This document shows positions 1-64,000 of a stretch of 64,000 bases of DNA, in pieces; position 1 is the first letter of the stretch, and each line of letters opens with the position of its first letter. This DNA is from Propioniciclava sp. MC1595 (GTDB lineage: Bacteria > Actinomycetota > Actinomycetes > Propionibacteriales > Propionibacteriaceae): assembly GCF_017569205.1 (NCBI RefSeq), contig NZ_CP071870.1, positions 2,418,001 through 2,482,000 of the forward strand, written 5' to 3'. The notes below the pieces were generated by a model that saw only the letters and a program-made list of their open reading frames with translations, searched no databases and had not been told where the DNA came from. The translations under genes and the position numbers were made by a program.

Positions 1-14
1 CATCGTTTCCTCCT
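1..14 (-). promoter_or_regulatory. RBS and start codon of a gene leaving the window
   Basis: The reverse strand reads AGGAGG (14-9), 5 nt, then ATG (3-1), a textbook ribosome binding site and start. The manB reading frame is still open here, so the two genes overlap. By analogy with mycobacteria the next gene would be the TobH/SIS-domain protein between pmmA and manA, but only the start codon is visible. Confidence 0.55.
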
Positions 15-1357
15 CGGATGACAGCCAGCGCCTCGTCGCGCAGGGCGGCCATGGTGGCCGCGTCGCGCGCCTCGACGTTGAGCCGCAGCAGCGGCTCGGT
101 GTTGGACGGCCGCACGTTGACCCACCAGTCGTCGGTGGAGATCGTGGTGCCGTCCTCCTCATCGATCGTGCCACGCCCGGCGAACGCGGCGCGCACGCGG
201 TCGAGCACCGGCGCCACGGCGGGCACCGTCGAGTTGATCTCGCCGGAGGGCTCCCACCCGGCGTAGCGGGCGGCCAGCTCGGACATCGACGCCTCGCCGC
301 GGCCGAGCATGGCCAGCACGTGCAGGCCGGCGAGCATGCCGGTGTCGGCGCCCCAGAAGTCGCGGAAGTAGTAGTGCGCCGAGTGCTCCCCGCCGAAGAC
401 CGCGTCGTGCTCGGCCATGTGCGCCTTGACGCTGGTGTGCCCGACCCGGCTGACGACGAGGCGGCCGCCCGCGGCGTCCACTGCCTCGGCCACGGACCGC
501 GAGGTGATCTTGTTGACCACGATCGTGCCGCCGGGCTCGCGGGCGAGCTCCTGCGTGGCGATCATCGCCGTCACGATCGAGGGCGAGACGACCTCGCCGC
601 GCTCGTCGATGATGAAGCAGCGGTCGGCGTCCCCGTCGAAGACCAGGCCGACGTCGGCGCCGTGCTCGCGCACCGCGGCCTGGGCGTCGAGGAGGTTCTC
701 GGGGATGAGCGGGTTCGGCATGTGGTTCGGGAACGTGCCGTCGAGGTCGAGGTAGAGCCCCACGAGGTCGAGGTCGAGCGAGCCCAAGGCGGCGGGCGTG
801 GTGAGGCCGGCCATGCCGTTGCCGGCGTCCACGACGACCTTCAGCCGGCGCAGCCCGGTCAGGTCGACCAGGTGGTGCAGGTGGGCGACGTAGGCGTCGA
901 GCACGTCGACGGTGCGGTACCCGCCGGGCTCGGACGCCGGGGCGGGCCGGGCACCCAGGGCCGCGTCCCGCATCGCGACCAGCGCGTCGGCGGGGACCGG
1001 CGCGGCGCCGGGCAGGCAGAACTTCACGCCGTTGTACTCGGCGGGGTTGTGGGAGGCGGTGAACTGGACGCCGTGCAGGCCGAGCGTGCCCGAGGCGAAC
1101 CAGAGCTCGTCGGTGCTGGTCAGGCCGGCGTCGACGACCGACGCCCCCTGGGCGCGAGCGCCCTCGGCGAACGCGGCGGCCACCTCGGCCCCCGTGACGC
1201 GCATGTCACGGCCCATGACGAACTCGGCACCGGCCAGCCCGAAGACCTCGACGAAGGCGGCACCCACGGCACGGACGCCGTCGAGGTCCCACTCGGCACC
1301 GGGCGCCCCGATGACGCCGCGGATGTCGTTGGCCTTGAAGATTCCCGCCGTGATCAC
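1..1357 (-). CDS. manB: Phosphomannomutase/phosphoglucomutase ManB (C-terminus cut by window edge)
   Basis: Interconverts mannose-6-P and mannose-1-P, feeding GDP-mannose synthesis. The 452 visible codons contain the active-site serine loop TASHNP (about residues 100-105) and the metal loop DGDADR (about 241-246) of the alpha-D-phosphohexomutase family. The usual length is 450-470 aa, so only a few C-terminal residues are missing. The GTG start at 1357 is chosen because a -10-like TAGTCT lies 6 nt upstream and the next codons (ITAGIFKANDIRG) match family N-termini. It follows the DUF3499 gene, as in mycobacteria, and manC lies 2 kb away on the same strand. A phosphoglucomutase role is possible. 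Confidence 0.93.
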   Translation of the reverse strand, partial: MITAGIFKANDIRGVIGAPGAEWDLDGVRAVGAAFVEVFGLAGAEFVMGRDMRVTGAEVAAAFAEGARAQGASVVDAGLTSTDELWFASGTLGLHGVQFTASHNPAEYNGVKFCLPGAAPVPADALVAMRDAALGARPAPASEPGGYRTVDVLDAYVAHLHHLVDLTGLRRLKVVVDAGNGMAGLTTPAALGSLDLDLVGLYLDLDGTFPNHMPNPLIPENLLDAQAAVREHGADVGLVFDGDADRCFIIDERGEVVSPSIVTAMIATQELAREPGGTIVVNKITSRSVAEAVDAAGGRLVVSRVGHTSVKAHMAEHDAVFGGEHSAHYYFRDFWGADTGMLAGLHVLAMLGRGEASMSELAARYAGWEPSGEINSTVPAVAPVLDRVRAAFAGRGTIDEEDGTTISTDDWWVNVRPSNTEPLLRLNVEARDAATMAALRDEALAVIRGGND

Positions 1358-1363
1358 CGCGCA

Positions 1364-1369
1364 AGACTA
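1364..1369 (-). promoter_or_regulatory. -10 box of manB (leaderless)
   Basis: TAGTCT on the reverse strand, 6 nt before the GTG at 1357. It overlaps the TAG stop codon of the DUF3499 gene, so manB can be transcribed separately. Confidence 0.5.
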
Positions 1370-1735
1370 TCGGCTGGTACCACCCGGGTCGGCCACGACG
1401 CCGAGGTGGCCCTTGCGCCGGGTCAGGACCGGCTCGGCGAGGGCGGCGGGGCGCGGGTCGTCCCACGTGAGGCCCACCTCGCGCACGGCGTCGGCCAGCG
1501 CGAGCAGGTCGTCGGCGGTGTGCACGGGGCCGCCCTCCTCCAGCGGGAGCCGGATCAGCTCCCAGCCGCGGGGCGTCGACAGGCCGGCGCAGTGGTCGCG
1601 GCACAGGTCGTGCGAGCCCGGCTCGTGGCGCAGGGCCAGCGGGCCCACGACCGCGGCGCGGTCGGAGTAGGCGTACGTCAGGGTCGCCACGGCCATCTGG
1701 CCGCAGCCCGTGCGCGAACACAACCGCTGCTTCAC
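1367..1735 (-). CDS. DUF3499 family protein
   Basis: A 122-aa protein resembling the actinobacterial DUF3499 family (mycobacterial Rv3258c), of unknown function. The N-terminus VKQRLCSRTGCGQMAVATLT and the later HDLCRDHC carry cysteine and histidine pairs (CxxxxC, then CxxHC) that could form a small zinc site. The frame stays open upstream, but GTG 1735 is chosen because TAGCGT lies 7 nt before it and the conserved family sequence begins there. It sits between manB and a divergent metallopeptidase-like gene, the same order as in mycobacteria. The function cannot be read from the sequence. Confidence 0.85.
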   Translation of the reverse strand: MKQRLCSRTGCGQMAVATLTYAYSDRAAVVGPLALRHEPGSHDLCRDHCAGLSTPRGWELIRLPLEEGGPVHTADDLLALADAVREVGLTWDDPRPAALAEPVLTRRKGHLGVVADPGGTSR

Positions 1736-1742
1736 CCGAGGC

Positions 1743-1748
1743 ACGCTA
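1743..1748 (-). promoter_or_regulatory. -10 box of the DUF3499 gene (leaderless)
   Basis: TAGCGT on the reverse strand, 7 nt before the GTG at 1735. Confidence 0.5.
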
Positions 1749-1791
1749 CCGGCCGCCCGGCCCGGCGCCCGGCTGCGACACCCGCGCGGGC

Positions 1792-1797
1792 TAGAGT
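1792..1797 (+). promoter_or_regulatory. -10 box of the metallopeptidase-like gene (leaderless)
   Basis: TAGAGT, 7 nt before the ATG at 1805. It is divergent from the DUF3499 promoter 45 bp away. Confidence 0.5.
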
Positions 1798-1804
1798 GAC
1801 GGCC

Positions 1805-2254
1805 ATGCTCAAGCACCGGGACCGGCACAACCGCGGGATGCGCGGCCGGCTCGCGTGGCCCAACCCCTACACCGGCGCGCCGGTGCCCCTGCGGTCGCGC
1901 CAGACCAAGGCGCAGTTCTTCGTGATGTGCGTCCACGACGCGCTCGCGCAGATCCAGGAGCACTGCCCGCAGGCGCTGACGTCCATGGACGTCGGGATCG
2001 AGGACGTGCCCGACGTCGGCGTGGGCTGGACGCAGGACCGGGTCCCCCTGGCGGCGGCGGTCTCGGCGCTGCCCGACCGGAACGGCCAGGTCGTGGTGTT
2101 CCGGCGGCCGCTGGAGCGGCGGGCGCAGACACGGCAGGGCCTGCGGATCCTGGTGTTCCGCACGATCGTGGAGCAGTTGAGCGAGGCGACCGGCATCCCG
2201 GTCGACGACATCGACCCCGACGGCCACCGGGCCGACGACGACTGGGACGACTAG
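1805..2254 (+). CDS. Metallopeptidase-family (zincin-like) protein, degenerate active site
   Basis: A 149-aa protein of the 'metallopeptidase family' that sits between DUF3499 and whiB in actinobacteria (mycobacterial Rv3259 position). Family members outside actinobacteria carry HExxHH near the C-terminus. Here the corresponding helix reads RTIVEQLSEATGI and has no histidines, so peptidase activity is unlikely. Features include ERRAQTRQGLRILVFR and the acidic tail DIDPDGHRADDDWDD. The ATG at 1805 is supported by a -10-like box 7 nt upstream. The role is unknown; a structural or regulatory zincin-like fold is an inference. Confidence 0.82.
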   Translation: MLKHRDRHNRGMRGRLAWPNPYTGAPVPLRSRQTKAQFFVMCVHDALAQIQEHCPQALTSMDVGIEDVPDVGVGWTQDRVPLAAAVSALPDRNGQVVVFRRPLERRAQTRQGLRILVFRTIVEQLSEATGIPVDDIDPDGHRADDDWDD

Positions 2255-2255
2255 G

Positions 2256-2513
2256 TCAGACGGCGCGGCGCTTCAGCTTGCGGCGCTCGCGCTCGGAGAG
2301 GCCGCCCCAGATGCCGAAGCGCTCGTCGTGGCCGAGCGCGTACTCCAGGCACTCGGCCCGGACCTCGCACGTCTGGCAGACCTTCTTGGCCTCACGCGTC
2401 GAGCCACCCTTCTCGGGGAAGAAGGCCTCGGGGTCGGTCTGGGCGCACAGGGCACGCTCCTGCCACCCCAGGACGCCCTCGTCGACGTGGCCGACAACCG
2501 TGAGCTCGCGCAT
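2256..2513 (-). CDS. whiB: WhiB-family iron-sulfur regulator (WhiB2-like)
   Basis: An 85-aa Wbl protein. Four cysteines (C23, C46, C49, C55) would ligate a 4Fe-4S cluster. The GIWGG turn at 67-71 is followed by the basic tail SERERRKLKRRAV. Wbl proteins act with the sigma factor on specific promoters; the genomic position matches mycobacterial whiB2 (cell division and septation). The stop is 1 base from the convergent upstream gene. GGAGG lies about 8 nt before the ATG, so unlike many neighbours this gene has a leader. Its promoter carries a dyad around the -10 box. Confidence 0.95.
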   Translation of the reverse strand: MRELTVVGHVDEGVLGWQERALCAQTDPEAFFPEKGGSTREAKKVCQTCEVRAECLEYALGHDERFGIWGGLSERERRKLKRRAV

Positions 2514-2549
2514 CCGTGGACCCTCCTCGACTCGCCGACGACGATGCTT

Positions 2550-2572
2550 GACAAGGGAATTACACCCTTGTC
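2550..2572. promoter_or_regulatory. Inverted repeat over the whiB -10 box
   Basis: A perfect 8-bp inverted repeat, GACAAGGG (2550-2557) and CCCTTGTC (2565-2572), with a 7-nt centre. The centre contains the reverse-strand -10 hexamer TGTAAT (2564-2559). A -35 TTGACG lies at 2588-2583 with an 18-nt spacer. The placement suggests an operator for a repressor of whiB; the binding protein is unknown. Confidence 0.5.
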
Positions 2573-2588
2573 ATTAGCGATCCGTCAA
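2559..2588 (-). promoter_or_regulatory. whiB promoter (-35 TTGACG, -10 TGTAAT)
   Basis: The reverse strand has TTGACG at 2588-2583, 18 nt, then TGTAAT at 2564-2559. This is close to the housekeeping sigma consensus and implies a leader of roughly 40 nt before the whiB ATG at 2513. Confidence 0.55.
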
Positions 2589-2633
2589 GCCGGATCGGGG
2601 AAATCTGTCGACAAATCCCACCGATGGCCCGGC

Positions 2634-3326
2634 TCAGGGCCGCCCGTCGGTGCCCTCCGGACGCGCCTCGGGCTCCCCCGCGTCGAGGGCCGGGCGGGTC
2701 ACCGGCTGCCAGCCCGTGCCGCCCCCGGGGACGCCCCAGCCGCTCGGCTGCGCACCGCTGGCGGCGTCGCTGGCGGAGGTCCAGACGCTGCCGCTGGCGG
2801 CGTCCGGGGCCCACGTCGGGGCCGGCGGCGCGGGCTCGGACGCCTCGGCGATCGCCGGCGCCTCCTCCGCCACGACGGCCGGGGCGACCTGGATCCGCCC
2901 GGCGCTCATGCCGCGGTGGATCAGCCACAGGGTGACCGCACCGACGATCTTCAGCACCACGTCGAGCAGGCCGCCCAGCACCTCGAGCACGACCGCGAGC
3001 GCCCCCGAGGAGGCGGGCAGGCCCAGCAGCGCGCCGAGCACGGTGAGCAGGGTGCCGATGGTCACGACGGTGGCGGCCGCGGCGACGAGGCGGCGGGCGC
3101 TCGGGACCGGCGCTTGGAACACGCACGCGGTGACCAGCGCCACCAGGGCCATCAGCAGCGTGAGGCTCATGGCCTCGAGGGAGACGTCCTGGGCGGCCGC
3201 GGAGAACGGCGCCCCGGTCCCCAGCGCGAGCACGAACCGGACCACCGCCAGGACGATGCCGACGGCGGTCACGCCGACGACGATCCAGGCGACGGGCTCG
3301 CGGAGCCTCAACAGGTTCTCGACCAT
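2634..3326 (-). CDS. Membrane protein with four predicted TM helices and a disordered tail
   Basis: A 230-aa unrecognised protein. The first 140 residues hold four hydrophobic stretches (about 12-35, 48-68, 77-105 and 110-135). The remainder is a hydrophilic Ala/Pro/Gly/Ser-rich tail with several tryptophans, probably cytoplasmic and disordered. The ATG at 3326 follows AGGAAGG, which lies between the manC stop (3338) and the start, so it is the second gene of the manC transcript. The context suggests an envelope role but no family could be assigned. Confidence 0.8.
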   Translation of the reverse strand: MVENLLRLREPVAWIVVGVTAVGIVLAVVRFVLALGTGAPFSAAAQDVSLEAMSLTLLMALVALVTACVFQAPVPSARRLVAAAATVVTIGTLLTVLGALLGLPASSGALAVVLEVLGGLLDVVLKIVGAVTLWLIHRGMSAGRIQVAPAVVAEEAPAIAEASEPAPPAPTWAPDAASGSVWTSASDAASGAQPSGWGVPGGGTGWQPVTRPALDAGEPEARPEGTDGRP

Positions 3327-3337
3327 GGGTGCCTTCC

Positions 3338-4414
3338 TCAGGTGTACTCGGGTCCGGCGGCGTCGGAGACGGCCGCGACGAGGGACTTGACGGCCTCGGC
3401 GCCGGACAGCGTGGTGACCAGCGTGGCGTCGGGGGTGTGCACCACGACCATGCCGTTCACCCCCGCCAGGGCCACGACGTGGTCGCCGGTGGTGTTGATG
3501 ACGAGGTTGTCGGCGGCGTCGCGCGCCACGGCGAGGCCCTCGACGACGTTGCCGTGCTCGTCGGCGGCCAGCACCTCGGCCAGCGAGGCGAACCCGCCGA
3601 CATCGCGCCAGTCGATGGGCAGCGCGACGGCGGCCACGCGGCCGGTGGCCCGGCCCTGCGAGACGGGCTCCATGATCCCGAAGTCGACCGAGGTCTTCCG
3701 CAGGGTCGGGAAGATCGCGCCGAGGCGGTCGGGGTGCGCGGCCAGCTCGGCCACGCGGGCGTGGGTCTCGGGCTCGAGGGCGGCCAGCTGCTCCAGGAAG
3801 GTGGCGGCGCGCCAGACGAACATGCCGGCGTTCCACCAGTACTCCCCCGACGCGAGGTAGGCGGCCGCGGTGTCGGCGTCCGGCTTCTCGCGGAACTCGC
3901 GCACCGCGCAGGCGGTGGGGAACCCGTCGAGCGCCTCGCCGCGGTGCAGGTAGCCGTAGCCGGTGTGCGGGCTGGTCGGCACCACGCCGAGGGTGACCAG
4001 GGCCCGGTCGTCGGCCTCGGCGACGGCGAAGGCCTCCTCCAGGGCAGTGACGAAGGCTTCCATCGGCTCGATGAGCTGGTCGGCGGTGAGGTGCGCGACG
4101 ACGGCCTCGGGGTCGCGGGCGGCCAGGACGGCGGCCGGCCACGCGACGGCGTTCAGGGAGTCGCGTCCCTCGGGCTCGCCGAGCAGGTTGGCGGCCGGGA
4201 CCTCGGGGAGGTCCTCGGCCACGGCGTCCAGGTAGGCGGCGCCGGTGACCACGAGCACCCGCTCGGGCGGGACGACGCGGATCGCGCGCTCGAACGCCAG
4301 CCGGAGCAGGCTGGTGCCGCCGATCAGCTTGAGGAGCTGCTTGGGCGTACCCTTGCGGGACAGGGGCCACAGGCGCGTGCCCGAGCCGCCCGCCATGATC
4401 ACGACGTAGCGCAT
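3338..4414 (-). CDS. manC: Mannose-1-phosphate guanylyltransferase (GDP-mannose pyrophosphorylase)
   Basis: Makes GDP-mannose from mannose-1-P and GTP, the step after ManB. This is the donor for polyprenol-phosphate-mannose and mannosyltransferases such as those at 46.4 and 63 kb. The 358-aa protein opens with MRYVVIMAGGSGTRLWPLSRKG; the nucleotidyltransferase signature GGSGTRLWPLS is intact, with KQLLKL following. DWRDVGG near the C-terminal third is also typical. The ATG at 4414 is the first codon of the conserved domain and has TAGCAT 7 nt upstream. An upstream in-frame start would be separated from the signature by non-conserved sequence. Confidence 0.95.
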   Translation of the reverse strand: MRYVVIMAGGSGTRLWPLSRKGTPKQLLKLIGGTSLLRLAFERAIRVVPPERVLVVTGAAYLDAVAEDLPEVPAANLLGEPEGRDSLNAVAWPAAVLAARDPEAVVAHLTADQLIEPMEAFVTALEEAFAVAEADDRALVTLGVVPTSPHTGYGYLHRGEALDGFPTACAVREFREKPDADTAAAYLASGEYWWNAGMFVWRAATFLEQLAALEPETHARVAELAAHPDRLGAIFPTLRKTSVDFGIMEPVSQGRATGRVAAVALPIDWRDVGGFASLAEVLAADEHGNVVEGLAVARDAADNLVINTTGDHVVALAGVNGMVVVHTPDATLVTTLSGAEAVKSLVAAVSDAAGPEYT

Positions 4415-4421
4415 GACGCCG

Positions 4422-4427
4422 ATGCTA
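4422..4427 (-). promoter_or_regulatory. -10 box of manC (leaderless)
   Basis: TAGCAT on the reverse strand, 7 nt before the ATG at 4414. It faces the divergent promoter at 4438. Confidence 0.5.
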
Positions 4428-4437
4428 GCGGCCGACC

Positions 4438-4443
4438 TATGCT
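4438..4443 (+). promoter_or_regulatory. -10 box of the TIGR03089 gene (leaderless)
   Basis: TATGCT, 6 nt before the GTG at 4450. Only 35 bases separate the two divergent start codons. Confidence 0.55.
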
Positions 4444-4449
4444 GGCCCC

Positions 4450-5136
4450 GTGAGCCCACTCCGCCCGGTCAGCGCCCATCTGGACCGCCTCACCCGCACC
4501 GCCGGCGGCGCACCGCTCCTCACCCACTACGGGCCCGCGGGCGAGCGCACCGAGCTGTCGGTGGCCAGCTTCGCCAACTGGGTGGCCAAGACCGTGAACC
4601 TCCTCGACGACCTCGGCATGGCCGACGGCGACGTCGTCTCCCTGCCGGTCCTGGCCGACCGCCCGGCGCACTGGATGGGGTTGGTCTGGCCCTTCGCGCT
4701 GTGGCGGGCCGGGCTGCCCGCCCACCTCGACGACCCGGACGCCGACGCCGCGGTCGTCGGGCCGATAGACCCCCGGCCGGTCGCCCCCACGACGCTCGCG
4801 TGCTCGCTCGACCCGTGGGGCCGGGCGCTGGCCGACCTGCCCGACGGCGTCGCCGACTACTCCTCCGAGGCGCTCGCCCAGCCGGACGCCGCGGCCTCCA
4901 CCTCCGCACCCCTCGACTCCCCCGCCTGGGCCGACGGCGGGCGGACGCTCACCGTGGGCGACGTGGCCGCGCTGGAGCCGATCACCGACCGCGTGCTGGC
5001 CCGCCCCGCCACCGCGTGGGAGGCGGTCTCGCTGCTGGCCCGCGCGATCCTCGGGGGCGGCTCGGTCGTGTTCACCGAATCCGACGGGGACCCGGCGCGC
5101 ACGGCGTCCGCCGAGAAGGCGCGGTTCGTAGCATGA
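4450..5136 (+). CDS. TIGR03089 family protein (AMP-binding-like N-domain fragment)
   Basis: A 228-aa protein resembling TIGR03089, an actinobacterial family related to the N-terminal part of acyl-CoA synthetases/AMP-binding enzymes but lacking the ATP-binding and C-terminal regions. Recognisable features are PLLTHYGPAGERTELS near the start and NWVAKTVNLLDDLGMADGD. The GTG start is fixed by the -10 box 6 nt upstream. No adenylating motif is visible, so activity is doubtful. It is divergent from manC and precedes the serine hydrolase by 31 bp. The function is unknown. Confidence 0.8.
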   Translation: MSPLRPVSAHLDRLTRTAGGAPLLTHYGPAGERTELSVASFANWVAKTVNLLDDLGMADGDVVSLPVLADRPAHWMGLVWPFALWRAGLPAHLDDPDADAAVVGPIDPRPVAPTTLACSLDPWGRALADLPDGVADYSSEALAQPDAAASTSAPLDSPAWADGGRTLTVGDVAALEPITDRVLARPATAWEAVSLLARAILGGGSVVFTESDGDPARTASAEKARFVA

Positions 5137-5167
5137 GGGGTCGCCCCGCCCCGAGGAAGGACCCGAG

Positions 5168-6010
5168 ATGACCGTGTCGCGCCGCGCCCTGCTGCTGGGC
5201 GCCGCCTCGACCGCCGCGCTGGCGGCGTGCTCGAAGGCTCCGGCCCCGCTGGTGACGCCGTCGGCGTCCCCCACCGGCTCGGTGCGCGACCAGCTGCAGC
5301 AGGTCATGGACGCCTACGGCGCCAACACCGACCAGCTGGGCGTCTCGGTCAAGGACCTCCGCACCGGGGCCGAATTCGCCTGGCACGGCGACTACGTCAG
5401 CCAGTCGGCGTCGATGGCCAAGGTGATGATCGTGCTGATGGCGCTCGTCCAGGCGCGCGAGGCGGGCGAGGAGCTGTCCTTCGAGGACTACGGCCGCGCG
5501 TCCCGGGCGATCATCGACTCCGAGAACGACCCCGCCGACGAGCTGTGGGCCAAGGTGGGCGGGCGCGACGCCTACACCGAGCTGGCGCGCGAGCTGGGCC
5601 TGCCCAACACGCACGGCGACGACCGCAGCGAGTTCTGGTCCTGGACCAACACCACCCCCGACGACCAGCGCAAGCTGGCCGAGCTGCTGGTGAAGGGCTC
5701 CCCCGCCATCCACGTCGAGGACCAGCTCTACCTGCTCGACCTGATGTCCAAGACCAACCCCGGGCACACGTGGGGCGTCGGCCACGACCGCGAGCGCAAC
5801 GTCGTGCACGTGAGCATGAAGAACGGCTGGGTGCAGTTCAAGAGCATCGACAACCTGTGGGGCGTCAACTCGATGGGCTACGTGCAGGGCAAGGGCCGCA
5901 GCTACGTGGCCGCGATCATGAGCCGCATGCCGACCTTCGACGAGGGCCGCGCCCTCGTGGACGCCATCGGCGCCGACCTGTTCGACATCCTTGAGGGCGA
6001 GCTGGCCTGA
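5168..6010 (+). CDS. Class A beta-lactamase-like serine hydrolase, Tat/lipoprotein signal
   Basis: A 280-aa exported protein. The N-terminus has twin arginine SRRALLLG (R5-R6) and lipobox LAAC with C21, so it is probably a Tat-exported lipoprotein. The catalytic motif SxxK is S82-M-A-K85. SEND resembles the SDN loop, and KNG stands where beta-lactamases have KTG/KSG. A penicillin-interacting or beta-lactamase-like hydrolase is likely, but the substrate cannot be inferred. GAGGAAGG precedes the ATG. The convergent LCP gene ends 6 bp beyond its stop. Confidence 0.88.
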   Translation: MTVSRRALLLGAASTAALAACSKAPAPLVTPSASPTGSVRDQLQQVMDAYGANTDQLGVSVKDLRTGAEFAWHGDYVSQSASMAKVMIVLMALVQAREAGEELSFEDYGRASRAIIDSENDPADELWAKVGGRDAYTELARELGLPNTHGDDRSEFWSWTNTTPDDQRKLAELLVKGSPAIHVEDQLYLLDLMSKTNPGHTWGVGHDRERNVVHVSMKNGWVQFKSIDNLWGVNSMGYVQGKGRSYVAAIMSRMPTFDEGRALVDAIGADLFDILEGELA

Positions 6011-6016
6011 GCCGCC

Positions 6017-7552
6017 TCAGGAGACGCCGCAGATCTCGGTGAGGTCCTCGGTCCGGCGCTCCTCGCTGAACGTCGCGTCGGTCTTCGGCGCGGTCTTCGC
6101 CACCACGGGCTTGGCCTCCTCGGCCCCGCCCGACACGGGCTCGGCGGGCCGCTCCACCTTCTCCACCGGCGCGGCCACCTCCCCGGACGCCGCCCCACCG
6201 GACGCCGCGGGCTCGGCCTGCGCCTGCTCCCGGGCCTCCTTGTCGAGGGCCACGGACGCGGCGATGGTGTCATTCACGGTCTGCCGGATGAGGCCGAGGT
6301 CGGGCTTGACCGGCTCGATGAGCGGCGGCGCGAAGCTGACCGAGGCGATCGGGAGGCGACGGCCGGCGTCCGCCAGCTCGGCGAGGCGCGCCAGCTGGCT
6401 GGTGGGCACGTCGGTGCGCACCATCGCGCTGCCGGCGCGGGCCAGCTCGGTGAAGCGGGTGACGACGTTGAGCGGGGTGGCCTGCTTGGCGAGCGCGTTC
6501 ACCACGCACTTCTGGCGGGCCATGCGCTCGTAGTCCGACGACCCGTGGCGCGAGCGGGCGAACCACAGCGCCTGGAACCCGTCGAGGTGGACGCCCTTGC
6601 CGGGCTGGATGTAGCCCTCCACCTTCGACGACCCTCCGCCGATCGGGACGGCCTTGGCGATGTCGAGCGTGACACCGCCGAGGGCGTCCACGAGCGACTC
6701 GAAGCCGCGCATGTCGACCATGGCGTAGTAGTTGATCTTCAGCCCGAGGGTCTCGGCGATGACGTCGCGGGTGGCGGCGAGGCCGGGGTCCTTGACGCCG
6801 GTGAACAGCTCGGGATGCTTCTCGGCCTCGGAGTGGACCGCGTTGAGCAGGCAGCTCTGGTCCTCGCACCAGTAGCCGCGCGGGTAGAGCTGGAACAGGG
6901 GCGAGGTGCGCGGGAACGGCGCCCACTGCAGGTTGCGCGGCAGGCTGAACAGCACGGTGCGGCCGGTGGTCGCGTTGACCGAGGCCACCATCATCGTGTC
7001 GGTGCGGATGCCGGGGCGGTCGGGCTCGGCGTCGGTGCCGAGCAGGAGCACATTGATGCGGCCGTCGTGGGCCACGGCGGTGCCGCCCCCGCCGAAGACG
7101 GAGCCGAACAGCTCGGCCTGGCTGCGGGACAGCGCCGAGGCCTGCATCGACCCGAAGCCGATGCCGAGGGCGAGCAGGCCGGACAGGGCGGCCATCCCCC
7201 AGCCGCGGCGTCCCATGCCCCGCGGGCGCGAGAGGCGCCAGGCGTCGAGGAACAGCAGCGCCCACCCCACGCCGAGCACGACCACGACGACCGAGGCGAC
7301 CCACTGGGTGACCGGGTGCGCATACACGGCCAGCGCCCAGTCGCGGCGCAGGAGGGCGAGCGCGATGAAGGAGACGAGGGCGGCGACGACGACCAGCCAG
7401 ACCCTCAGGGCGAACCGTCCCACGCCCCGTCCGCCGGCGATCACCTGGGCCGAGCCGGGCACGAGCAGGGTCAACGCGAGCAGCGAGATGCCGCGGCGGA
7501 ACGCGACGCGCTCACTGCGCTCGCGGACCGTCGGCGGGGAAGCGTCGGACAT
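6017..7552 (-). CDS. LytR-CpsA-Psr (LCP) family protein
   Basis: Probable cell-wall glycopolymer ligase that transfers lipid-linked polymers to peptidoglycan outside the membrane. The 511-aa protein has about four N-terminal hydrophobic segments (roughly 20-42, 45-68, 82-103 and 119-136), more than the single anchor of many LCP proteins. The extracellular LCP domain follows from NVLLLGTDA (about 165), with RTDT, SLPRN and the arginine/aspartate cluster ARSRHGSSDYERMARQK. The C-terminal tail is low-complexity Ala/Glu/Pro. AGAGGTG precedes the ATG at 7552. Genes for GDP-mannose synthesis lie nearby. Confidence 0.93.
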   Translation of the reverse strand: MSDASPPTVRERSERVAFRRGISLLALTLLVPGSAQVIAGGRGVGRFALRVWLVVVAALVSFIALALLRRDWALAVYAHPVTQWVASVVVVVLGVGWALLFLDAWRLSRPRGMGRRGWGMAALSGLLALGIGFGSMQASALSRSQAELFGSVFGGGGTAVAHDGRINVLLLGTDAEPDRPGIRTDTMMVASVNATTGRTVLFSLPRNLQWAPFPRTSPLFQLYPRGYWCEDQSCLLNAVHSEAEKHPELFTGVKDPGLAATRDVIAETLGLKINYYAMVDMRGFESLVDALGGVTLDIAKAVPIGGGSSKVEGYIQPGKGVHLDGFQALWFARSRHGSSDYERMARQKCVVNALAKQATPLNVVTRFTELARAGSAMVRTDVPTSQLARLAELADAGRRLPIASVSFAPPLIEPVKPDLGLIRQTVNDTIAASVALDKEAREQAQAEPAASGGAASGEVAAPVEKVERPAEPVSGGAEEAKPVVAKTAPKTDATFSEERRTEDLTEICGVS

Positions 7553-7648
7553 ACCTACACCTCTGGGGGAAGACAGCAGGATCGGTTGGTCCAGTCTTGC
7601 GGGTGCCGCGCGCCCGGGCGGGGAGGCCCGACGGCGTGTCCGGGGCGC

Positions 7649-8158
7649 TCAGCTGCCGCGGACGTTGGCGCCCTTCGCCGTCGCGACCGCGCGCAGCTCG
7701 TCCTGGAAGGCGAGCATGCGGTCGGTGAGCTCGGGGTCGCCCGCGGCGAGGATGCGCACCGCCAGCAGGCCGGCATTGCGCGCGTTGCCGATCGCGACCG
7801 TCGCGACCGGGACGCCCGCGGGCATCTGCACGATCGAGAGCAGCGAGTCCATGCCGTCGAGGTACTTCAGCGGCACGGGGACGCCGATCACCGGCAGCGG
7901 GGTCAGCGAGGCGAGCATGCCGGGCAGGTGGGCCGCTCCCCCGGCGCCGGCGATGATGACCTCCAGCCCGCGGGAGTGGGCCTCGCGGCCGTAGCGGACC
8001 ATGTCCTCCGGCATCCGGTGGGCGCTGACGACGTCGGCCTCGTACGGGACGTCGAACTCGGCCAGCGCCTCGGCGGCGGCCTGCATGGTGGGCCAGTCGG
8101 AGTCCGACCCCATGACGATCCCCACCCGGGGCTGTTGGGGGGCGGCGTGCTTGGGCAT
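7649..8158 (-). CDS. purE: N5-carboxyaminoimidazole ribonucleotide mutase
   Basis: Class I PurE, which converts N5-CAIR to CAIR in de novo purine synthesis. The 169-aa protein has GSDSDWPTM near the N-terminus, SAHRMPEDM and [15 protein letters not shown], the substrate-binding elements of the family. It starts one base after the purK stop (TGACATG) with AAGGAG in the purK end, so the pair is translationally coupled. The partner enzyme PurK directly upstream confirms the N5-CAIR route. Confidence 0.96.
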
Positions 8159-8159
8159 G

Positions 8160-9347
8160 TCAGGCTCCTTCCAGGTGGGCGGACGCCGCGCGCGCGGCCT
8201 CCTGCGTGGCCGCGACGTCGGTGCCGCGGACCGTGACGTGCCCGACCTTGCGGCCGGGCTTGACCGACTTCCCGTACAGGTGGACGCGGACGTCGGGGTT
8301 GGCCAGGACGACCGGGAGCGAGCCGACGAGGTCGGGGTTGGACCCGCCGAGGACGTTGCTCATCACGACCACCGGCGCGGTCAGGTCGGTGGAGCCCAGG
8401 GGCAGGTCGAGGACGGCCCGCAGGTGGTTCTCGAACTGGCTGGTGGCCGCGCCCTCGATGGTCCAGTGGCCGGTGTTGTGGGGGCGCATCGCGAGCTCGT
8501 TGACGACGACCTCGCCGGTGGGGCGCTCCATCAGCTCCACCGCGAGGACGCCGACCACCCCCAGCTCGTCGGCGATGCGCGTGGCGAAGGCCTGGATCTC
8601 GACGGCGTAGGCCGGGTCGAGCCCGGGGGCCGGCGTGGTGGTCTCGTGGCAGATGCCGTCGCGCTGCACGGTCTCGCTGACCGGGTAGACCACCGACTCC
8701 CCGCCGGGTCGGCGCACCACGAGCACCGACATCTCGCGGGTGAAGGGGACGAACTCCTCGGCCACGATAACGACACCGGCGTCCTGGGCCGAGCCCGCGG
8801 CGTCCGAGACCCGCTCGGTGGGGCCGAGCGCCCGGCCCAGCGCGGCGAACGGCTCGGCGGCGCCGTCGGGGCCGTCGACCTTCCACACGCCCTTGCCGTC
8901 GTAGCCGCCGCGGGAGGTCTTGGCGATCAGCGGCCAGCCGATCTCGTCGCCGAACGCGACAAACTCCTCGGGCGTGCGCGTCACCCGCCACGCCGGGGCC
9001 GGGATGTCGAGGCCGGTCAGGCGCTCGCGCATGGCCGCCTTGTCCTGGGCGTACACCAGCGCGTCGGGGCCCGGGCGGACGGCGGTGCCGGCGTCCTGCA
9101 GCCCGCGCAGCAGGTCGGTGGGCACGTGCTCGTGGTCGAAGGTCACCGCGTCGACGCCCCGGGCGAACGCGCCGAGCGTCGCGGCGTCGGTGTAGTCGCC
9201 CACGTCGGCGCCCGGCACGACCTGGGCGGCCGAGGTGCCCTCGGCCTCGGCCAGCAGGCGCACGCCCAGCCCGAGCGGCGTCGCCGCCTCGTTCATCATG
9301 CGGGCGAGTTGCCCGCCGCCCACGATGCCGATGGTCAGGTCCGTCAC
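8160..9347 (-). CDS. purK: N5-carboxyaminoimidazole ribonucleotide synthase
   Basis: ATP-grasp enzyme that carboxylates AIR with bicarbonate to N5-CAIR. The 395-aa protein starts [18 protein letters not shown], the PurK dinucleotide-like N-domain. The ATP-grasp segment shows [13 protein letters not shown], and the C-terminal [16 protein letters not shown] is diagnostic. The GTG at 9347 is chosen because TAACCT lies 7 nt upstream; the frame is open further but lacks homology. It is divergent from the peptidase E-like gene at 9404. Confidence 0.95.
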
Positions 9348-9354
9348 CCGGTGA

Positions 9355-9360
9355 AGGTTA
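9355..9360 (-). promoter_or_regulatory. -10 box of purK (leaderless)
   Basis: TAACCT on the reverse strand, 7 nt before the GTG at 9347. Confidence 0.5.
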
Positions 9361-9403
9361 TCTGGCTTCGCGTTCGGGGGTGGGTCGGTGCCAAGATGGC
9401 GAC

Positions 9404-10117
9404 ATGACCGCTCACATCGTCGCGATGGGTGGTGGCGGGTTCGCAACGTCGCAGCTCGGAGCCCCCACAGCCCTCGACCGTTACCTCGTCGAACTGACCG
9501 GGAAGTCGGCGCCCCTGGTCTGCTTCATCCCGACCGCAGCCGCCGACGACCCCCATTACATCAACAAGTTCCTGGTGGCCTACGGCACGCTGGGCATCCG
9601 CCCCATGGTGATGACGCTGTGGCAGGACGCCGCCAACGCGGTCGCGCGCATCCAGGAGGCCGACCTGATCCTGGTCGGCAACGGCGCCACGGTGAACATG
9701 TACGCGCTGTGGAAGGCCCACGGCGTCCACAAGGCCATCAAGAAGCGCTACGAGGCCGGCGACGTGGTCCTGGCCGGCACCAGCGCCGGCGGCAACATCT
9801 GGTTCGAGGGCTGCGTCACCGACTCGTTCGGTGACTTCCGCGCGTGGCGCGGCGGCCTCGGCCTGCTCGAGGGCAGCTTCTGCAGCCACTTCGGCGACGA
9901 GGACGGCCGCGTGCAGGTCTACACCGACGCCGTGGCGTCCGGCGACCTGCCCGGTGGCTTCGCCGCCGACGACGGCGCCGCGGTGCACTTCGCCGACGGC
10001 AAGCTCGTGGGTTGCCTCGCCGAGGCCCCCGGCCAGCGCGTGTTCTCGGTGCAGCCTTCCACGATGCCGACCGCGTCCGGCGTCCTGGTGGAACAGCAGT
10101 CGGTGCAGCTCGTCTGA
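9404..10117 (+). CDS. Peptidase E-like (S51 family) protein
   Basis: A 237-aa protein of the dipeptidase E/type-1 glutamine amidotransferase-like family. The nucleophile elbow GTSAGGNIWF carries the S51 catalytic serine. LILVGNGATVNMYALWKAHG is the conserved preceding region. Peptidase E cleaves Asp-X dipeptides; cyanophycinase is a relative, but the 237-aa length favours peptidase E. The ATG at 9404 has CAAGAT 6 nt upstream, a weak leaderless -10. A strong hairpin follows the gene. Confidence 0.88.
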   Translation: MTAHIVAMGGGGFATSQLGAPTALDRYLVELTGKSAPLVCFIPTAAADDPHYINKFLVAYGTLGIRPMVMTLWQDAANAVARIQEADLILVGNGATVNMYALWKAHGVHKAIKKRYEAGDVVLAGTSAGGNIWFEGCVTDSFGDFRAWRGGLGLLEGSFCSHFGDEDGRVQVYTDAVASGDLPGGFAADDGAAVHFADGKLVGCLAEAPGQRVFSVQPSTMPTASGVLVEQQSVQLV

Positions 10118-10136
10118 GCTCCTGACCCAGCTCTCC

Positions 10137-10177
10137 GTGCGGCGCCCCGTACCCGTGGTGGGTACGGGGCGCCGCAC
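10137..10177. terminator. Bidirectional terminator, 18-bp perfect stem
   Basis: GTGCGGCGCCCCGTACCC (10137-10154), loop GTGGT, and the exact reverse complement at 10160-10177. It sits between two convergent genes (stops at 10117 and 10184), so it can end both transcripts. A short T-containing stretch (GGTTGTT) follows on the + strand. Confidence 0.9.
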
Positions 10178-10183
10178 GGTTGT

Positions 10184-10618
10184 TCAGGAGAAGATCCAGA
10201 CCCGCTGCACGACGAAGTTGACCGCCGTGGCCAGCCCCTGGGCGACGACGAAGCCGACGACCTGGGCCACCGTGGTGCCCCACGCGGCCTCCAGCGGGTG
10301 GAACAGGGCCGCGAACGTGCCCACCTGCAGCGCGAACGTCAGCAGGTAGAGCGTCGCGACCGCGGCGAGTTTGCCGCGGCTGCCGCCGGACTGGAACGTC
10401 CAGCGCGAGTTGATCGCGTAGGCCGTGAGCGTCCCGAACACCCACGAGATCGCCTTGGCCGGGGTCGGGCCCAGGCCGATGGCCATGCCGACCATCAGCA
10501 GGCCGAGGTCGACCACGGCCGAGACCCCGCCGGTCGCGACGAACCGGAACAGCTGCGTGCCCAGCGGCAACCGGGCGTCGGAGCCGAGCGGCTCGGGCGG
10601 GATCGTCACGCCCGCCAT
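10184..10618 (-). CDS. GtrA family membrane protein
   Basis: A 144-aa GtrA-like protein with four predicted TM helices. It contains the typical N-terminal RFVATGGVSAVVDLGLL and the C-terminal NFVVQRVWIF. GtrA proteins are thought to translocate or assist polyprenyl-phosphate-linked sugars in polysaccharide decoration. No dedicated glycosyltransferase sits beside it. It ends at the shared terminator and is divergent from the hydrolase at 10647. ATG 10618 is the first start; no clear RBS is seen. Confidence 0.88.
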   Translation of the reverse strand: MAGVTIPPEPLGSDARLPLGTQLFRFVATGGVSAVVDLGLLMVGMAIGLGPTPAKAISWVFGTLTAYAINSRWTFQSGGSRGKLAAVATLYLLTFALQVGTFAALFHPLEAAWGTTVAQVVGFVVAQGLATAVNFVVQRVWIFS

Positions 10619-10634
10619 CGTCCCACGCCCGCAC

Positions 10635-10640
10635 TAGATT
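10635..10640 (+). promoter_or_regulatory. -10 box of the alpha/beta hydrolase gene (leaderless)
   Basis: TAGATT, 6 nt before the ATG at 10647. Confidence 0.5.
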
Positions 10641-10646
10641 GGCCCC

Positions 10647-11285
10647 ATGCGCCTCCTCGCCCTGCTCCACGGCCTCGGCCAGACGCCCCAGTCCTGGCAG
10701 GACCAGGTCACCGCGATGCCCGCCGGCTTCAAGGCCGTGGCGCCCTGGCTGCGCGGGCTGCGCCCCGGCCGGGCCCAGGAGTTCAGCGTCGAGGGCGCCG
10801 CCGACGACGTGCTCGCCCTGCTGAACCAGCACGGGGTCGAGCAGATGTCACTCGTCGGCGTCTCACTGGGCGCGATGGTGGCCCTCGACGCCGCCATCCG
10901 GTCACCCGAGACCGTCTCCCACCTCGTGCTGGCCGCCGGGCAGGTGAACCCGCCGAAGTCGGTGATGCGCATGCAGCGGCTGGTGTTCTCGATGGTGCCG
11001 GCCAAGCGGCTGGCGTCCATGGGAGTGGAGAAGAGGCGGTTCCTGCAGGCCCTCGACCAGGCCGCCACGATCGACTACCGCTCGCGCCTGGGGCAGGTCA
11101 CCGCCCGCACGCTGGTGGTCGTGGGCGCCGACGACAAGGCCAACCTGACCGCCGCCCGCGACCTCGCCGCCGGCATCCCCGGCGCGCGGCTGGAGGTCAT
11201 CCCCGGCGTCGGCCACCAGCCCAACGTCGAGGACCCGGCCGCCTTCAACGCCCTCGTCTGGCCGTTCCTGGCCGACGAGGCCTAG
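10647..11285 (+). CDS. Alpha/beta hydrolase
   Basis: A 212-aa soluble alpha/beta-hydrolase-fold protein. It shows the oxyanion region LLHGLGQTPQSW, the nucleophile elbow GVSLGAM, a candidate acid in VVGADDKAN and the catalytic histidine in GVGHQPNVED. The substrate is unknown; the short cap suggests a small ester or amide. The start is fixed by the upstream -10 box. Its stop overlaps the convergent osmC stop by 4 bases. Confidence 0.88.
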   Translation: MRLLALLHGLGQTPQSWQDQVTAMPAGFKAVAPWLRGLRPGRAQEFSVEGAADDVLALLNQHGVEQMSLVGVSLGAMVALDAAIRSPETVSHLVLAAGQVNPPKSVMRMQRLVFSMVPAKRLASMGVEKRRFLQALDQAATIDYRSRLGQVTARTLVVVGADDKANLTAARDLAAGIPGARLEVIPGVGHQPNVEDPAAFNALVWPFLADEA

Positions 11286-11746
11286 GCCTGGTCGCCCGCA
11301 GGTTCGACCTCGACCGGGAAGTTCACCGACGCCGCGATGAAGCAGGCCGCGCCCGCCTCGGCGTGCAGTTGGGGCAGCAGATGCGCCTGCCCCGGGTCGG
11401 CCAACGTCACGCGCGGGCGGAGCAGCACGCGGGTGAACCGGCCGCCGATGCCCTCCTGCTCCAGCCAGCCCTGCGGGGTGTCGGTGTAGCCGGTCACCAC
11501 CACGCCGTGGGTCACCGCCACGTGCAGGAACGACAGCAGGTGGCACTCGCTCACCGCCGCGAGGAGCAGCACCTCAGGGTTCCAGCGGGCCGGGTCGCCG
11601 CGGAAGGGCTTGTCGGCCGACAACAGCAGGTCCGGACGCCCCGCGCTGCGGGCCAGCACGTCCCGGCCGTAGGTGCGGAACCCGGACGTGCCCTCGCCGC
11701 GGTCGCCGGTCCAGGCGACGTCGAGGGTGTAGGTGTGGGTCGCCAT
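11282..11746 (-). CDS. OsmC family protein
   Basis: A 154-aa OsmC/Ohr-type protein. It has the two cysteines of the fold, one in AAVSECHLLSFLHVA and one in AACFIAASV, plus WNPEVLLLAA before the first. Members reduce organic hydroperoxides using a paired-cysteine centre; the exact substrate is uncertain. The ATG overlaps the birA stop (TGATG), so the two form a coupled operon. Confidence 0.88.
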   Translation of the reverse strand: MATHTYTLDVAWTGDRGEGTSGFRTYGRDVLARSAGRPDLLLSADKPFRGDPARWNPEVLLLAAVSECHLLSFLHVAVTHGVVVTGYTDTPQGWLEQEGIGGRFTRVLLRPRVTLADPGQAHLLPQLHAEAGAACFIAASVNFPVEVEPAGDQA

Positions 11747-12522
11747 CAGGCCGGGCGCAGGTGCTCGACGTCGCCGGCCACGAAGGTGCGCACGGTGGTG
11801 CCGTCGTCGACGACGATGCCGCCGCCGGCGTCCACCCCGACGGCCCGGCCCCGGACGGGCTCGCCGCCGGCCACCCGCACGACGACCTCGCGGCCGATGG
11901 TGTCGCAGCGGCGGCGGTAGGCGTCCACGACGTCCTGCCCGGCGTCCCAGGCGGAGAACCACGTCTCGAGGGAGCGCAGGACCGCGGCGACGATCGTGGT
12001 GGCCCCGGCGTCCGACCCCTCGAGCCGGGTGGAGGTCGCGGTGGGGACGGGCAGCTGGTCGGCGCGCAGCGCGACGTTCAGGCCGAAGCCGAGGACCGCA
12101 CGGGGGTGGTCGAGGTCGCCGACCGACTCGCAGAGGATGCCGCACAGCTTGCGCTCGTTCACCAGGACGTCGTTGGGCCACTTGAGGCGGGCGTCCAGCC
12201 CCGTGGCGGCCCGGACGCCGTCGGCCACGGCCATGCCCACCAGCAGCGGCAGCCAGCCCCATTCCGGCATCGGACGCCGGGGCGCGACAAGCACGGAGCA
12301 CGCGACCGAGGTGTCGGGCGGCGCCTCCCAGCGGCGGGCCAGCCGGCCACGCCCGGCGCTCTGGTGCCCGGAGACCAGCACGCGGCCCGCGGGGGCGCCC
12401 TCGCGGGACTGCCGGGCCAGGTCGGCGTTGGTGGAGCCGGTGCTCGCGACGACGTCGACGTGCTGCCACAGCCCTCCGGCGACGGCGACGGCCAGGGCGT
12501 CCGCCTCGATGAATCCGCTCAC
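11746..12522 (-). CDS. birA: Biotin--[acyl-CoA-carboxylase] ligase
   Basis: Attaches biotin to the carrier domain of acyl-CoA carboxylases; the likely substrate is the alpha subunit encoded 4 kb away. The 258-aa protein has GHQSAGRGRLARRW (biotinyl-AMP loop) and KWPNDVLV, followed by the C-terminal SH3-like domain. There is no N-terminal helix-turn-helix, so it is the monofunctional, non-repressor type. The GTG at 12522 is preferred over the in-frame GTG at 12540 because TACGCT lies 7 nt upstream of the former. It is divergent from pccB. Confidence 0.93.
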   Translation of the reverse strand: MSGFIEADALAVAVAGGLWQHVDVVASTGSTNADLARQSREGAPAGRVLVSGHQSAGRGRLARRWEAPPDTSVACSVLVAPRRPMPEWGWLPLLVGMAVADGVRAATGLDARLKWPNDVLVNERKLCGILCESVGDLDHPRAVLGFGLNVALRADQLPVPTATSTRLEGSDAGATTIVAAVLRSLETWFSAWDAGQDVVDAYRRRCDTIGREVVVRVAGGEPVRGRAVGVDAGGGIVVDDGTTVRTFVAGDVEHLRPA

Positions 12523-12529
12523 GGCCGCC

Positions 12530-12535
12530 AGCGTA
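12530..12535 (-). promoter_or_regulatory. -10 box of birA (leaderless)
   Basis: TACGCT on the reverse strand, 7 nt before the GTG at 12522. It lies inside the longer alternative birA frame, arguing against that start. Confidence 0.5.
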
Positions 12536-12581
12536 GCCACCGACGGGCAGGTGGGCTTGGGGGCTGGGGGTCGATAGGCAT

Positions 12582-12587
12582 TATGGT
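12582..12587 (+). promoter_or_regulatory. -10 box of pccB (leaderless)
   Basis: TATGGT, 6 nt before the ATG at 12594. Confidence 0.55.
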
Positions 12588-12593
12588 CAGCGC

Positions 12594-14168
12594 ATGGAGA
12601 TCGACATCCACACGACGAAGGGGAAGATCGCCGATCTCGGGGAACGCATTCTCGCCGCTGAGAACGCCGCCTCCCCGGCTGCCGTTGAAAAGCAGCACGC
12701 CAAGGGCAAGCTCACGGCCCGCGAGCGCATCGCCGCGCTCCTGGACGAGGGCACCTTCGCGGAGTTCGACGAGTTCGCCCGCCACCGCTCAACGGCGTTC
12801 GGCATGCAGGCCAAGCGTCCCTACACCGACGGCGTCATCACCGGCGTCGGCGCCATCCACGGCCGTCCCGTCTGCGTCTTCAGCCAGGACGTCGCCCTCT
12901 TCGGCGGCGCGCTCGGCCAGGTCTACGGCGAGAAGATCGTCAAGATCATCGACTTCGCGATCAAGACCGGCTGCCCGCTGATCGGCATCAACGAGGGTGG
13001 TGGCGCCCGCATCCAGGAGGGCGTGGTCTCCCTCGGCCTCTACGGCGAGATCTTCCGCCGGAACACGCTGGCCTCCGGCGTGATCCCGCAGATCTCCCTG
13101 ATCATGGGCGCCGCGGCCGGTGGCCACGTGTACTCCCCGGCCCTGACCGACTTCACGATCATGGTCGACCAGACCTCGCAGATGTTCATCACCGGCCCCG
13201 CCGTCATCAAGACGGTCACGGGTGAGGACGTGACGCTGGAGGAGCTGGGCGGCGGTCGCACGCACAACGCCAAGTCGGGCAACGCCCACTACCTGGCCGC
13301 CGACGACAACGACGCGATCGAGTACGCCCGCGAGCTGCTGAGCTACCTGCCGCAGAACAACCTCGAGGACCCGCCGGTCTACGACGAGGCCGAGGTCGAC
13401 CTCACGATCACCGACCACGACCGCGAGCTCGACGTCCTGATCCCCGACAGCCCGAACCAGCCGTACGACATCCGCACGGTCATCAAGACGGTCCTCGACG
13501 ACGACGAGTTCCTCGAGGTCCAGGAGCTGTACGCCGGCAACATCGTCGTGGGCTTCGGCCGCATCGAGGGTCGCGTCGTGGGCATCGTGGCGAACCAGCC
13601 CATGGTCTTCGCCGGCTGCCTCGACATCAACGCCTCCGAGAAGGCCGCCCGCTTCGTCCGCACGTGTGACTGCTTCAACATCCCCGTGCTGACGTTCGTG
13701 GACGTCCCCGGCTTCCTGCCGGGCGTCGAGCAGGAGCACAACGGCATCATCCGCCGTGGCGCGAAGCTCATCTACGCCTACGCCGAGGCCACGGTCCCGC
13801 TGGTCACGATCATCACCCGCAAGGCCTACGGTGGCGCGTACGACGTCATGGGGTCGAAGCACCTGGGTGCCGACGTGAACCTCGCGTGGCCGACCGCCCA
13901 GATCGCCGTCATGGGCGCCGAGGGTGCGGTCGAGATCCTGTACAAGAAGGAACTCGCCGAGGCCACCGACCCGGTCGAGCGCCGCAAGGAGCTCATCCAG
14001 GAGTACAACGACGAGCTGGCCAACCCGTACGTCGCCGCCGAGCGTGGCTACATCGACCAGGTCATCTACCCGCACTCCACGCGCGAGACGATCATCCGGG
14101 TCATGCGCCTGCTCCGCACCAAGCGCGAGACCCTGCCGCCCAAGAAGCACGGGAACATCCCGCTGTGA
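12594..14168 (+). CDS. pccB: Acyl-CoA (propionyl-CoA) carboxylase beta subunit
   Basis: Carboxyltransferase subunit that moves carboxybiotin's CO2 to propionyl-CoA (or acetyl-CoA), giving methylmalonyl- or malonyl-CoA. The 524-aa length and segments such as [39 protein letters not shown] and [18 protein letters not shown] match the actinobacterial AccD5/PccB type. Two crotonase-like halves are evident. An epsilon subunit overlaps its 3' end, which fits a biotin-dependent carboxylase. The related transcarboxylase 12S subunit of propionibacteria is less similar in the segments I recall. Confidence 0.93.
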
Positions 14169-14404
14169 CCGAGCAGATCTCGCCCGAGGATCAGGGCCCG
14201 CTGTTCCAGGTGGTGTCCGGGAACCCGTCGGACGAGGAGCTGGCGGCGCTGACCGCCCTGCTCACCGTCGTCCGGCGGGGACGCGGTCGCCCGCACGCGC
14301 CGGTGAACTCGGCGATCGCGGGTGGCTGGCGTTCGCACTGGCACCTCGTGCGGCACGCAGTGCTGCAGGGCCACGGCGCGTGGCGGAGCACGGCGCGCCG
14401 CTGA
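14165..14404 (+). CDS. accE: Acyl-CoA carboxylase epsilon subunit
   Basis: A 79-aa small subunit that helps assemble or activate alpha-beta complexes in actinobacteria. The family core [20 protein letters not shown] is followed by a basic linker and the conserved Trp segment [12 protein letters not shown]. The GTG overlaps the pccB stop in the 4-base arrangement GTGA, so translation is coupled. It was recognised from its short, poorly conserved family pattern and its position. Confidence 0.9.
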
Positions 14405-14420
14405 CCCCTCCCCTTCCTCC

Positions 14421-14464
14421 CGCTTGGTGGCGGCCGTTAGGCTCGACGCGTCCGCCACCAAGCG
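14421..14464. promoter_or_regulatory. 13-bp inverted repeat around the DUF937 promoter -10 box
   Basis: CGCTTGGTGGCGG (14421-14433) and its exact reverse complement (14452-14464) enclose 18 nt containing the -10-like TAGGCT (14438-14443). The right arm runs into the RBS GAAGGAG. It could be an operator for the DUF937-maf unit, or a terminator of the pccB-accE unit. Confidence 0.5.
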
Positions 14465-14478
14465 AAGGAGTGCCAACG

Positions 14479-15216
14479 ATGGCCGCCGTAGACGACATCA
14501 AGTCGAGCCTCGACCTGTCCCAGATCGCCCAGTACCTGGGCACCGACGAGCAGACCGCCAACGAAGCGGTCGACCAGGCCCTCGCCCAGCTCGTCGGGGC
14601 GATGGACGACAACGCCACCGATGCCGCCAGCGCCGTCGGCCTCAGCCGCGCCGCGCTCAACGACCACCTCGAGGGCTCCGCCTTCGGTGACAGCATCGAC
14701 ATCAACGCGGTCGACGCCGCCGACGGCGAGAAGATCGTCAGCCACGTCTTCTCCCCCACCCAGATCCAGTCCCTCGGCTCCGGCATGGGGGGCAACCTCC
14801 TGCGCCGACTGCTCCCCCTCCTCGCCCCGCTCGTGATGGGCTACCTCGCCAGCAAGCTGCAGGAGAAGATGGGCGGCGGCGGTCGCGCGCAGGCCCCTTC
14901 GCAGGGCGGTGGTCTGGGTGACATCCTGGGCGACCTGCTCGGCGGTGGCGCCCCCCAGCAGCAGTCCGGCTCCGCCGGCGGCGGCCTGGGCGACATCCTC
15001 GGTGACCTGCTCGGCGGCGGCGCGCCCCAGCAGCCCACCCAGGCCCCCTCCTCGGGCGGCACCGGCGGCTTCCAGGCCCCGACCTCCGACGGCGGCCTCC
15101 GCATCGACCCGGGCACCTCGGCCCCGCGCCAGTCCCAGCCGCAGTCGCCCATGGGCGGCGGCGCGGGCGACCTCCTGGGGGGCCTCCTCAAGGAGATCCT
15201 CATCGGCCGTCGCTGA
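14479..15216 (+). CDS. DUF937 domain protein with duplicated Gly-rich segment
   Basis: A 245-aa DUF937-family protein of unknown function. The N-terminal helical part (about 1-135) has the family pattern of repeated small helices, ending in RRLLPLLAPLVMGYLASKL. The C-terminal half is Gly/Gln/Pro-rich and carries GGGLGDILGDLLGGGAPQQ twice (residues 143-161 and 167-185), with a third weaker GDLLGGLLKEIL at the end. GAAGGAG lies 8 nt before the ATG. maf follows two bases after its stop. Confidence 0.85.
   Translation: MAAVDDIKSSLDLSQIAQYLGTDEQTANEAVDQALAQLVGAMDDNATDAASAVGLSRAALNDHLEGSAFGDSIDINAVDAADGEKIVSHVFSPTQIQSLGSGMGGNLLRRLLPLLAPLVMGYLASKLQEKMGGGGRAQAPSQGGGLGDILGDLLGGGAPQQQSGSAGGGLGDILGDLLGGGAPQQPTQAPSSGGTGGFQAPTSDGGLRIDPGTSAPRQSQPQSPMGGGAGDLLGGLLKEILIGRR
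14905..15033 (+). repeat. Tandem 57-bp coding repeat
   Basis: Two copies of a 57-bp unit (14905-14961 and 14977-15033) encode the same 19 residues but differ at several synonymous positions. The peptide repeat is therefore maintained by selection or is an old duplication rather than a fresh slip. Confidence 0.75.
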
Positions 15217-15218
15217 CC

Positions 15219-15821
15219 TTGCGGCTGGTCCTCGCATCGGCGTCGCCGGCGCGCCTGCACACCCTGCAGGCCGCCGGCGTCGACCCGATCGTGCACGTCT
15301 CCGGCGTCGACGAGTCCGTGGTCGACGAACGTGACCCCGAAGCTCTCGCCTGCGCCCTGGCCCGGCTGAAGGCCGAGGCCGTCCTCGCCGAGGTCGGCAC
15401 CGGCGGCGACCTCGCCCTCGTGGGCTGCGACTCGGTCCTGGCCCTGGGCGGGGGCATCCACGGCAAGCCGTACACCGACGAGGCGGTGCGCGAGCGCTGG
15501 CGCCTCATGCGCGGCCGCACGGGCGAGCTCGTCACCGGCCACCACCTCGCCGTCGTCCGCGACGGCACCGTCCACCGCGACACCCGCGCCGCCACCACCC
15601 GCGTGACCTTCGCCGACGTCACCGACGACGAGGTCGAGGCCTACCTCGCCACCGGCGAGCCCCACCACTGCGCCGGCGCCTTCACCATCGACGGCTACGG
15701 CGGCCCCTTCGTCGAACGCCTCGAGGGCGACCCCCACAACGTCGTCGGCATCAGCCTCCCCCTGCTGCGCCGCATGCTCGCCGACGCCGGCGTCGCGTGG
15801 CCCACCCTCTGGCGCCGGTAA
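15219..15821 (+). CDS. maf: Maf family nucleotide pyrophosphatase
   Basis: A 200-aa Maf/HAM1-superfamily protein that hydrolyses non-canonical or modified NTPs. The N-terminus RLVLASASPARLHTLQAAGV matches SASPRRxxLL. GCDSVLALGG holds the catalytic Asp, and GKPYTDEAVRERWRLMRGRT matches the conserved KP/ML-G region. The start appears to be TTG at 15219, two bases after the DUF937 stop, which positions the family N-terminus exactly. Confidence 0.92.
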   Translation: MRLVLASASPARLHTLQAAGVDPIVHVSGVDESVVDERDPEALACALARLKAEAVLAEVGTGGDLALVGCDSVLALGGGIHGKPYTDEAVRERWRLMRGRTGELVTGHHLAVVRDGTVHRDTRAATTRVTFADVTDDEVEAYLATGEPHHCAGAFTIDGYGGPFVERLEGDPHNVVGISLPLLRRMLADAGVAWPTLWRR

Positions 15822-15833
15822 CCTGATCGGGCC

Positions 15834-16733
15834 ATGACCGAGATCACGCCCGCTCCCCCACACAGCGCCCTGCCCGCCGCCGTGCGGGCCATGCGCCCGC
15901 GCCAGTGGGTCAAGAACGTCCTCGTCGTGGCCGCCCCCGCCGCCGCGGGCTCCCTGTTCCAACCGGCGGTCGCGCTCAACACGCTCGGGGCGTTCGTCGC
16001 CTTCTGCCTGGTCAGCGCGTCCATCTACCTCATCAACGACGTCCGCGACGTCGAGGCCGACCGCCTGCACCCGAAGAAGCGGTTCCGGCCCATCGCCGCC
16101 GGCGAGCTCACCGCGCGCACCGCGCTGGTGCTGGCCGCGATCACGGTCGTCGCCAGCCTGGCGCTGGGCGCCGCGATCGCCCCGCAGCTGGCGGCCACGC
16201 TGGCCACCTACTGGGTCCTCCAGGTCGGCTATTCCCTGTTCCTGAAGAACCAGCCCATCATCGACCTGGCCGTGGTGGCGTCCGGATTCCTGCTGCGCGC
16301 GGTCGCCGGCGGCGTGGCGTCCGACATCGCGCTGTCCCAGTGGTTCCTGCTCGTGGCGGCGTTCGGGTCGCTGTTCATGGTGGCCGGCAAGCGCTACTCC
16401 GAGATCCGCGAGCTCGGCCCCGAGGCCGGCACCCGCGCCTCCCTGGCCCGCTACACCGACACCTACCTGCGCTTCGTGTGGACCATGGCGTGCACCGCCG
16501 TGATCATGTCCTACAGCCTGTGGGCGTTCGAGCAGTCGGGCGACTCCATGCTGGCGGGGGTGCCCTGGCACGCCGTCTCGATCGCCCCGTTCACGCTCGC
16601 GCTGCTGCGCTACGCCTACACGATCGACACCGGCGCGGCCGGTGAACCCGAGGACGTCGTCCTGACCGACCACGTCCTGCAAGGCCTCGGCGTCCTCTGG
16701 GCGGTCCCGGTCGTGCTCGGCCTGCTGGGCTGA
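15834..16733 (+). CDS. UbiA-family prenyltransferase, likely decaprenyl-phosphate phosphoribosyltransferase
   Basis: A 299-aa polytopic UbiA-superfamily enzyme. The first Asp-rich motif is [20 protein letters not shown]; the second region contains [20 protein letters not shown] near the N-terminus resembles mycobacterial DPPR synthase, which makes decaprenylphosphoryl-5-phosphoribose for arabinan synthesis. About eight TM helices are predicted. Other UbiA substrates cannot be excluded. It follows maf by 12 bp on the same strand. Confidence 0.85.
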
Positions 16734-16845
16734 CGGACGCCCCACGCCGGGGTCCCCACGGGGATGGGACCTGTCGATTACAAAGGGGCACTGCTTTGGT
16801 CCTAGACTCCCGAACGGACACGGCTTTCGCGCCATGAAGGACTTT

Positions 16846-16853
16846 CAAGGAGG
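16846..16853 (+). promoter_or_regulatory. Strong RBS deciding the pccA start
   Basis: CAAGGAGG ends 4 nt before the GTG at 16858. It lies downstream of an in-frame ATG at 16834, so GTG 16858 is the real start. TAGACT at 16803-16808 is a possible -10 for this unit. Confidence 0.7.
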
Positions 16854-16857
16854 AAAT

Positions 16858-18624
16858 GTGCCTATCACCAAGGTTCTCGTCGCCAACCGCGGTGAGATCG
16901 CCGTCCGCGTCATCCGCGCGGCCCGCGACGCCGGGCTGCCGAGCGTGGCCGTCTACGCAGACCCTGACGCAGACTCGCTGTTCGTGAAGCTGGCCGACGA
17001 GGCCTTCGCCCTGAACGGCATGACCCCGGCCGAGACGTACCTCGACGTCGCCAAGATCCTGGCCATCGCCGAGCGCACCGGCGCCAACGCGATCCACCCG
17101 GGCTACGGCTTCCTCGCCGAGAACGCCGACTTCGCGCAGGCGGTCCTCGACGCCGGCCTGATCTGGATCGGCCCCCCGCCGGCCGCGATCGACGCGCTGG
17201 GTGACAAGGTCAAGGCCCGCCACATCGCGCAGAAGGTGGGCGCCCCGCTGGTGCAGGGCACCCCCGACCCGGTCAAGGACGCCGACGAGGTCGTCGCGTT
17301 CGCCAAGGAGTTCGGCCTGCCGATCGCGATCAAGGCCGCCTACGGCGGTGGCGGTCGCGGCCTGAAGGTCGCCCGCGAGCTCGACGAGGTCGCCGAGCTG
17401 TTCGAGTCCGCCACCCGTGAGGCCGTCACCGCGTTCGGTCGCGGCGAGTGCTTCGTCGAGCAGTACCTCGACAAGCCCCGCCACGTCGAGACCCAGTGCC
17501 TGGCCGACTCCCACGGCAACGTCGTGGTCGTCTCCACGCGTGACTGCTCGCTGCAGCGCCGCCACCAGAAGCTGGTCGAGGAGGCCCCCGCGCCGTTCCT
17601 GACCGACGAGCAGATCGACCGCCTGTACACGTCCTCCAAGGCCATCCTCAAGGAGGCCGGCTACATCGGCGCCGGCACCTGTGAGTTCCTGGTCGCCCAG
17701 GACGGCCGCATCTCGTTCCTCGAGGTCAACACCCGCCTGCAGGTCGAGCACCCGGTCTCCGAGGAGGTCACCGGCATCGACCTGGTCCGCGAGATGTTCC
17801 GCATCGCCGACGGCGAGGAGCTGGGCTACGGCGACCCCGAGGTCCGCGGCCACTCGATCGAGTTCCGCATCAACGCCGAGGACGCCGGCCGCAACTTCAT
17901 GCCGGCCCCCGGCACGCTGACCGCGTGGCAGGCCCCGTCCGGCCCCGGCGTCCGCGTCGACCACGGCTACAACGCCGGCATGTCGGTCCCGGGCTCGTTC
18001 GACTCCCTGGTCGCCAAGATCATCGTGACCGGTGCCGACCGCGAGCAGGCCATCGCCCGCTCCCGCCGCGCCCTGTCCGAGACGGTGCTCGAGGGCATGC
18101 CGACCGTCATCCCGTTCCACCAGGTCGTGCTCAACGACCCGGCGTACACGGCGGCCGACGGCAAGTTCGGCGTCCACACCCGCTGGATCGAGACCGAGTT
18201 CGACAACCAGATCCCCGCCTACACCGGCCCGCTCGGTGAGGGCGAGGAGGTCGAGAAGACCAGCGTCGTCGTCGAGGTCAACGGCCGTCGCGTCGAGGTC
18301 AAGCTGCCCGCCTCCCTGGGCACCGCCGCCCCGGCCGCCTCCGGCAAGGCCAAGAAGCCGACCCGCCGCGACCGCGGTGGCGCCAAGGCGTCCGCCCCGT
18401 CGAGCAACGCGGTGGCCTCGCCGATGCAGGGCACCATCGTCAAGGTGGCCGTCTCCGAGGGTGACACCGTGGCCGAGGGCGACCTCGTCGTGGTGCTGGA
18501 GGCCATGAAGATGGAGCAGCCGCTCAACGCGCACCGCGCGGGCGTCGTCAAGGGCCTGAGCGTCGAGGCGGGCCAGACGGTCGCCTCCGGCGACACGCTC
18601 TGCGAGATCGTCGACGCGGAGTGA
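16858..18624 (+). CDS. pccA: Acyl-CoA carboxylase alpha subunit (biotin carboxylase + biotin carrier)
   Basis: Carboxylates its own biotin with ATP and bicarbonate, then hands CO2 to the beta subunit. The 588-aa protein has biotin carboxylase domain [24 protein letters not shown]-grasp loop YGGGGRG (162-168) and [16 protein letters not shown]. An Ala/Lys-rich linker leads to the biotinyl domain with EAMKMEQ (biotin Lys about 551). It is the natural partner of PccB-AccE in this cluster and substrate of BirA. The layout resembles AccA3. A strong hairpin follows. Confidence 0.95.
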
Positions 18625-18644
18625 CAACGACGCACAGCTGACAC

Positions 18645-18681
18645 CCAGCGGCCCCCGAGGCTTCACCTCGGGGGCCGCTGG
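18645..18681. terminator. Terminator after pccA, 16-bp perfect stem
   Basis: CCAGCGGCCCCCGAGG (18645-18660), loop CTTCA, and the exact reverse complement at 18666-18681. It starts 20 bp after the pccA stop and lies just ahead of the start of the next gene. Confidence 0.88.
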
Positions 18682-18693
18682 CATGCTGGGGGC

Positions 18694-19470
18694 ATGGAGT
18701 ACGTGATCGTCGGGGTGCTCGTCCTCGTCGCCCTCGGCATCTGGGTGGCCGTCGCGCGGGGCGGGCGGAAGCTCGAGCGGCAGCAGGCCACCAAACTGGA
18801 GGGGGCGTTGGCCGCCTCCCTGCGCGCCGCCGAGGAGGACGTGACGCGGTTCGGCGAGGAACTGCAGGCCGTCGACGTCACCGGCGGCACGCTGGACGCC
18901 GCGGCCCGCCAGGACTACGAGCGGGCGCTGGACTCCTACGAGCACGCCAAGCAGTCGCTGGCCGCGGTCACCCGCCCCGACGAGGTGCGGTTCGTCACCG
19001 AGATCCTCGAGGAGGGCCGCTACGCCGTCGCCTGCCTGCAGGCGCGGGTCGCCGGGCAGCCGCTGCCCGCCAAGCGCCCGCCGTGCTTCTTCAACCCCTC
19101 GCACGGCCCCTCCACCCAGAACGTCGAGTGGGCCCAGCAGGGCCAGCCGTCCCGCTCCGTCCCGGCCTGCGCGGCCGACGCCGAGCGCGTGCTCGCCGGG
19201 GGCGTCCCCTACATCCGCACCGTGCAGGTCGGCGCCCGCCGCGTCCCGTACTGGGAGGCCGGCCGCGAGTACGCGCCGTGGGCGCAGGGCTACTTCAGCA
19301 ACTGGAAGGGCTCCGACCTGATCAAGGGCGTCGCGGTGGGGTCGGTGGTGCTCGGCGGGCTCGTGGCCCTGCCCAAGCTGCTGGACGAGCTGGGCGACGG
19401 GTTAGAGGGTCTGGAGGGCCTGGGTGACCTCGGCGAGATCGTCGAGGGCCTGGGCGACCTGTTCGACTGA
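18694..19470 (+). CDS. Single-pass membrane protein with CFFNPSHGPS motif
   Basis: A 258-aa protein of unknown function. One N-terminal TM helix (about 3-21) is followed by a helical, charged region (25-125). A small domain then carries PPCFFNPSHGPSTQNVEW, VPACAADAERV and YWEAG, and a short hydrophobic stretch (about 215-233) precedes a Gly/Leu/Asp-rich tail. CFF-P-HGP with a later conserved C recalls a domain at the end of actinobacterial TPM-type proteins; that link is from memory. CATGCT 6 nt before the ATG is a possible leaderless -10. Confidence 0.78.
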   Translation: MEYVIVGVLVLVALGIWVAVARGGRKLERQQATKLEGALAASLRAAEEDVTRFGEELQAVDVTGGTLDAAARQDYERALDSYEHAKQSLAAVTRPDEVRFVTEILEEGRYAVACLQARVAGQPLPAKRPPCFFNPSHGPSTQNVEWAQQGQPSRSVPACAADAERVLAGGVPYIRTVQVGARRVPYWEAGREYAPWAQGYFSNWKGSDLIKGVAVGSVVLGGLVALPKLLDELGDGLEGLEGLGDLGEIVEGLGDLFD

Positions 19471-19589
19471 GCCCAGCCCTGGGGCGTAGTTCCGACCCGC
19501 CGAGGGGTGGAGGCAGCCGGTGCGCCCAACCGATAGCCTGTCGGGGTACCGCGAAACCACCACCACCGACACCACGAAGAGGGATCTGC

Positions 19590-20642
19590 GTGACCACCGA
19601 GCATCCGTACGAGAGCCAGAAGGAGATCACGTTCGTGATCCCCTGTTACAACTCGGCCGAGTACATGGACCACTGCATCGACTCGATCATGCGTGGCAAG
19701 GGCAACATCGAGATCATCATCGTCAACGACGGCTCGACGAAGGACAACACCGCCGAGAAGGCCGACGAGTGGGCCGCGCGCCACCCCGAGACGATCAAGG
19801 TCATCCACCAGGAGAACAAGGGCCACGGCGGCGCCGTCATGGCCGGCCTGAAGGCCGCCACCGGCGTGTACTTCAAGGTGGTCGACTCCGACGACTGGCT
19901 CGACCCCGTCGCGCTCAACCTCATGATGAGCAAGCTGCGCCACTTCATCGCGTCCGGCTCCCCGGTCGACCTGGTCGTGGCCAACTACGTCTACGAGCAC
20001 ACCATCTCGGGCACCCAGAAGGTCATCAAGTACCGGGGCATGCTGCCGCAGAACCGCGTGTTCACGTGGAACGAGGTCGGCTTCTCCGGCCCCGGGCAGA
20101 ACATCCTCATGCACGCCGCCACCTACCGCACCCAGGTGCTGCGCGACTGCGGGCTCGAGCTGCCCGAGCACACGTTCTACGTGGACAACATCTTCGTCTA
20201 CCAGCCGCTGCCCAGCGTCCAGACGCTGTTCTACCTGCCGGTGAACCTCTACCGGTACTTCATCGGCCGCGAGGACCAGTCGGTCAACGAGAAGGTCCAG
20301 ATCTCCCGCCTCGACCAGCAGATGCGCGTCACGCGGATCATGGTGGAGGCCCACAAGCTCCCCGAGGGTGCGGGCAACCGTCGCCTGGCCGGCTACATGG
20401 AGCAGTACCTGGGCCTGATCGTCACGGCGTCCAGCATGTTCGCGCTGCTGGAGGGCACCGAGAAGGGCCTGCGCATGCGCCGCGAGATGTGGGAGCACAT
20501 CGACGCGGTCGACCCGATCCTGAAGGCCCGGCTGGGCCTGCGGCTGCCGCTGGTGCTGGGGGCGAACCTGCCCGGTGCCGTGGGCCGCAAGGTGTCGGTG
20601 GCGCTGTACCGCACTGCGCAGAAGCTCTACCGCTTCAACTGA
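19590..20642 (+). CDS. Family 2 glycosyltransferase
   Basis: A 350-aa GT-A fold transferase. The N-terminus has ITFVIPCYNSAEYMDHCIDS, then IIIVNDGSTKDNT and the metal-binding VVDSDDWLDP. There are no TM helices, so it is a cytoplasmic enzyme acting on a membrane acceptor or soluble glycan. The sugar donor is unknown. The GTG at 19590 has GAGGGA 7 nt upstream, and TAGCCT at 19534-19539 is a possible -10. It is convergent with the transporter gene. Confidence 0.9.
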   Translation: MTTEHPYESQKEITFVIPCYNSAEYMDHCIDSIMRGKGNIEIIIVNDGSTKDNTAEKADEWAARHPETIKVIHQENKGHGGAVMAGLKAATGVYFKVVDSDDWLDPVALNLMMSKLRHFIASGSPVDLVVANYVYEHTISGTQKVIKYRGMLPQNRVFTWNEVGFSGPGQNILMHAATYRTQVLRDCGLELPEHTFYVDNIFVYQPLPSVQTLFYLPVNLYRYFIGREDQSVNEKVQISRLDQQMRVTRIMVEAHKLPEGAGNRRLAGYMEQYLGLIVTASSMFALLEGTEKGLRMRREMWEHIDAVDPILKARLGLRLPLVLGANLPGAVGRKVSVALYRTAQKLYRFN

Positions 20643-20645
20643 TCC

Positions 20646-21581
20646 CTACGGGCTGACCTGACCCGACGCCGTGCTCCCGAGCTCCTCGGGGGCACGGTGT
20701 TCGTACGTGGGGTGGAAGCGCGTCAGGCCGATCACACCCGCGATGGCGGTGGCGCCCAGGAGGATCATCAGGGCGGCTGCGGCCGGCGTGATGCCGACCC
20801 CCTCGCCCAGGACGAGGATGCCGAAGGCCACGGCCACGACGGGACTGGTGACGGTCATCGAGCCGACCACGATCTCGGACGGGCCGGTCGCGTAGCCCTG
20901 CTGCATGTACCAGCCGGCGGCGATGGCGCCCACGACGAGCGCGACGAGGATGCCGAAGATGGCCGCCGAGTAGGGCCAGGATTGGGTCTTCACGTACTCC
21001 CAGATCGACTTCACCATGGACGCCTCGAGGCCGTAGAACAGCGCCCCGCCGGAGGACCAGAACAGGCACCGCCACGCGAACGGCCCCTTGGCCCCGAGCG
21101 TGGCGAACAGGGCTGCGACGGCGTACACGATGAGCGCGCCGATGATCACCTTGCGCATCACGAGGTCGGACTCCGCGGCCGCGTGGATGCCGGTGACGAG
21201 GGTGAAGGCCAGCGTGGAGGCGACGGTGACCACGACGGCCAGCTGCGTGCGCGGCGGCACCCACGTGCGGGTGGCGCGGGCGGCCAGCAGCACCGACCAC
21301 GGGAAGGCCAGCAGGCCGAGGGGCTGGACGACCGACAGCGGGCCGAAGAACAGCGCCGTCACCTGCAGGACGGCCGAGACCCCCAGCAGCACCAGCCCGA
21401 GCAGCCACCGCGGCTTGCGCACGGCCGTGAGGAAGGTGCGGAAGCTCATCTGCTGCTTCTGCGCGTTGCCGGACAGCTGGGTGTCGACGGCGTGGTGCTG
21501 CAGGTGTGCGGACAGGGCGAAGCAGAACGAGCTGATGAGCACCAGGCCGACGGCCAGGGGGATGTTCTGCGTCACGTTCAC
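20646..21581 (-). CDS. DMT-superfamily multi-TM transporter
   Basis: A 311-aa integral membrane protein with about nine or ten TM helices. It resembles the EamA/DMT superfamily and distantly NIPA-like transporters (LLGVSAVLQVTALFFGPLSVVQPLGLL). The substrate is unknown. The start may be GTG 21581 or the in-frame GTG 21575; TACCGT lies 8 nt before the latter but only 2 nt before the former. Confidence 0.83.
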   Translation of the reverse strand: MNVTQNIPLAVGLVLISSFCFALSAHLQHHAVDTQLSGNAQKQQMSFRTFLTAVRKPRWLLGLVLLGVSAVLQVTALFFGPLSVVQPLGLLAFPWSVLLAARATRTWVPPRTQLAVVVTVASTLAFTLVTGIHAAAESDLVMRKVIIGALIVYAVAALFATLGAKGPFAWRCLFWSSGGALFYGLEASMVKSIWEYVKTQSWPYSAAIFGILVALVVGAIAAGWYMQQGYATGPSEIVVGSMTVTSPVVAVAFGILVLGEGVGITPAAAALMILLGATAIAGVIGLTRFHPTYEHRAPEELGSTASGQVSP

Positions 21582-21679
21582 CTACGGTAGCCGCAACCCG
21601 GCCCCAACTCCTCGCGGCGTCCCGGACGCCCTACCTGAGTCGCCGGAAATCATCCCTGGGGTGGAGTCGGGGTGTGGCG

Positions 21680-23098
21680 TCAGTGGTCGGTGTGCGGGTC
21701 GTCGGACTGGACGCCGTGCAGGCGGCGGGCCGCCTCGGCGATCGAGCCGGACATCGACGGGTAGACCGTGAACGCCTGTGCCATGTGGTCCACCGTGAGC
21801 CGGCGCCGGACGGCCAGCGCCAGCGAGTGGATCAACTCGGACGCCCCGGGGGCGACCACAACGCCACCGATGATCACGCCCGACGGGCTGCAGAACACCT
21901 TGACGAACCCGAAGTTCAGGTCCTGCATCTTGGCGCGGGCGTTGGAGTGCAGCGGCATCATCAGGGCCTTGCCGCGGACCAGGTCGTAGTCGAGCTGCTC
22001 CTGGGTGACGCCCACCGTCGCGATCTCGGGGGAGGTGAAGACGTTGGCGGAGACGTGGCGCTGGTTGAGCGGGGCCACCGCGTCGCCCAGCGAGTGGTAC
22101 ATGGCGTTGCGGCCCTGCATGGCGGCCACGGACGCCAGCGGGTAGACGCCCGTGACGTCGCCGGCCGCGTACACGCCGCGCGCCGAGGTGCGGGAGACGC
22201 CGTCGACCTTGATGTGGCCCGACGGGGTCAGCTCGACGCCGGCCTCCTCGAGGCCGAGGTCCTCGGTGTTGGGGATGGAGCCCACGGCCATCAGCACGTG
22301 GCTGCCCTCGACCTCGCGGCCGTCGGCCAGCGTGACGATGACGCCGTCCTCCGTCCGGCGGGCGGCGACCGCGCGCGAGCGGGACAGGATCTCCATGCCG
22401 CGGCGCTCGAAGACCTCCTGGATGACGCGGGCGGCGTCGGCGTCCTGACTCGGGAGCACCATCTCGCGCGAGCTGACGAGGACGACCTCGCAGCGCAGCG
22501 CGTGGTAGGCGCTGGCGAACTCGGCGCCGGTGACGCCCGAACCGACGACGATCAGCTTGCGGGGCATCTCGCGCAGGTTGTAGAGCTGCTTCCAGTTCAG
22601 GATGCGCTCGCCGTCGGGCTTGGCGTCGTCGAGCTCGCGGGGGCGCGTGCCGGTGGCGACGAGGATGATGTCGGCGTGGAGGCGCTCCTCCTTGCCGTCG
22701 GGCGTGGTGGCGATGACGTGCTCGGTGCCGTCCAGCCGGCCGTTGCCGTGGATGGTGCGGACGCCCTCGAGGTTGAGGCGGGTCTGGATGTCGGCGCTCT
22801 GCTGGGCGGCCAGCTCGAGGAGGCGCTCGTTCATCTTGACCGCGTCGACCCGGACGGTCTCAACGAGGCTGGTCTGCGACGGGTCGACCGGCTCGAGGCC
22901 GAGCTTGTTCGACTTGCGGATGCGCGTCATCACGTCGGAGACGGCGATGAGGCCCTTGGACGGAACCACGTCGGTGAGCACGGCGGAACCGCCGACGCCC
23001 GCACGCTCGATGACCGTGACCTTCCCGCCCAGGTGCGCGCCCACCAGCGCCGCCTCGTAGCCGCCAGGTCCGCCACCGATGATCACCACGTCCGTCAT
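21680..23098 (-). CDS. lpdA: NAD(P)H quinone reductase LpdA-like (disulfide-less)
   Basis: A 472-aa flavoprotein disulfide reductase-like protein. The FAD motif GGGPGGYEAA is at 8-17, and a second Rossmann motif GSGVTGAEFA is present. The redox-active CxxxxC of lipoamide dehydrogenases is replaced by A39 and V44 (GGSAVLTDVVPSK), and the C-terminal His-Glu pair is absent (FTVYPSMSGS). This matches mycobacterial LpdA (Rv3303c), an NAD(P)H quinone reductase, and not dihydrolipoamide dehydrogenase. ATG 23098 begins the Rossmann fold; the longer frame adds no homology. Confidence 0.92.
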   Translation of the reverse strand: MTDVVIIGGGPGGYEAALVGAHLGGKVTVIERAGVGGSAVLTDVVPSKGLIAVSDVMTRIRKSNKLGLEPVDPSQTSLVETVRVDAVKMNERLLELAAQQSADIQTRLNLEGVRTIHGNGRLDGTEHVIATTPDGKEERLHADIILVATGTRPRELDDAKPDGERILNWKQLYNLREMPRKLIVVGSGVTGAEFASAYHALRCEVVLVSSREMVLPSQDADAARVIQEVFERRGMEILSRSRAVAARRTEDGVIVTLADGREVEGSHVLMAVGSIPNTEDLGLEEAGVELTPSGHIKVDGVSRTSARGVYAAGDVTGVYPLASVAAMQGRNAMYHSLGDAVAPLNQRHVSANVFTSPEIATVGVTQEQLDYDLVRGKALMMPLHSNARAKMQDLNFGFVKVFCSPSGVIIGGVVVAPGASELIHSLALAVRRRLTVDHMAQAFTVYPSMSGSIAEAARRLHGVQSDDPHTDH

Positions 23099-23156
23099 GC
23101 TCGGCATTCTTCCATGCACCACGGGGGGCGTCTAAGCGTGAGGACCGTGGCGCCAC

Positions 23157-23162
23157 TATGCT
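23157..23162 (+). promoter_or_regulatory. -10 box of the purine phosphorylase gene (leaderless)
   Basis: TATGCT, 7 nt before the GTG at 23170. The ATG at 23158 lies inside this hexamer and so is unlikely to be the start. Confidence 0.5.
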
Positions 23163-23169
23163 CGGCGAG

Positions 23170-23976
23170 GTGACGCAGTTGACGGACCCCTACGCTCTGG
23201 CCGAGCAGGCCGCCGACGCCCTGAAGCAGCGTCTGGGGGTGGACCGCATCGACGTGGCGCTCGTGCTCGGCTCCGGCTGGTCGACCGCCGCCACCGACCT
23301 CGGCGAGGTCGTGGCCGAGGTGCCGCTGGGCGAGCTCCCCGGCTTCTCCGCCCCGGTCGTCGCCGGCCACGGCGGCGCGGTGCGCGCGCTGCGCCTGCCC
23401 TCGGGCCGCATCGCCGCCCTGTTCACCGGGCGCACCCACTTCTACGAGGGCAAGGGCGCCGACGCCGTCGTCCACGGCGTCCGCACGGCGGCCGCCGCCG
23501 GGGCGACCCGCCTCGTCCTCACCAACGGCTGCGGGGGCCTCGACCCCGCCTGGGCGCCCGGCACGCCGGTCCTCATCGCCGACCACATCAACCTGACCGG
23601 CGCCACCCCGCTGCACGGGGCGAACTTCGTCGACCTGACCGACGCCTACTCCCCCGCCCTGCGCGACCTCGCCCGCACGGTCGACCCCGACCTCGACGAG
23701 GGCGTCTACGTCCAGTTCGCGGGCCCGCAGTACGAGACCCCGGCCGAGGTGCGCATGGCCGCCGCGATCGGCGGCACCCTCGTGGGCATGTCGACCGCCC
23801 TGGAGTGCATCGCCGCCCGCGAGGCCGGCCTGGAGGTGCTCGGCATCTCGCTGGTCACCAACGCCGCCGCCGGCATCACCGGCGAGGTGCTCGACCACGC
23901 CGAGGTCATCGAGGCCGGCCGCAACGCCGTGCCGCGCCTGCGCTCGCTGCTGTCCGGCCTGCTGGAGGTGCTGTGA
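23170..23976 (+). CDS. Purine nucleoside phosphorylase
   Basis: Splits purine nucleosides with phosphate to base and ribose-1-P. The 268-aa trimeric-type protein has VLGSGWST (phosphate site), GRTHFYEG, ALFTG, GPQYETPAEVRM and MSTALECIAA. GVSLVTN is present as GISLVTNAAAGIT with the base-recognising Asn. It heads an operon with a phosphohexomutase that could convert the released ribose-1-P to ribose-5-P. GTG 23170 is chosen from the promoter geometry; ATG 23158 adds four residues. Confidence 0.93.
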   Translation: MTQLTDPYALAEQAADALKQRLGVDRIDVALVLGSGWSTAATDLGEVVAEVPLGELPGFSAPVVAGHGGAVRALRLPSGRIAALFTGRTHFYEGKGADAVVHGVRTAAAAGATRLVLTNGCGGLDPAWAPGTPVLIADHINLTGATPLHGANFVDLTDAYSPALRDLARTVDPDLDEGVYVQFAGPQYETPAEVRMAAAIGGTLVGMSTALECIAAREAGLEVLGISLVTNAAAGITGEVLDHAEVIEAGRNAVPRLRSLLSGLLEVL

Positions 23977-25625
23977 TGCTGCCCGCCGAACTGCGGCAGC
24001 GCCTGCGCGACTGGCAGGCCGCCGACCCCGACCAGGCCACGATCACGGCGCTGGACCACCTCATCGAGCGCTCCGAGGGCGGCGACGCCGACGCGGTCGC
24101 CGAGATCGTCGACGCCTTCTCTGGACGCCTCGCGTTCGGCACCGCGGGCCTCCGGGCCGCGCTGGGCCCCGGCCCGAACCGGATGAACCGCGTCGTGGTC
24201 TCCCAGGCCGCCGCAGGGCTGGCCCGCTGGCTGGTCGACAACGGGCACGCCGGCCGCACGGTGCTGGTCGGCTACGACGCCCGCTACAACTCCGACGTGT
24301 TCGCCCGCGACACCGCCGAGATCCTCGCCGGCCACGGGCTGCGCCCCCTGCTCACCGAGACCCACGTGCCGACGCCGGTCGTGGCGTTCGGCATCGGGCA
24401 CTACGACTGCGTGGCCGGGGTCGTCGTCACGGCGTCCCACAACCCGCCGCAGGACAACGGCTACAAGGTCTACGTCGGCCCCTCCCAGATCGTGCCCCCG
24501 ACCGACGGCGAGATCGCCGCGCAGATCGAGACGGTCGCGCAGCTCCCCCTGTCCTCGATCGCCCGGGCCGAGAACTACGAGACGATCGGCGAGCCGCTGC
24601 TGGAGGCCTACGTGGGCCGCGTGGCGTCCCTCGTGGCCGACGACGCCCCGCGCGACCTGGCCTGGGTCTACACCGCCATGCACGGCGTCGGCGCCGAGGT
24701 CGTGGCCCGTGTGCTCGACCGCACCGGCTTCCCCGCGCCCGCGCTGGTCGACGAGCAGGCGCTGCCCGACCCGGCGTTCCCGACCGTCGCGTTCCCCAAC
24801 CCCGAGGAGAAGGGCGCGATGGACCTCGCCCTGGCCCTCGCCCGCACCACCGACGCCGACGTGGCGATCGCCAACGACCCCGACGCCGACCGCTGCGCCC
24901 TCGCCGCCCCCTTCGACGGGCAGTGGCGGATGCTGTCGGGTGACGAGCTCGGCTGGCTGCTCGCCGACGACGCGCTGCGCCGCGGGACGCCCGGGGTCTA
25001 CGCCTGCTCGGTCGTCTCCTCCACCCTGCTGGGCCGGATGGCGGCCGCCGCGGGCCAGCCGTTCCAGATGACGCTGACCGGCTTCAAGTGGATCGGCCGC
25101 GTGCCCGGGCTCGCGTTCGGCTACGAGGAGGCCATCGGCTACTGCACCGACCCCGAGGGCGTGGCCGACAAGGACGGCATCTCCACCCTCACCCGCGTGC
25201 TCGCGCTGGTGGCGGCCCTGAAGGCCGAGGGCTCCACCGTCCAGGGCCGCCTCGACGAGATCGCCCGCACCCACGGCGTCCACCTCACGGCCCCGCTGTC
25301 GTTCCGCGTCTCCGACCTCTCGCTCATCTCCGACGCCATGGCCCGCCTGCGGGCCGACCTGCCGACCGAGCTCGCCGGTGTGCCGGTGACGGCGTCCGAC
25401 CTCGGCGAGGGCTGGAACGGCCTCCCGCCGACCGACGGCGTGCTCTTCGAGGGCGAGGGCGTCCGCGCGGTGGCCCGCCCGTCGGGCACCGAGCCGAAGC
25501 TCAAGGTGTACCTGCAGGTGTCGCTGCCCCCGGAGCGGTCCGGTGACCTCGACGCCGCGCGCGCCGAGGCGGCGGCGGTGATGGAGCAGCTCAAGGCCGA
25601 CATGGCGGCCGCGCTGGGGCTGTGA
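23976..25625 (+). CDS. pmmB: Phosphohexomutase (PmmB/phosphopentomutase-like)
   Basis: A 549-aa alpha-D-phosphohexomutase. It contains FGTAGLRAALGPGPNRMN, the phosphoserine loop TASHNPPQDNGYKVY, metal loop DPDADR and the C-terminal phosphate loop RPSGTEPKLKVY. The long form matches mycobacterial PmmB (Rv3308), also beside a purine phosphorylase. Partnership with the phosphorylase suggests phosphopentomutase activity, an inference. Its ATG overlaps the upstream stop (TGATG), and the next gene overlaps by 4 bases. Confidence 0.93.
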   Translation: MLPAELRQRLRDWQAADPDQATITALDHLIERSEGGDADAVAEIVDAFSGRLAFGTAGLRAALGPGPNRMNRVVVSQAAAGLARWLVDNGHAGRTVLVGYDARYNSDVFARDTAEILAGHGLRPLLTETHVPTPVVAFGIGHYDCVAGVVVTASHNPPQDNGYKVYVGPSQIVPPTDGEIAAQIETVAQLPLSSIARAENYETIGEPLLEAYVGRVASLVADDAPRDLAWVYTAMHGVGAEVVARVLDRTGFPAPALVDEQALPDPAFPTVAFPNPEEKGAMDLALALARTTDADVAIANDPDADRCALAAPFDGQWRMLSGDELGWLLADDALRRGTPGVYACSVVSSTLLGRMAAAAGQPFQMTLTGFKWIGRVPGLAFGYEEAIGYCTDPEGVADKDGISTLTRVLALVAALKAEGSTVQGRLDEIARTHGVHLTAPLSFRVSDLSLISDAMARLRADLPTELAGVPVTASDLGEGWNGLPPTDGVLFEGEGVRAVARPSGTEPKLKVYLQVSLPPERSGDLDAARAEAAAVMEQLKADMAAALGL

Positions 25626-26194
25626 CCCGGGTCGTCCTGCTCGCCGGCCCCTCGGGCGGCGGCAAGTCGCGGCTGGCGCACGTCACCGGCGCGCTGCCGC
25701 TGCGCCTGGACGATTTCTACCTGGACGCCGACCACCCCGACCTGCCCCGCGCGCACGGCATCGTCGACTGGGACGACCCCGCGACCTGGGACGCCTCGGG
25801 TGCGGTCGCCGCCCTCACGGCCCTGGTGCACGAGGGGCGCGCGCTCGTGCCCTCGTACTCGATCGCCGAGAGCCGCCGGGTGGGCATGCACGAGCTCACG
25901 CTCGACGGCCGCGGGCTCGTGGTCGCCGAGGGCATCTTCGCCATCGAGCTCCTCCCCCACGCCCGGGCCGCCGGCCTGCAGGTCGAGCCGGTCTACCTGG
26001 ACCGCTCGCGCTGGCTGGTGGGCCTCCTGCGGCTGCGCCGCGACCTCGCCCAACGGCGCAAGCCCCCGCTGGTGCTGCTGCGCCGGGGGTGGGCCCTCCT
26101 GTGCGCCCAGCCCGGCCTCAAGCGCCGGGCGCTGGCCGCCGGGTTCCGCCCGATGCGGATGCAAACGGCCGTGCGGTTGCTCGGTCGCGCCTGA
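25622..26194 (+). CDS. Uridine kinase-like P-loop kinase
   Basis: A 190-aa P-loop NTPase with Walker A GPSGGGKSRL near the N-terminus, RLDDFYLDADHPDLP and DWDDPATWD, all features of the uridine/phosphoribulokinase-like family. VVAEGIFA is the acidic strand. A nucleoside kinase role fits the upstream phosphorylase/mutase, completing a nucleoside salvage unit. The GTG overlaps the pmmB stop (GTGA). Confidence 0.88.
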   Translation: MTRVVLLAGPSGGGKSRLAHVTGALPLRLDDFYLDADHPDLPRAHGIVDWDDPATWDASGAVAALTALVHEGRALVPSYSIAESRRVGMHELTLDGRGLVVAEGIFAIELLPHARAAGLQVEPVYLDRSRWLVGLLRLRRDLAQRRKPPLVLLRRGWALLCAQPGLKRRALAAGFRPMRMQTAVRLLGRA

Positions 26195-26217
26195 GCCCGG
26201 CGTGACAGGATGACGTC

Positions 26218-27207
26218 ATGCGCGTCCTGCTCACCGGGGGAACCGGAACCATCAGCCGAGCCGTCGTGGCGCGAGTGCTCGCCGAGGGCCACTCGCTGAG
26301 CGTCCTCAACCGCGGCAACCGCGAACCCCTGCCCGAGGGCACGGAGCACCTCGTCGGCGACGTGCGCGACGAGGCCTCGCTGCGGGACGCGCTGGGCGGG
26401 CGCGAGTTCGACGCCGTCGTCCAGTTCCTGGCCTTCGACGGCGAGGACGTCGAGCGGGACCTGCGCGTCCTCGCGGGGCGGGTGGGCCAGTACGTGCTGG
26501 TCAGCTCGTGCTCGACCTACCTCAAGCCGTTGCCCCACCACGTGGTCACCGAGGACTCGCCGCAGGGCAACCCCTACTCGGCCTACGCCCGGGACAAGAT
26601 CGCGGGCGAGGAGGCCCTGCGCGCCAGCGCCGGCGACCTGCCGTGGACGATCGTGCGGCCCTCGCACACCTATGGCGAGCGGACGATCCCGACCAACTTC
26701 CACTTCGGGAACCCGTGGGCGGCGTGGCAGCGGGTGCTGGACGGCAAGCCGGTCATCGTGCACGGCGACGGCGAGTCGCTGTGGACGTTCACCTGGAACG
26801 AGGACTTCGCCGTCGGGCTGGTCGGCCTGCTCGGCAACGAGGGCGCGCTCGGGCGTGCGGTGCACATCACCTCCGACGAGTCGATCACCTGGAACCGGGC
26901 GTTCCGCACGGTGGCCGGGGTGATCGGCGCCGGCGAGCCCGACCTGGTGCACGTCCCGTCCGCCACCCTGGGCGCACTGCGGGAGGACCTGGAGGCGGCA
27001 CTGCTGGGCGACAAGGCGGCCACGATCGTGTTCGACAACACGCTGGTGAAGTCCCTGGTGCCGGCGTTCGACGCCCGCACCACCTGGGCAGAGGGCGTCG
27101 CCCGGGCGTGGGAGTGGATGCAGGCGCACCCGGACTCGCGGCGTCCGGACCCCGCCTACGACGCGTTCTGCGACGACGTGATCGCGCGGGTGCGCGCCTG
27201 GGCCTGA
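26218..27207 (+). CDS. NAD-dependent epimerase/dehydratase family protein
   Basis: A 329-aa extended SDR. The Rossmann motif GGTGTISRAVV at the N-terminus is slightly atypical (GxxGxxS). The catalytic tyrosine-lysine pair is in YARDK. WTIVRPSHTYGER and the NAD(P)-binding elements follow. The substrate is unknown. CAGGAT 6 nt before the ATG is a weak leaderless -10. It is convergent with the SdpI-like gene 7 bp downstream. Confidence 0.87.
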   Translation: MRVLLTGGTGTISRAVVARVLAEGHSLSVLNRGNREPLPEGTEHLVGDVRDEASLRDALGGREFDAVVQFLAFDGEDVERDLRVLAGRVGQYVLVSSCSTYLKPLPHHVVTEDSPQGNPYSAYARDKIAGEEALRASAGDLPWTIVRPSHTYGERTIPTNFHFGNPWAAWQRVLDGKPVIVHGDGESLWTFTWNEDFAVGLVGLLGNEGALGRAVHITSDESITWNRAFRTVAGVIGAGEPDLVHVPSATLGALREDLEAALLGDKAATIVFDNTLVKSLVPAFDARTTWAEGVARAWEWMQAHPDSRRPDPAYDAFCDDVIARVRAWA

Positions 27208-27214
27208 GCCCGGG

Positions 27215-27598
27215 TCAGCGGCGCGCCTCGCGGGCCGCCTTCTGCGCGGCCGCGACGGCCGGGAACAACACGATGATCGCGGTGCCCAGGCCGAGCGCGC
27301 CCAGCACGGCGGCCAGCCCGGCACTGCCGCTGGCGACGGCGAGCAGGGAGGCCACCCCGCACATGAGGGAGATGACCGCGCCGATCCCCAACCACTTCGC
27401 GGCGGCCGCGTGCCCGGCCCGCCAGGCGGACGGGGAGGACATGGTCGCGCTCGTGCGGATGCCCGCCAGCGGGTTGGGCCGGAGCCGGCCCAGGCGGCCG
27501 CCCAACGCGATCACGGCGTAGATCGCCCCGATGCCGAGGGCCGTGATGGCCAGGGCGACCGGGTCGCCGCCCGCGCCGGCGGTCTCGAGCGGGGTCAA
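27215..27598 (-). CDS. SdpI-like membrane protein
   Basis: A 127-aa protein with three hydrophobic helices. The segment NPLAGIRTSATMSSPSAWRAGH is the hallmark loop of the SdpI family (immunity or signalling proteins for a killing peptide in Bacillus). No toxin gene is beside it, so immunity is not implied. It probably starts at TTG 27598, overlapping the SPFH stop by 4 bases (TTGA), as last gene of that operon. Confidence 0.8.
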   Translation of the reverse strand: MTPLETAGAGGDPVALAITALGIGAIYAVIALGGRLGRLRPNPLAGIRTSATMSSPSAWRAGHAAAAKWLGIGAVISLMCGVASLLAVASGSAGLAAVLGALGLGTAIIVLFPAVAAAQKAAREARR

Positions 27599-28806
27599 CG
27601 CTCGTCCTCGACCGCGCGCTGCGGCTCGGGCGCGACCTCGAAGTCGGGCTGCGCCTCGGGCAGCAGGTCGGCGACGGGGTCGATGACCTCGCGCTGCGCG
27701 GTCAGCTCGGGGTTGTGCGGGGCCGTCGACAGGCGCGCGGCCTTGCCGGCCTCGAGCTTCTGCGCCTCGGCGATGGCCTGCTCGACCGACGCCTGGCTCT
27801 CGGCCTCCTCGGCCTTCTTGGACGCCTCGATCTCGGCGAAGACGTCCACCTTCTTCGGGGCCTCGAACTTCGACGGGTCGACCGCACCGAGCGCCTTGCC
27901 GGCGACCTCGCCGAGGTTGCCGCCCAGGCCCTTGAGGGCGTCGTTCAGCTCCGACGGGATGATCCAGACCTTGTTGGCGTCGCCGGTGGCCAGCTTCGGC
28001 AGCATCTGCAGGTACTGGTAGCTCAGCAGCGCCTGGTCGGGCTCGGCGGCGTGGATCGCGTGGAACACCGTCGTGATGGCCTGCGCCTCGCCCTCGGCGC
28101 GCAGCATGGACGCCTGGCGGTCGGCCTGGGCCCGCAGCACCTGGGACTCGCGCTCACCCTGCGCCCGGAGGATCGAGGACTCGCGGTCACCGGACGCCGA
28201 CAGGATCTGCGACTGGCGCTGGCCCTCGGCGAGCAGGATCTGGGCGCGCTTCTCGCGCTCGGCGCGGGCGCCCTTCTCCATCGCGTCGCGGATCGTGGCC
28301 GGCGGCTCGATCGACCGCAGCTCGACGCGGTTGACCTTGATGCCCCACTTGCCGGTGGCCTCGTCGAGCACCGCGCGCAGCTTCTGGTTGATCTCCTCAC
28401 GCGAGGTGAGGGTCTGCTCGAGGTCCATGCCGCCGATGATGTTGCGCAGCGTGGTCATGGTGAGCTGCTCGATGGCCTGGATGTAGTTCTGGGCCTCGTA
28501 CGCGGCCCGCTTCGGGTCGACGATCTGGTAGTAGATGACCGAGTCGATGCCGACCATCAGGTTGTCCTCGGTGATGACGCCCTGGGGCGGGAACGGTACG
28601 ACGGCCTCGCGCATGTCCATGGTGTAGGCGACGCGGTCGATGAACGGCACGATCAGGTGCAGGCCGGGGCCGATCTCGCGGTTGAACTTGCCCAGCCGCT
28701 GCACGATGCCCACCTGCATCTGCTGGATGACGCGCACCGACAGGCCGAGCGCGACGACCGCCACGACGGCGATCAGGATCATCAGGATCAGGAACGGGTC
28801 GGGCAT
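27595..28806 (-). CDS. SPFH/band-7 domain protein (QmcA-like)
   Basis: A 403-aa stomatin/prohibitin-type protein that likely forms membrane microdomain scaffolds. An N-terminal TM helix (about 5-24) is followed by the SPFH domain (VQRLGKFNREIGPGLHLIVPFIDRV) and a long charged coiled coil (about 175-260) rich in R, E and Q. IIPSELNDALKG and an acidic tail end the protein. GAGGAGG lies 8 nt before the ATG. NfeD upstream is the typical partner family. Confidence 0.92.
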   Translation of the reverse strand: MPDPFLILMILIAVVAVVALGLSVRVIQQMQVGIVQRLGKFNREIGPGLHLIVPFIDRVAYTMDMREAVVPFPPQGVITEDNLMVGIDSVIYYQIVDPKRAAYEAQNYIQAIEQLTMTTLRNIIGGMDLEQTLTSREEINQKLRAVLDEATGKWGIKVNRVELRSIEPPATIRDAMEKGARAEREKRAQILLAEGQRQSQILSASGDRESSILRAQGERESQVLRAQADRQASMLRAEGEAQAITTVFHAIHAAEPDQALLSYQYLQMLPKLATGDANKVWIIPSELNDALKGLGGNLGEVAGKALGAVDPSKFEAPKKVDVFAEIEASKKAEEAESQASVEQAIAEAQKLEAGKAARLSTAPHNPELTAQREVIDPVADLLPEAQPDFEVAPEPQRAVEDER

Positions 28807-28845
28807 GCGGGCCGCCTCCTCAGGGGTCGGGGTTGTGCACGACCC

Positions 28846-28851
28846 AGACTA
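28846..28851 (-). promoter_or_regulatory. Possible -10 box ahead of the SPFH gene
   Basis: TAGTCT on the reverse strand, about 40 nt before the ATG. It could give an internal transcript. No convincing -35 was seen. Confidence 0.35.
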
Positions 28852-28897
28852 GTCGGTGGCACCCACGCGACTGGCAGGCGCGACGGCACCCCGTGGC

Positions 28898-29362
28898 TCA
28901 GGAGCCCAGCGGCTTGTTGCGCGGGTGCACCACGACGGTCAGGCCGTCGACCTCCATCACGTCGACCGGGACGCCGGCGGCGATCGTCTCCCCGTCCCAC
29001 GAGCGCGCGGTCCAGGTCTCGCCGTTGATGGTGGCCTCGCCGGTGGTCGCGGTGATCTCCCCCACGGCCCGCCCGGACGCCCCCAGCAACTGGTCGAACG
29101 TCGAGCGGTAGCCCTCCCCCTTGTGGAGGCGGCGGAGGATCTCGGGGCGCAGGAAGCCCAGCAGCGCGACGGCCACGACGACCGCGACGAGCACCTGGGC
29201 CCAGAGCAGGCCGGGGAGGAACAGGGCGACTCCCGCGCCGGCCAGCGCACCGCCGGCCAGCATCAGCAGCGTCATGTCGAGCGTGAGCATCTCGGACACC
29301 GCGAGGCCGCCGGCCAGCACCAGCCAGACCAGCCAGAGGTTCTCCTGGATCCACTCGAGCAC
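28898..29362 (-). CDS. NfeD family membrane protein
   Basis: A 154-aa short NfeD protein. Two or three TM helices (about 8-75) lead to a C-terminal OB-fold domain with GRAVGEITATTGEATINGETW and VMEVDGLTVVV. Such proteins associate with SPFH partners, and the SPFH gene is next. The GTG at 29362 is 2 bases after the ABC ATPase stop, indicating a shared transcript. Confidence 0.9.
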   Translation of the reverse strand: MLEWIQENLWLVWLVLAGGLAVSEMLTLDMTLLMLAGGALAGAGVALFLPGLLWAQVLVAVVVAVALLGFLRPEILRRLHKGEGYRSTFDQLLGASGRAVGEITATTGEATINGETWTARSWDGETIAAGVPVDVMEVDGLTVVVHPRNKPLGS

Positions 29363-29364
29363 GG

Positions 29365-30180
29365 CTACTCCTCGACGGCCGCGCGCTCGGGGTGCCTGCG
29401 CGCGGCGCGCGCCGACCAGCGGCCGTCCTCGACGCTGACCTTGAGCGGCAGGTCGAAGGCCTCGCTCATGTGCTCGTCGGTCAGCACCTCGGTGATCGGG
29501 CCGGCGGCGACGACGCGGCCCTGCTTGAGCAGCATCGCGTGGGTCATGCCCGGCGGGATCTCCTCGAGGTGGTGGGTGACCAGCACGGTGGCCGGGGAGA
29601 ACTCGTCGGCCACGATCTCGGACAGGGTGGCCACCAGCCGCTCGCGGCCAGCCAGGTCGAGGCCGGCGCCCGGCTCGTCGAGCAGCAGCAGCTCGGGGTC
29701 GGTCATCAGGGCGCGGGCGATCTGGACGCGCTTGCGCTCGCCCTCGCTCAGCGTGCCGAACGTGCGCTTGCCGAGGTGCTCGATGTGGAGCTGCTGCATC
29801 AGCTGCGCGGCCCGGCGGAAGTCGTCCACCTCGTAGCCCTCGTGCCACCGGCCCACCACCGCGTAGGCGGCCGAGACGATGACGTTCCCGACGGCCTCCG
29901 ACCGCGGGATGCGGTCGGCCAGCGCCGCCGAGGTCACGCCGATGCGCGGGCGGAGCTCGAACACGTCCACGGCCCCCAGCACCTCGTCGAGGATGGAGGC
30001 CATGCCGTCGCTGGGGTGGAGGTTGGCCGAGACGACCTGCAGCAGCGTGGTCTTGCCGGCGCCGTTCGGCCCGATGACCACCCAGCGGTCGGCCTCGTCG
30101 ATGACCCAGGTGATGCGGTCGAGCAGCGTCGACCCGTTGCGGACGATCGAGACGTCGGCGAGCTCAACGACAGGTGCCAT
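29365..30180 (-). CDS. ABC transporter ATP-binding protein
   Basis: A 271-aa ABC ATPase with Walker A GPNGAGKTTL (about 38-47), signature LSEGERKR, Walker B LLLLDEPGAG and switch His in VTHHLEE. No permease gene is adjacent, so the transport partner is elsewhere or the protein acts alone. It is the first gene of the ABC-NfeD-SPFH-SdpI operon. TAGGTT lies 6 nt before the ATG; the GGAGG between them is too close to serve as RBS. Confidence 0.9.
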   Translation of the reverse strand: MAPVVELADVSIVRNGSTLLDRITWVIDEADRWVVIGPNGAGKTTLLQVVSANLHPSDGMASILDEVLGAVDVFELRPRIGVTSAALADRIPRSEAVGNVIVSAAYAVVGRWHEGYEVDDFRRAAQLMQQLHIEHLGKRTFGTLSEGERKRVQIARALMTDPELLLLDEPGAGLDLAGRERLVATLSEIVADEFSPATVLVTHHLEEIPPGMTHAMLLKQGRVVAAGPITEVLTDEHMSEAFDLPLKVSVEDGRWSARAARRHPERAAVEE

Positions 30181-30186
30181 GCCTCC

Positions 30187-30192
30187 AACCTA
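30187..30192 (-). promoter_or_regulatory. -10 box of the ABC ATPase operon (leaderless)
   Basis: TAGGTT on the reverse strand, 6 nt before the ATG at 30180. Confidence 0.5.
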
Positions 30193-30230
30193 CCGGCCGG
30201 ACGCCGCGGGCGTGGCCTCCCCGGCCCGTG

Positions 30231-31004
30231 TCACGCGCCGGTGGAGTGGAGCCCGCCGTCGACGTGGATCATCTCGCCGGTGGTCGCCGGGAACCAGTCC
30301 GACAGCAGGGCCACGACGGCCTTGGCGGTCGGCGTGGCGTCGTGGTCGTCCCAGCCGAGGGGGGCGCGGTCACCCCAGATGTCGTTGAAGGTGTTGGCGC
30401 CCGGGATGGCCTTCTTCGCGATGGTGTCCAGGGGGCCGGCGGCGACGATGTTGGAGCGGATGCCGTCCGCGCCGACGTAGCGGGCGAGGTAGCGCGAGGT
30501 CGACTCCAGGGCGGCCTTGGCGACACCCATCCAGTCGTAGGTCGGCCACGACACGCGCGCGTCGAAGGTGAGGCCGACGACGCTGGCGGGGTTGTTCAGG
30601 ATCGGCTTGCACGCCATCGTGAGGCTGACCAGCGAGTACGCCGAGACGTGGATCGCCTGGGCGACGTCCTCGGGCGGGGTGGTGAGGAACTTGCCGCCGA
30701 GCGCGGTCTCGGGGTTGGCGTACGCCACCGAGTGCACGACGCCGTCGAGCCGCTCGACGCCGACCGCGCGGAGGGCGTCCGGGAGGCCGGCCAGGTGCTC
30801 GGCGTTCGTCACGTCCAGCTCGAGCACCGCCGGGGCGGGGTCGAGGCGCTTGACGATGCGGTTGGTCAGGCTCATCGCGCGGCCGAAGTTGGACACCACG
30901 ACGGTGGCGCCCTCGGCCTGGGCGATCTCGGCGACCTTGTACGCGATGGAGGTGTTCATCGTCACGCCGGTGACGAGGATGGTCTTGCCCTCGAGGATTC
31001 CCAT
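30231..31004 (-). CDS. fabI: Enoyl-[acyl-carrier-protein] reductase
   Basis: NADH-dependent reduction of enoyl-ACP, the last step of fatty-acid elongation. The 257-aa protein resembles InhA/FabI, with MGILEGKTILVTGV, SNFGRAMSLTNR, HSVAYANPETALGG and the active-site region YDWMGVAKAALES (Y and K of the YxxMxxxK motif). It lies 29 bp after fabG with GAAGGAA before the ATG. The fabG-fabI pair matches mycobacterial mabA-inhA. Confidence 0.95.
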   Translation of the reverse strand: MGILEGKTILVTGVTMNTSIAYKVAEIAQAEGATVVVSNFGRAMSLTNRIVKRLDPAPAVLELDVTNAEHLAGLPDALRAVGVERLDGVVHSVAYANPETALGGKFLTTPPEDVAQAIHVSAYSLVSLTMACKPILNNPASVVGLTFDARVSWPTYDWMGVAKAALESTSRYLARYVGADGIRSNIVAAGPLDTIAKKAIPGANTFNDIWGDRAPLGWDDHDATPTAKAVVALLSDWFPATTGEMIHVDGGLHSTGA

Positions 31005-31033
31005 GGCTGTTCCTTCGGTGTGGGGAGCGGGTG

Positions 31034-31747
31034 TCAGTGGCCCATGCCCAGGCCGCCGTCGACCGGGAGCACGGCCCCGGAGACGTAGCCCGCGGCGTCG
31101 GAGGCCAGGTAGGCGACGGCGGCCGCGACCTCGGCGGGACCGCCGAGCCGGCCGGCGGGGATGGCGGCCTTGTAGCCGGCGACCGTCTCCTCGGGCAGGA
31201 CGGCGGTCATCTCGGTCTCGATGAAGCCGGGCGCGACCACGTTGGCGGTGATGTTGCGGCCGCCCAGCTCGCGGGTCAGCGAGCGGGCGATGCCGACGAG
31301 GCCCGACTTGGTGGCGGCGTAGTTGACCTGGCCGGGCGAGCCGTAGAGGCCGACGACCGAGCCGATGAGGATGATGCGGCCCCACTTGGCGCGCAGCATC
31401 GACCTCGCACCGCGCTTGGCGACGTTGAACGCGCCCTTGAGGTTGACGTCGACGACGGCGTCGAAGTCGGCCTCGCTCATGCGCAGGATGAGCGTGTCCT
31501 TGGTGATGCCGGCGTTGGCGACCACGACCTCGACGGGGCCGTGCGCCTCCTCGGCGGCCTTGAAGGCGGCGTCGACCGACGCGGCGTCGGTCACGTCGCA
31601 GGCGATGCCGAGGGCACCCTCGGGCGCGCGACCGGAGGTGCTGGCGGCGGCGACCTTGTGGCCCTGGGCGAGGAACTCCTCCACGATGGCGCGGCCGATG
31701 CCCCGGGCGCCGCCGGTCACGAGGATGCTGCGAGGTGTCTGCGTCAC
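31034..31747 (-). CDS. fabG: 3-oxoacyl-[acyl-carrier-protein] reductase
   Basis: NADPH-dependent ketoacyl-ACP reductase of fatty-acid elongation. The 237-aa classical SDR has TGGARGIGRAI, NAG (VVANAGIT), catalytic serine in IGSVVG and YAATKSG (YxxxK), ending with VDGGLGMGH. It heads the fabG-fabI operon as in mycobacteria. The GTG at 31747 has TACGGT 7 nt upstream. Confidence 0.95.
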   Translation of the reverse strand: MTQTPRSILVTGGARGIGRAIVEEFLAQGHKVAAASTSGRAPEGALGIACDVTDAASVDAAFKAAEEAHGPVEVVVANAGITKDTLILRMSEADFDAVVDVNLKGAFNVAKRGARSMLRAKWGRIILIGSVVGLYGSPGQVNYAATKSGLVGIARSLTRELGGRNITANVVAPGFIETEMTAVLPEETVAGYKAAIPAGRLGGPAEVAAAVAYLASDAAGYVSGAVLPVDGGLGMGH

Positions 31748-31754
31748 GGCGACA

Positions 31755-31760
31755 ACCGTA
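31755..31760 (-). promoter_or_regulatory. -10 box of fabG-fabI (leaderless)
   Basis: TACGGT on the reverse strand, 7 nt before the GTG at 31747. The divergent -10 at 31786 is 25 bp away. Confidence 0.5.
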
Positions 31761-31785
31761 GCGTGAGACCGCCCCGGCGCAGGCG

Positions 31786-31791
31786 TAGGCT
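31786..31791 (+). promoter_or_regulatory. -10 box of the DUF3099 operon (leaderless)
   Basis: TAGGCT, 6 nt before the ATG at 31798. Confidence 0.5.
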
Positions 31792-31797
31792 TGCAGC

Positions 31798-32127
31798 ATG
31801 GCCGGACGCGCTGTGCACGCCCAACCGGCGCTCATCACGAGCGCGCGGTTCGGCAACAGCCTGTCCACCGACCAGCGCGCCAAGCGCTACATCATCACGA
31901 TGACCTTCCGGGTGGTGTGCTTCATCGCCGCCGTGTTCGTCCCCCTGCCGTGGAACGTCGTGCTGTTCGTCACCGCGGCCCTGCTCCCGGGCATCGCCGT
32001 GCTGCTGGGCAACGCGCGCGACAACAGGCCCGAGCCCACGGCGTCCCCCGACGAGGACGTGCCGCAGCGCCTGGAGCTCACCGCCGGCGAGGTCGTCAAG
32101 GGCGAGGTACAGGAGGACGATCGGTGA
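31798..32127 (+). CDS. DUF3099 family membrane protein
   Basis: A 109-aa protein of the actinobacterial DUF3099 family. The N-terminal LITSARFGNSLSTDQRAKRY precedes two TM helices (about 34-52 and 54-70) and an acidic tail. The function is unknown. Its stop overlaps the SURF1 start by 4 bases (GTGA), tying it to an envelope/respiration operon. Confidence 0.88.
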   Translation: MAGRAVHAQPALITSARFGNSLSTDQRAKRYIITMTFRVVCFIAAVFVPLPWNVVLFVTAALLPGIAVLLGNARDNRPEPTASPDEDVPQRLELTAGEVVKGEVQEDDR

Positions 32128-32927
32128 AGCGCACGTGGCTGCGATGGGGGCTGATGACGCTCTTCGTCGTGGCGTTGGGGTTCACGTTCGTCCAACTGGG
32201 GCAGTGGCAGCTCGACCGGCTCGACCAGCGCCGCGACCGCAACGCGACCACCGCCGAGCACGAGAAGGCCCCGGTCCGGCCGTTCGAGGAGGTCTTCACC
32301 GGCACGATCACCGACGCCGACCAGTGGCAGCGGGTCTCGGTGTCGGGCACCTTCCTGGCCGACAAGCAGCTCCAGGCCCGCTACCGCAGCTTCGACGGCA
32401 AGACCGGGTGGGAGCTGATCACCCCGCTGCGGACGACCTCGGGTCAGGTCGTCCTCGTCGATCGCGGCTTCGTCGAGCGCCCGGCAGGGCAGGACTTCCC
32501 CAAGGTCTTCCCCGACCCGCCCGCCGGCGAGGTGCAGCTGACCGGCTACGTGCGGCGCAACGAACAGGGCAACACCAACCAGATGACCCCCACCGAGAAC
32601 ACGGTGCGGCTGGTCAACTCCGACACCCTGTCCGGCGCCCTGGGCCTCGACCTGGTCAACGGCTTCATCGCGCTGATCGACGTCACCCCGGCCCAGTCGG
32701 CCGAGCTGGTCCCGGTCACCCCGCCGCCCCCGACGGAGGGCCCGCACCAGAGCTACGCCCTGCAGTGGTTCGCCTTCGCGGCGATCGCCGTGGTGGGGCT
32801 GTTCATCCTGATCCGCAACGACCTGCGCGACCGCAAGCGCGCCAAGGAGCGCGCCGCCCGGCCGGCCCCGGTCGAGCCGGCGGTCGAGCGCACGGAGGAG
32901 GCGAGCCATGGACCTCGGGCTGACTGA
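32124..32927 (+). CDS. SURF1 family protein
   Basis: A 267-aa SURF1/Shy1-like protein that helps assemble cytochrome c oxidase. TM helices at both ends (about 7-26 and 211-231) enclose the extracytoplasmic domain. The family motif GxWQLDRLDQRR near the N-terminus and the closing YALQWFAFA are intact, with VLVDRGFV in the middle. AGGAGG lies 8 nt before the GTG. The next gene overlaps its end by 20 bases. Confidence 0.92.
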   Translation: MKRTWLRWGLMTLFVVALGFTFVQLGQWQLDRLDQRRDRNATTAEHEKAPVRPFEEVFTGTITDADQWQRVSVSGTFLADKQLQARYRSFDGKTGWELITPLRTTSGQVVLVDRGFVERPAGQDFPKVFPDPPAGEVQLTGYVRRNEQGNTNQMTPTENTVRLVNSDTLSGALGLDLVNGFIALIDVTPAQSAELVPVTPPPPTEGPHQSYALQWFAFAAIAVVGLFILIRNDLRDRKRAKERAARPAPVEPAVERTEEASHGPRAD

Positions 32928-33666
32928 CAGGGTCTTTGTCGTCACGGCCGCCTCGGGCGGCCTCGGCCGCGCGACCGCCGACCAGCTCGTCGCCGAGGGC
33001 GCGCGCGTGGTGGTCGTCGCCCGCCGCGAGCAGCCGTTGGCGGACGCCGTGGCGGCCCTGGGCGCCGACCGTGCGGTCGCGCTCGCCGCCGACCTCGCCG
33101 AGCCCGACGCCGCCGCCCGCGCCGCGGCGCTCGCCCTCGAGACGTGGGGACGCCTCGACGGCGCCCTCGTCAGCGTCGGCGGGCCGCCCAAGGGCTCGGT
33201 GCTCGGCACGACCGACGACACCTACCGCGCGGCGTTCGACTCCGTCGTGGTGGGCGCCCTGCGCGCCGCCCGCGCCGTCGTGGACGCCGCCCCAGGCCCC
33301 GTGGCGCTGGCCTTCGTGCTCTCCACCTCGGTCAAGGAACCCCTGGCCGACATGGCCCTGTCGAACGTCACCCGCCCGGGCCTGGCCGTGCTCATCCGGC
33401 AGCTGGCCGACGAGTTCGCCGACTCCGGGTCGCGCGCGGTCGGCCTCATGCCCGGCACGATCCAGACCGACCGGATCAACTGGCTCGCCGGCCAGTCCCC
33501 CGACCCCGACGCCGCGCTCGCCGCGCTGGGCTCGGCCTCCCCCATGAACCGCGTCGGCCAGCCGGTCGAGTTCGGCCGGGTCGCCGCCTTCCTTCTGTCG
33601 GACGCCGCCTCCTTCGTCACCGGCTGCGTCGTCCCGGTCGACGGCGGCCGCCTGCGCGGGGTCTGA
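32908..33666 (+). CDS. SDR-family protein without the usual YxxxK
   Basis: A 252-aa short-chain dehydrogenase/reductase-fold protein. The cofactor motif TAASGGLGRAT and a C-terminal PVDGGRLRG are present. Where classical SDRs have YxxxK after the catalytic serine region (STSVKEP), this protein reads SNVTRPG, so Tyr and Lys are Ser and Arg. I recall a divergent SDR subfamily with LSN.xR at this spot, so it may act differently or be non-catalytic. It overlaps SURF1 by 20 bases and the methyltransferase by 1. Confidence 0.85.
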   Translation: MDLGLTDRVFVVTAASGGLGRATADQLVAEGARVVVVARREQPLADAVAALGADRAVALAADLAEPDAAARAAALALETWGRLDGALVSVGGPPKGSVLGTTDDTYRAAFDSVVVGALRAARAVVDAAPGPVALAFVLSTSVKEPLADMALSNVTRPGLAVLIRQLADEFADSGSRAVGLMPGTIQTDRINWLAGQSPDPDAALAALGSASPMNRVGQPVEFGRVAAFLLSDAASFVTGCVVPVDGGRLRGV

Positions 33667-34469
33667 TGGGCCTGGACGCCGCCCGCGGCCTGCTCGCCTG
33701 CCCGGTCTGCGCCGAGGGCCTGGACCTCGGGCCGGCCGCAGCCACCTGCCGGCAGGGGCACTCCTTCGACGTCGCCCGCCAGGGACACCTCAACCTGCTG
33801 GGCGCGGCCCAGCCCGCCAACGCCGACACCGCCGCGATGGTCGAGGCCCGGTCGCGGGTGCTGGACTCGGGGGCCTTCGACGCCGTCGACGCCGCCCTCG
33901 CCCGGCGCGCCACCGGGGCCCGCACGATCCTGGACGTGGGCGGCGGGACCGGCCACCACCTGGCCCGGCTGCTCGACGCGCTGCCCGCGGCCCGGGGCGT
34001 CTCGCTCGACGTCTCGGTGCCCGCCGCCCGCCGAGCCGCCCGCGCCCACGACCGCGCCGCCTCGGTCGTCGCCGACGCGTGGGGCACCCTGCCCCTGCGC
34101 ACCAAGCGGTTCTCGCTGGTGACGTGCGTCTTCGCACCGCGTAACCTGCGCGAGTTCGCCCGCGTGCTCGCCGACGCCGGCCTCCTCCTCGTCGTGACGC
34201 CCGACCCCGACCACCTGCGCTCCCTGCGCGAACGGCACGGGCTGCTCGACATCGAGGCCGACAAGGACGACCGGCTGGCCCGCGCGGCGTCCGGGCTCTT
34301 CGAGACCATCGGCCGCCACCGCGTGCGCGCCGCCCTCTCGGCCGACGCCGCCCTCGTGCGCGACCTGATCGCGATGGGCCCCAACGCGTTCCACGGGGTG
34401 CCCGAGGAGGTCGACCCGATCGACACCGAGGTCGCCGTGAGCGTGTGGCTGTTCCGGCGGCTCGGGTAG
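33666..34469 (+). CDS. RlmA-like 23S rRNA (guanine-N1) methyltransferase
   Basis: A 267-aa methyltransferase. The N-terminal zinc ribbon has C12-P-V-C15 and C28-R-Q-G-H32, followed by [12 protein letters not shown]. The SAM-binding motif is [11 protein letters not shown], and VTCVFAPRN occupies the catalytic loop region. This architecture is that of RlmA(I)/(II), which methylate G745/G748 of 23S rRNA (RlmA(II) is linked to tylosin resistance). The ATG overlaps the SDR stop (TGATG). Confidence 0.88.
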
Positions 34470-34509
34470 GCGCGCCCCCGCTCCCCTGTCGGACGCCGCG
34501 AGCTGCGGG

Positions 34510-34515
34510 TACGTT
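34510..34515 (+). promoter_or_regulatory. -10 box of cysK (leaderless)
   Basis: TACGTT, 6 nt before the ATG at 34522. Confidence 0.5.
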
Positions 34516-34521
34516 TCACCC

Positions 34522-35451
34522 ATGAACGTGTTCGAGAACGTCACGGCCCTCATCGGCCGCACGCCCCTGGTCAAGGTCAACAAGCTGTTCGGCGAGACGA
34601 ACGCCATCGTGCTGGCCAAGCTGGAGTTCTACAACCCGGCCAACTCGGTCAAGGACCGCATCGGTGTGGCGATGGTCGACGCGGCCGAGAAGGCGGGCGT
34701 CCTGGAGCCCGGCGGCACCATCGTCGAGGCGACCTCCGGTAACACCGGCATCGCCCTGGCCATGGTCGGCGCGGCCCGCGGCTACGACGTCGTCCTGACG
34801 ATGCCCGAGACCATGAGCAAGGAGCGTCGCGCCCTGCTGCGTGCCTTCGGCGCCGAGCTCGTCCTGACCCCCGGCCCCGAGGGCATGCGCGGTGCGGTGA
34901 ACAAGGCCAACGAGATCGCGGCCGAGCGCGGCGGCGTGCTGGTCCGGCAGTTCGAGAACCCGGCCAACGTCGACATCCACCGGCGCACGACGGCCGAGGA
35001 GATCTGGGCCGACACCGACGGCACGGTCGACATCGTCGTGGCCGGCGTCGGCACCGGCGGCACCATCTCCGGGGTCGGCCAGGTGCTCAAGGAGCGCAAG
35101 CCCGGCGTCCAGATGGTCGCGGTCGAGCCCGCCGAGTCACCGATCCTGTCCGGCGGCCAGCCCGGCCCGCACAAGATCCAGGGCATCGGGGCCAACTTCG
35201 TCCCCGAGATCCTGGACCGCTCGGTCCTCGACGAGGTCGTCACGGTCTCCTCCGAGGACGCCGTGGCCATGGCCCGCGAGGCCGCCCGCGCCGAGGGCCT
35301 GCTCGTCGGCATCTCCTCGGGCGCGGCGCTGAAGGCCGCCGGTGAGCTCGCCGCCCGCCCCGAGAACACGGGCAAGACGATCGTCGTGGTGATCCCGAGC
35401 TTCGGCGAGCGGTACCTGTCGTCGGTCCTCTATGCGGACCTGATGGACTGA
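34522..35451 (+). CDS. cysK: Cysteine synthase A (O-acetylserine sulfhydrylase)
   Basis: PLP enzyme that makes cysteine from O-acetylserine and sulfide. The 309-aa protein has [12 protein letters not shown], the PLP-lysine NSVKDRIG, substrate loop [10 protein letters not shown] and phosphate loop [10 protein letters not shown]. The final SFGERYLSS is typical. cysE, which supplies O-acetylserine, follows 29 bp later; the two enzymes can form the cysteine synthase complex. Confidence 0.96.
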
Positions 35452-35480
35452 CCTCTTCCAGACGTGCTGGAGTGGGGCCC

Positions 35481-36035
35481 ATGAGCTCCGACACCCGCCT
35501 CCGCACCCTCCTCGACCGCATGACCGAGGACCTCGACGCGGCCCTGCGCGAAGACCCGGCGGCGTCGAGTCGGATGGAGGTGGCCCTGCTCTACCCGGGC
35601 GTCCACGCCGTGTGGGCGCACCGGGTGGCGCACGCCCTGTGGACCCGGAAGTCGAGCCTGCGCCCGATCGCGCGTGCGGTCTCGCAGGTGGCCCGGGGCC
35701 TGACCGGCGTCGAGATCCACCCCGGCGCCACCATCGGCCGCCGGTTCTTCATCGACCACGGCATGGGCGTCGTCATCGGCGAGACCGCCGAGATCGGCGA
35801 CGACGTCGTGATGTACCACCAGGTCACCCTGGGCGGCCGCTCCCGCGGCCGGTTCAAGCGGCACCCCACGATCGGCGACGGCGTCCTGCTCGGCGCCGGC
35901 GCCAAGGTGATCGGCCCGATCACCGTCGGCGAGGGCACGCAGGTCGGCGCGAACGCCCTCGTCGTCCACGACGTGCCCCCGAACTCGGTGGTCACCGGGG
36001 TCGTCGCCGACACCTCCATCGACCCCGTCGCCTGA
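35481..36035 (+). CDS. cysE: Serine O-acetyltransferase
   Basis: Acetylates serine, feeding CysK. The 184-aa protein is the short bacterial form with a left-handed beta-helix of hexapeptide repeats ([31 protein letters not shown]) and the catalytic His-Asp region [10 protein letters not shown]. The ATG at 35481 is preferred to the in-frame GTG at 35472 because TGGAG sits upstream and the family N-terminus aligns better. It lacks the long N-terminal helical bundle of enterobacterial CysE. Confidence 0.94.
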
Positions 36036-36060
36036 CCCGCCCGCCCGAGAAGGACCGTCC

Positions 36061-36789
36061 GTGAAGCCGTTCCTGCACCTGTCCATCCGCGACCACGACG
36101 ACGCCGTCGCCAAGGAGTTCGACGCCATCGCCTCCTTCGCGGGCCTCAAGCCCGGCCAGCTGGTGCAGCTGCGCGTCGAGCAGGCCCCGCTGCCGGTGAT
36201 CCGGCCTGACGACTACTCCGGCATCGTCATCGGCGGCGGCCAGTTCAACACCTCCGACGCGGTCAAGACCGACACCCAGCGCCGGGTCGAGGCCGACCTC
36301 GGCCGCATCGTCGACACCGCCCTGGCCGAACGGGTGCCCCTGCTGGGCCTGTGCTACGGCGTCGGCATCGTCACCCAGCACCTCGGCGGGCTGGTCGACC
36401 GCACCTACGGCGAGACCACCTCGGCGGTGGAGGTCACCCTGACCGAGCACGGCCGCGTCGACCCGCTGTTCGAGGGGGTGCCCGACCGGTTCATGGCGTT
36501 CACCGGCCACAAGGAGGCGTGCTCCCGGACGCCCAACGACTCGGTCCTGCTCGCCACCGGCACCGCGTGCCCGGTGCAGAGCTTCCGGGTGGGCGACCGC
36601 GCCTACGTGACGCAGTTCCACCCCGAACTCGACGTGGCGCGCCTGGTCGAGCGCATGGTGATCTACCGCAACGCGGGCTACTTCGACCCCGACGAGTTCG
36701 ACACGCTGGTCGAGGCCGCGCACGCGGCGGGTGTCGACGACTCCCCCGGGCGCATCCTGCGCAACTTCGTGGAGCTGTTCGCCCGCTGA
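36061..36789 (+). CDS. Class I glutamine amidotransferase
   Basis: A 242-aa stand-alone GATase domain. It has the nucleophile elbow GLCYGVGIVTQHLGG (Cys in LCYG) and the catalytic His-Glu in QFHPELD. IVIGGGQFNTSD resembles GMP-synthase-type amidotransferases. The acceptor is unknown. The GTG has AGAAGGA about 6 nt upstream. It is convergent and abutting with the chorismate mutase gene (stops 36789/36790). Confidence 0.88.
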   Translation: MKPFLHLSIRDHDDAVAKEFDAIASFAGLKPGQLVQLRVEQAPLPVIRPDDYSGIVIGGGQFNTSDAVKTDTQRRVEADLGRIVDTALAERVPLLGLCYGVGIVTQHLGGLVDRTYGETTSAVEVTLTEHGRVDPLFEGVPDRFMAFTGHKEACSRTPNDSVLLATGTACPVQSFRVGDRAYVTQFHPELDVARLVERMVIYRNAGYFDPDEFDTLVEAAHAAGVDDSPGRILRNFVELFAR

Positions 36790-37086
36790 TCAGGAGCCGT
36801 GCTCGCGCGCGATCTGCTCGTGGTGGCGCACGACCTCGGTGACGATGAAGGTCAGGAACTTCTCGGCGAACTCCGGGTCGAGGCCCGCGCCGTCGGCGAG
36901 CGACCGCAGCCGCTCGATCTGCAGCTTCTCGCGGGCCGGGTCGGCCGGCGGCAGGCCGCGGGTGGCCTTCAGGACGCCGACCTCCTTCGTGATCCGGAAG
37001 CGCTCGGCGAGCAGGCACACCAGCGCCTGGTCGAGGTTGTCGATGCTGGCCCGCAGGCCAGCCAGCTCGGCCGGGATCTCGCTCAT
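36790..37086 (-). CDS. Chorismate mutase (AroQ type)
   Basis: Converts chorismate to prephenate for Phe/Tyr synthesis. The 98-aa all-helical protein has LRASIDNLDQALVCLLAERFRITKEVGVLKA, with arginine and lysine active-site residues in the AroQ pattern. It resembles the intracellular actinobacterial chorismate mutase, which may need DAHP synthase as partner. TACTGT lies 6 nt before the ATG. Confidence 0.92.
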   Translation of the reverse strand: MSEIPAELAGLRASIDNLDQALVCLLAERFRITKEVGVLKATRGLPPADPAREKLQIERLRSLADGAGLDPEFAEKFLTFIVTEVVRHHEQIAREHGS

Positions 37087-37092
37087 GGGGTC

Positions 37093-37098
37093 ACAGTA
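37093..37098 (-). promoter_or_regulatory. -10 box of the chorismate mutase gene (leaderless)
   Basis: TACTGT on the reverse strand, 6 nt before the ATG at 37086. The divergent lipid kinase gene starts 31 bp away. Confidence 0.5.
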
Positions 37099-37116
37099 CC
37101 GAGCACAATGGGCCTC

Positions 37117-38067
37117 ATGAGCCCCGAACAGGCACCGGACGCCGGCGTCCCGGTGTGGGCGGTCCTCAACCCGGTCGCCAAGCGGTCCGCGCTGGCGCTG
37201 CACTCGCTGGAGCGGGCGTGCGCCGACGCCGGCCTGCCGGCGCCCCGGGTGCTGGAGACCACGGCGGCGGAGACCGGCTGGGCCCAGGCCCGCGAGGCAG
37301 TCGCCCAAGGTGCCCGCCACGTGGTGGTGGGCGGCGGCGACGGCACCGTGCGCGAGGTCGTCCGCGCGGTCGCCGGCACGGGGGTCCACCTCGGCATCCT
37401 GCCGCTGGGCACGGCCAACCTGTTCGCCTTCAACCTCGGCCTGCGCACCCGCGACCCCCGCCTGATGGTCGACCGGGCGCTCTTCGGGTCGCCGGCGCCC
37501 ACCGACGTGGGCTGGGCGAGCTGGCGCCCCGTGGTCGAGGGCGCCGTAGGGGCGCCCACCCCCGACCAGCCGTTCCTCGTCATGGCCGGCATCGGGCACG
37601 ACGCGGCGACCGTGCTGGCGACCAGCCCGGGCGCGAAGTCCAGGCTCGGCTGGGCGTCCTACCTCGCCTCGGGTGCGCGCCACCTCCTCCGCAAGCCGCT
37701 CTCGATGCGGCTCTCGGTCGACAACGCGCCGGGCCGCCGCCTCGAGACCTGGACCGTGCTGGTCGCCAACTCCGGCGCGATCCCGTTCGGCATCGAGGTG
37801 TTCCCCGACGCCCGCCTCGACGACGGCCACCTCGACTGCCTCGAGGTCCCCCTCCGGACGCCGGCCCAGTGGGCGTCCATCGCCTGGGCCGGCCTGACCC
37901 ACCACCGCTGGGAGGCGGCAGCCCTGCGCTACTCGCGGGCCCGCACGGTCTGGGCCGTGCCCGACGAGCCCACCCCCCTGCACCTGGACGGGGACGTGGT
38001 CGGCGAGGTGGCCGACGTCCGCATCCGGATCCAGGCCGGCGGCCTCGTCGTCCGGACCGGCAACTAG
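37117..38067 (+). CDS. Diacylglycerol kinase-family lipid kinase
   Basis: A 316-aa DAGK-catalytic domain protein. It has AVLNPVAKRSAL, the glycine motif VVGGGDGTVREVV and LPLGTANLFAFNLG, ending in the YegS-like C-terminal beta domain with PLHLDGDVV. It probably phosphorylates diacylglycerol or a related lipid to a phosphatidate. The next gene encodes a candidate phosphatidate phosphatase, so the two may run a lipid phosphorylation cycle. CACAAT 7 nt before the ATG is a weak -10. Confidence 0.9.
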   Translation: MSPEQAPDAGVPVWAVLNPVAKRSALALHSLERACADAGLPAPRVLETTAAETGWAQAREAVAQGARHVVVGGGDGTVREVVRAVAGTGVHLGILPLGTANLFAFNLGLRTRDPRLMVDRALFGSPAPTDVGWASWRPVVEGAVGAPTPDQPFLVMAGIGHDAATVLATSPGAKSRLGWASYLASGARHLLRKPLSMRLSVDNAPGRRLETWTVLVANSGAIPFGIEVFPDARLDDGHLDCLEVPLRTPAQWASIAWAGLTHHRWEAAALRYSRARTVWAVPDEPTPLHLDGDVVGEVADVRIRIQAGGLVVRTGN

Positions 38068-38070
38068 GCT
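38065..38070 (+). promoter_or_regulatory. -10 box of the App1-like gene (leaderless)
   Basis: TAGGCT, 6 nt before the ATG at 38077. Its TAG is also the stop codon of the lipid kinase gene. Confidence 0.45.
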
Positions 38071-38076
38071 GGCGGC

Positions 38077-39267
38077 ATGCCCATCGACCAGGACCTCATC
38101 GTCACGCTGCTGCGCGGCCACACCGACCGCAAGGAGGAGGCGCAGGTCCTCGAGCTGCTCCGGCAGGCCTCGGCACCCACGCTCGACCAGGTACTCCGCG
38201 AGGTCGACGCCGCCGGGCTGTTCCGCAGCACCGACGACCACTGGTTCGGCCCGCAGCACCGCACCGAGCTGCGCGAGCTGCTCACCGAGCGGCTGGGCGA
38301 GTTGTCGATCGAGCCGCAGGCGAACCTCGCCTACGGCATGCAGGCCGGCCACACCGACCGCGCCGACGAGGAGGCCATCGCGGCCATCTTCCTCGCCCGC
38401 CACGGGGTCGAGCTGACCCACCTGAAGAACCGGATCAACAGCCGCACCGACAGCCACGACCTCGAGGGCCTGGTGTTCGCCGACATCGGCGACGAGGCCG
38501 TCCGCGCCCGCATCCTCGAGCACATCGCCACCGAGGCCGCCGGGGTCGAGACCGGGGAGTCGAAGGTGCTGTGCGACATCGACGACACCGTCATCTGCGC
38601 GCTGCACGACCGGCGCTACCCGCGCGGCACCATCTACCCCGGCATCCTGGCGCTGCTGGACGCCCTGGACCGGGGCGGCGACGACGAGCCGTTCTCCACC
38701 GGCGACCTGACCTTCGTGACCGCGCGGCCCGGGGACGCGCTCGGCCTGATCGAGAACCACACCCGCGCCTCCCTGCGCCGCGCCGGCATCGCCACGCACT
38801 CGGTGCTCACCGGGACCCTGTCGGCGCTGGTCACCCACGACCTGATGGCGGGCCAGAAGATCGCCAACATCGACCACTACCGCCAGCTGTTCCCCGAGTA
38901 CCGCAAGCTGTTCATCGGCGACTCGGGCCAGGGCGACATCCGCGTCGGCGAGCTGCTGCTCGAGCGGTTCGGCGAGGTCGTCGACATCGTCGTCATCCAC
39001 GACGTGGTCGGCATGCCCGCCGAGGAGCGGGCGCGGCTCGCCACGGAGGGCATCCACGTGGTCGACACCTACGTGGGCGCCGCCCGCCTGATGCACGACC
39101 GCGGGCTCATCGCCGAGGCGGGCCTGGAGCGGGTGGTCGCCGAGTCCCGCGCCGCGCTCGACTCCATCGCGTGGGACTCCGACGAGCAACGCGAGGCCGT
39201 GCGCGCCCTCATCGAGCGGGACGCCGCGGGCATCGAGATCCACACCGCCCCCACCCAGACCACCTGA
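38077..39267 (+). CDS. App1-like HAD phosphatase (DUF2183)
   Basis: A 396-aa protein resembling the phosphatidate phosphatase App1 catalytic domain (DUF2183). The HAD nucleophile motif is CDIDDTVI near residue 170, then FVTARPGDALG and FIGDSGQGD as motif III/IV. The N-terminal 165 residues are helical and not recognised. It is preceded by a lipid kinase, supporting a phosphatidate substrate. It may respond to a separate promoter. Confidence 0.85.
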   Translation: MPIDQDLIVTLLRGHTDRKEEAQVLELLRQASAPTLDQVLREVDAAGLFRSTDDHWFGPQHRTELRELLTERLGELSIEPQANLAYGMQAGHTDRADEEAIAAIFLARHGVELTHLKNRINSRTDSHDLEGLVFADIGDEAVRARILEHIATEAAGVETGESKVLCDIDDTVICALHDRRYPRGTIYPGILALLDALDRGGDDEPFSTGDLTFVTARPGDALGLIENHTRASLRRAGIATHSVLTGTLSALVTHDLMAGQKIANIDHYRQLFPEYRKLFIGDSGQGDIRVGELLLERFGEVVDIVVIHDVVGMPAEERARLATEGIHVVDTYVGAARLMHDRGLIAEAGLERVVAESRAALDSIAWDSDEQREAVRALIERDAAGIEIHTAPTQTT

Positions 39268-39296
39268 CTCCGCGGGCAGCCGGACCACCCCCAGGG

Positions 39297-39587
39297 GTGT
39301 CGGCCACCCCCACCCCCGGCCCGTTGTCGAGCCGGTGGGTGTCGATCTCGGGCACGGCCCGCGTCGTCGACGACATCGAGCTCAAGAAGCGCCTGTGGGA
39401 CACCGTCACCGACGCCTTCGCCGAGCAGGGCCCCGAGGACCCGGTGAACGTGGTGGTCGAGGTCGACCCCGACGCCGCCTCGATGTGGGACTCCCCCGGT
39501 GCCGTCGGCACGCTGCTCGCCCTCGTGAAGTCCAAGGTCACCGGCGAGACGGGCCGGCCCGGCGAACAGCGCGACCTCACGGTCTGA
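39297..39587 (+). pseudogene. 5'-truncated pyridoxamine-phosphate-oxidase-like stress protein
   Basis: The 96-codon frame from GTG 39297 matches only the C-terminal half of general-stress PNPOx-like (FMN-binding split-barrel) proteins: SRWVSISGTARVVDDIELKKRLW and later VVVEVDPDAASMWDSPG and GTLLALVKSKVTGE. Family members are about 150 aa; the N-terminal FMN-barrel strands are missing. The preceding gene stops only 29 bp upstream, so nothing upstream can supply them. It is probably a remnant, though a short new protein starting at 39297 cannot be excluded. Confidence 0.72.
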
Positions 39588-39624
39588 TGCGCGCGGCCGG
39601 TCGCCGCAACGACCGGCGCTGAGG

Positions 39625-41493
39625 TCACCCGCGCAGGAACTCGGCCGCCAACGGAGCGGCGTCGGAGCCGCCGTAGCGGCCGTCGGCCACGAACGCGGCC
39701 ACCGCCAGGTCGCCGTGGCCGACGATGACCCACGCGTGGTACTGCTCGGGCGCGTACGTCGCGGTACCGGTCTTGGCCAGCACGCCGTCCAAGCCGGCCA
39801 GCGCGCCGTAGCCGCCCTCGACCGCGTTGTTGGCGAGTAGTGAGCGCAGGGCCGACGCCTCGGCCTCGGTCAGCGGGCTGGCCGGGGGCGGCGTCTCGCG
39901 CGGCTCGTCGACCAGGACCGGCGACACGGTGTGCCCCGCGATCACGCTGGCCATGACCGTGGCCATGCCGAGCGGGGAGGCCACGACCTTTCCCTGGCCG
40001 ATCATGGACGCCGCGTGCTCGACCACGGTGCCCTCGACGGGCACCGACCCGAGGAAGCCCCCCACCACGAGCTTCGGCTCGGCGGTCAGACCGAGCGCCC
40101 CGGCGGCCTCGATGACGCCGTCCTGGGTCACCCGGTCGCGCGCGTTGATGAAGGCACTGTTGCAGGAATGGGCCAGCGCGGTGTGCAGGGGCACCTCGCC
40201 CAGCGCCGAGGCCGGGTACCCCTCCCAGTTGTCGAACCGGTAGCCGTCGACCACCACGCCGTCGGTGCAGGGGACGGGCGAGTCGGGCGTGAGGCCCTCG
40301 CGCAGCAACGCCAGCGCGGACACGGTCTTGAAGGTCGAGCCCGGCGCGTACTGCCCCAGCGTCGCGGTCGAGAGCCCCTCCGAGCCGGGCCCGGACGCGG
40401 CGGCCAGGATCGCCCCGTCGGAGGGCCGCACCGCGACCAGCGCGCTGGCCGGCCCCACCCCGGACAGGATCCGCTCGGCCCTCATCTGGAGCTCCACGTC
40501 GATGGTGGTGACCACGTCGGCGCCGTCCAGCGCCTCGACCCGGAAGGCCTCGCGGGCCTCGCCGTCGGCGTCCACGATCGACACCACGAAGCCGGTGGTG
40601 CCGGCGAGGACGTGGTTGCGGGCCTCCTGCAGGCCGCCGCGGCCGACGAGGTCGCCGGCACGGATGGTGCCGCCCGACTTCTCGACCTGCTCGGCGGTGG
40701 CATCGCCCACCACGCCCAGCAGCGGGCGGGCGAAGGAGGAGCTGATACCCAGCGGGAAGGTCGTGGGCACGGCGCGCACCCCGATCCAGCGCTCGGCCCT
40801 GGCCACGAGCTCCTGGTCGGCCTCGACATGCCGGCGCAGGATGCGGGCCTCGACGAAGGCGCGCGGGCCGCTGCGCTCGACGCGGTCGGCGAAGGCGGCG
40901 GCGTCCATGCCCAGCTCGGTGGCCAGCTTGCCGGCGGAGTCGACGGCGGTGGCCGCGTCGGTGAGCGTCTTGTCGATGCCCAGGCGCCACGCCGGGGTGT
41001 TGGTGGCCAGGGCCTCGCCGCGCTGGCCGAGGATCGACCCGCGCACGGGCGTGAGCCGGGAGGCCCGCAGGGACTCCCCCTCCGCCAGGTCGGGGGCGAT
41101 GGCGGCGGGCACCAGGCGTGCCCGCCAGTCCTCGCCGTCGCGGACCAGCTCGAGGTCGGTGGTGTACTCCCAGGCCGGCTTGCCCTCGTGGATGACCCAC
41201 GACCAGGCGAGCTGGGTGGAGACCACGCCGGGCTCGCGCGGCGACAGCTCGGTCGTGCGGGTGACGGTCGGGCGCAGCGCCCCCATCCCGGAGTAGACCG
41301 CCGCCAGGTCGACCGCTGCGGGCTCGGCCACGTCGGTCGCGGCGAGTTCGCCGCTGGCCAGGCCGGCCACGATCCGGTCGGCGGCCTGCTGCATCAGCTG
41401 GGCCGGGCGGACGCTGAACCACCACACGCCCCCGGCCAGCCCCGCCACGCCGGCCACGAGGGCCAGCACGAGGACGAGGACGGAGCGGCGCAT
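39625..41493 (-). CDS. Penicillin-binding protein (transpeptidase)
   Basis: A 622-aa class B PBP that crosslinks peptidoglycan outside the membrane. One N-terminal TM/signal (about 4-26) is followed by an NTF2-like MecA-N type domain (about 35-135), a PBP dimerisation domain and the transpeptidase with STFK, SCNSAF and KTGTATY (the KTG box). The tail ends in PLAAEFLRG. It is the third gene after guaB and guaB3, starting 1 base after the guaB3 stop (TGACATG). Confidence 0.92.
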   Translation of the reverse strand: MRRSVLVLVLALVAGVAGLAGGVWWFSVRPAQLMQQAADRIVAGLASGELAATDVAEPAAVDLAAVYSGMGALRPTVTRTTELSPREPGVVSTQLAWSWVIHEGKPAWEYTTDLELVRDGEDWRARLVPAAIAPDLAEGESLRASRLTPVRGSILGQRGEALATNTPAWRLGIDKTLTDAATAVDSAGKLATELGMDAAAFADRVERSGPRAFVEARILRRHVEADQELVARAERWIGVRAVPTTFPLGISSSFARPLLGVVGDATAEQVEKSGGTIRAGDLVGRGGLQEARNHVLAGTTGFVVSIVDADGEAREAFRVEALDGADVVTTIDVELQMRAERILSGVGPASALVAVRPSDGAILAAASGPGSEGLSTATLGQYAPGSTFKTVSALALLREGLTPDSPVPCTDGVVVDGYRFDNWEGYPASALGEVPLHTALAHSCNSAFINARDRVTQDGVIEAAGALGLTAEPKLVVGGFLGSVPVEGTVVEHAASMIGQGKVVASPLGMATVMASVIAGHTVSPVLVDEPRETPPPASPLTEAEASALRSLLANNAVEGGYGALAGLDGVLAKTGTATYAPEQYHAWVIVGHGDLAVAAFVADGRYGGSDAAPLAAEFLRG

Positions 41494-41494
41494 G

Positions 41495-42604
41495 TCAGGC
41501 GTGGACCACGATCTCCACGCGCTGGAACTCCTTGACCTCGGTGTAGCCGGTGGTGCCCATCGCCTTGCGGAGGGCGCCGACGAGGTTCATGGTGCCGTCG
41601 GGCGTGTGCGACGGACCGAGGACGATCTCCTCCAGCGAGCCGACCCGGCCCATCCGGACGCGCTCGCCGCGCGGCAGCTCGGGGTGCCAGGCCTCGGGGC
41701 CCCAGTGCCAGCCGCGGCCGGGGGCCTCCTCGGCGCGGGCGAGCGGGGTCGAGACCATGCAGGCGTCGGCGCCGCAGGCGATGGCCTTGGCGATGTCGCC
41801 GGAGCGGCCCAGCGCGCCGTCGGCGATGACGTGCACGTAGCGGCCGCCGGACTCGTCCATGTAGTCGCGGCGCGCGGCGGCGACGTCGGCAACGGCCGAG
41901 GCCATCGGCACCTCGACGCCCAGCACGTGGCGGGTGCGGCCGGTGGCGGCGCCGCCGAAGCCGACGAGGACGCCCGCGGCGCCGGTGCGCATCAGGTGCA
42001 GCGCCGCCTGGTAGGTCGCGCAGCCGCCGACGATGACCGGCACGTCGAGCTTGCGGATGAACTCCTTGAGGTTCAGCGGCTCCTGCGCGCTGGAGACGTG
42101 CTCGGCCGACACGGTGGTGCCGCGGATCACGAAGAAGTCGACCCCGGCGCGCTCGACGACGGACGCGAACTCCTGCGCCCGCTGGGGGCTCAGCGCCCCG
42201 GCGACCGGGACGCCGGCGTCCCGGATCTGCTTCATGCGCTCGGCGATCAGCTCGGGCTTGACCGGCTCGGAGTACAGCTCCTGCATGCGGGCGGTGGCGG
42301 CGACGGCGTCGCTGATCTCGGCGAGCTCGGCGAGGATCGGGTCGGGGTCGTCGTAGCGCGTCCACAGGCCCTCGAGGTTGAGGACGCCGAGGCCGCCCAT
42401 GCGGCCGAACGCGATCGCGGTGTCGGGCGACATCACCGAGTCCATCGGGGCCGCGACGATCGGGAACTCGAAGGTGAGGGCGTCGATGCTCCAGGTGAGC
42501 TTCACGTCCTGCGGGCTGCGGGTGCGCCGCGTCGGGACGATCGCGATGTCGTCGAAGGAGTACACCTGCGTTGCGCGCTTGGCGCGGCCGATCTCGATCA
42601 TCAT
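41495..42604 (-). CDS. guaB3: GuaB3 family IMP dehydrogenase-related protein
   Basis: A 369-aa IMPDH-like barrel without CBS domains. It has FDDIAIVPTRRTRSP and VAAPMDSVM, the typical GuaB3 N-terminus, and HVIADGALGRSGDI. In IMPDH the catalytic Cys sits in GPGSICTTR; here the loop reads GFGGAATGRTRHVLG and has no Cys, so it is unlikely to be an IMPDH. Recent work on GuaB3 suggests GMP reductase in some bacteria, but this is not established here. It starts right after guaB. Confidence 0.9.
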   Translation of the reverse strand: MMIEIGRAKRATQVYSFDDIAIVPTRRTRSPQDVKLTWSIDALTFEFPIVAAPMDSVMSPDTAIAFGRMGGLGVLNLEGLWTRYDDPDPILAELAEISDAVAATARMQELYSEPVKPELIAERMKQIRDAGVPVAGALSPQRAQEFASVVERAGVDFFVIRGTTVSAEHVSSAQEPLNLKEFIRKLDVPVIVGGCATYQAALHLMRTGAAGVLVGFGGAATGRTRHVLGVEVPMASAVADVAAARRDYMDESGGRYVHVIADGALGRSGDIAKAIACGADACMVSTPLARAEEAPGRGWHWGPEAWHPELPRGERVRMGRVGSLEEIVLGPSHTPDGTMNLVGALRKAMGTTGYTEVKEFQRVEIVVHA

Positions 42605-42606
42605 GC

Positions 42607-44127
<1,521 letters not shown>

Positions 44128-44170
44128 CTAGTTTCTCCACCTTCGGCCACGGGCCACTCGACAGGCCGTC

Positions 44171-44176
44171 AGTCTA
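44171..44176 (-). promoter_or_regulatory. Possible -10 box of guaB
   Basis: TAGACT on the reverse strand, about 45 nt before the guaB ATG, so this gene has a leader and an RBS. No good -35 was found. Confidence 0.4.
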
Positions 44177-44228
44177 TCCCCGGCCCCCGACAGGGCCCGA
44201 TTCCGTCCCGCCCGGTCGCGGCGGCCGC

Positions 44229-45092
44229 TCACACGACGTCGGCCAGCGCCGCGTCCAACCCGCCGAACCGGTAGGTGAAGCCCAGTTCCACGGGGAGGAT
44301 CTGCGGCACGATCCGCTGGCTGGCCATGATCACCTCGGCGGTGAGGTCGGGGCCGAAGCTGGCCCGCAGCAGCGCCTCGGGGACCGGAAGGCCTGGGCGC
44401 CGGCCATGGGCGCGGGCCAGGGCGGCGACGAAGTCAGCCTCGCGCACCGGCTGGGGCGCCGCGATGACCACCGGGCCCTCGTGGCGGCCGGTGAGCAGGA
44501 AGATGGTGGCGGTGACCCAGTCGGCGATGTGGATCCAGGAGCGCCATTGGCGCCCGTGCCCCATCCGGCCGGCGAGCAGGCCGCGCTTGCGTCGCTCCCA
44601 CATGCCGCCGGGCACACCGAGCACCACGGGCGTCCGGAGCAGCACGGTGGGGACGGGCGCGTGCCGCGCGGCCGCCTCCCACGCGGCCGTGGACTGGGCC
44701 AGCCACCCGCGGCCCACCCCGGAGTCGGCGTCGAGCACGACCTCGCCGCGGTCGCCGTGGAAGCTGGTGGCCGACAGGTTCGCGTACCGCTGGCAGCGCC
44801 CGTCGGGCTCGAGGTGGCTGACGACGGTGAGGGAGCCGGTGACCTGGCTGCCCCGGATCCGGTCCCGGACCGCCGGCGTCCAGCGCGTCCAGACGTTGGC
44901 CTCGAAGACGTTGGCGACGGCGTCCACGTCGGAGAGGCCGGGGCCGTCGATGCGGCCCGCCGCCGGGTCCCAGCGGCGCTCGCCCGGGCCGGACGCCTCG
45001 CGCTCGACCAGCCGCACGACATCGTGGCCGGCCTCGGCCAAGCCGTCGGCCAGCGGTCCTGCGAGTCGTCCCGAGGTCACCGCCACGCGCAT
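44229..45092 (-). CDS. TIGR01777 family epimerase-like protein
   Basis: A 287-aa extended SDR of the TIGR01777 group. The N-terminus MRVAVTSGRLAGPLADGLAEAGH is the nucleotide-binding fold with a degraded glycine motif. RRWDPAAGRID is the family hallmark after the first fold. RSWIHIADWV and VVIAAPQPVREADF follow. The function is unknown. The ATG at 45092 has TACACT 6 nt upstream, so the longer frame is rejected. Confidence 0.87.
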   Translation of the reverse strand: MRVAVTSGRLAGPLADGLAEAGHDVVRLVEREASGPGERRWDPAAGRIDGPGLSDVDAVANVFEANVWTRWTPAVRDRIRGSQVTGSLTVVSHLEPDGRCQRYANLSATSFHGDRGEVVLDADSGVGRGWLAQSTAAWEAAARHAPVPTVLLRTPVVLGVPGGMWERRKRGLLAGRMGHGRQWRSWIHIADWVTATIFLLTGRHEGPVVIAAPQPVREADFVAALARAHGRRPGLPVPEALLRASFGPDLTAEVIMASQRIVPQILPVELGFTYRFGGLDAALADVV

Positions 45093-45098
45093 GGGACG

Positions 45099-45104
45099 AG
45101 TGTA
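45099..45104 (-). promoter_or_regulatory. -10 box of the TIGR01777 gene (leaderless)
   Basis: TACACT on the reverse strand, 6 nt before the ATG at 45092. Confidence 0.5.
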
Positions 45105-45129
45105 GGCCTCCGGAGGGAGACCGTTTACC

Positions 45130-45145
45130 ATACCCGTCGGGGTAT
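45130..45145. promoter_or_regulatory. CsoR-family-type palindrome over the promoter of the 112-aa gene
   Basis: ATACCCGTCGGGGTAT: half-sites ATACCC (45130-45135) and GGGTAT (45140-45145) separated by 4 nt. It overlaps the -10 TATCGT at 45143-45148. GC-centred ATACCC/GGGTAT palindromes are typical of CsoR/CstR-type metal or persulfide sensors; the binding protein is not encoded nearby. Confidence 0.6.
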
Positions 45146-45148
45146 CGT
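45143..45148 (+). promoter_or_regulatory. -10 box of the 112-aa gene (leaderless)
   Basis: TATCGT, 6 nt before the GTG at 45155. It shares three bases with the palindrome, so a bound repressor would block RNA polymerase. Confidence 0.5.
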
Positions 45149-45154
45149 GGTTCC

Positions 45155-45493
45155 GTGCCCGACCGCGACCTGACCGACCGTGCCCGTACCTCCCGGGACG
45201 GGGCGATCGCCCGCTGGGCGGACGCGGCCGGTGGTGGGTCCACGTGCCGCATCGGCGGGGGCACCGACCGGGTGGCGCTCAAGCGGGCCGAGGGTGCCGC
45301 GACGGCGCTGCGCCAGCTGGTGCGACGGCTCGACGGGGGCGAGGACGCCGCCTCCGCGCTCGCCGAGGAGCTGGGACGCTGGTCCTCCCCCGCCCTGACC
45401 GACCGCGGTGACGACTGGCGCCACTACACCGAGGGCGGCCTGGCGGCGCTGGAGGCGCTGGCGTCATGCGCTGACGGGCTCGCCGGGGCGTGA
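45155..45493 (+). CDS. Small uncharacterised protein under a CsoR-type operator
   Basis: A 112-aa helical protein of unknown function. It has two cysteines (STC and SCAD) and the stretch LKRAEGAATALRQLVRRLD, which faintly resembles the first helix of CsoR-type regulators, but the metal/persulfide-binding Cys and His are missing. It starts at GTG 45155 by promoter geometry. The last 30 bases overlap the convergent CPVC membrane gene. No domain is assigned. Confidence 0.7.
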   Translation: MPDRDLTDRARTSRDGAIARWADAAGGGSTCRIGGGTDRVALKRAEGAATALRQLVRRLDGGEDAASALAEELGRWSSPALTDRGDDWRHYTEGGLAALEALASCADGLAGA

Positions 45494-45964
45494 GCGCTGC
45501 ACCGGCAGCGCGCACGCGATCTCGCCGCGCAGACGGCGGTCGAGGGCCCAGACCAACAGCACGAGCCCGATGACGCCGAGTACCGGCTGCACCGGGGCGA
45601 ACCACTGCAGCGCGCCGGCGTAACCGAGCGCGAGCAGGGCCACCTTGTTGCACACCGGGCACCCGACCGCGAGGTAGGCCAGCAGGCCGCCGACCAGACC
45701 GCTGGAGGGGACCTTCTCGTCGCCTGCCCGCACGTAGGTGGCGCCGAGGAGGCCGCCCAGCACGGCGGTGGCGACCAGCACGGGCCAGGCCCACCAGGTC
45801 GTGGGGACGTCACGCCCGAAGACGGGGTTGGGGATCATCGCGGTGGGCAGGCCGACGACCAGGACGGTGCCGATCGCCCACGCGGCCGCGACCGCCCAGC
45901 GGCGACGCGGCCAGCCGAGCAGGGCCCGCCACGCGCTCGCGCCGATGCCCGGGGAGCGCCTCAC
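45464..45964 (-). CDS. Four-TM membrane protein with CPVC motif
   Basis: A 166-aa protein with four hydrophobic helices (about 21-41, 58-78, 89-115 and 120-140). The third helix starts with C102-P-V-C105, and a further Cys is at C151 near the C-terminus. A CxxC facing the membrane suggests a thiol-disulfide carrier or redox sensor. The GTG overlaps the thioredoxin stop (GTGA), so the two are coupled and likely partners. The transported or reduced substrate is unknown. Confidence 0.78.
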   Translation of the reverse strand: MRRSPGIGASAWRALLGWPRRRWAVAAAWAIGTVLVVGLPTAMIPNPVFGRDVPTTWWAWPVLVATAVLGGLLGATYVRAGDEKVPSSGLVGGLLAYLAVGCPVCNKVALLALGYAGALQWFAPVQPVLGVIGLVLLVWALDRRLRGEIACALPVQRSRPGEPVSA

Positions 45965-46344
45965 GAGGCACCCGCCTCGCCGGCCTCGGCGTCCGCCGTG
46001 GCCTGGCGCCGGACCTCGTCGACGTCGAGCGCCGCCACGGCACCCACGAGCTGCTCGAGCCCGGCGGCGTTCATCGCGCCCGCCTCGCGGTAGACGAGGA
46101 CGCCCCCGCGGAAGGCCATGAGGGTGGGGATGGCCTGGATCTGCAGCGCGCCCGCGAGCTGGCCGTACGCCTCGGTGTCGAGCTTGCCGAACACGACGTC
46201 GGGGTGGGCCTCGGAGACCTTCTCGTACACCGGGCCGAAGCGCAGGCACGGGCCGCACCAGGACGCCCAGAAGTCGACCAGCACGGTCTCGTTGTCGGTA
46301 ATGGTGGCGGCGAAGTTCTCTTCGGTCAGCTCGACGGTGGCCAT
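45961..46344 (-). CDS. Thioredoxin
   Basis: A 127-aa thioredoxin-fold protein with DFWASWCGPCLRFGPVYE (active site WCGPC), cis-Pro region QAIPTLMAFRGG and a 25-residue Ala/Glu-rich C-terminal extension beyond the usual 105-110 aa. There is no signal peptide, so it is cytoplasmic. The gene lies under a CsoR-type palindrome and is coupled to the CPVC membrane protein. AGAGGCAGG precedes the ATG. Confidence 0.93.
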   Translation of the reverse strand: MATVELTEENFAATITDNETVLVDFWASWCGPCLRFGPVYEKVSEAHPDVVFGKLDTEAYGQLAGALQIQAIPTLMAFRGGVLVYREAGAMNAAGLEQLVGAVAALDVDEVRRQATADAEAGEAGAS

Positions 46345-46377
46345 GGCCTGCCTCTCGTGAAGTCGGTGTCACGCGCC

Positions 46378-46400
46378 ATGATACATACCCCCGGGGGTAT
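46378..46400 (-). promoter_or_regulatory. Thioredoxin promoter with CsoR-type operator
   Basis: A perfect 16-bp palindrome ATACCCCCGGGGGTAT (46385-46400) lies directly upstream of the reverse-strand -10 TATCAT (46383-46378). It also touches the last base of the MptB-like gene's stop codon. It would block the core promoter when bound. Confidence 0.65.
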
Positions 46401-47827
46401 CAGTCCACGTACCCGTGCCAGACGACGGTCTGGAACGCGTTCCAGACCAGGAACGCCACGACGAAGCCGGCGACCCAGAGGCGCTGGCGGCGGGTGAGGG
46501 GCACCAGCCCCAGGAGCGCGAGGCTCCAGGGCACGTACCACGGGTGCATGGCCTGGCCGAGCACCGCGAGCGCGAGCGAGCCCCAACCGACCGCCGCCAC
46601 CGGGCGGTCGGAGAACCGGATGACCACCCAGGCCAGGACGGCGAGCAGGGTCACGTTGGAGGCCATGCCCACGACGAACCGGAAGGGGGCCGGGTCGGCG
46701 CCCAGCCACTCCACCAGGTAACCGCCGAACTGGCCGAGCAGGGCGAAGGGCCCCGGCGTCCCGGCGGTGCCCATGAGGGTGAGCCAAGCCGTCCAGCCGA
46801 AGCCCTTGCCGGTGATGACGCCCAGCGCCACGAACACCGCCACCGCGATCCCGGTCACCCCGGCGGTGCGCAGGCCGAGCACCCAGAGCCGGCGCGCGAG
46901 CGGGAGGTCGCGCAGGCGGAACAGCAACGGGACGCCGGCGACGGCCAGCACCGTCAGCCCGGCCTGCTGCTTCAGCGCCATCGCGACGCCGACGAGCACG
47001 GGGGCCACGACCCAGACCAGCAGGCGCGACCGGGCCCCGCCGAGCGGGGTCTCCAGGGCGACCACCACGACGTACACCGCGAGGAGGGACACCCCCGCCA
47101 TGAGGGCGTCGTTGTGCGCGCCCCCGATGAAGTGGACCAGCAGCAACGGGTTCAGCAGCCCCCACCACGTGGCGCGGCCGGGCGCGAGCGGGTCGGTGGG
47201 CGACAGGTGCGCCGCGATGCGCGGCAGGGTCAGGCCGATCAGGACCACGCCCAGGATGGCCGGCAAGCGCATGGCCGCGACCGACCAGTAGTCGTCGGCG
47301 CCGGTCAGGGCCACGACCGCCTGGTTGACCAGCAGCGACAGGGGTGGGTAGGCGACGCCACTCCCCCGCCACAGCGGGTCGACCGAGTCGGCGAACGGAC
47401 CGCCCGCGCTGCCGAGGCCCTCGGCGTACACGGAACCGCCGGAGTTCTCGATCCAGCCCGAGTCGGCGTACAGCACGGCGTCGGCCGAGAGCGTGGGCGG
47501 CGACCAGAGCAGCGGGAGCGCCCACACGGCCAGCAACCATCCCGGACGCCCCACCGGCGGCCGTCCGGCACGCGGGCGCAGGCGCCACCAGAGCACGGCC
47601 AGCACCACGGCGCCGAGGACGACCACCACGCGGTTCAGCGGCATCGGCAGGGCGGTGCCGATCGCCATGACGACGGGATCGAGCCACCCGTCGGGGTGGA
47701 AGGCGAACTCGGGGTGCGCCGACCCCCAGGCGACGAGGGCGGAGGCGAGCGCGCCCAGTCCGGCCGCGAGCCCCCACGGGAGGGTGCCGCGGGCGTCCGG
47801 GGTGGGTTCGGTCACCGCTGCGCTCAC
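46400..47827 (-). CDS. MptB-like polyprenol-phosphate-mannose alpha-1,6-mannosyltransferase
   Basis: A 475-aa membrane GT-C enzyme with about 12 TM helices. It resembles actinobacterial MptB/MptA, which use polyprenyl-phosphate-mannose to build the alpha-1,6-mannan core. The first loop carries [14 protein letters not shown] with acidic residues typical of GT-C catalysis, and [13 protein letters not shown] recurs in this family. The acceptor is unknown. The GTG at 47827 has TAGGCT 7 nt upstream. Its end overlaps the thioredoxin operator. Confidence 0.87.
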
Positions 47828-47834
47828 TCTCGGC

Positions 47835-47840
47835 AGCCTA
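47835..47840 (-). promoter_or_regulatory. -10 box of the MptB-like gene (leaderless)
   Basis: TAGGCT on the reverse strand, 7 nt before the GTG at 47827. Confidence 0.5.
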
Positions 47841-47884
47841 ACGAAGGCGGTTCGGCGGCGCGATGTCGCCCCGCTCCGGGGCGG

Positions 47885-48388
47885 TCAACCGCGGGCGGCC
47901 GGCCGTCCCGCCCGCCTGGGGCGGGCCAGCCCCGCACGCAGGAGCGGGCGCACCCGGTAGCCGATGACCTCACGCAGGTAGACGCTCGTCGACGTGCGGG
48001 TGATGCCCGGGCACAGCCGGATCTCCTCGGCGACCCGGTAGAGGTCGTCGGGATCGCGGGCCACGACGTGGCACAGCAGGTCGATGTCCCCGGCAGGCGC
48101 GTGGCACTCGAGCACCTCTGGGATGCGGCGCAGGGCCTCGACCGCGGCGTCCAGCTGGTGCTGGTCGAGCTCGGCGGCGACCGTGGCGTGCAACCCGCGA
48201 CCCAGCGCGGCGGGCGGGACGAGGCTGCTCGTCAGCCGGAACAGCCCGTCGGTGCGGTACCGCTCGAGCCGGGCCTGGATCGTGCCGCGGGCCAGCCCGG
48301 TGCGCTCGCTGAGCGACAGGACGGTCATGCGGGGGTCGGCGTCCAGCTCGAGCAGCAGGCGGCGGTCGATGTCGTCGAGCTGGTACAC
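47885..48388 (-). CDS. Lrp/AsnC family transcriptional regulator
   Basis: A 167-aa feast/famine regulator. The N-terminal winged HTH LDDIDRRLLLELDADPRMTVLSLSERTGLARGTIQARLERY is followed by the RAM ligand domain (PEVLECHAPAGDIDLLCHVV), then a basic tail. No adjacent metabolic gene reveals the effector. A perfect palindrome upstream is the probable autoregulatory site. Confidence 0.93.
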   Translation of the reverse strand: MYQLDDIDRRLLLELDADPRMTVLSLSERTGLARGTIQARLERYRTDGLFRLTSSLVPPAALGRGLHATVAAELDQHQLDAAVEALRRIPEVLECHAPAGDIDLLCHVVARDPDDLYRVAEEIRLCPGITRTSTSVYLREVIGYRVRPLLRAGLARPRRAGRPAARG

Positions 48389-48436
48389 AGCGGCTCCTTC
48401 GCGGGTTTGATCAACCTGACGGTTGGATCCTTACCC

Positions 48437-48450
48437 AATCTGATCAGATT
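48437..48450. promoter_or_regulatory. Lrp-type palindrome upstream of the regulator
   Basis: AATCTGATCAGATT, a perfect 14-bp palindrome 49 nt upstream of the regulator's start. A related TTGATCAACC lies closer to the start. Together they fit the multi-site operators of Lrp/AsnC proteins. Confidence 0.5.
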
Positions 48451-48592
48451 GACCAGCAGTTGTGCAGCGAGTTGTGCACCACATCGCTTCGGGGCTGGAA
48501 TGGTGCACATCAGGTGCGAGGCCCTCACGAGGGGCCGGGCGCCGCCGGACCACCCCCGCGCCACCACCCGCGGGCCGAGGTCGGGAAACGGA

Positions 48593-48625
48593 TCGGGGCC
48601 CCCACGCCAAGCGTGGGGGCCCCGA
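48593..48625. terminator. groEL terminator, 15-bp perfect stem
   Basis: TCGGGGCCCCCACGC (48593-48607), loop CAA, and the exact reverse complement at 48611-48625. It lies 14 bp after the groEL stop on the reverse strand. The remaining 48389-48592 interval holds the Lrp promoter region and no gene. Confidence 0.85.
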
Positions 48626-48638
48626 AGGTTTCGCTCAC

Positions 48639-50551
<1,913 letters not shown>

Positions 50552-50645
50552 GATGGTGCCCTTTCTTCGTGTTGGGGCCCCGGTGCGGGACCCACGGTTT
50601 CGTTCGATGTGCGCCGCCCAGGCGTCGTCGCGGTGCCGCCGTGGG

Positions 50646-50672
50646 CTGGCAGACTCGATGGTCGAGTGCCAA
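50646..50672. promoter_or_regulatory. Second, degenerate CIRCE element
   Basis: On the reverse strand TTGGCACTC (50672-50664), 9 nt, then GTCTGCCAG (50654-50646). The left half differs from CIRCE TTAGCACTC at one base; the right half matches 5-6 of 9. It lies just after the -10, near the transcription start. Confidence 0.6.
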
Positions 50673-50677
50673 CGACG

Positions 50678-50706
50678 ACTCTAGCCACGTGCTGGCACTC
50701 GTTCAA
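50678..50706 (-). promoter_or_regulatory. groES promoter
   Basis: The reverse strand has -35 TTGAAC (50706-50701), 17 nt, -10 TAGAGT (50683-50678). The -35 overlaps the first CIRCE. Confidence 0.75.
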
Positions 50707-50718
50707 CCCGAGTGCTAA
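50692..50718. promoter_or_regulatory. CIRCE element (HrcA operator)
   Basis: On the reverse strand TTAGCACTC (50718-50710), GGGTTGAAC (9 nt), GAGTGCCAG (50700-50692). The left half is perfect, the right half has two mismatches to GAGTGCTAA. It overlaps the stop codon of the preceding methyltransferase gene. Confidence 0.92.
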
Positions 50719-51896
50719 TCCGGGAGGGACTGCGCCGGCCCCGCCCGCCCGCACACGAGGACGCGCGCCCCGTCCCGGGTGGGGGTGACCACGAGCGTCG
50801 CGACCCCCCTGCCCCTGGGCCTGAGTCGCCGGCGCAGGGCGGCGGGGTCGAACTCGAGGCCGCGCTTCTTGATCTCGAGAGTACCGACGCCGCGCTCACG
50901 TACCCACGCGCGCAGCACCTGCTCGTCGAACGGCAGCACCTCGCGCACGGCGAAGACCGTCGCGAAGGGGGTCGGCTGGTCCCACGGGGCACTCAGGTAG
51001 GCGATGCCGTCGGCGATGCGGTGGGCCTTCACCAGCCCGGCGAACTCGTCGACGAGCCCGGCGCGGACGACCGCCCCGTCGGGTTCGTAGAGGTACTCCT
51101 CGATGGCGCCCACCCCGGCAGACGGACGGCCGGTGTCGGCGAGCTCGACCCCGTCGACGATCGCGGCGCGGCGGCCCGGGCGGGCGCCCGGCCCGGCCCA
51201 CAGGGCGCACTCGACGACGCTGCCGGCGTCGGAGACCCACTCGGCCTCGACCGTGTCGGGGATCAGGCTGTGCGGCACACCCGGCCCGAGCTTCACGCAT
51301 GCGGGGCGGGTGCCGTCGAGCAGCGCCTCGACGAACGGCCACGGCGGGCTGAGGTCCTCCACGCGCCACGAGCGGCCGGCCCCGGTGCGGCGGGCAGGGT
51401 CGGCGAACACGGCCAAGTCGGGGTCGGACGCCGCGAGCTGCGGCCACAGATCGGTGACGTCGCCGACGAGCACTTCGGTGCCGAGGTTGGCCTGCGCGAG
51501 CACGGCGGTGACCTCGTCGCGCTCGACGGCGATGACGTGGAGGCCCGCGTCCTGGAGCGCCAGCGCGTCCACGCCGAGGCCGCACCCGAGGTCGGCGACG
51601 CGCGTCGCCCCGGTGGCGGCGAGCCGGGCAGCCCGGCGGGCGGCCACCGGCCAGCGCGTGGCCTGCTCGAGGCCGTCGGCGGTGAGGAACAGGTTTTCGG
51701 CGCGGTGCCCGAGCTTGGCGACGGCGCGGCGGCGCAGGGCGACCTGGTCGAGGACGGCCGCCGCTTGGTCGGGTTCCACGAGCGCGCGCAGGCGGGTGGC
51801 GGCACCGAGCGATCCCGGGTCGGCCTCGGCCGCGGCAGCGCGCAGGGCCGGGCCCGCGGCGTCCGAAACGAGCCAGCGGGCAGTGGCGACGTCCAC
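50715..51896 (-). CDS. THUMP-like class I SAM-dependent methyltransferase
   Basis: A 393-aa methyltransferase. The SAM motif VADLGCGLGVDALAL is followed by VIAVERDEVTAVLAQANLG, and FADPARRTGAGRSW has the D-P-x-R catalytic motif. The C-terminal third is the THUMP-like domain (RGVGTLEIKKRGLEFDPAALRRRLRPRG) of actinobacterial putative RNA methyltransferases. The substrate is unknown. The GTG at 51896 is 2 bases after the upstream stop. It is third in a three-gene operon. Confidence 0.87.
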   Translation of the reverse strand: MDVATARWLVSDAAGPALRAAAAEADPGSLGAATRLRALVEPDQAAAVLDQVALRRRAVAKLGHRAENLFLTADGLEQATRWPVAARRAARLAATGATRVADLGCGLGVDALALQDAGLHVIAVERDEVTAVLAQANLGTEVLVGDVTDLWPQLAASDPDLAVFADPARRTGAGRSWRVEDLSPPWPFVEALLDGTRPACVKLGPGVPHSLIPDTVEAEWVSDAGSVVECALWAGPGARPGRRAAIVDGVELADTGRPSAGVGAIEEYLYEPDGAVVRAGLVDEFAGLVKAHRIADGIAYLSAPWDQPTPFATVFAVREVLPFDEQVLRAWVRERGVGTLEIKKRGLEFDPAALRRRLRPRGRGVATLVVTPTRDGARVLVCGRAGPAQSLPD

Positions 51897-51898
51897 GC

Positions 51899-52288
51899 TC
51901 AGCCGACGATGTGGATGACGACCAGGCCGTCGGGCGACTTGGTGCCCGCGACCTCCCACGCCCAGTCGACCGCGCGGGTGATGCCGGCGGCCAGGCCGTA
52001 CTTCGCGCGGGTCGCGGTGGCCGCCTCGGCGAGCTGGTCGCCCTCGGTGACGAGCTCGGCGCGGCCCTCGAACACCGGCTCGGTACGCAGGGCCTTGCCG
52101 GAGCCGGACGCCGCCTGCACCGACACCACGTGGCTGTGGCCGAGCCGGTCGACCCACGGGGTGCTGTGCGGGGTCCAGATGCCGACCGTGTCCTCGCCCA
52201 GCCGCACGACGTACTCCGACGACGTGGTGGCCGTGCCGTCGGCGGCGAAGGTGGTCACGCAGATGCGGTCGGCGTCGCCGAGGCTCAC
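51899..52288 (-). CDS. PPOX-class flavin/F420-type oxidoreductase-like protein
   Basis: A 129-aa split-beta-barrel protein similar to PPOX-class F420- or FMN-dependent enzymes. It has ICVTTFAADGTATTSSEYVV, VGIWTPHSTPWVDRLGHS and AAELVTEGDQL..ATRAKYGL-like helices. The substrate and cofactor are uncertain. The GTG overlaps the upstream TM protein's stop (GTGA). Confidence 0.82.
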   Translation of the reverse strand: MSLGDADRICVTTFAADGTATTSSEYVVRLGEDTVGIWTPHSTPWVDRLGHSHVVSVQAASGSGKALRTEPVFEGRAELVTEGDQLAEAATATRAKYGLAAGITRAVDWAWEVAGTKSPDGLVVIHIVG

Positions 52289-52638
52289 GGGTGCGTCCCG
52301 TCGGCCGGGCCCTCGGGCAGGGCGCCGCGCTCGGCCGCCTTGTTGGCGATCGCGGCACTGCGGCCGGAGTTGACCTCGTCGAGCGTCGAGCGGCGGACCT
52401 GTCCCTGCGTGCGCGTCGGCAGGCCGAGGCCCAGGCCGAGCAGCAGGCCACCCGCGAGCGCCACGCCGGCGATCATGGTGGTCGTCGTGACCGGGTTGGC
52501 GATGACGCGCGCGCTGTCGTAGCGCTGCGCGGCGCCGATGATCTCCTGCATGTCCCAGCCGAACCGGAACAGCCAGACGCCCGCGCCGACGAGCGCGGCG
52601 AGGCCGAGCAGGCCGAGCAACCACTTCAGAGGCTTCAT
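52285..52638 (-). CDS. Small two-TM membrane protein
   Basis: A 117-aa protein with TM helices at about 7-25 and 54-73 and a hydrophilic C-terminal tail. No family was recognised. It is the first gene of the operon with the PPOX-like protein and methyltransferase. Confidence 0.75.
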   Translation of the reverse strand: MKPLKWLLGLLGLAALVGAGVWLFRFGWDMQEIIGAAQRYDSARVIANPVTTTTMIAGVALAGGLLLGLGLGLPTRTQGQVRRSTLDEVNSGRSAAIANKAAERGALPEGPADGTHP

Positions 52639-52683
52639 GGGCGGCAGCCTATCGCCGGGCTCCGGCGGGGCGGCAAGCCATCG

Positions 52684-52712
52684 CCCGGGGAACTCCCCGG
52701 GAGGACTAACGT
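52684..52712 (+). promoter_or_regulatory. galE upstream region: hairpin and -10
   Basis: CCCGGGGAACTCCCCGGG (52684-52701) can form an 8-bp stem. TAACGT at 52707-52712 is a probable -10, 27 nt before the galE start. The hairpin may end the divergent side or act as an operator. Confidence 0.4.
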
Positions 52713-52739
52713 GGGGGGCGACCCAGGAAAGGACCAGCG

Positions 52740-53756
<1,017 letters not shown>

Positions 53757-53798
53757 TGGCTCGGGTCACGTGGCTCACAGACCAGCCGTCCGTGACAG

Positions 53799-53850
53799 AT
53801 GCGCCTCGTAGGTGAATCCGCGCCTGCTCGAGCAGGTGCAGATTCACCCA
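53799..53850 (+). repeat. Left palindromic repeat (REP-like) flanking the AbiEi/DUF559 gene
   Basis: 52 bp that match the reverse complement of 54880-54931 at 45 of 52 positions by hand count. It contains GGTGAATC and GATTCACC half-sites around CCTGCTCGAGCAGG, so it can fold as a hairpin. It lies between the convergent galE and AbiEi-like genes and could also terminate both. Confidence 0.7.
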
Positions 53851-53885
53851 ACACGCGTGGCTGAAAGCATGGAGCCGCCCCGGGC

Positions 53886-54797
53886 CTAGGGTCGCCATCC
53901 CTGGCGCTCGAGCGCGGTGCGCAGGAGCTTGCCCAGGGCGCTGACGCTCCAGGCCTGGGCCCAGCCCCAACGGGTGACCCAGAACCCAGCCTGCCGGATG
54001 CTCTCCTGCCTGCGGTTCTGCGCGACCATGACGTCCTCGGGTGACTGGTCGTTCCCCTCGACCCGGCGGTACTTGACCTTGCCGTCGACCTCGCCGATGA
54101 GGTTCCAGTCCTCCCACCCGAAGTCGCCGCGTGCCACGAGGAGCCCATCGACCTCGACGCGGAACTGGGGAACGGGTTGGGGCAGCCCCGTACGGGAGAT
54201 CATCACCCGGCTCACCGATTCGGCCACCGACTCGGAGCGGCCATCGGCGAAGGCGATCACCTGACGCGCCTGCTCCACGCCGGTCATTCCCTTGCTGGCC
54301 TGGACCACGGCCAACAACGAATCCCGCGAGACGTCCCGGGCCAGGGCCTGGTCGGCGGCCACCACGGCCCACGCGTGCTGGGCTGTCCGGGCGAGGTCTA
54401 CCACCGTGCGGGCGAGGGACGTGACGCGCAGGTCACCCACCGTCACGACATCGTCCGCGGTGAACCGGGCGCAGTGAAGGTGGTAGGTCGCCGTCCGCCT
54501 GCCGCGGCCCGGTGGCGGCGTGGTCAGGTCCACCAGCCGTGGGTTGTCGACCTGCACCGCCAGCCCGTGGGCGATGGCCGCCGAGGCGTGCGAGAGCACC
54601 ACGGAGTCACGGTGCGTGCTGAGCAGGGCCGCGGCCCGCACCAGGTGCTCGTCGCGCGGGGACAGCTCCCGGGCTGGGGTGTAGACCCGGCGCGTGAGCC
54701 TGACCAACTCATGCGCAGCGACGGCGCGGCGCACCTGGTACGGGGTCCAACCCGCTGACCTCAGGGCAGGGATTGATCTCAACTGGGGGTCGTCCAT
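53886..54797 (-). CDS. AbiEi-like HTH + DUF559-type nuclease protein
   Basis: A 303-aa protein of an actinobacterial family often called 'type IV TA AbiEi antitoxin domain' or DUF559. The N-terminal third is a winged-HTH-like region (LRSAGWTPYQVRRAVAAHELVRLTRRVYT). The C-terminal part has a PD-(D/E)XK pattern: E190/E193, D225, E236, D238 and K240 in DFGWEDWNLIGEVDGKVKY. A very-short-patch-repair-like nuclease fold is likely. No AbiEii toxin lies beside it. TTGGCT is 6 nt before the ATG at 54797. It sits between two inverted repeats. Confidence 0.82.
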   Translation of the reverse strand: MDDPQLRSIPALRSAGWTPYQVRRAVAAHELVRLTRRVYTPARELSPRDEHLVRAAALLSTHRDSVVLSHASAAIAHGLAVQVDNPRLVDLTTPPPGRGRRTATYHLHCARFTADDVVTVGDLRVTSLARTVVDLARTAQHAWAVVAADQALARDVSRDSLLAVVQASKGMTGVEQARQVIAFADGRSESVAESVSRVMISRTGLPQPVPQFRVEVDGLLVARGDFGWEDWNLIGEVDGKVKYRRVEGNDQSPEDVMVAQNRRQESIRQAGFWVTRWGWAQAWSVSALGKLLRTALERQGWRP

Positions 54798-54879
54798 GCC
54801 TCCAGCCAACCGGTCCCGGTGCCGCCGGGCACCAAACCGGGTGCGTCGCCTGTGGACAACACGGGACAGACGCGCCTGA

Positions 54880-54931
54880 TCGGTGAATCCGCACCCCCTT
54901 CAGCAGGCGCGGATTCACCGACGAGGCGCAT
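54880..54931 (-). repeat. Right palindromic repeat (REP-like), inverted copy
   Basis: Inverted copy of 53799-53850. Here the internal stem is longer: GGTGAATCCGC (54882-54892) and GCGGATTCACC (54909-54919), 11 bp with a 16-nt loop. It lies between the malic enzyme gene's end and the promoter of the AbiEi-like gene. Confidence 0.7.
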
Positions 54932-54962
54932 ATCTGCCGATCGAGGCCCGGCACCCTTGGCG

Positions 54963-56681
54963 TCAGTCCTCCAGGACCAACTCCGGGTAGACCGGCTGCC
55001 ACATGGCGTCGAAGACCTCCTGCACGGGGTCGGTGAGGGGCTCGCCGGCGACGCCCTCGGCCTCGGCCGCCTTGGCGACGGCGATCGCGACGGTCGCGGA
55101 CACGCGACGAAGGTCGTTCAGGGCCGGCAGGATCGACTGGCCGGGACGGCTGATCCGCACCAGCGAGGCCAGCGCCTGCGCGGCAGCGCCGATCATGCCG
55201 TCGGTGACCCGCGAGGCCCGGCAGACCGAGACGCCCAGCCCCAGCCCCGGGAAGATGAACGCGTTGTTGGCCTGGGCGATCGTGTACTCCACGCCCTCGT
55301 ACCGGACCGGGTCGAAGGGCGACCCGGTGGCGATGAGCGCCCGCCCGGACGTCCACTCCAGCAGGTGGGCCGGGGTGGCCTCGACCAGCGAGGTCGGGTT
55401 CGACAGCGGCATGATGATCGGCCGCTCGGTGTGGGAGGCCATGTCGGTCACGATCTCCTGCGTGAACGACCCCGGCTGCGCCGACGTGCCGATCAGGATC
55501 GTCGGGTGCACGTTGCGCACCACGTCGGCCAGCCCGATGTGGCCGGGCTCGTCGAGGGTCCAGTGCTCGACCTCGCCGTGGGCCCGACCGTAGGGCCGCT
55601 GGAAGTCGCGCGCCTTCGCGCCCGGGGCGTCCGTGACGAGGCCACGGCTGGCAGTGACCCAGAACCGCTGGCGTGCCTGCTCGGGGGTCAGCCCCTCGGC
55701 GACCATGAGGTCGACCAGCAGGTCGGCGATGCCGATGCCGGCCGTCCCGGCCCCGTGGATCACGACGCGCTGCGCGGAGAGCTTCTCGCCCTTGGCGCGC
55801 ACCCCCGCGAGCGCGGCGGCCCCGACGACGGCCGCGGTGCCCTGCACGTCGTCGTTGAAGGTGCACACCTTGTCGCGGTAGGTGGTCAGGATCCGGTGGG
55901 CGTTGTCGGCGCCGAAGTCCTCCCAGTGGATCATCGCGTGCGGGAACACCCGCTGGACCCCGGCCACGAACTCCTCGATGAACGCGTCGTAGCGCTCACC
56001 GCGCACGCGCGCCTGGCGCAGGCCGAGGTAGAGGTCGTCGTTGAGCAGGCGCAGGTTGTCGGTGCCGACGTCGAGCACGACGGGCACCATGCGATTCGGG
56101 TCGACGCCCGCGGCCGCCGTGTAGAGGCTCTTCTTGCCCAGGCAGATCTCGACGCCGCCCACGCCCTGGTCGCCGATGCCGAGGATGCCCTCGGAGTCGG
56201 TGACGATGACGATGTCGACGTCCTCGGCGCGGCGCCCCATGGCCAGCAGCGACTCGTCGATCACCTCGGGGGCGTTGATGTTGAGGAACACGCCGTGGAT
56301 CTGGCGGAACATCATGCTGAATTCCTGGATCGCGTCACCGATCGTGGGGGTGTAGATGATCGGCATCATCTCGGCCATGTGCTCGCTGACGAGGCGGTAG
56401 AACAGCACCGTGTTGCGGTCGCGCAGCCCGCGCAGGTACGCGAACTGCTGCAGCGGGCTGCCCGCGGCGAGGAAGCGCTGGTAAGTGCGGTGCAGCTGGC
56501 CCTCGAGCGGGGTCGAGTGCGCCGGCAGCAGGCCAATCAGGCCCAGCTTCTGACGCTCCTCCTGCGTGAAGGCCGTGCCCCGGTTGAGCCGCGGGATGCG
56601 CAGGATGGCGCTGCCCCGGGCGTTGACCTTGATCCGGGTGCCGTGGTTGCCGGGCAGGACCTCGTACGCGCGCTCAGTCAT
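54963..56681 (-). CDS. NAD-type malic enzyme
   Basis: Oxidative decarboxylation of malate to pyruvate. The 572-aa long form has IIYTPTIGDAIQEF, the malate site RILGLGD-like region as EGILGIGDQGVGG, metal/NAD loop WEDFGADNAHRIL, FNDDVQGTAAVV and GAGTAGIGIADLL. SNPTSLVEATPAHL closes the active site. TAGGGT lies 6 nt before the ATG. The length and motifs favour the SfcA/MaeA type. Confidence 0.95.
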   Translation of the reverse strand: MTERAYEVLPGNHGTRIKVNARGSAILRIPRLNRGTAFTQEERQKLGLIGLLPAHSTPLEGQLHRTYQRFLAAGSPLQQFAYLRGLRDRNTVLFYRLVSEHMAEMMPIIYTPTIGDAIQEFSMMFRQIHGVFLNINAPEVIDESLLAMGRRAEDVDIVIVTDSEGILGIGDQGVGGVEICLGKKSLYTAAAGVDPNRMVPVVLDVGTDNLRLLNDDLYLGLRQARVRGERYDAFIEEFVAGVQRVFPHAMIHWEDFGADNAHRILTTYRDKVCTFNDDVQGTAAVVGAAALAGVRAKGEKLSAQRVVIHGAGTAGIGIADLLVDLMVAEGLTPEQARQRFWVTASRGLVTDAPGAKARDFQRPYGRAHGEVEHWTLDEPGHIGLADVVRNVHPTILIGTSAQPGSFTQEIVTDMASHTERPIIMPLSNPTSLVEATPAHLLEWTSGRALIATGSPFDPVRYEGVEYTIAQANNAFIFPGLGLGVSVCRASRVTDGMIGAAAQALASLVRISRPGQSILPALNDLRRVSATVAIAVAKAAEAEGVAGEPLTDPVQEVFDAMWQPVYPELVLED

Positions 56682-56687
56682 GTCGCC

Positions 56688-56693
56688 ACCCTA
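56688..56693 (-). promoter_or_regulatory. -10 box of the malic enzyme gene (leaderless)
   Basis: TAGGGT on the reverse strand, 6 nt before the ATG at 56681. Confidence 0.5.
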
Positions 56694-56710
56694 GGCCCGG
56701 ACGGACGCCC

Positions 56711-57628
56711 TCAGGTGCGGTGCTCGAACTCGGCGTCCTCGTCGTCGGTGTAGAACTGCTGCTTGGTCTCGGGGGGCAGTGAGTCGCCCTCGATCCCGCG
56801 CAGGTACTCCTCGAGCCCGACGCGGCGCTCCGCGGCCCGCTGCTCCATCTCGCGCAGCCGGTCGAGGACGCCGCGTTCGGCCAGCAGCCGACGCCCGGCC
56901 TCGTGCAGGGCCCGGTTGCCGGCGAGGAACTCGGCCTCGTCGAACACCTTGCACGCCACCTGGTGGGGGAAGGTGTCGAACCCGACCTGCTCCTCCAGGC
57001 GCGAGAACCGCTTGACGATGTAGTCGACCTCCTCGCGCACCATCGGGTTGCGCAGGTACAGCCACTTCCGTTGGCGGATGGCCTCGTCGAGGGCCTCAAC
57101 CAGGGACTCGGGTGCGTCGTCGGAGGCCAGCACCACGAGGTCGAGGTCGGAGCCATCCACCCGGCCGCCGGTGCTGCTCTCCTGCCGGGCCACGTCGTGG
57201 GACATCCCGTACACGACGTCGCCGGCGATGAGCACGCACACGTGCTCGGAGTCGCGCGGCACCCCGGCGATCGACATCACCTCGGTGGTGAACCGCTCGG
57301 CCGTGCGCCGCTTGAGGCGGGAGATCCGGACGGTTCGCTTCTCCAGCGCCGTCGCGGCGGCCTCGATCGCCTCGTCCTGGCCGGGCAGCCCGACCACGGT
57401 GTAGGTGAGGAACTCGCGCAGGATCGAGGGCGACAGCCGCGCGAAGCCCTCGACCGTGCGGTCGAGGCGCAGGTAGCGGCGTCCGATCCGGCGCAGGCGG
57501 AAGTCGTCGTCGTTGCGGCAGGCCTTCCACAGGCCGAACACCTCTCCCCCGACGGCGGCGTGCAGGTCGGCGCCCGTCAGCGGGCCGCGCTCGGCCAGAA
57601 CCGACGCGACGGCGTCAAGGTCGACCAT
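56711..57628 (-). CDS. HTH + nucleotidyltransferase-like protein, unknown function
   Basis: A 305-aa protein not assigned to a named family. Residues 1-65 look like a winged HTH (LAERGPLTGADLHAAVG). Residues about 130-205 fit the nucleotidyltransferase fold: GDVVYGMSHDV (G141, S143), then GSDLDLVVLAS (D161, D163), with a possible third acid at D202 (REEVDYIVK). The C-terminal part is helical and charged. The spacing between GMS and DLD is longer than in minimal NTases. The ATG overlaps the stop of the upstream beta-helix gene (TGATG). Confidence 0.75.
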   Translation of the reverse strand: MVDLDAVASVLAERGPLTGADLHAAVGGEVFGLWKACRNDDDFRLRRIGRRYLRLDRTVEGFARLSPSILREFLTYTVVGLPGQDEAIEAAATALEKRTVRISRLKRRTAERFTTEVMSIAGVPRDSEHVCVLIAGDVVYGMSHDVARQESSTGGRVDGSDLDLVVLASDDAPESLVEALDEAIRQRKWLYLRNPMVREEVDYIVKRFSRLEEQVGFDTFPHQVACKVFDEAEFLAGNRALHEAGRRLLAERGVLDRLREMEQRAAERRVGLEEYLRGIEGDSLPPETKQQFYTDDEDAEFEHRT

Positions 57629-58809
57629 CAGCCGCGCAGGTCGAGGGCCGGCAGGAGGTCGGCCGCGTGCGCGAGGCGTCCGTCGATGATGCCCTGCAGC
57701 CAGCCCGTGCCGGCCGCGCGGGCCTCGGGAGTGAGGCCCTTCACCGCGGCCAGGTAGCCGGACGCCGGGTCCAGCTCGGCGGCCAGCGCGTCGGGCACCG
57801 GCTCCTCGGGCGTCCCGAACACGCCCAGCACGGCGTCCAGGTTCTCCCGCAGCTGGCGGCGTCCCTCATCGGCGTCGTCGAGGTGTCCGACCAGGGCCCG
57901 GATGCGCTTGACCCGCTCGGATCGGCCCGACGCGAGCGCCGCGAGCGCACCCTCGTAGACCAGGTCGCCGAGCTCCTGCGCCGCGAAGAACGGACGCCGC
58001 ACGCCGCGGTACCACGCCTCGAGCGCGTCGAGGGAGGCCACGTAGGTGAGGTTGCGCCGCAGCAGGCGGGGCAGCTGCTTGTAGGAGTGCTTGGCCAGCG
58101 GGCGCACCATACCGGGCGGGGCGTCGGGGATGACGAGGTTGCCGTCGTCGACCATGTCCGAGCGCAGCACCGCGCCGGCCGCCACGACGGTGCCGAAGCC
58201 GGTGTAGACCGGGCCCACCGCGCCGCCCTGGCCACCCAGGAAGATCGCGGGCCGGTCGAGCATGACGCCGCGGGCCACGTCACCGAACAGGGACGCCGTG
58301 GTCTTGTTCCCGTCGGGGGTGTAGTTGAAGTGGATGTAGGACGAGCCGACCTCGGAGTGGTCCGAGCGCGAGGTGCCGCCCGACATCAGGCAGTCGCAGA
58401 AGTTGATCAGGCTGCCCAGCGTCACGAACGGGAACAGGATCGTCTGCTTGAGCCCGACGGTGTGCGCCCCGTTCGCCTCCTCCTCGAGGATCGACCCCTC
58501 GCGCACGTGCGCGCCCGAGCCCATGTTCGCCCCGTCGAGGAACACCGCCTTGCTGACGTAGCCGCCCTTGAGGTCGACGTTGGGGCCCAGCTGGGAGCTC
58601 TCGACGGTGACCGGGGTCTCGGCGCCGAGCGTGCAACCGGCGGAGATGACCGTGGACGGCCCGCGCAACCGCGTGCCGTTGTGCAGCGTCACCCCGTCGC
58701 CGGAGATCTTGTCGACGTCGACGTCCTCGGCGATGTCGACGCTCGCGGGGTTCGGGATGCGCACCCCCTTGTCGAGCAGTGCTTGCAGGGCGGCGTCCCG
58801 GTGGCTCAT
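57628..58809 (-). CDS. Left-handed beta-helix (GlmU C-domain-like) protein
   Basis: A 393-aa protein. Residues about 50-250 are hexapeptide-like repeats (GPSTVISAGCTLG, QLGPNVDLKGGYVS) as in GlmU and other LbH acyltransferases. HFNYTPDGNKTTASLFGDV and GGQGGAVGPVYTGFG are distinctive. The C-terminal 140 residues are helical. No GlmU pyrophosphorylase domain is present. A sugar-nucleotide role is only suggested. TAGGAT lies 8 nt before the ATG. It forms an operon with the NTase-like gene. Confidence 0.78.
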   Translation of the reverse strand: MSHRDAALQALLDKGVRIPNPASVDIAEDVDVDKISGDGVTLHNGTRLRGPSTVISAGCTLGAETPVTVESSQLGPNVDLKGGYVSKAVFLDGANMGSGAHVREGSILEEEANGAHTVGLKQTILFPFVTLGSLINFCDCLMSGGTSRSDHSEVGSSYIHFNYTPDGNKTTASLFGDVARGVMLDRPAIFLGGQGGAVGPVYTGFGTVVAAGAVLRSDMVDDGNLVIPDAPPGMVRPLAKHSYKQLPRLLRRNLTYVASLDALEAWYRGVRRPFFAAQELGDLVYEGALAALASGRSERVKRIRALVGHLDDADEGRRQLRENLDAVLGVFGTPEEPVPDALAAELDPASGYLAAVKGLTPEARAAGTGWLQGIIDGRLAHAADLLPALDLRG

Positions 58810-58860
58810 GTCCCGGAATCCTACTGCCGGCCCACGCGCCCGGTGCAGAGGCGGGCGGGG

Positions 58861-59820
58861 TCAGTCGTCCCGCAGTGCGGTGGACGGTGGCTCAGGCACG
58901 GGCACCGGCGGCGCGGCCTCGCCCGAGAGTTCGGCCTCGCGCTCGGCGCGCGACGGAACCTGCGCGACGAGGATGCCGGTCATCATCAGGGCCGCGCCGA
59001 CGTAGCCGAGGGTGGTGAACCGCTCGCCCAGCAGCAGGGCGCCGCCGACGGCGCCCCAGAGCGACTCCAGCGACATGATCATCGCCGCGATGGACGCCCG
59101 GGCGTGCCGCTGGCCCAGCACCTGCAGCGTGAAGGCGACGCCGGTGGACAGGATGCCCGCGAACGCCACCGCCCCGAACGCGGGCAGCAGCCCGGCGAAC
59201 GCGTCGGGCGACTGGACGACGGCGATCACGTGCGAGACGACCGCCATGACGGCGAACTGGGCCACCGACAGCCGGATCGGGTCCACGCGGCGGGCGAACC
59301 GCCCCACGCCGAGGATCTGGAACGTCCAGAACAGGGTGCCGATGAGCACGAGCAGGTCGCCGGCGCCGATGGTGCCGCCGGTCCAGGTCAGCAGGAACAG
59401 CCCGGGCACCGCGAGCGCGATGCCGGCCCACGTGAACCCGGTGGTCCTCTGACCGAACAGCACCCCCGCCAGCGGCACCAGGACCATGTAGAGCCCGGTC
59501 ACGAACGAGGCGTTGCCGGCCGTGGTCTGCTCGATGCCCAGCTGCTGCAGCGTCTGGCCGCCGGTCAGCATCAGGCCGATGAACAGGCCGGGCTTGACCA
59601 CCGAGCGCCACGCCTGGAGCCGCTCGTGGGGGCTGCGCGCTGCCCGCGTGTCCAGGAACCAGACCAGCGGCAGCAGGGCCAGCACACCCAGGTAGCCGCG
59701 GGCGGCGTTGAACGCGTACGCGCCGAGGTGTTCGGCCCCGAGGCGCTGGGCGACGAAGGTGAACCCCCAGATCAGGGAGCAGCCGACCAGCAGCAGGTAG
59801 GCGCGGGTGTCCTGCCGCAT
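58861..59820 (-). CDS. EamA/DMT family transporter
   Basis: A 319-aa protein with ten predicted TM helices in two EamA repeats (GCSLIWGFTFVAQRL; MIMSLESLWGAVGGALLLGE). Such proteins export metabolites or drugs; the substrate is unknown. Its ATG overlaps the tsaD stop (TGATG), so it is the last gene of the t6A operon. A Pro/Ala/Glu tail ends the protein. Confidence 0.9.
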   Translation of the reverse strand: MRQDTRAYLLLVGCSLIWGFTFVAQRLGAEHLGAYAFNAARGYLGVLALLPLVWFLDTRAARSPHERLQAWRSVVKPGLFIGLMLTGGQTLQQLGIEQTTAGNASFVTGLYMVLVPLAGVLFGQRTTGFTWAGIALAVPGLFLLTWTGGTIGAGDLLVLIGTLFWTFQILGVGRFARRVDPIRLSVAQFAVMAVVSHVIAVVQSPDAFAGLLPAFGAVAFAGILSTGVAFTLQVLGQRHARASIAAMIMSLESLWGAVGGALLLGERFTTLGYVGAALMMTGILVAQVPSRAEREAELSGEAAPPVPVPEPPSTALRDD

Positions 59821-60863
59821 CAGACCAGCACGGTGGAGATCGGCAGCCCCGAGTTCGCGCCGATGTCGAGCGAGCTGGGCCGGTGCCCGCGGCGCACGAC
59901 CTCGGCGCCGAGGGCGGCCATCATCGCGCCGTTGTCGGTGCACAGGCCAGGTCGCGGACGCCGCACGGTCACGCCGCGCTCCCCCGCCCGCTCGGCCAGC
60001 AGGCCGCGCAGGCGCGAGTTCGCGGCCACGCCGCCCCCGAGCACGATCGTGTCGAGGTCGAAGTGGGCGCACATGTCCATGGCCTTGGCGGTGAGCACGT
60101 CGGCGACCGCCTCCTGGAACGAGGCGGCCACGTCGGCCTCGGCGAACGGACGCCCCGCGCGCCGCTCGGTCTCCACCCAGCGCGAGACGGCGGTCTTCAG
60201 CCCGGAGAAGGAGAAGTCGAAGCGGTGCTGCTCGAGGTCGTGGCGGGCGGTGAGGCCGCGCGGGAACCGGATCGCCTTCGGGTCGCCCTCGGCCGCGAGC
60301 CGGTCGATGACCGGTCCGCCGGGATAGCCCAGGCCGAGCAGCCGGGCGACCTTGTCGTAGGCCTCGCCCGCGGCGTCGTCGATGGTCGAGCCGACCTCGG
60401 TGATCTTCGCCGTGATGTCGTCGACGACCAACAGCGAGGTGTGCCCGCCCGAGACGAGAAGGGCGCCGAAGCGCTCGGGCAGCGGCCCGTGGTCGAGCAG
60501 GTCGACCGCGACATGGCCGACGAGGTGGTTCAGCCCGTACAGCGGCTTGTCGAGGGCGACCGCGAGCGCCTTGGCGGCCGACAGGCCCACGACGAGGGCG
60601 CCCATGAGTCCGGGGCCGGCGGTCACGCAGATCCCGTCGACCTCGGACGCATCGACGTCGGCCGCCTCCAGCGCCCGGCGCAGCGTCGGCACCATGGCCT
60701 GCAGGTGGGCGCGCGAGGCGACCTCGGGCACGACCCCGCCGAAGCGGACGTGCTGCTCGACCGAGCTCGCGACCTCGTTCGACAGCAGCTCGTGTCCGCG
60801 CACGACCGCCACGCCCGTCTCGTCGCAGCTCGACTCGATGCCGATGACCAGCGGTTCGCTCAC
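59820..60863 (-). CDS. tsaD: tRNA N6-adenosine threonylcarbamoyltransferase TsaD
   Basis: Transfers threonylcarbamoyl to A37 of tRNAs reading ANN codons. The 347-aa ASKHA protein has [14 protein letters not shown], the metal site [10 protein letters not shown] (two His), [11 protein letters not shown] and [20 protein letters not shown] lies 6 nt before the GTG. It needs TsaB and TsaE, both encoded upstream in the same operon. Confidence 0.96.
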
Positions 60864-61306
60864 GATTCCCTCCCCAGGGGCAGCGCCATGACGAGCGCGT
60901 CGGCCCCGGCGCCGTAGTAGTTCGCGCGGCGCGCCAGCGCCACGAAGCCGACCTGCTCGTACAGCGCGATGGCCGGGTCGTTGCCGGCCTCGACCTCGAG
61001 CATGACCTGCTGGGCGCCCATGGCGTCGGCCCACTCCAGGCCGGCGAGAACGAGGCGGCGGCCGATCCCGGCGCGGCGGGCGTAGGAGGCGACCACGACC
61101 CGGTTCAGGTCTGCGACGTCGGCGACGGCGCTGAAGGTCGCCACCCCGCGGACCGCACCCGCGGCGTCCTTCTCGACCAGGGTGAGGCGGCCGTCGGCGT
61201 CCAGCTCGTCGGCCCAGGCCTGCTCGCTCCAGCCGGCGCGGGTGAACGCCTGCTCCAGCTGCATGATCGCGGGCAGGTCGGCGCGGGTGGCGGTGGTGAC
61301 GATCAT
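60860..61306 (-). CDS. rimI: Ribosomal protein S18 alanine N-acetyltransferase RimI
   Basis: A 148-aa GNAT acetyltransferase for the N-terminus of S18. It has [18 protein letters not shown] (acetyl-CoA binding R/Q-x-x-G-x-G/A), [21 protein letters not shown] and [12 protein letters not shown]. The position between tsaB and tsaD is the standard order. The ATG overlaps the tsaB stop (ATGA), and the stop overlaps tsaD (GTGA). Confidence 0.92.
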
Positions 61307-61947
61307 CGGGTCCGCCTCAGGGCCAGGCGGGGCGCCCCCAGCGTGGACTTGGTGCGGGTCGGCACCTCGGCGTCGGGCCGGCGCAGGTAGAGCGGCTCGA
61401 GCCCGGCGTCGGGCAGGTCGGCGGCGGCCAGCCAGCCGGCGTCGAGCGCGACCGGTCCGGACGCCTCGCCGGCCAGGTGGGCCCCCGGCCCGGCCAAGGG
61501 CAGCGCGGGCAGCGTGTCGGGCGCGGACACCTCGGGCCCGGCGACCCGGCGGCCGGTGCCGTCGTAGCGGGCCCAGTAGACCTCCTTGCGGCGGGCATCG
61601 CTCACCACGAGGAACTCCTCCGGCGCCCCGGTGGCCGCCCATTCGGCGGCCACGGCGTCCAGCGAGCAGGCCCCGGTGACCGGGACGCCGAGCACCTCGG
61701 CCAGCGTCGTGGCGGTGACCACCCCGACGCGCAGGCCGGTGAAGGGGCCCGGGCCGACGCCGGCGACCACGCGGTCCACGTCGGCGAGCGCGATCCCCGC
61801 CTCGGCGGCGACGCGCTGCACCAGGGGCATCAGCTCCTCGGCGTGCGCGCGGGTGTCGTCGACGGTGGCCGAGGCGGCGATACGTCCGTCGACGGCGAGG
61901 GCTGCGGCGACGACCGTCGAGGTGTCGACGGCCAGCGTGGTGCTCAT
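61303..61947 (-). CDS. tsaB: tRNA t6A synthesis protein TsaB
   Basis: A 214-aa ASKHA partner that binds TsaD. It has [33 protein letters not shown] and [27 protein letters not shown]. It overlaps tsaE and rimI by 4 bases on both sides, so all four are translationally coupled. Confidence 0.94.
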
Positions 61948-62918
61948 GCGTCCTCCTTCGCCGCGGCCGCGAGCTCGTCGCGGCTCCAGCGCTCCCCCAC
62001 GCCGGTCAGGAAGACCCAGCGGGTGTCATCGTGGGGGTCGATCCCCCGGCGGATGTCGATGTCGAGCCGGTCGTCGGCCAGCCCCTCGGCGACGCCGGCG
62101 CCCCACTCGACGAGGGTGACCGAGGCGTCCAGGGACGCCTCCAGGTCGATGTCCTCCAGCTCGGCGAACGAGCCGAGGCGGTAGGCGTCCACGTGCACGA
62201 GGGCGGGGCCGTCCGCCAGCGGCGGGTGGACGCGCGAGAGCACGAAGGTCGGCGAGATAACCGGGCCGGCGACGCCGAGCCCGGCGCCGATGCCCTGGGT
62301 GAGGGTCGTCTTGCCGGCGCCCAGGTCACCGGTGGCGATCACGAGGTCCCCGGCGCGCAGCACGCCGGCGAGCCGGGTGCCCAGCGACCGCATGGCCGCG
62401 GCGTCCGGGACCTCGACGGCGACGGGCAGGGACCGCGCCATGACGACGCAGTTGCCCTCGTCGCCGGCCGGCGCGAAGCCGTGGCGGCCCCACCAGGCCT
62501 GGATCTGCGGGAACTCCTTGCGCGCGAGCAGTTGCACGCGTTCCTCGCCGGCGGCGGCCAGGTGCTCGAGCACGACCTCGACCAGGAAGGAGGCGACCCC
62601 CTGCTCGCGGAACTCCGGCAGCACCCCCACCCGGCCCAGGCGCATCGCGCCGGACTGGCGGGCGGTCATGACCAGACCGGCCAGGGTGTCGTCGATGAAG
62701 GCGAGGTAGCCGGTGCCGTGCTCGATGCGCGCCCGCACCGAGGCGAGGTCGTCGGTCAGGGCTTCGGGCCGGTCGCCGACCACGGGCCGGGCCCGGAACG
62801 CGGCGTGGATGAGGTCGAGGGCCGCCTCGGCGTCCGCGACCGTGGCCGGGCGCACGGTCAGCACGCGGCCGTCCGGCAGTTCGGCCGCGGCGAGTTCGCG
62901 GGCAGCGTCGAGAGTCAT
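61944..62918 (-). CDS. tsaE: GNAT-TsaE fusion protein
   Basis: A 324-aa fusion. Residues about 20-165 are a GNAT acetyltransferase-like domain (VRPATVADAEAAL, GRVGVLPEFREQGVASFLVEVVLEHL). Residues about 170-324 are TsaE, the t6A ATPase, with Walker A GDLGAGKTTL (197-206), VISPTFVLSRVH, HVDAYRLGSFAELEDI and VTLVEWGAGV. GAAGG lies 6 nt before the ATG. RimI is a separate gene in the same operon, so the GNAT half is not RimI. Confidence 0.93.
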   Translation of the reverse strand: MTLDAARELAAAELPDGRVLTVRPATVADAEAALDLIHAAFRARPVVGDRPEALTDDLASVRARIEHGTGYLAFIDDTLAGLVMTARQSGAMRLGRVGVLPEFREQGVASFLVEVVLEHLAAAGEERVQLLARKEFPQIQAWWGRHGFAPAGDEGNCVVMARSLPVAVEVPDAAAMRSLGTRLAGVLRAGDLVIATGDLGAGKTTLTQGIGAGLGVAGPVISPTFVLSRVHPPLADGPALVHVDAYRLGSFAELEDIDLEASLDASVTLVEWGAGVAEGLADDRLDIDIRRGIDPHDDTRWVFLTGVGERWSRDELAAAAKEDA

Positions 62919-63063
62919 GGCAACCTTCGGTGGTGGGAGCGGGCGGGACACGACAGTGCCACCGGGCCGCCCCATCGTACTCCAGCGCGGGCGTCACCGG
63001 TCGTTCACCGACACGTCATGCAACCGCCCTCGTGCGTGCACCTCGACCGCGTGTCATGGGGGC

Positions 63064-64000
63064 ATGCGGGTCGCGATCATCACCGAGTCGTTCCTGCCCG
63101 AGGTGAACGGCGTCGTCAACTCCGTGTTGCGCGTGCTCGACCACCTGGTCGACCACGGCCACGACGTGCTGCTCCTCGCCCCCGAGGCGCCCGGGGCGCC
63201 CACCGACTACCGCGGAGTCCCGATCGTGCCGATGGCGTCGCTGGCGTTCCCCGGCTACCAGCAGGTGCGCATCTGCACCACCCCGCAGCTCGCCCTGGAG
63301 TGGACGCTGGCCTCCTTCTCCCCCGACGTCGTGCACCTGGCCTCGCCGATCAACGTCGGCTACCGCGCGGCCCTGGCCGCCCGTCGGCTCGGCCTCCCCT
63401 GCGTGGCGGTCTACCAGACCGACGTGCCCGGCTACGCGTCGCGGTACGGCATCCCGGCGCTCGAGGCGTACCTGTGGGCGCGGGTGCGCGGCACCCACCA
63501 AGCGGCGACGCTGAACCTCGCGCCGAGCTCGGCCTCCATCGCCCAGCTCGAGGGCCTCGGGGTCGGCGACCTGCGGCGGTGGGGGCGCGGTGTCGACGGC
63601 GAGCTGTTCCACCCCTCCAAGCGTTCGGACGCCCTCCGCGCGGCCTGGGCCCCTGCCGGGGAGCGCATCGTGGGCTACCTCGGACGCCTCGCGCCCGAGA
63701 AGCAGGTCGACGACCTCCACGTGCTGGCCGGACTGCCCGGGACGCGCGTCGTCGTGGTCGGGGACGGACCCGAGCGGGCCTCGCTGGAGCAGCGCCTGCC
63801 GGACGCCGTCTTCACCGGCCAGCTGCGCGGCGAGGAGCTCGCCGCCGCGGTCGCCTCGTTCGACGTGTTCGTGACCCCCGGCGAGCTGGAGACCTTCGGC
63901 CAGACGATTCAGGAGGCCATGGCCTCGGGGCTGCCGGTCGTGGCGCCGGCGTCCGGGGGGCCGGTCGACCTGGTCGACCCGTCGCGCACGGGCTGGCTGT
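63064..64000 (+). CDS. GT4 glycosyltransferase (MgtA-like), 3' end cut
   Basis: A cut-off GT-B glycosyltransferase with 312 visible codons. It starts MRVAIITESFLPEVNGVVNSVLRV and has TDVPGYASRYG, GYLGRLAPEKQVDDL, VVVGDGPERASLEQRLP, VTPGELETFGQTIQEAMASGLPVVAP and the ESG-type C-terminal motif around GGPVDLVDP. It resembles mycobacterial GDP-mannose-dependent mannosyltransferase MgtA (Rv0557). The donor GDP-mannose would come from ManB/ManC. The last few dozen residues lie outside. Confidence 0.9.
   Translation, partial: MRVAIITESFLPEVNGVVNSVLRVLDHLVDHGHDVLLLAPEAPGAPTDYRGVPIVPMASLAFPGYQQVRICTTPQLALEWTLASFSPDVVHLASPINVGYRAALAARRLGLPCVAVYQTDVPGYASRYGIPALEAYLWARVRGTHQAATLNLAPSSASIAQLEGLGVGDLRRWGRGVDGELFHPSKRSDALRAAWAPAGERIVGYLGRLAPEKQVDDLHVLAGLPGTRVVVVGDGPERASLEQRLPDAVFTGQLRGEELAAAVASFDVFVTPGELETFGQTIQEAMASGLPVVAPASGGPVDLVDPSRTGWL

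Follow-up and report, generated by a model that had tools for sequence, protein, structure and literature searches.

A gene for an AbiEi-like and Vsr-like protein between its own palindromes: a candidate nuclease-repeat partnership in actinobacteria

Analysis of the window, the 64,000-nt stretch of DNA from Propioniciclava sp. MC1595 considered here, revealed a gene for a protein with an AbiEi-like region and a predicted Vsr-like nuclease domain that lies between two inverted copies of a 68-bp palindrome. To judge from the sequences, this site has either the gene with its palindromic units or neither of them, and we favor, with a probability of about 0.55, a reading in which they form one unit of a repeat-associated nuclease family that would work as RAYTs do with REPs, with a hydrolytic Vsr-like enzyme instead of the tyrosine HUH one. 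The pattern suggests that in actinobacteria a nuclease and repeated DNA are partners in a way not described before: within the titles and abstract openings of the open-access literature, a scope that most subscription papers fall outside, we found no paper tying AbiEi-like, DUF559 or Vsr-like proteins to bracketing repeats.

The cassette, its insertion site and its protein

The elements of the locus, in window coordinates, are as follows.

52740..53756, plus strand: NAD-dependent epimerase gene, left neighbor of the insertion site, its 3′ end facing the cassette
53796..54934, no strand: whole cassette (unit, gene, unit), 1139 bp, between the convergent epimerase and malic enzyme genes
53796..53863, no strand: 68-bp composite palindrome downstream of the stop of the window gene (covariance model, 66.7 bits)
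53886..54797, minus strand: AbiEi-Vsr-like window gene, 303 aa from ATG, stop excluded
53889..54245, minus strand: predicted C-terminal Vsr/EDxHD-homing-endonuclease-like nuclease domain, residues 185–303 (domain model and Foldseek)
54072..54092, minus strand: E236-x-D238-G239-x-x-K242 motif (alignment of 78 sequences)
54123..54125, minus strand: D225, conserved acidic residue (100% of 78 sequences)
54219..54221, minus strand: E193, conserved acidic residue (100% of 78 sequences)
54288..54761, minus strand: AbiEi-like region, residues 13–170 in ATG numbering (PADLOC AbiEi model, Foldseek 6y8q)
54867..54934, no strand: 68-bp composite palindrome upstream of the start of the window gene (covariance model, 66.5 bits)
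54963..56681, minus strand: malic enzyme gene, right neighbor of the insertion site, its 3′ end facing the cassette

The reading frame agrees with that of the preliminary description, 53886–54797 from ATG. The start codon is uncertain between this ATG at 54797 and a TTG at 54809, which would give 307 aa, and a comparable upstream TTG reading is present in the homolog from genome G004 (see below). The bracketing by inverted palindromic copies that had been described for this gene is real: the arms, 53799–53863 and 54867–54931, are 65 nt long and 83% complementary, with 1003 nt between them. In a flank test comparing the 450 bp on the left of a gene with the 450 bp on its right (threshold score 20, or 22 in the combined set used below), the window locus scored 37.5, while none of 83 other genes reached 20, nor any of 188 when neighbors were included; these controls rule out chance as the source of the bracketing.

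The site was compared across 13 genomes of the genus, G000 (the window genome) to G012. Among them, a close homolog of the window gene occurs elsewhere only in G004 (70% identity, other matches being at most 51% identical), where it has the same neighbors (the epimerase is 87% and the malic enzyme 96% identical) and both palindromes. A strict-pattern search had suggested that the G004 gene lacked the repeats, which was overturned by alignment, as each G004 copy has one change inside the pattern; a relative keeping the gene at this site without repeats, named in the preliminary description as a case against its reading, was therefore not what G004 turned out to be. In G001, G002, G005, G007 and G008, the epimerase gene directly faces the malic enzyme gene. 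The window gene and the window palindrome are both missing there, and the aligned coding ends of the flanking pair lie 117, 105, 13, 51, and 14 nt apart, respectively; the malic enzyme of G007 is 87% identical, and the gaps of G002 and G001 hold unrelated hairpin-like sequence, as read from the alignment. The joint absence of gene and repeats in sister strains, proposed earlier as a check, is thus seen in five relatives, over gaps of 13–117 nt and with the flanking pair kept adjacent, and the idea of a small cassette comprising the gene and both units gains support from it. The site was uninformative in G003, G006, G010, and G012, where the epimerase was not found beside malic enzyme, and in G009 and G011, in which malic enzyme had no match. 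As the malic enzymes of G000 and G004 are closest to each other, a single gain in their common ancestor is the simplest history, and we infer that the cassette was gained once, in that ancestor.

With about 1.1 kb, one gene, inverted end repeats and absence from relatives at the site, the cassette resembles an insertion sequence; it differs in that no transposase family was found in the window protein, no target-site duplication was visible by eye, each cassette end is itself a palindrome, and solo copies of the ends exist. As for a free-standing homing endonuclease gene, which cuts the empty allele and is copied into it, the comparison covered the presence and absence of the cassette at this site in relatives.

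The AlphaFold2 model of the window protein has a mean pLDDT of 94.6 and a pTM of 0.90. Compared as a whole by Foldseek, it matched the AbiEi structure 6y8q (E = 5.1e-6) and, as second fold match, Rv2827c (1zel). The PADLOC AbiEi model matches residues 17–174 in TTG numbering (E = 1.2e-17), and all 13 PADLOC models that match the protein are named AbiEi. Pfam AbiEi_1 and AbiEi_4 stayed below their cut-offs in the window protein, in which no Pfam family was found at E ≤ 0.001; among 43 family members, AbiEi_4 matches 14 and AbiEi_1 two. The last 119 residues, modeled alone, gave a pLDDT of 92.1, and the best Foldseek match of this domain was the I-Bth0305I catalytic domain 3r3p (probability 1.00, TM 0.63/0.75, E 5.2e-3), followed by Vsr 1cw0 (probability 0.97, E 0.07). 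A sequence search of the PDB gave nothing useful. On these models, the window protein is an AbiEi-like region joined to a nuclease fold of the Vsr/EDxHD type.

When the window protein was aligned with 77 of 80 relatives, three broken or over-long frames being left out, E193, D225, E236, D238, and G239 were present in 100% and K242 in 96% of the 78 sequences. The preliminary description had called the nuclease motif intact with D225, E236, and K240; the motif is indeed intact and the two acidic residues are conserved, but the lysine is K242 instead. Its DUF559 label was not upheld, for there is no DUF559 match in Pfam or NCBIfam, and these two collections likewise gave no match to a known transposase. 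A Y1 HUH domain gave no match in the window protein even at a limit of 10.

The predicted fold of the nuclease domain is thus that of I-Bth0305I and Vsr; unlike these, the window protein has an AbiEi-like region preceding the nuclease, and its gene lies between repeats. A further apparent difference from EDxHD endonucleases is a K where H would be expected, as we read the motif from sequence, with E193, D225, E236, D238, and K242 conserved. The N-terminal region resembles AbiEi, the antitoxin of the AbiE type IV toxin-antitoxin system, by both models and structure, and Rv2827c by fold. The window protein departs from AbiEi in its extra nuclease domain, and its gene in having bracketing repeats; in contrast to the AbiE system, no AbiEii nucleotidyltransferase gene lies beside the window gene, the locus at which this was checked.

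The palindromic unit and its dispersed copies

Each window copy is a palindrome in itself, with 50 of 68 positions self-complementary. The unit extends over 68 bp once aligned to copies elsewhere, and its consensus is self-complementary at 66 of the 68. The 52-bp repeat with GGTGAATC/GATTCACC arms recognized earlier stands as the core and falls short of the full extent, which includes outer arms (CAGAYGCRCC on one side). As read from the alignment, each half of the consensus carries a motif twice, as the related copies AGATGCACC and ATCTGCACC, at a distance of 19 bp. In 13 aligned unit copies, standard pairs make up 89.4% of the pair cells, and none of 500 shuffles attains the covariation score; as the copies are related, this covariation mainly says that the palindrome has been kept.

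RNA folding of the two window copies gave z = -4.9 and -7.7, in agreement with the hairpin potential already attributed to each of them. A terminator scan found no U-tract terminator, which rules out a classic U-tract terminator as the identity of the palindromes; of the terminator-like repeat that had been considered for them, what is left is a possible terminator role of the hairpin, if transcribed. The 13 aligned window-type units have no GTAG or CGTC tag at their ends, unlike REPs.

A BLAST search seeded with a single window copy overlooked the genuine copy at 1120156, for which reason the covariance model was used to find dispersed copies. It located the unit at six places in G000, 13 in G004, one in G011, and none in the other 10 genomes of the genus; beyond the cassette pair, this leaves four other places in G000 and 11 in G004, one of them, on contig C11, weak. 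Hence, 19 of the 20 places in the genus are in the two genomes with the window gene, although the co-occurrence of unit and gene is partly a matter of kinship, since G000 and G004 are mutual nearest relatives here. The strict core pattern, less sensitive than the covariance model, occurs in two of 198 genomes of the bacterial family. The preliminary description had reckoned with a repeat that is widespread beside unrelated genes and has no link to the gene; the copies do lie beside unrelated genes, yet nearly all of them in gene-carrying genomes.

Of 17 measured window-type copies, 12 follow the stop of a called reading frame at a distance of 3–65 nt, the reference genes being open frames from a simple script rather than annotation. 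The count uses 17 of 20 rows, as two rows of unit pairs were duplicated and the weak C11 copy of G004 was unplaced. No target-site duplication was seen by eye at the 17 copies.

Five of the six G000 copies occur at the same sites in G004, which points to slow turnover. These are the cassette pair and the copies at 968026 (C22:350251 in G004), 1003612 (C22:323935), and 3337074 (C2:63473), the last site being also common to G011, where the single unit copy occurs without a close homolog of the window gene. The sixth G000 copy, C1:1120141, lies behind a transporter gene, and the corresponding gap in G004 (locus L187, C22:218091–218186) holds GCCGAGGGCTTG repeats, the type of another family member. 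This gap therefore has a different repeat type in each species, as if sites behind genes were reused.

No clean empty junction for solo units was found at the sites compared. At a nitrate-transporter/ABC-F site, G004 has the repeat of a different family member and G007 another coding sequence in the gap; at a fumarase site, the unit is absent from G000, G007, and G011, but the gaps are filled with other sequence. The G004 copy at C2:69824 is in a region without alignment to G000, and the one at C2:19611 had no syntenic match in the stretches compared.

G004 also has an 83-bp piece with the unit that occurs twice, 6 kb apart, with 96% identity and otherwise dissimilar 3-kb surroundings. Separately, the window-type units of L155 and L160 (G004 contigs C3 and C9) share about 1 kb of 85% identical surroundings, that is, a larger duplication that includes the unit.

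Bracketing and repeat types across the family

The best 80 of 94 relatives from the genome collection, all from actinobacterial loci by title, comprised 71 with enough flanking sequence and nine too near a contig end. At a score of at least 20, 51 of these 71 loci are bracketed, against one of 144 regions shifted by 2300 bp and four of 600 mixed cross-locus pairs. Within the genus, 21 of 28 family loci reach a flank score of 22, with an own repeat per lineage; bracketing as a peculiarity of the window gene is ruled out by these loci together with the 51 relatives. In the combined set of 102 loci, which includes four locus pairs with identical protein, 75 are bracketed at 22 or more and 27 are not bracketed at this threshold. 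Clustering the proteins at 60% identity, 57 of 71 clusters have a bracketed member. On the side, locus L043 (G007, contig C172) has a family gene with a strong palindrome on one side only and a flank score of 11.0, and is possibly a decayed or half cassette.

The 75 bracketing units fall into 54 sequence types, with a median matched length of 71 bp. A self-palindrome above the 99th percentile of controls occurs on at least one side in 36 of 72 loci and on both in 13; arrays occupy other flanks. A repeated 10-mer is present in 90 of 157 flank segments, and in 44 of these 90 the smallest lag is 19–20 bp; in control segments, a 10-mer is repeated in 73 of 298, with a lag of 19 or 20 in one of them, the lags there being mostly multiples of three, as coding DNA would give. 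This construction from motif copies some 19–20 bp apart, as well as the matched length, sets the family units apart from REPs.

Unit similarity depends steeply on the distance between proteins. Leaving out four pairs of identical protein, it exceeds 0.3 in all 14 pairs at 70–98% protein identity and in four of seven at 60–70%, and then in two of 48 at 50–60%, two of 96 at 45–50%, and two of 2606 below 45%. For pairs below 90% identity, unit and protein similarity are weakly rank-correlated (rho 0.076, a value reached in 43 of 500 permutations); such a weak overall correlation would be the outcome if recognition were to change completely over a short distance, and gives no support in itself. 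By these comparisons, the repeat sequence is specific to the gene lineage, being common only to close protein pairs.

The GCCGAGGGCTTGNGT repeat was counted 56 times in G000, 115 in G004, 28 in G011, 10 in G009, once in G007, and not at all in the eight other genomes of the genus, with the reversed pattern occurring a single time in the whole set. The matching protein lineage (L015, L046, L057, L058, L061, and L064, grouped by inspection of translations) is found, with matches at E ≤ 1e-10, only in G000, G004, G009, and G011, and these four genomes hold 209 of the 210 repeat matches; two of its six genes, L058 and L061, fall below the bracketing threshold. For a second type, pairs of GAGATCGAC gave 84 matches in Cellulosimicrobium, Isoptericola and other genomes: 79 are in six of the seven Cellulosimicrobium and Isoptericola genomes (2 to 22 each, at a spacing of 19–20), none in the seventh, which carries the unbracketed locus L136, and five, with a spacing of 21, in three of 12 other genomes. 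Together with the window unit, three repeat types were tested in this way, and their extra copies are scattered almost exclusively over genomes that have the matching gene.

Units of the GCCGAGGGCTTG type are built as oppositely oriented arrays. A cluster of it, with three direct and two inverted copies, lies at G000:C1:2482241–2482564, 241 bp past the window end.

RAYT (TnpA-REP) genes, or REPtrons, are described as single genes flanked by their own palindromic repeats (PMC3116915; PMC3733652), and the same accounts give each gene its own repeat type, with dispersed extragenic copies near gene 3′ ends and a proposed co-diversification (PMC3116915; PMC3733652). The window gene is likewise flanked by its own palindromes, and 51 of the 71 loci from the best 80 of 94 relatives by matching repeats, and dispersed copies exist for three unit types, their position relative to genes having been measured for the window type only. 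The RAYT-REP-like unit suggested in the preliminary description is borne out as an architecture, by gene-specific repeats on both sides, dispersed copies, and a repeat that follows the protein among close relatives. The enzyme is of another kind: in place of a Y1 HUH domain, which was not found, the window protein has a predicted Vsr/I-Bth0305I-like fold with conserved E, D and K residues.

A possible mechanism and its alternatives

By analogy with RAYTs and with I-Bth0305I, we infer that the window protein would recognize, cut and move its palindromes. Through its AbiEi-like part, the protein may bind as a dimer or larger assembly to motif copies that share one face of the helix; their regular spacing, close to two helical turns, suggests that several subunits approach the DNA from one side. 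For I-Bth0305I, dimerization on a target of nearly 60 bp is described (PMC3943268), a length that fits a 68-bp site. The nuclease part would then nick or cut the palindrome or adjoining DNA, and repair or copying would place further units elsewhere, for the most part closely following stop codons, the whole cassette being moved occasionally. Weighing against this mechanism are the slow turnover, the lack of visible target-site duplications and of a clean empty junction for solo units, the 27 unbracketed loci, the weak overall correlation, the kinship of the two carriers, the G011 copy without a close homolog of the gene, and the E value of 5.2e-3 for the nuclease domain alone.

A wider proposal, to which we give slightly less than even odds, is that Actinobacteria harbor selfish pairs in which an AbiEi-Vsr nuclease recognizes its own composite palindrome through a motif repeated every 19–20 bp, spreads it to positions behind genes, and at times relocates its own gene between two such positions. 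Such pairs would be a convergent equivalent of RAYT-REPIN systems, built around a hydrolytic nuclease, with recognition diverging so fast that below about 60% protein identity the repeats are nearly always unrelated. If true, this would explain where a layer of actinobacterial intergenic repeats comes from, and offer a second, chemically different answer to the persistence of short bacterial palindromes, so far tied to RAYTs. It would also supply dozens of protein-site pairs from which to read directly the code by which a compact DNA-binding region recognizes a short motif, and AbiEi-like "antitoxin" genes with this nuclease domain would need to be read anew.

Of the alternatives, a site-specific regulator survives best, unlikely as we hold it. 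Its AbiEi-like part would bind the units as operators of its own gene and of a scattered regulon, the nuclease-like part would be structural or act on RNA, and the repeats would have been spread by ordinary duplication. This accommodates the AbiEi-like region seen by PADLOC and Foldseek, the unit upstream of the start of the window gene, and a motif spacing of about two helical turns, which suits protein binding. It fits poorly with the second unit, downstream of the gene, with the position of 12 of the 17 measured copies close behind stops and not in promoters, and with acidic residues and a lysine kept at 96–100%.

Somewhat less probable again is that another enzyme, such as a RAYT, transposase or integrase encoded elsewhere, moves the units, and that the AbiEi-Vsr gene is cargo of an element ending in them. 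A shared outside mover would not explain many unit types, each with its own lineage of one protein family, nor does it sit well with dispersed copies that follow the matching gene, as in the GCCGAGGGCTTGNGT and GAGATCGAC types, even if a gene between inverted units resembles an element with terminal repeats and the copies are placed behind genes in a REP-like manner.

A defence or self-marking device ranks below both and seems to us improbable; in it, the nuclease would use the chromosomal units for docking or as sinks, and attack incoming DNA carrying or lacking them. AbiEi, after which all 13 matching PADLOC models are named, is a component of a defence system, and the many lineages and their fast change would be in keeping with such a role; but the neighbors of the window gene are the epimerase and malic enzyme genes, with no AbiEii partner, and the repeats at both gene ends would be left unexplained. 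Least probable of all, palindromes that are ordinary bidirectional transcription terminators or mRNA 3′-end structures with no link to the protein would account for strong hairpins behind stop codons and between convergent genes, but not for the lack of a U-tract terminator in the scan, for the absence of matching flanks around the other genes at these loci (0 of 188), or for units that are lineage-specific in sequence and, in the GCCGAGGGCTTG type, are arrays in opposite orientation.

At two loci, L085 and L090, a family gene lies between an apparent dapB and an apparent pnp (named by inspection), with these neighbors on opposite sides; the two may represent one site with the gene inverted.
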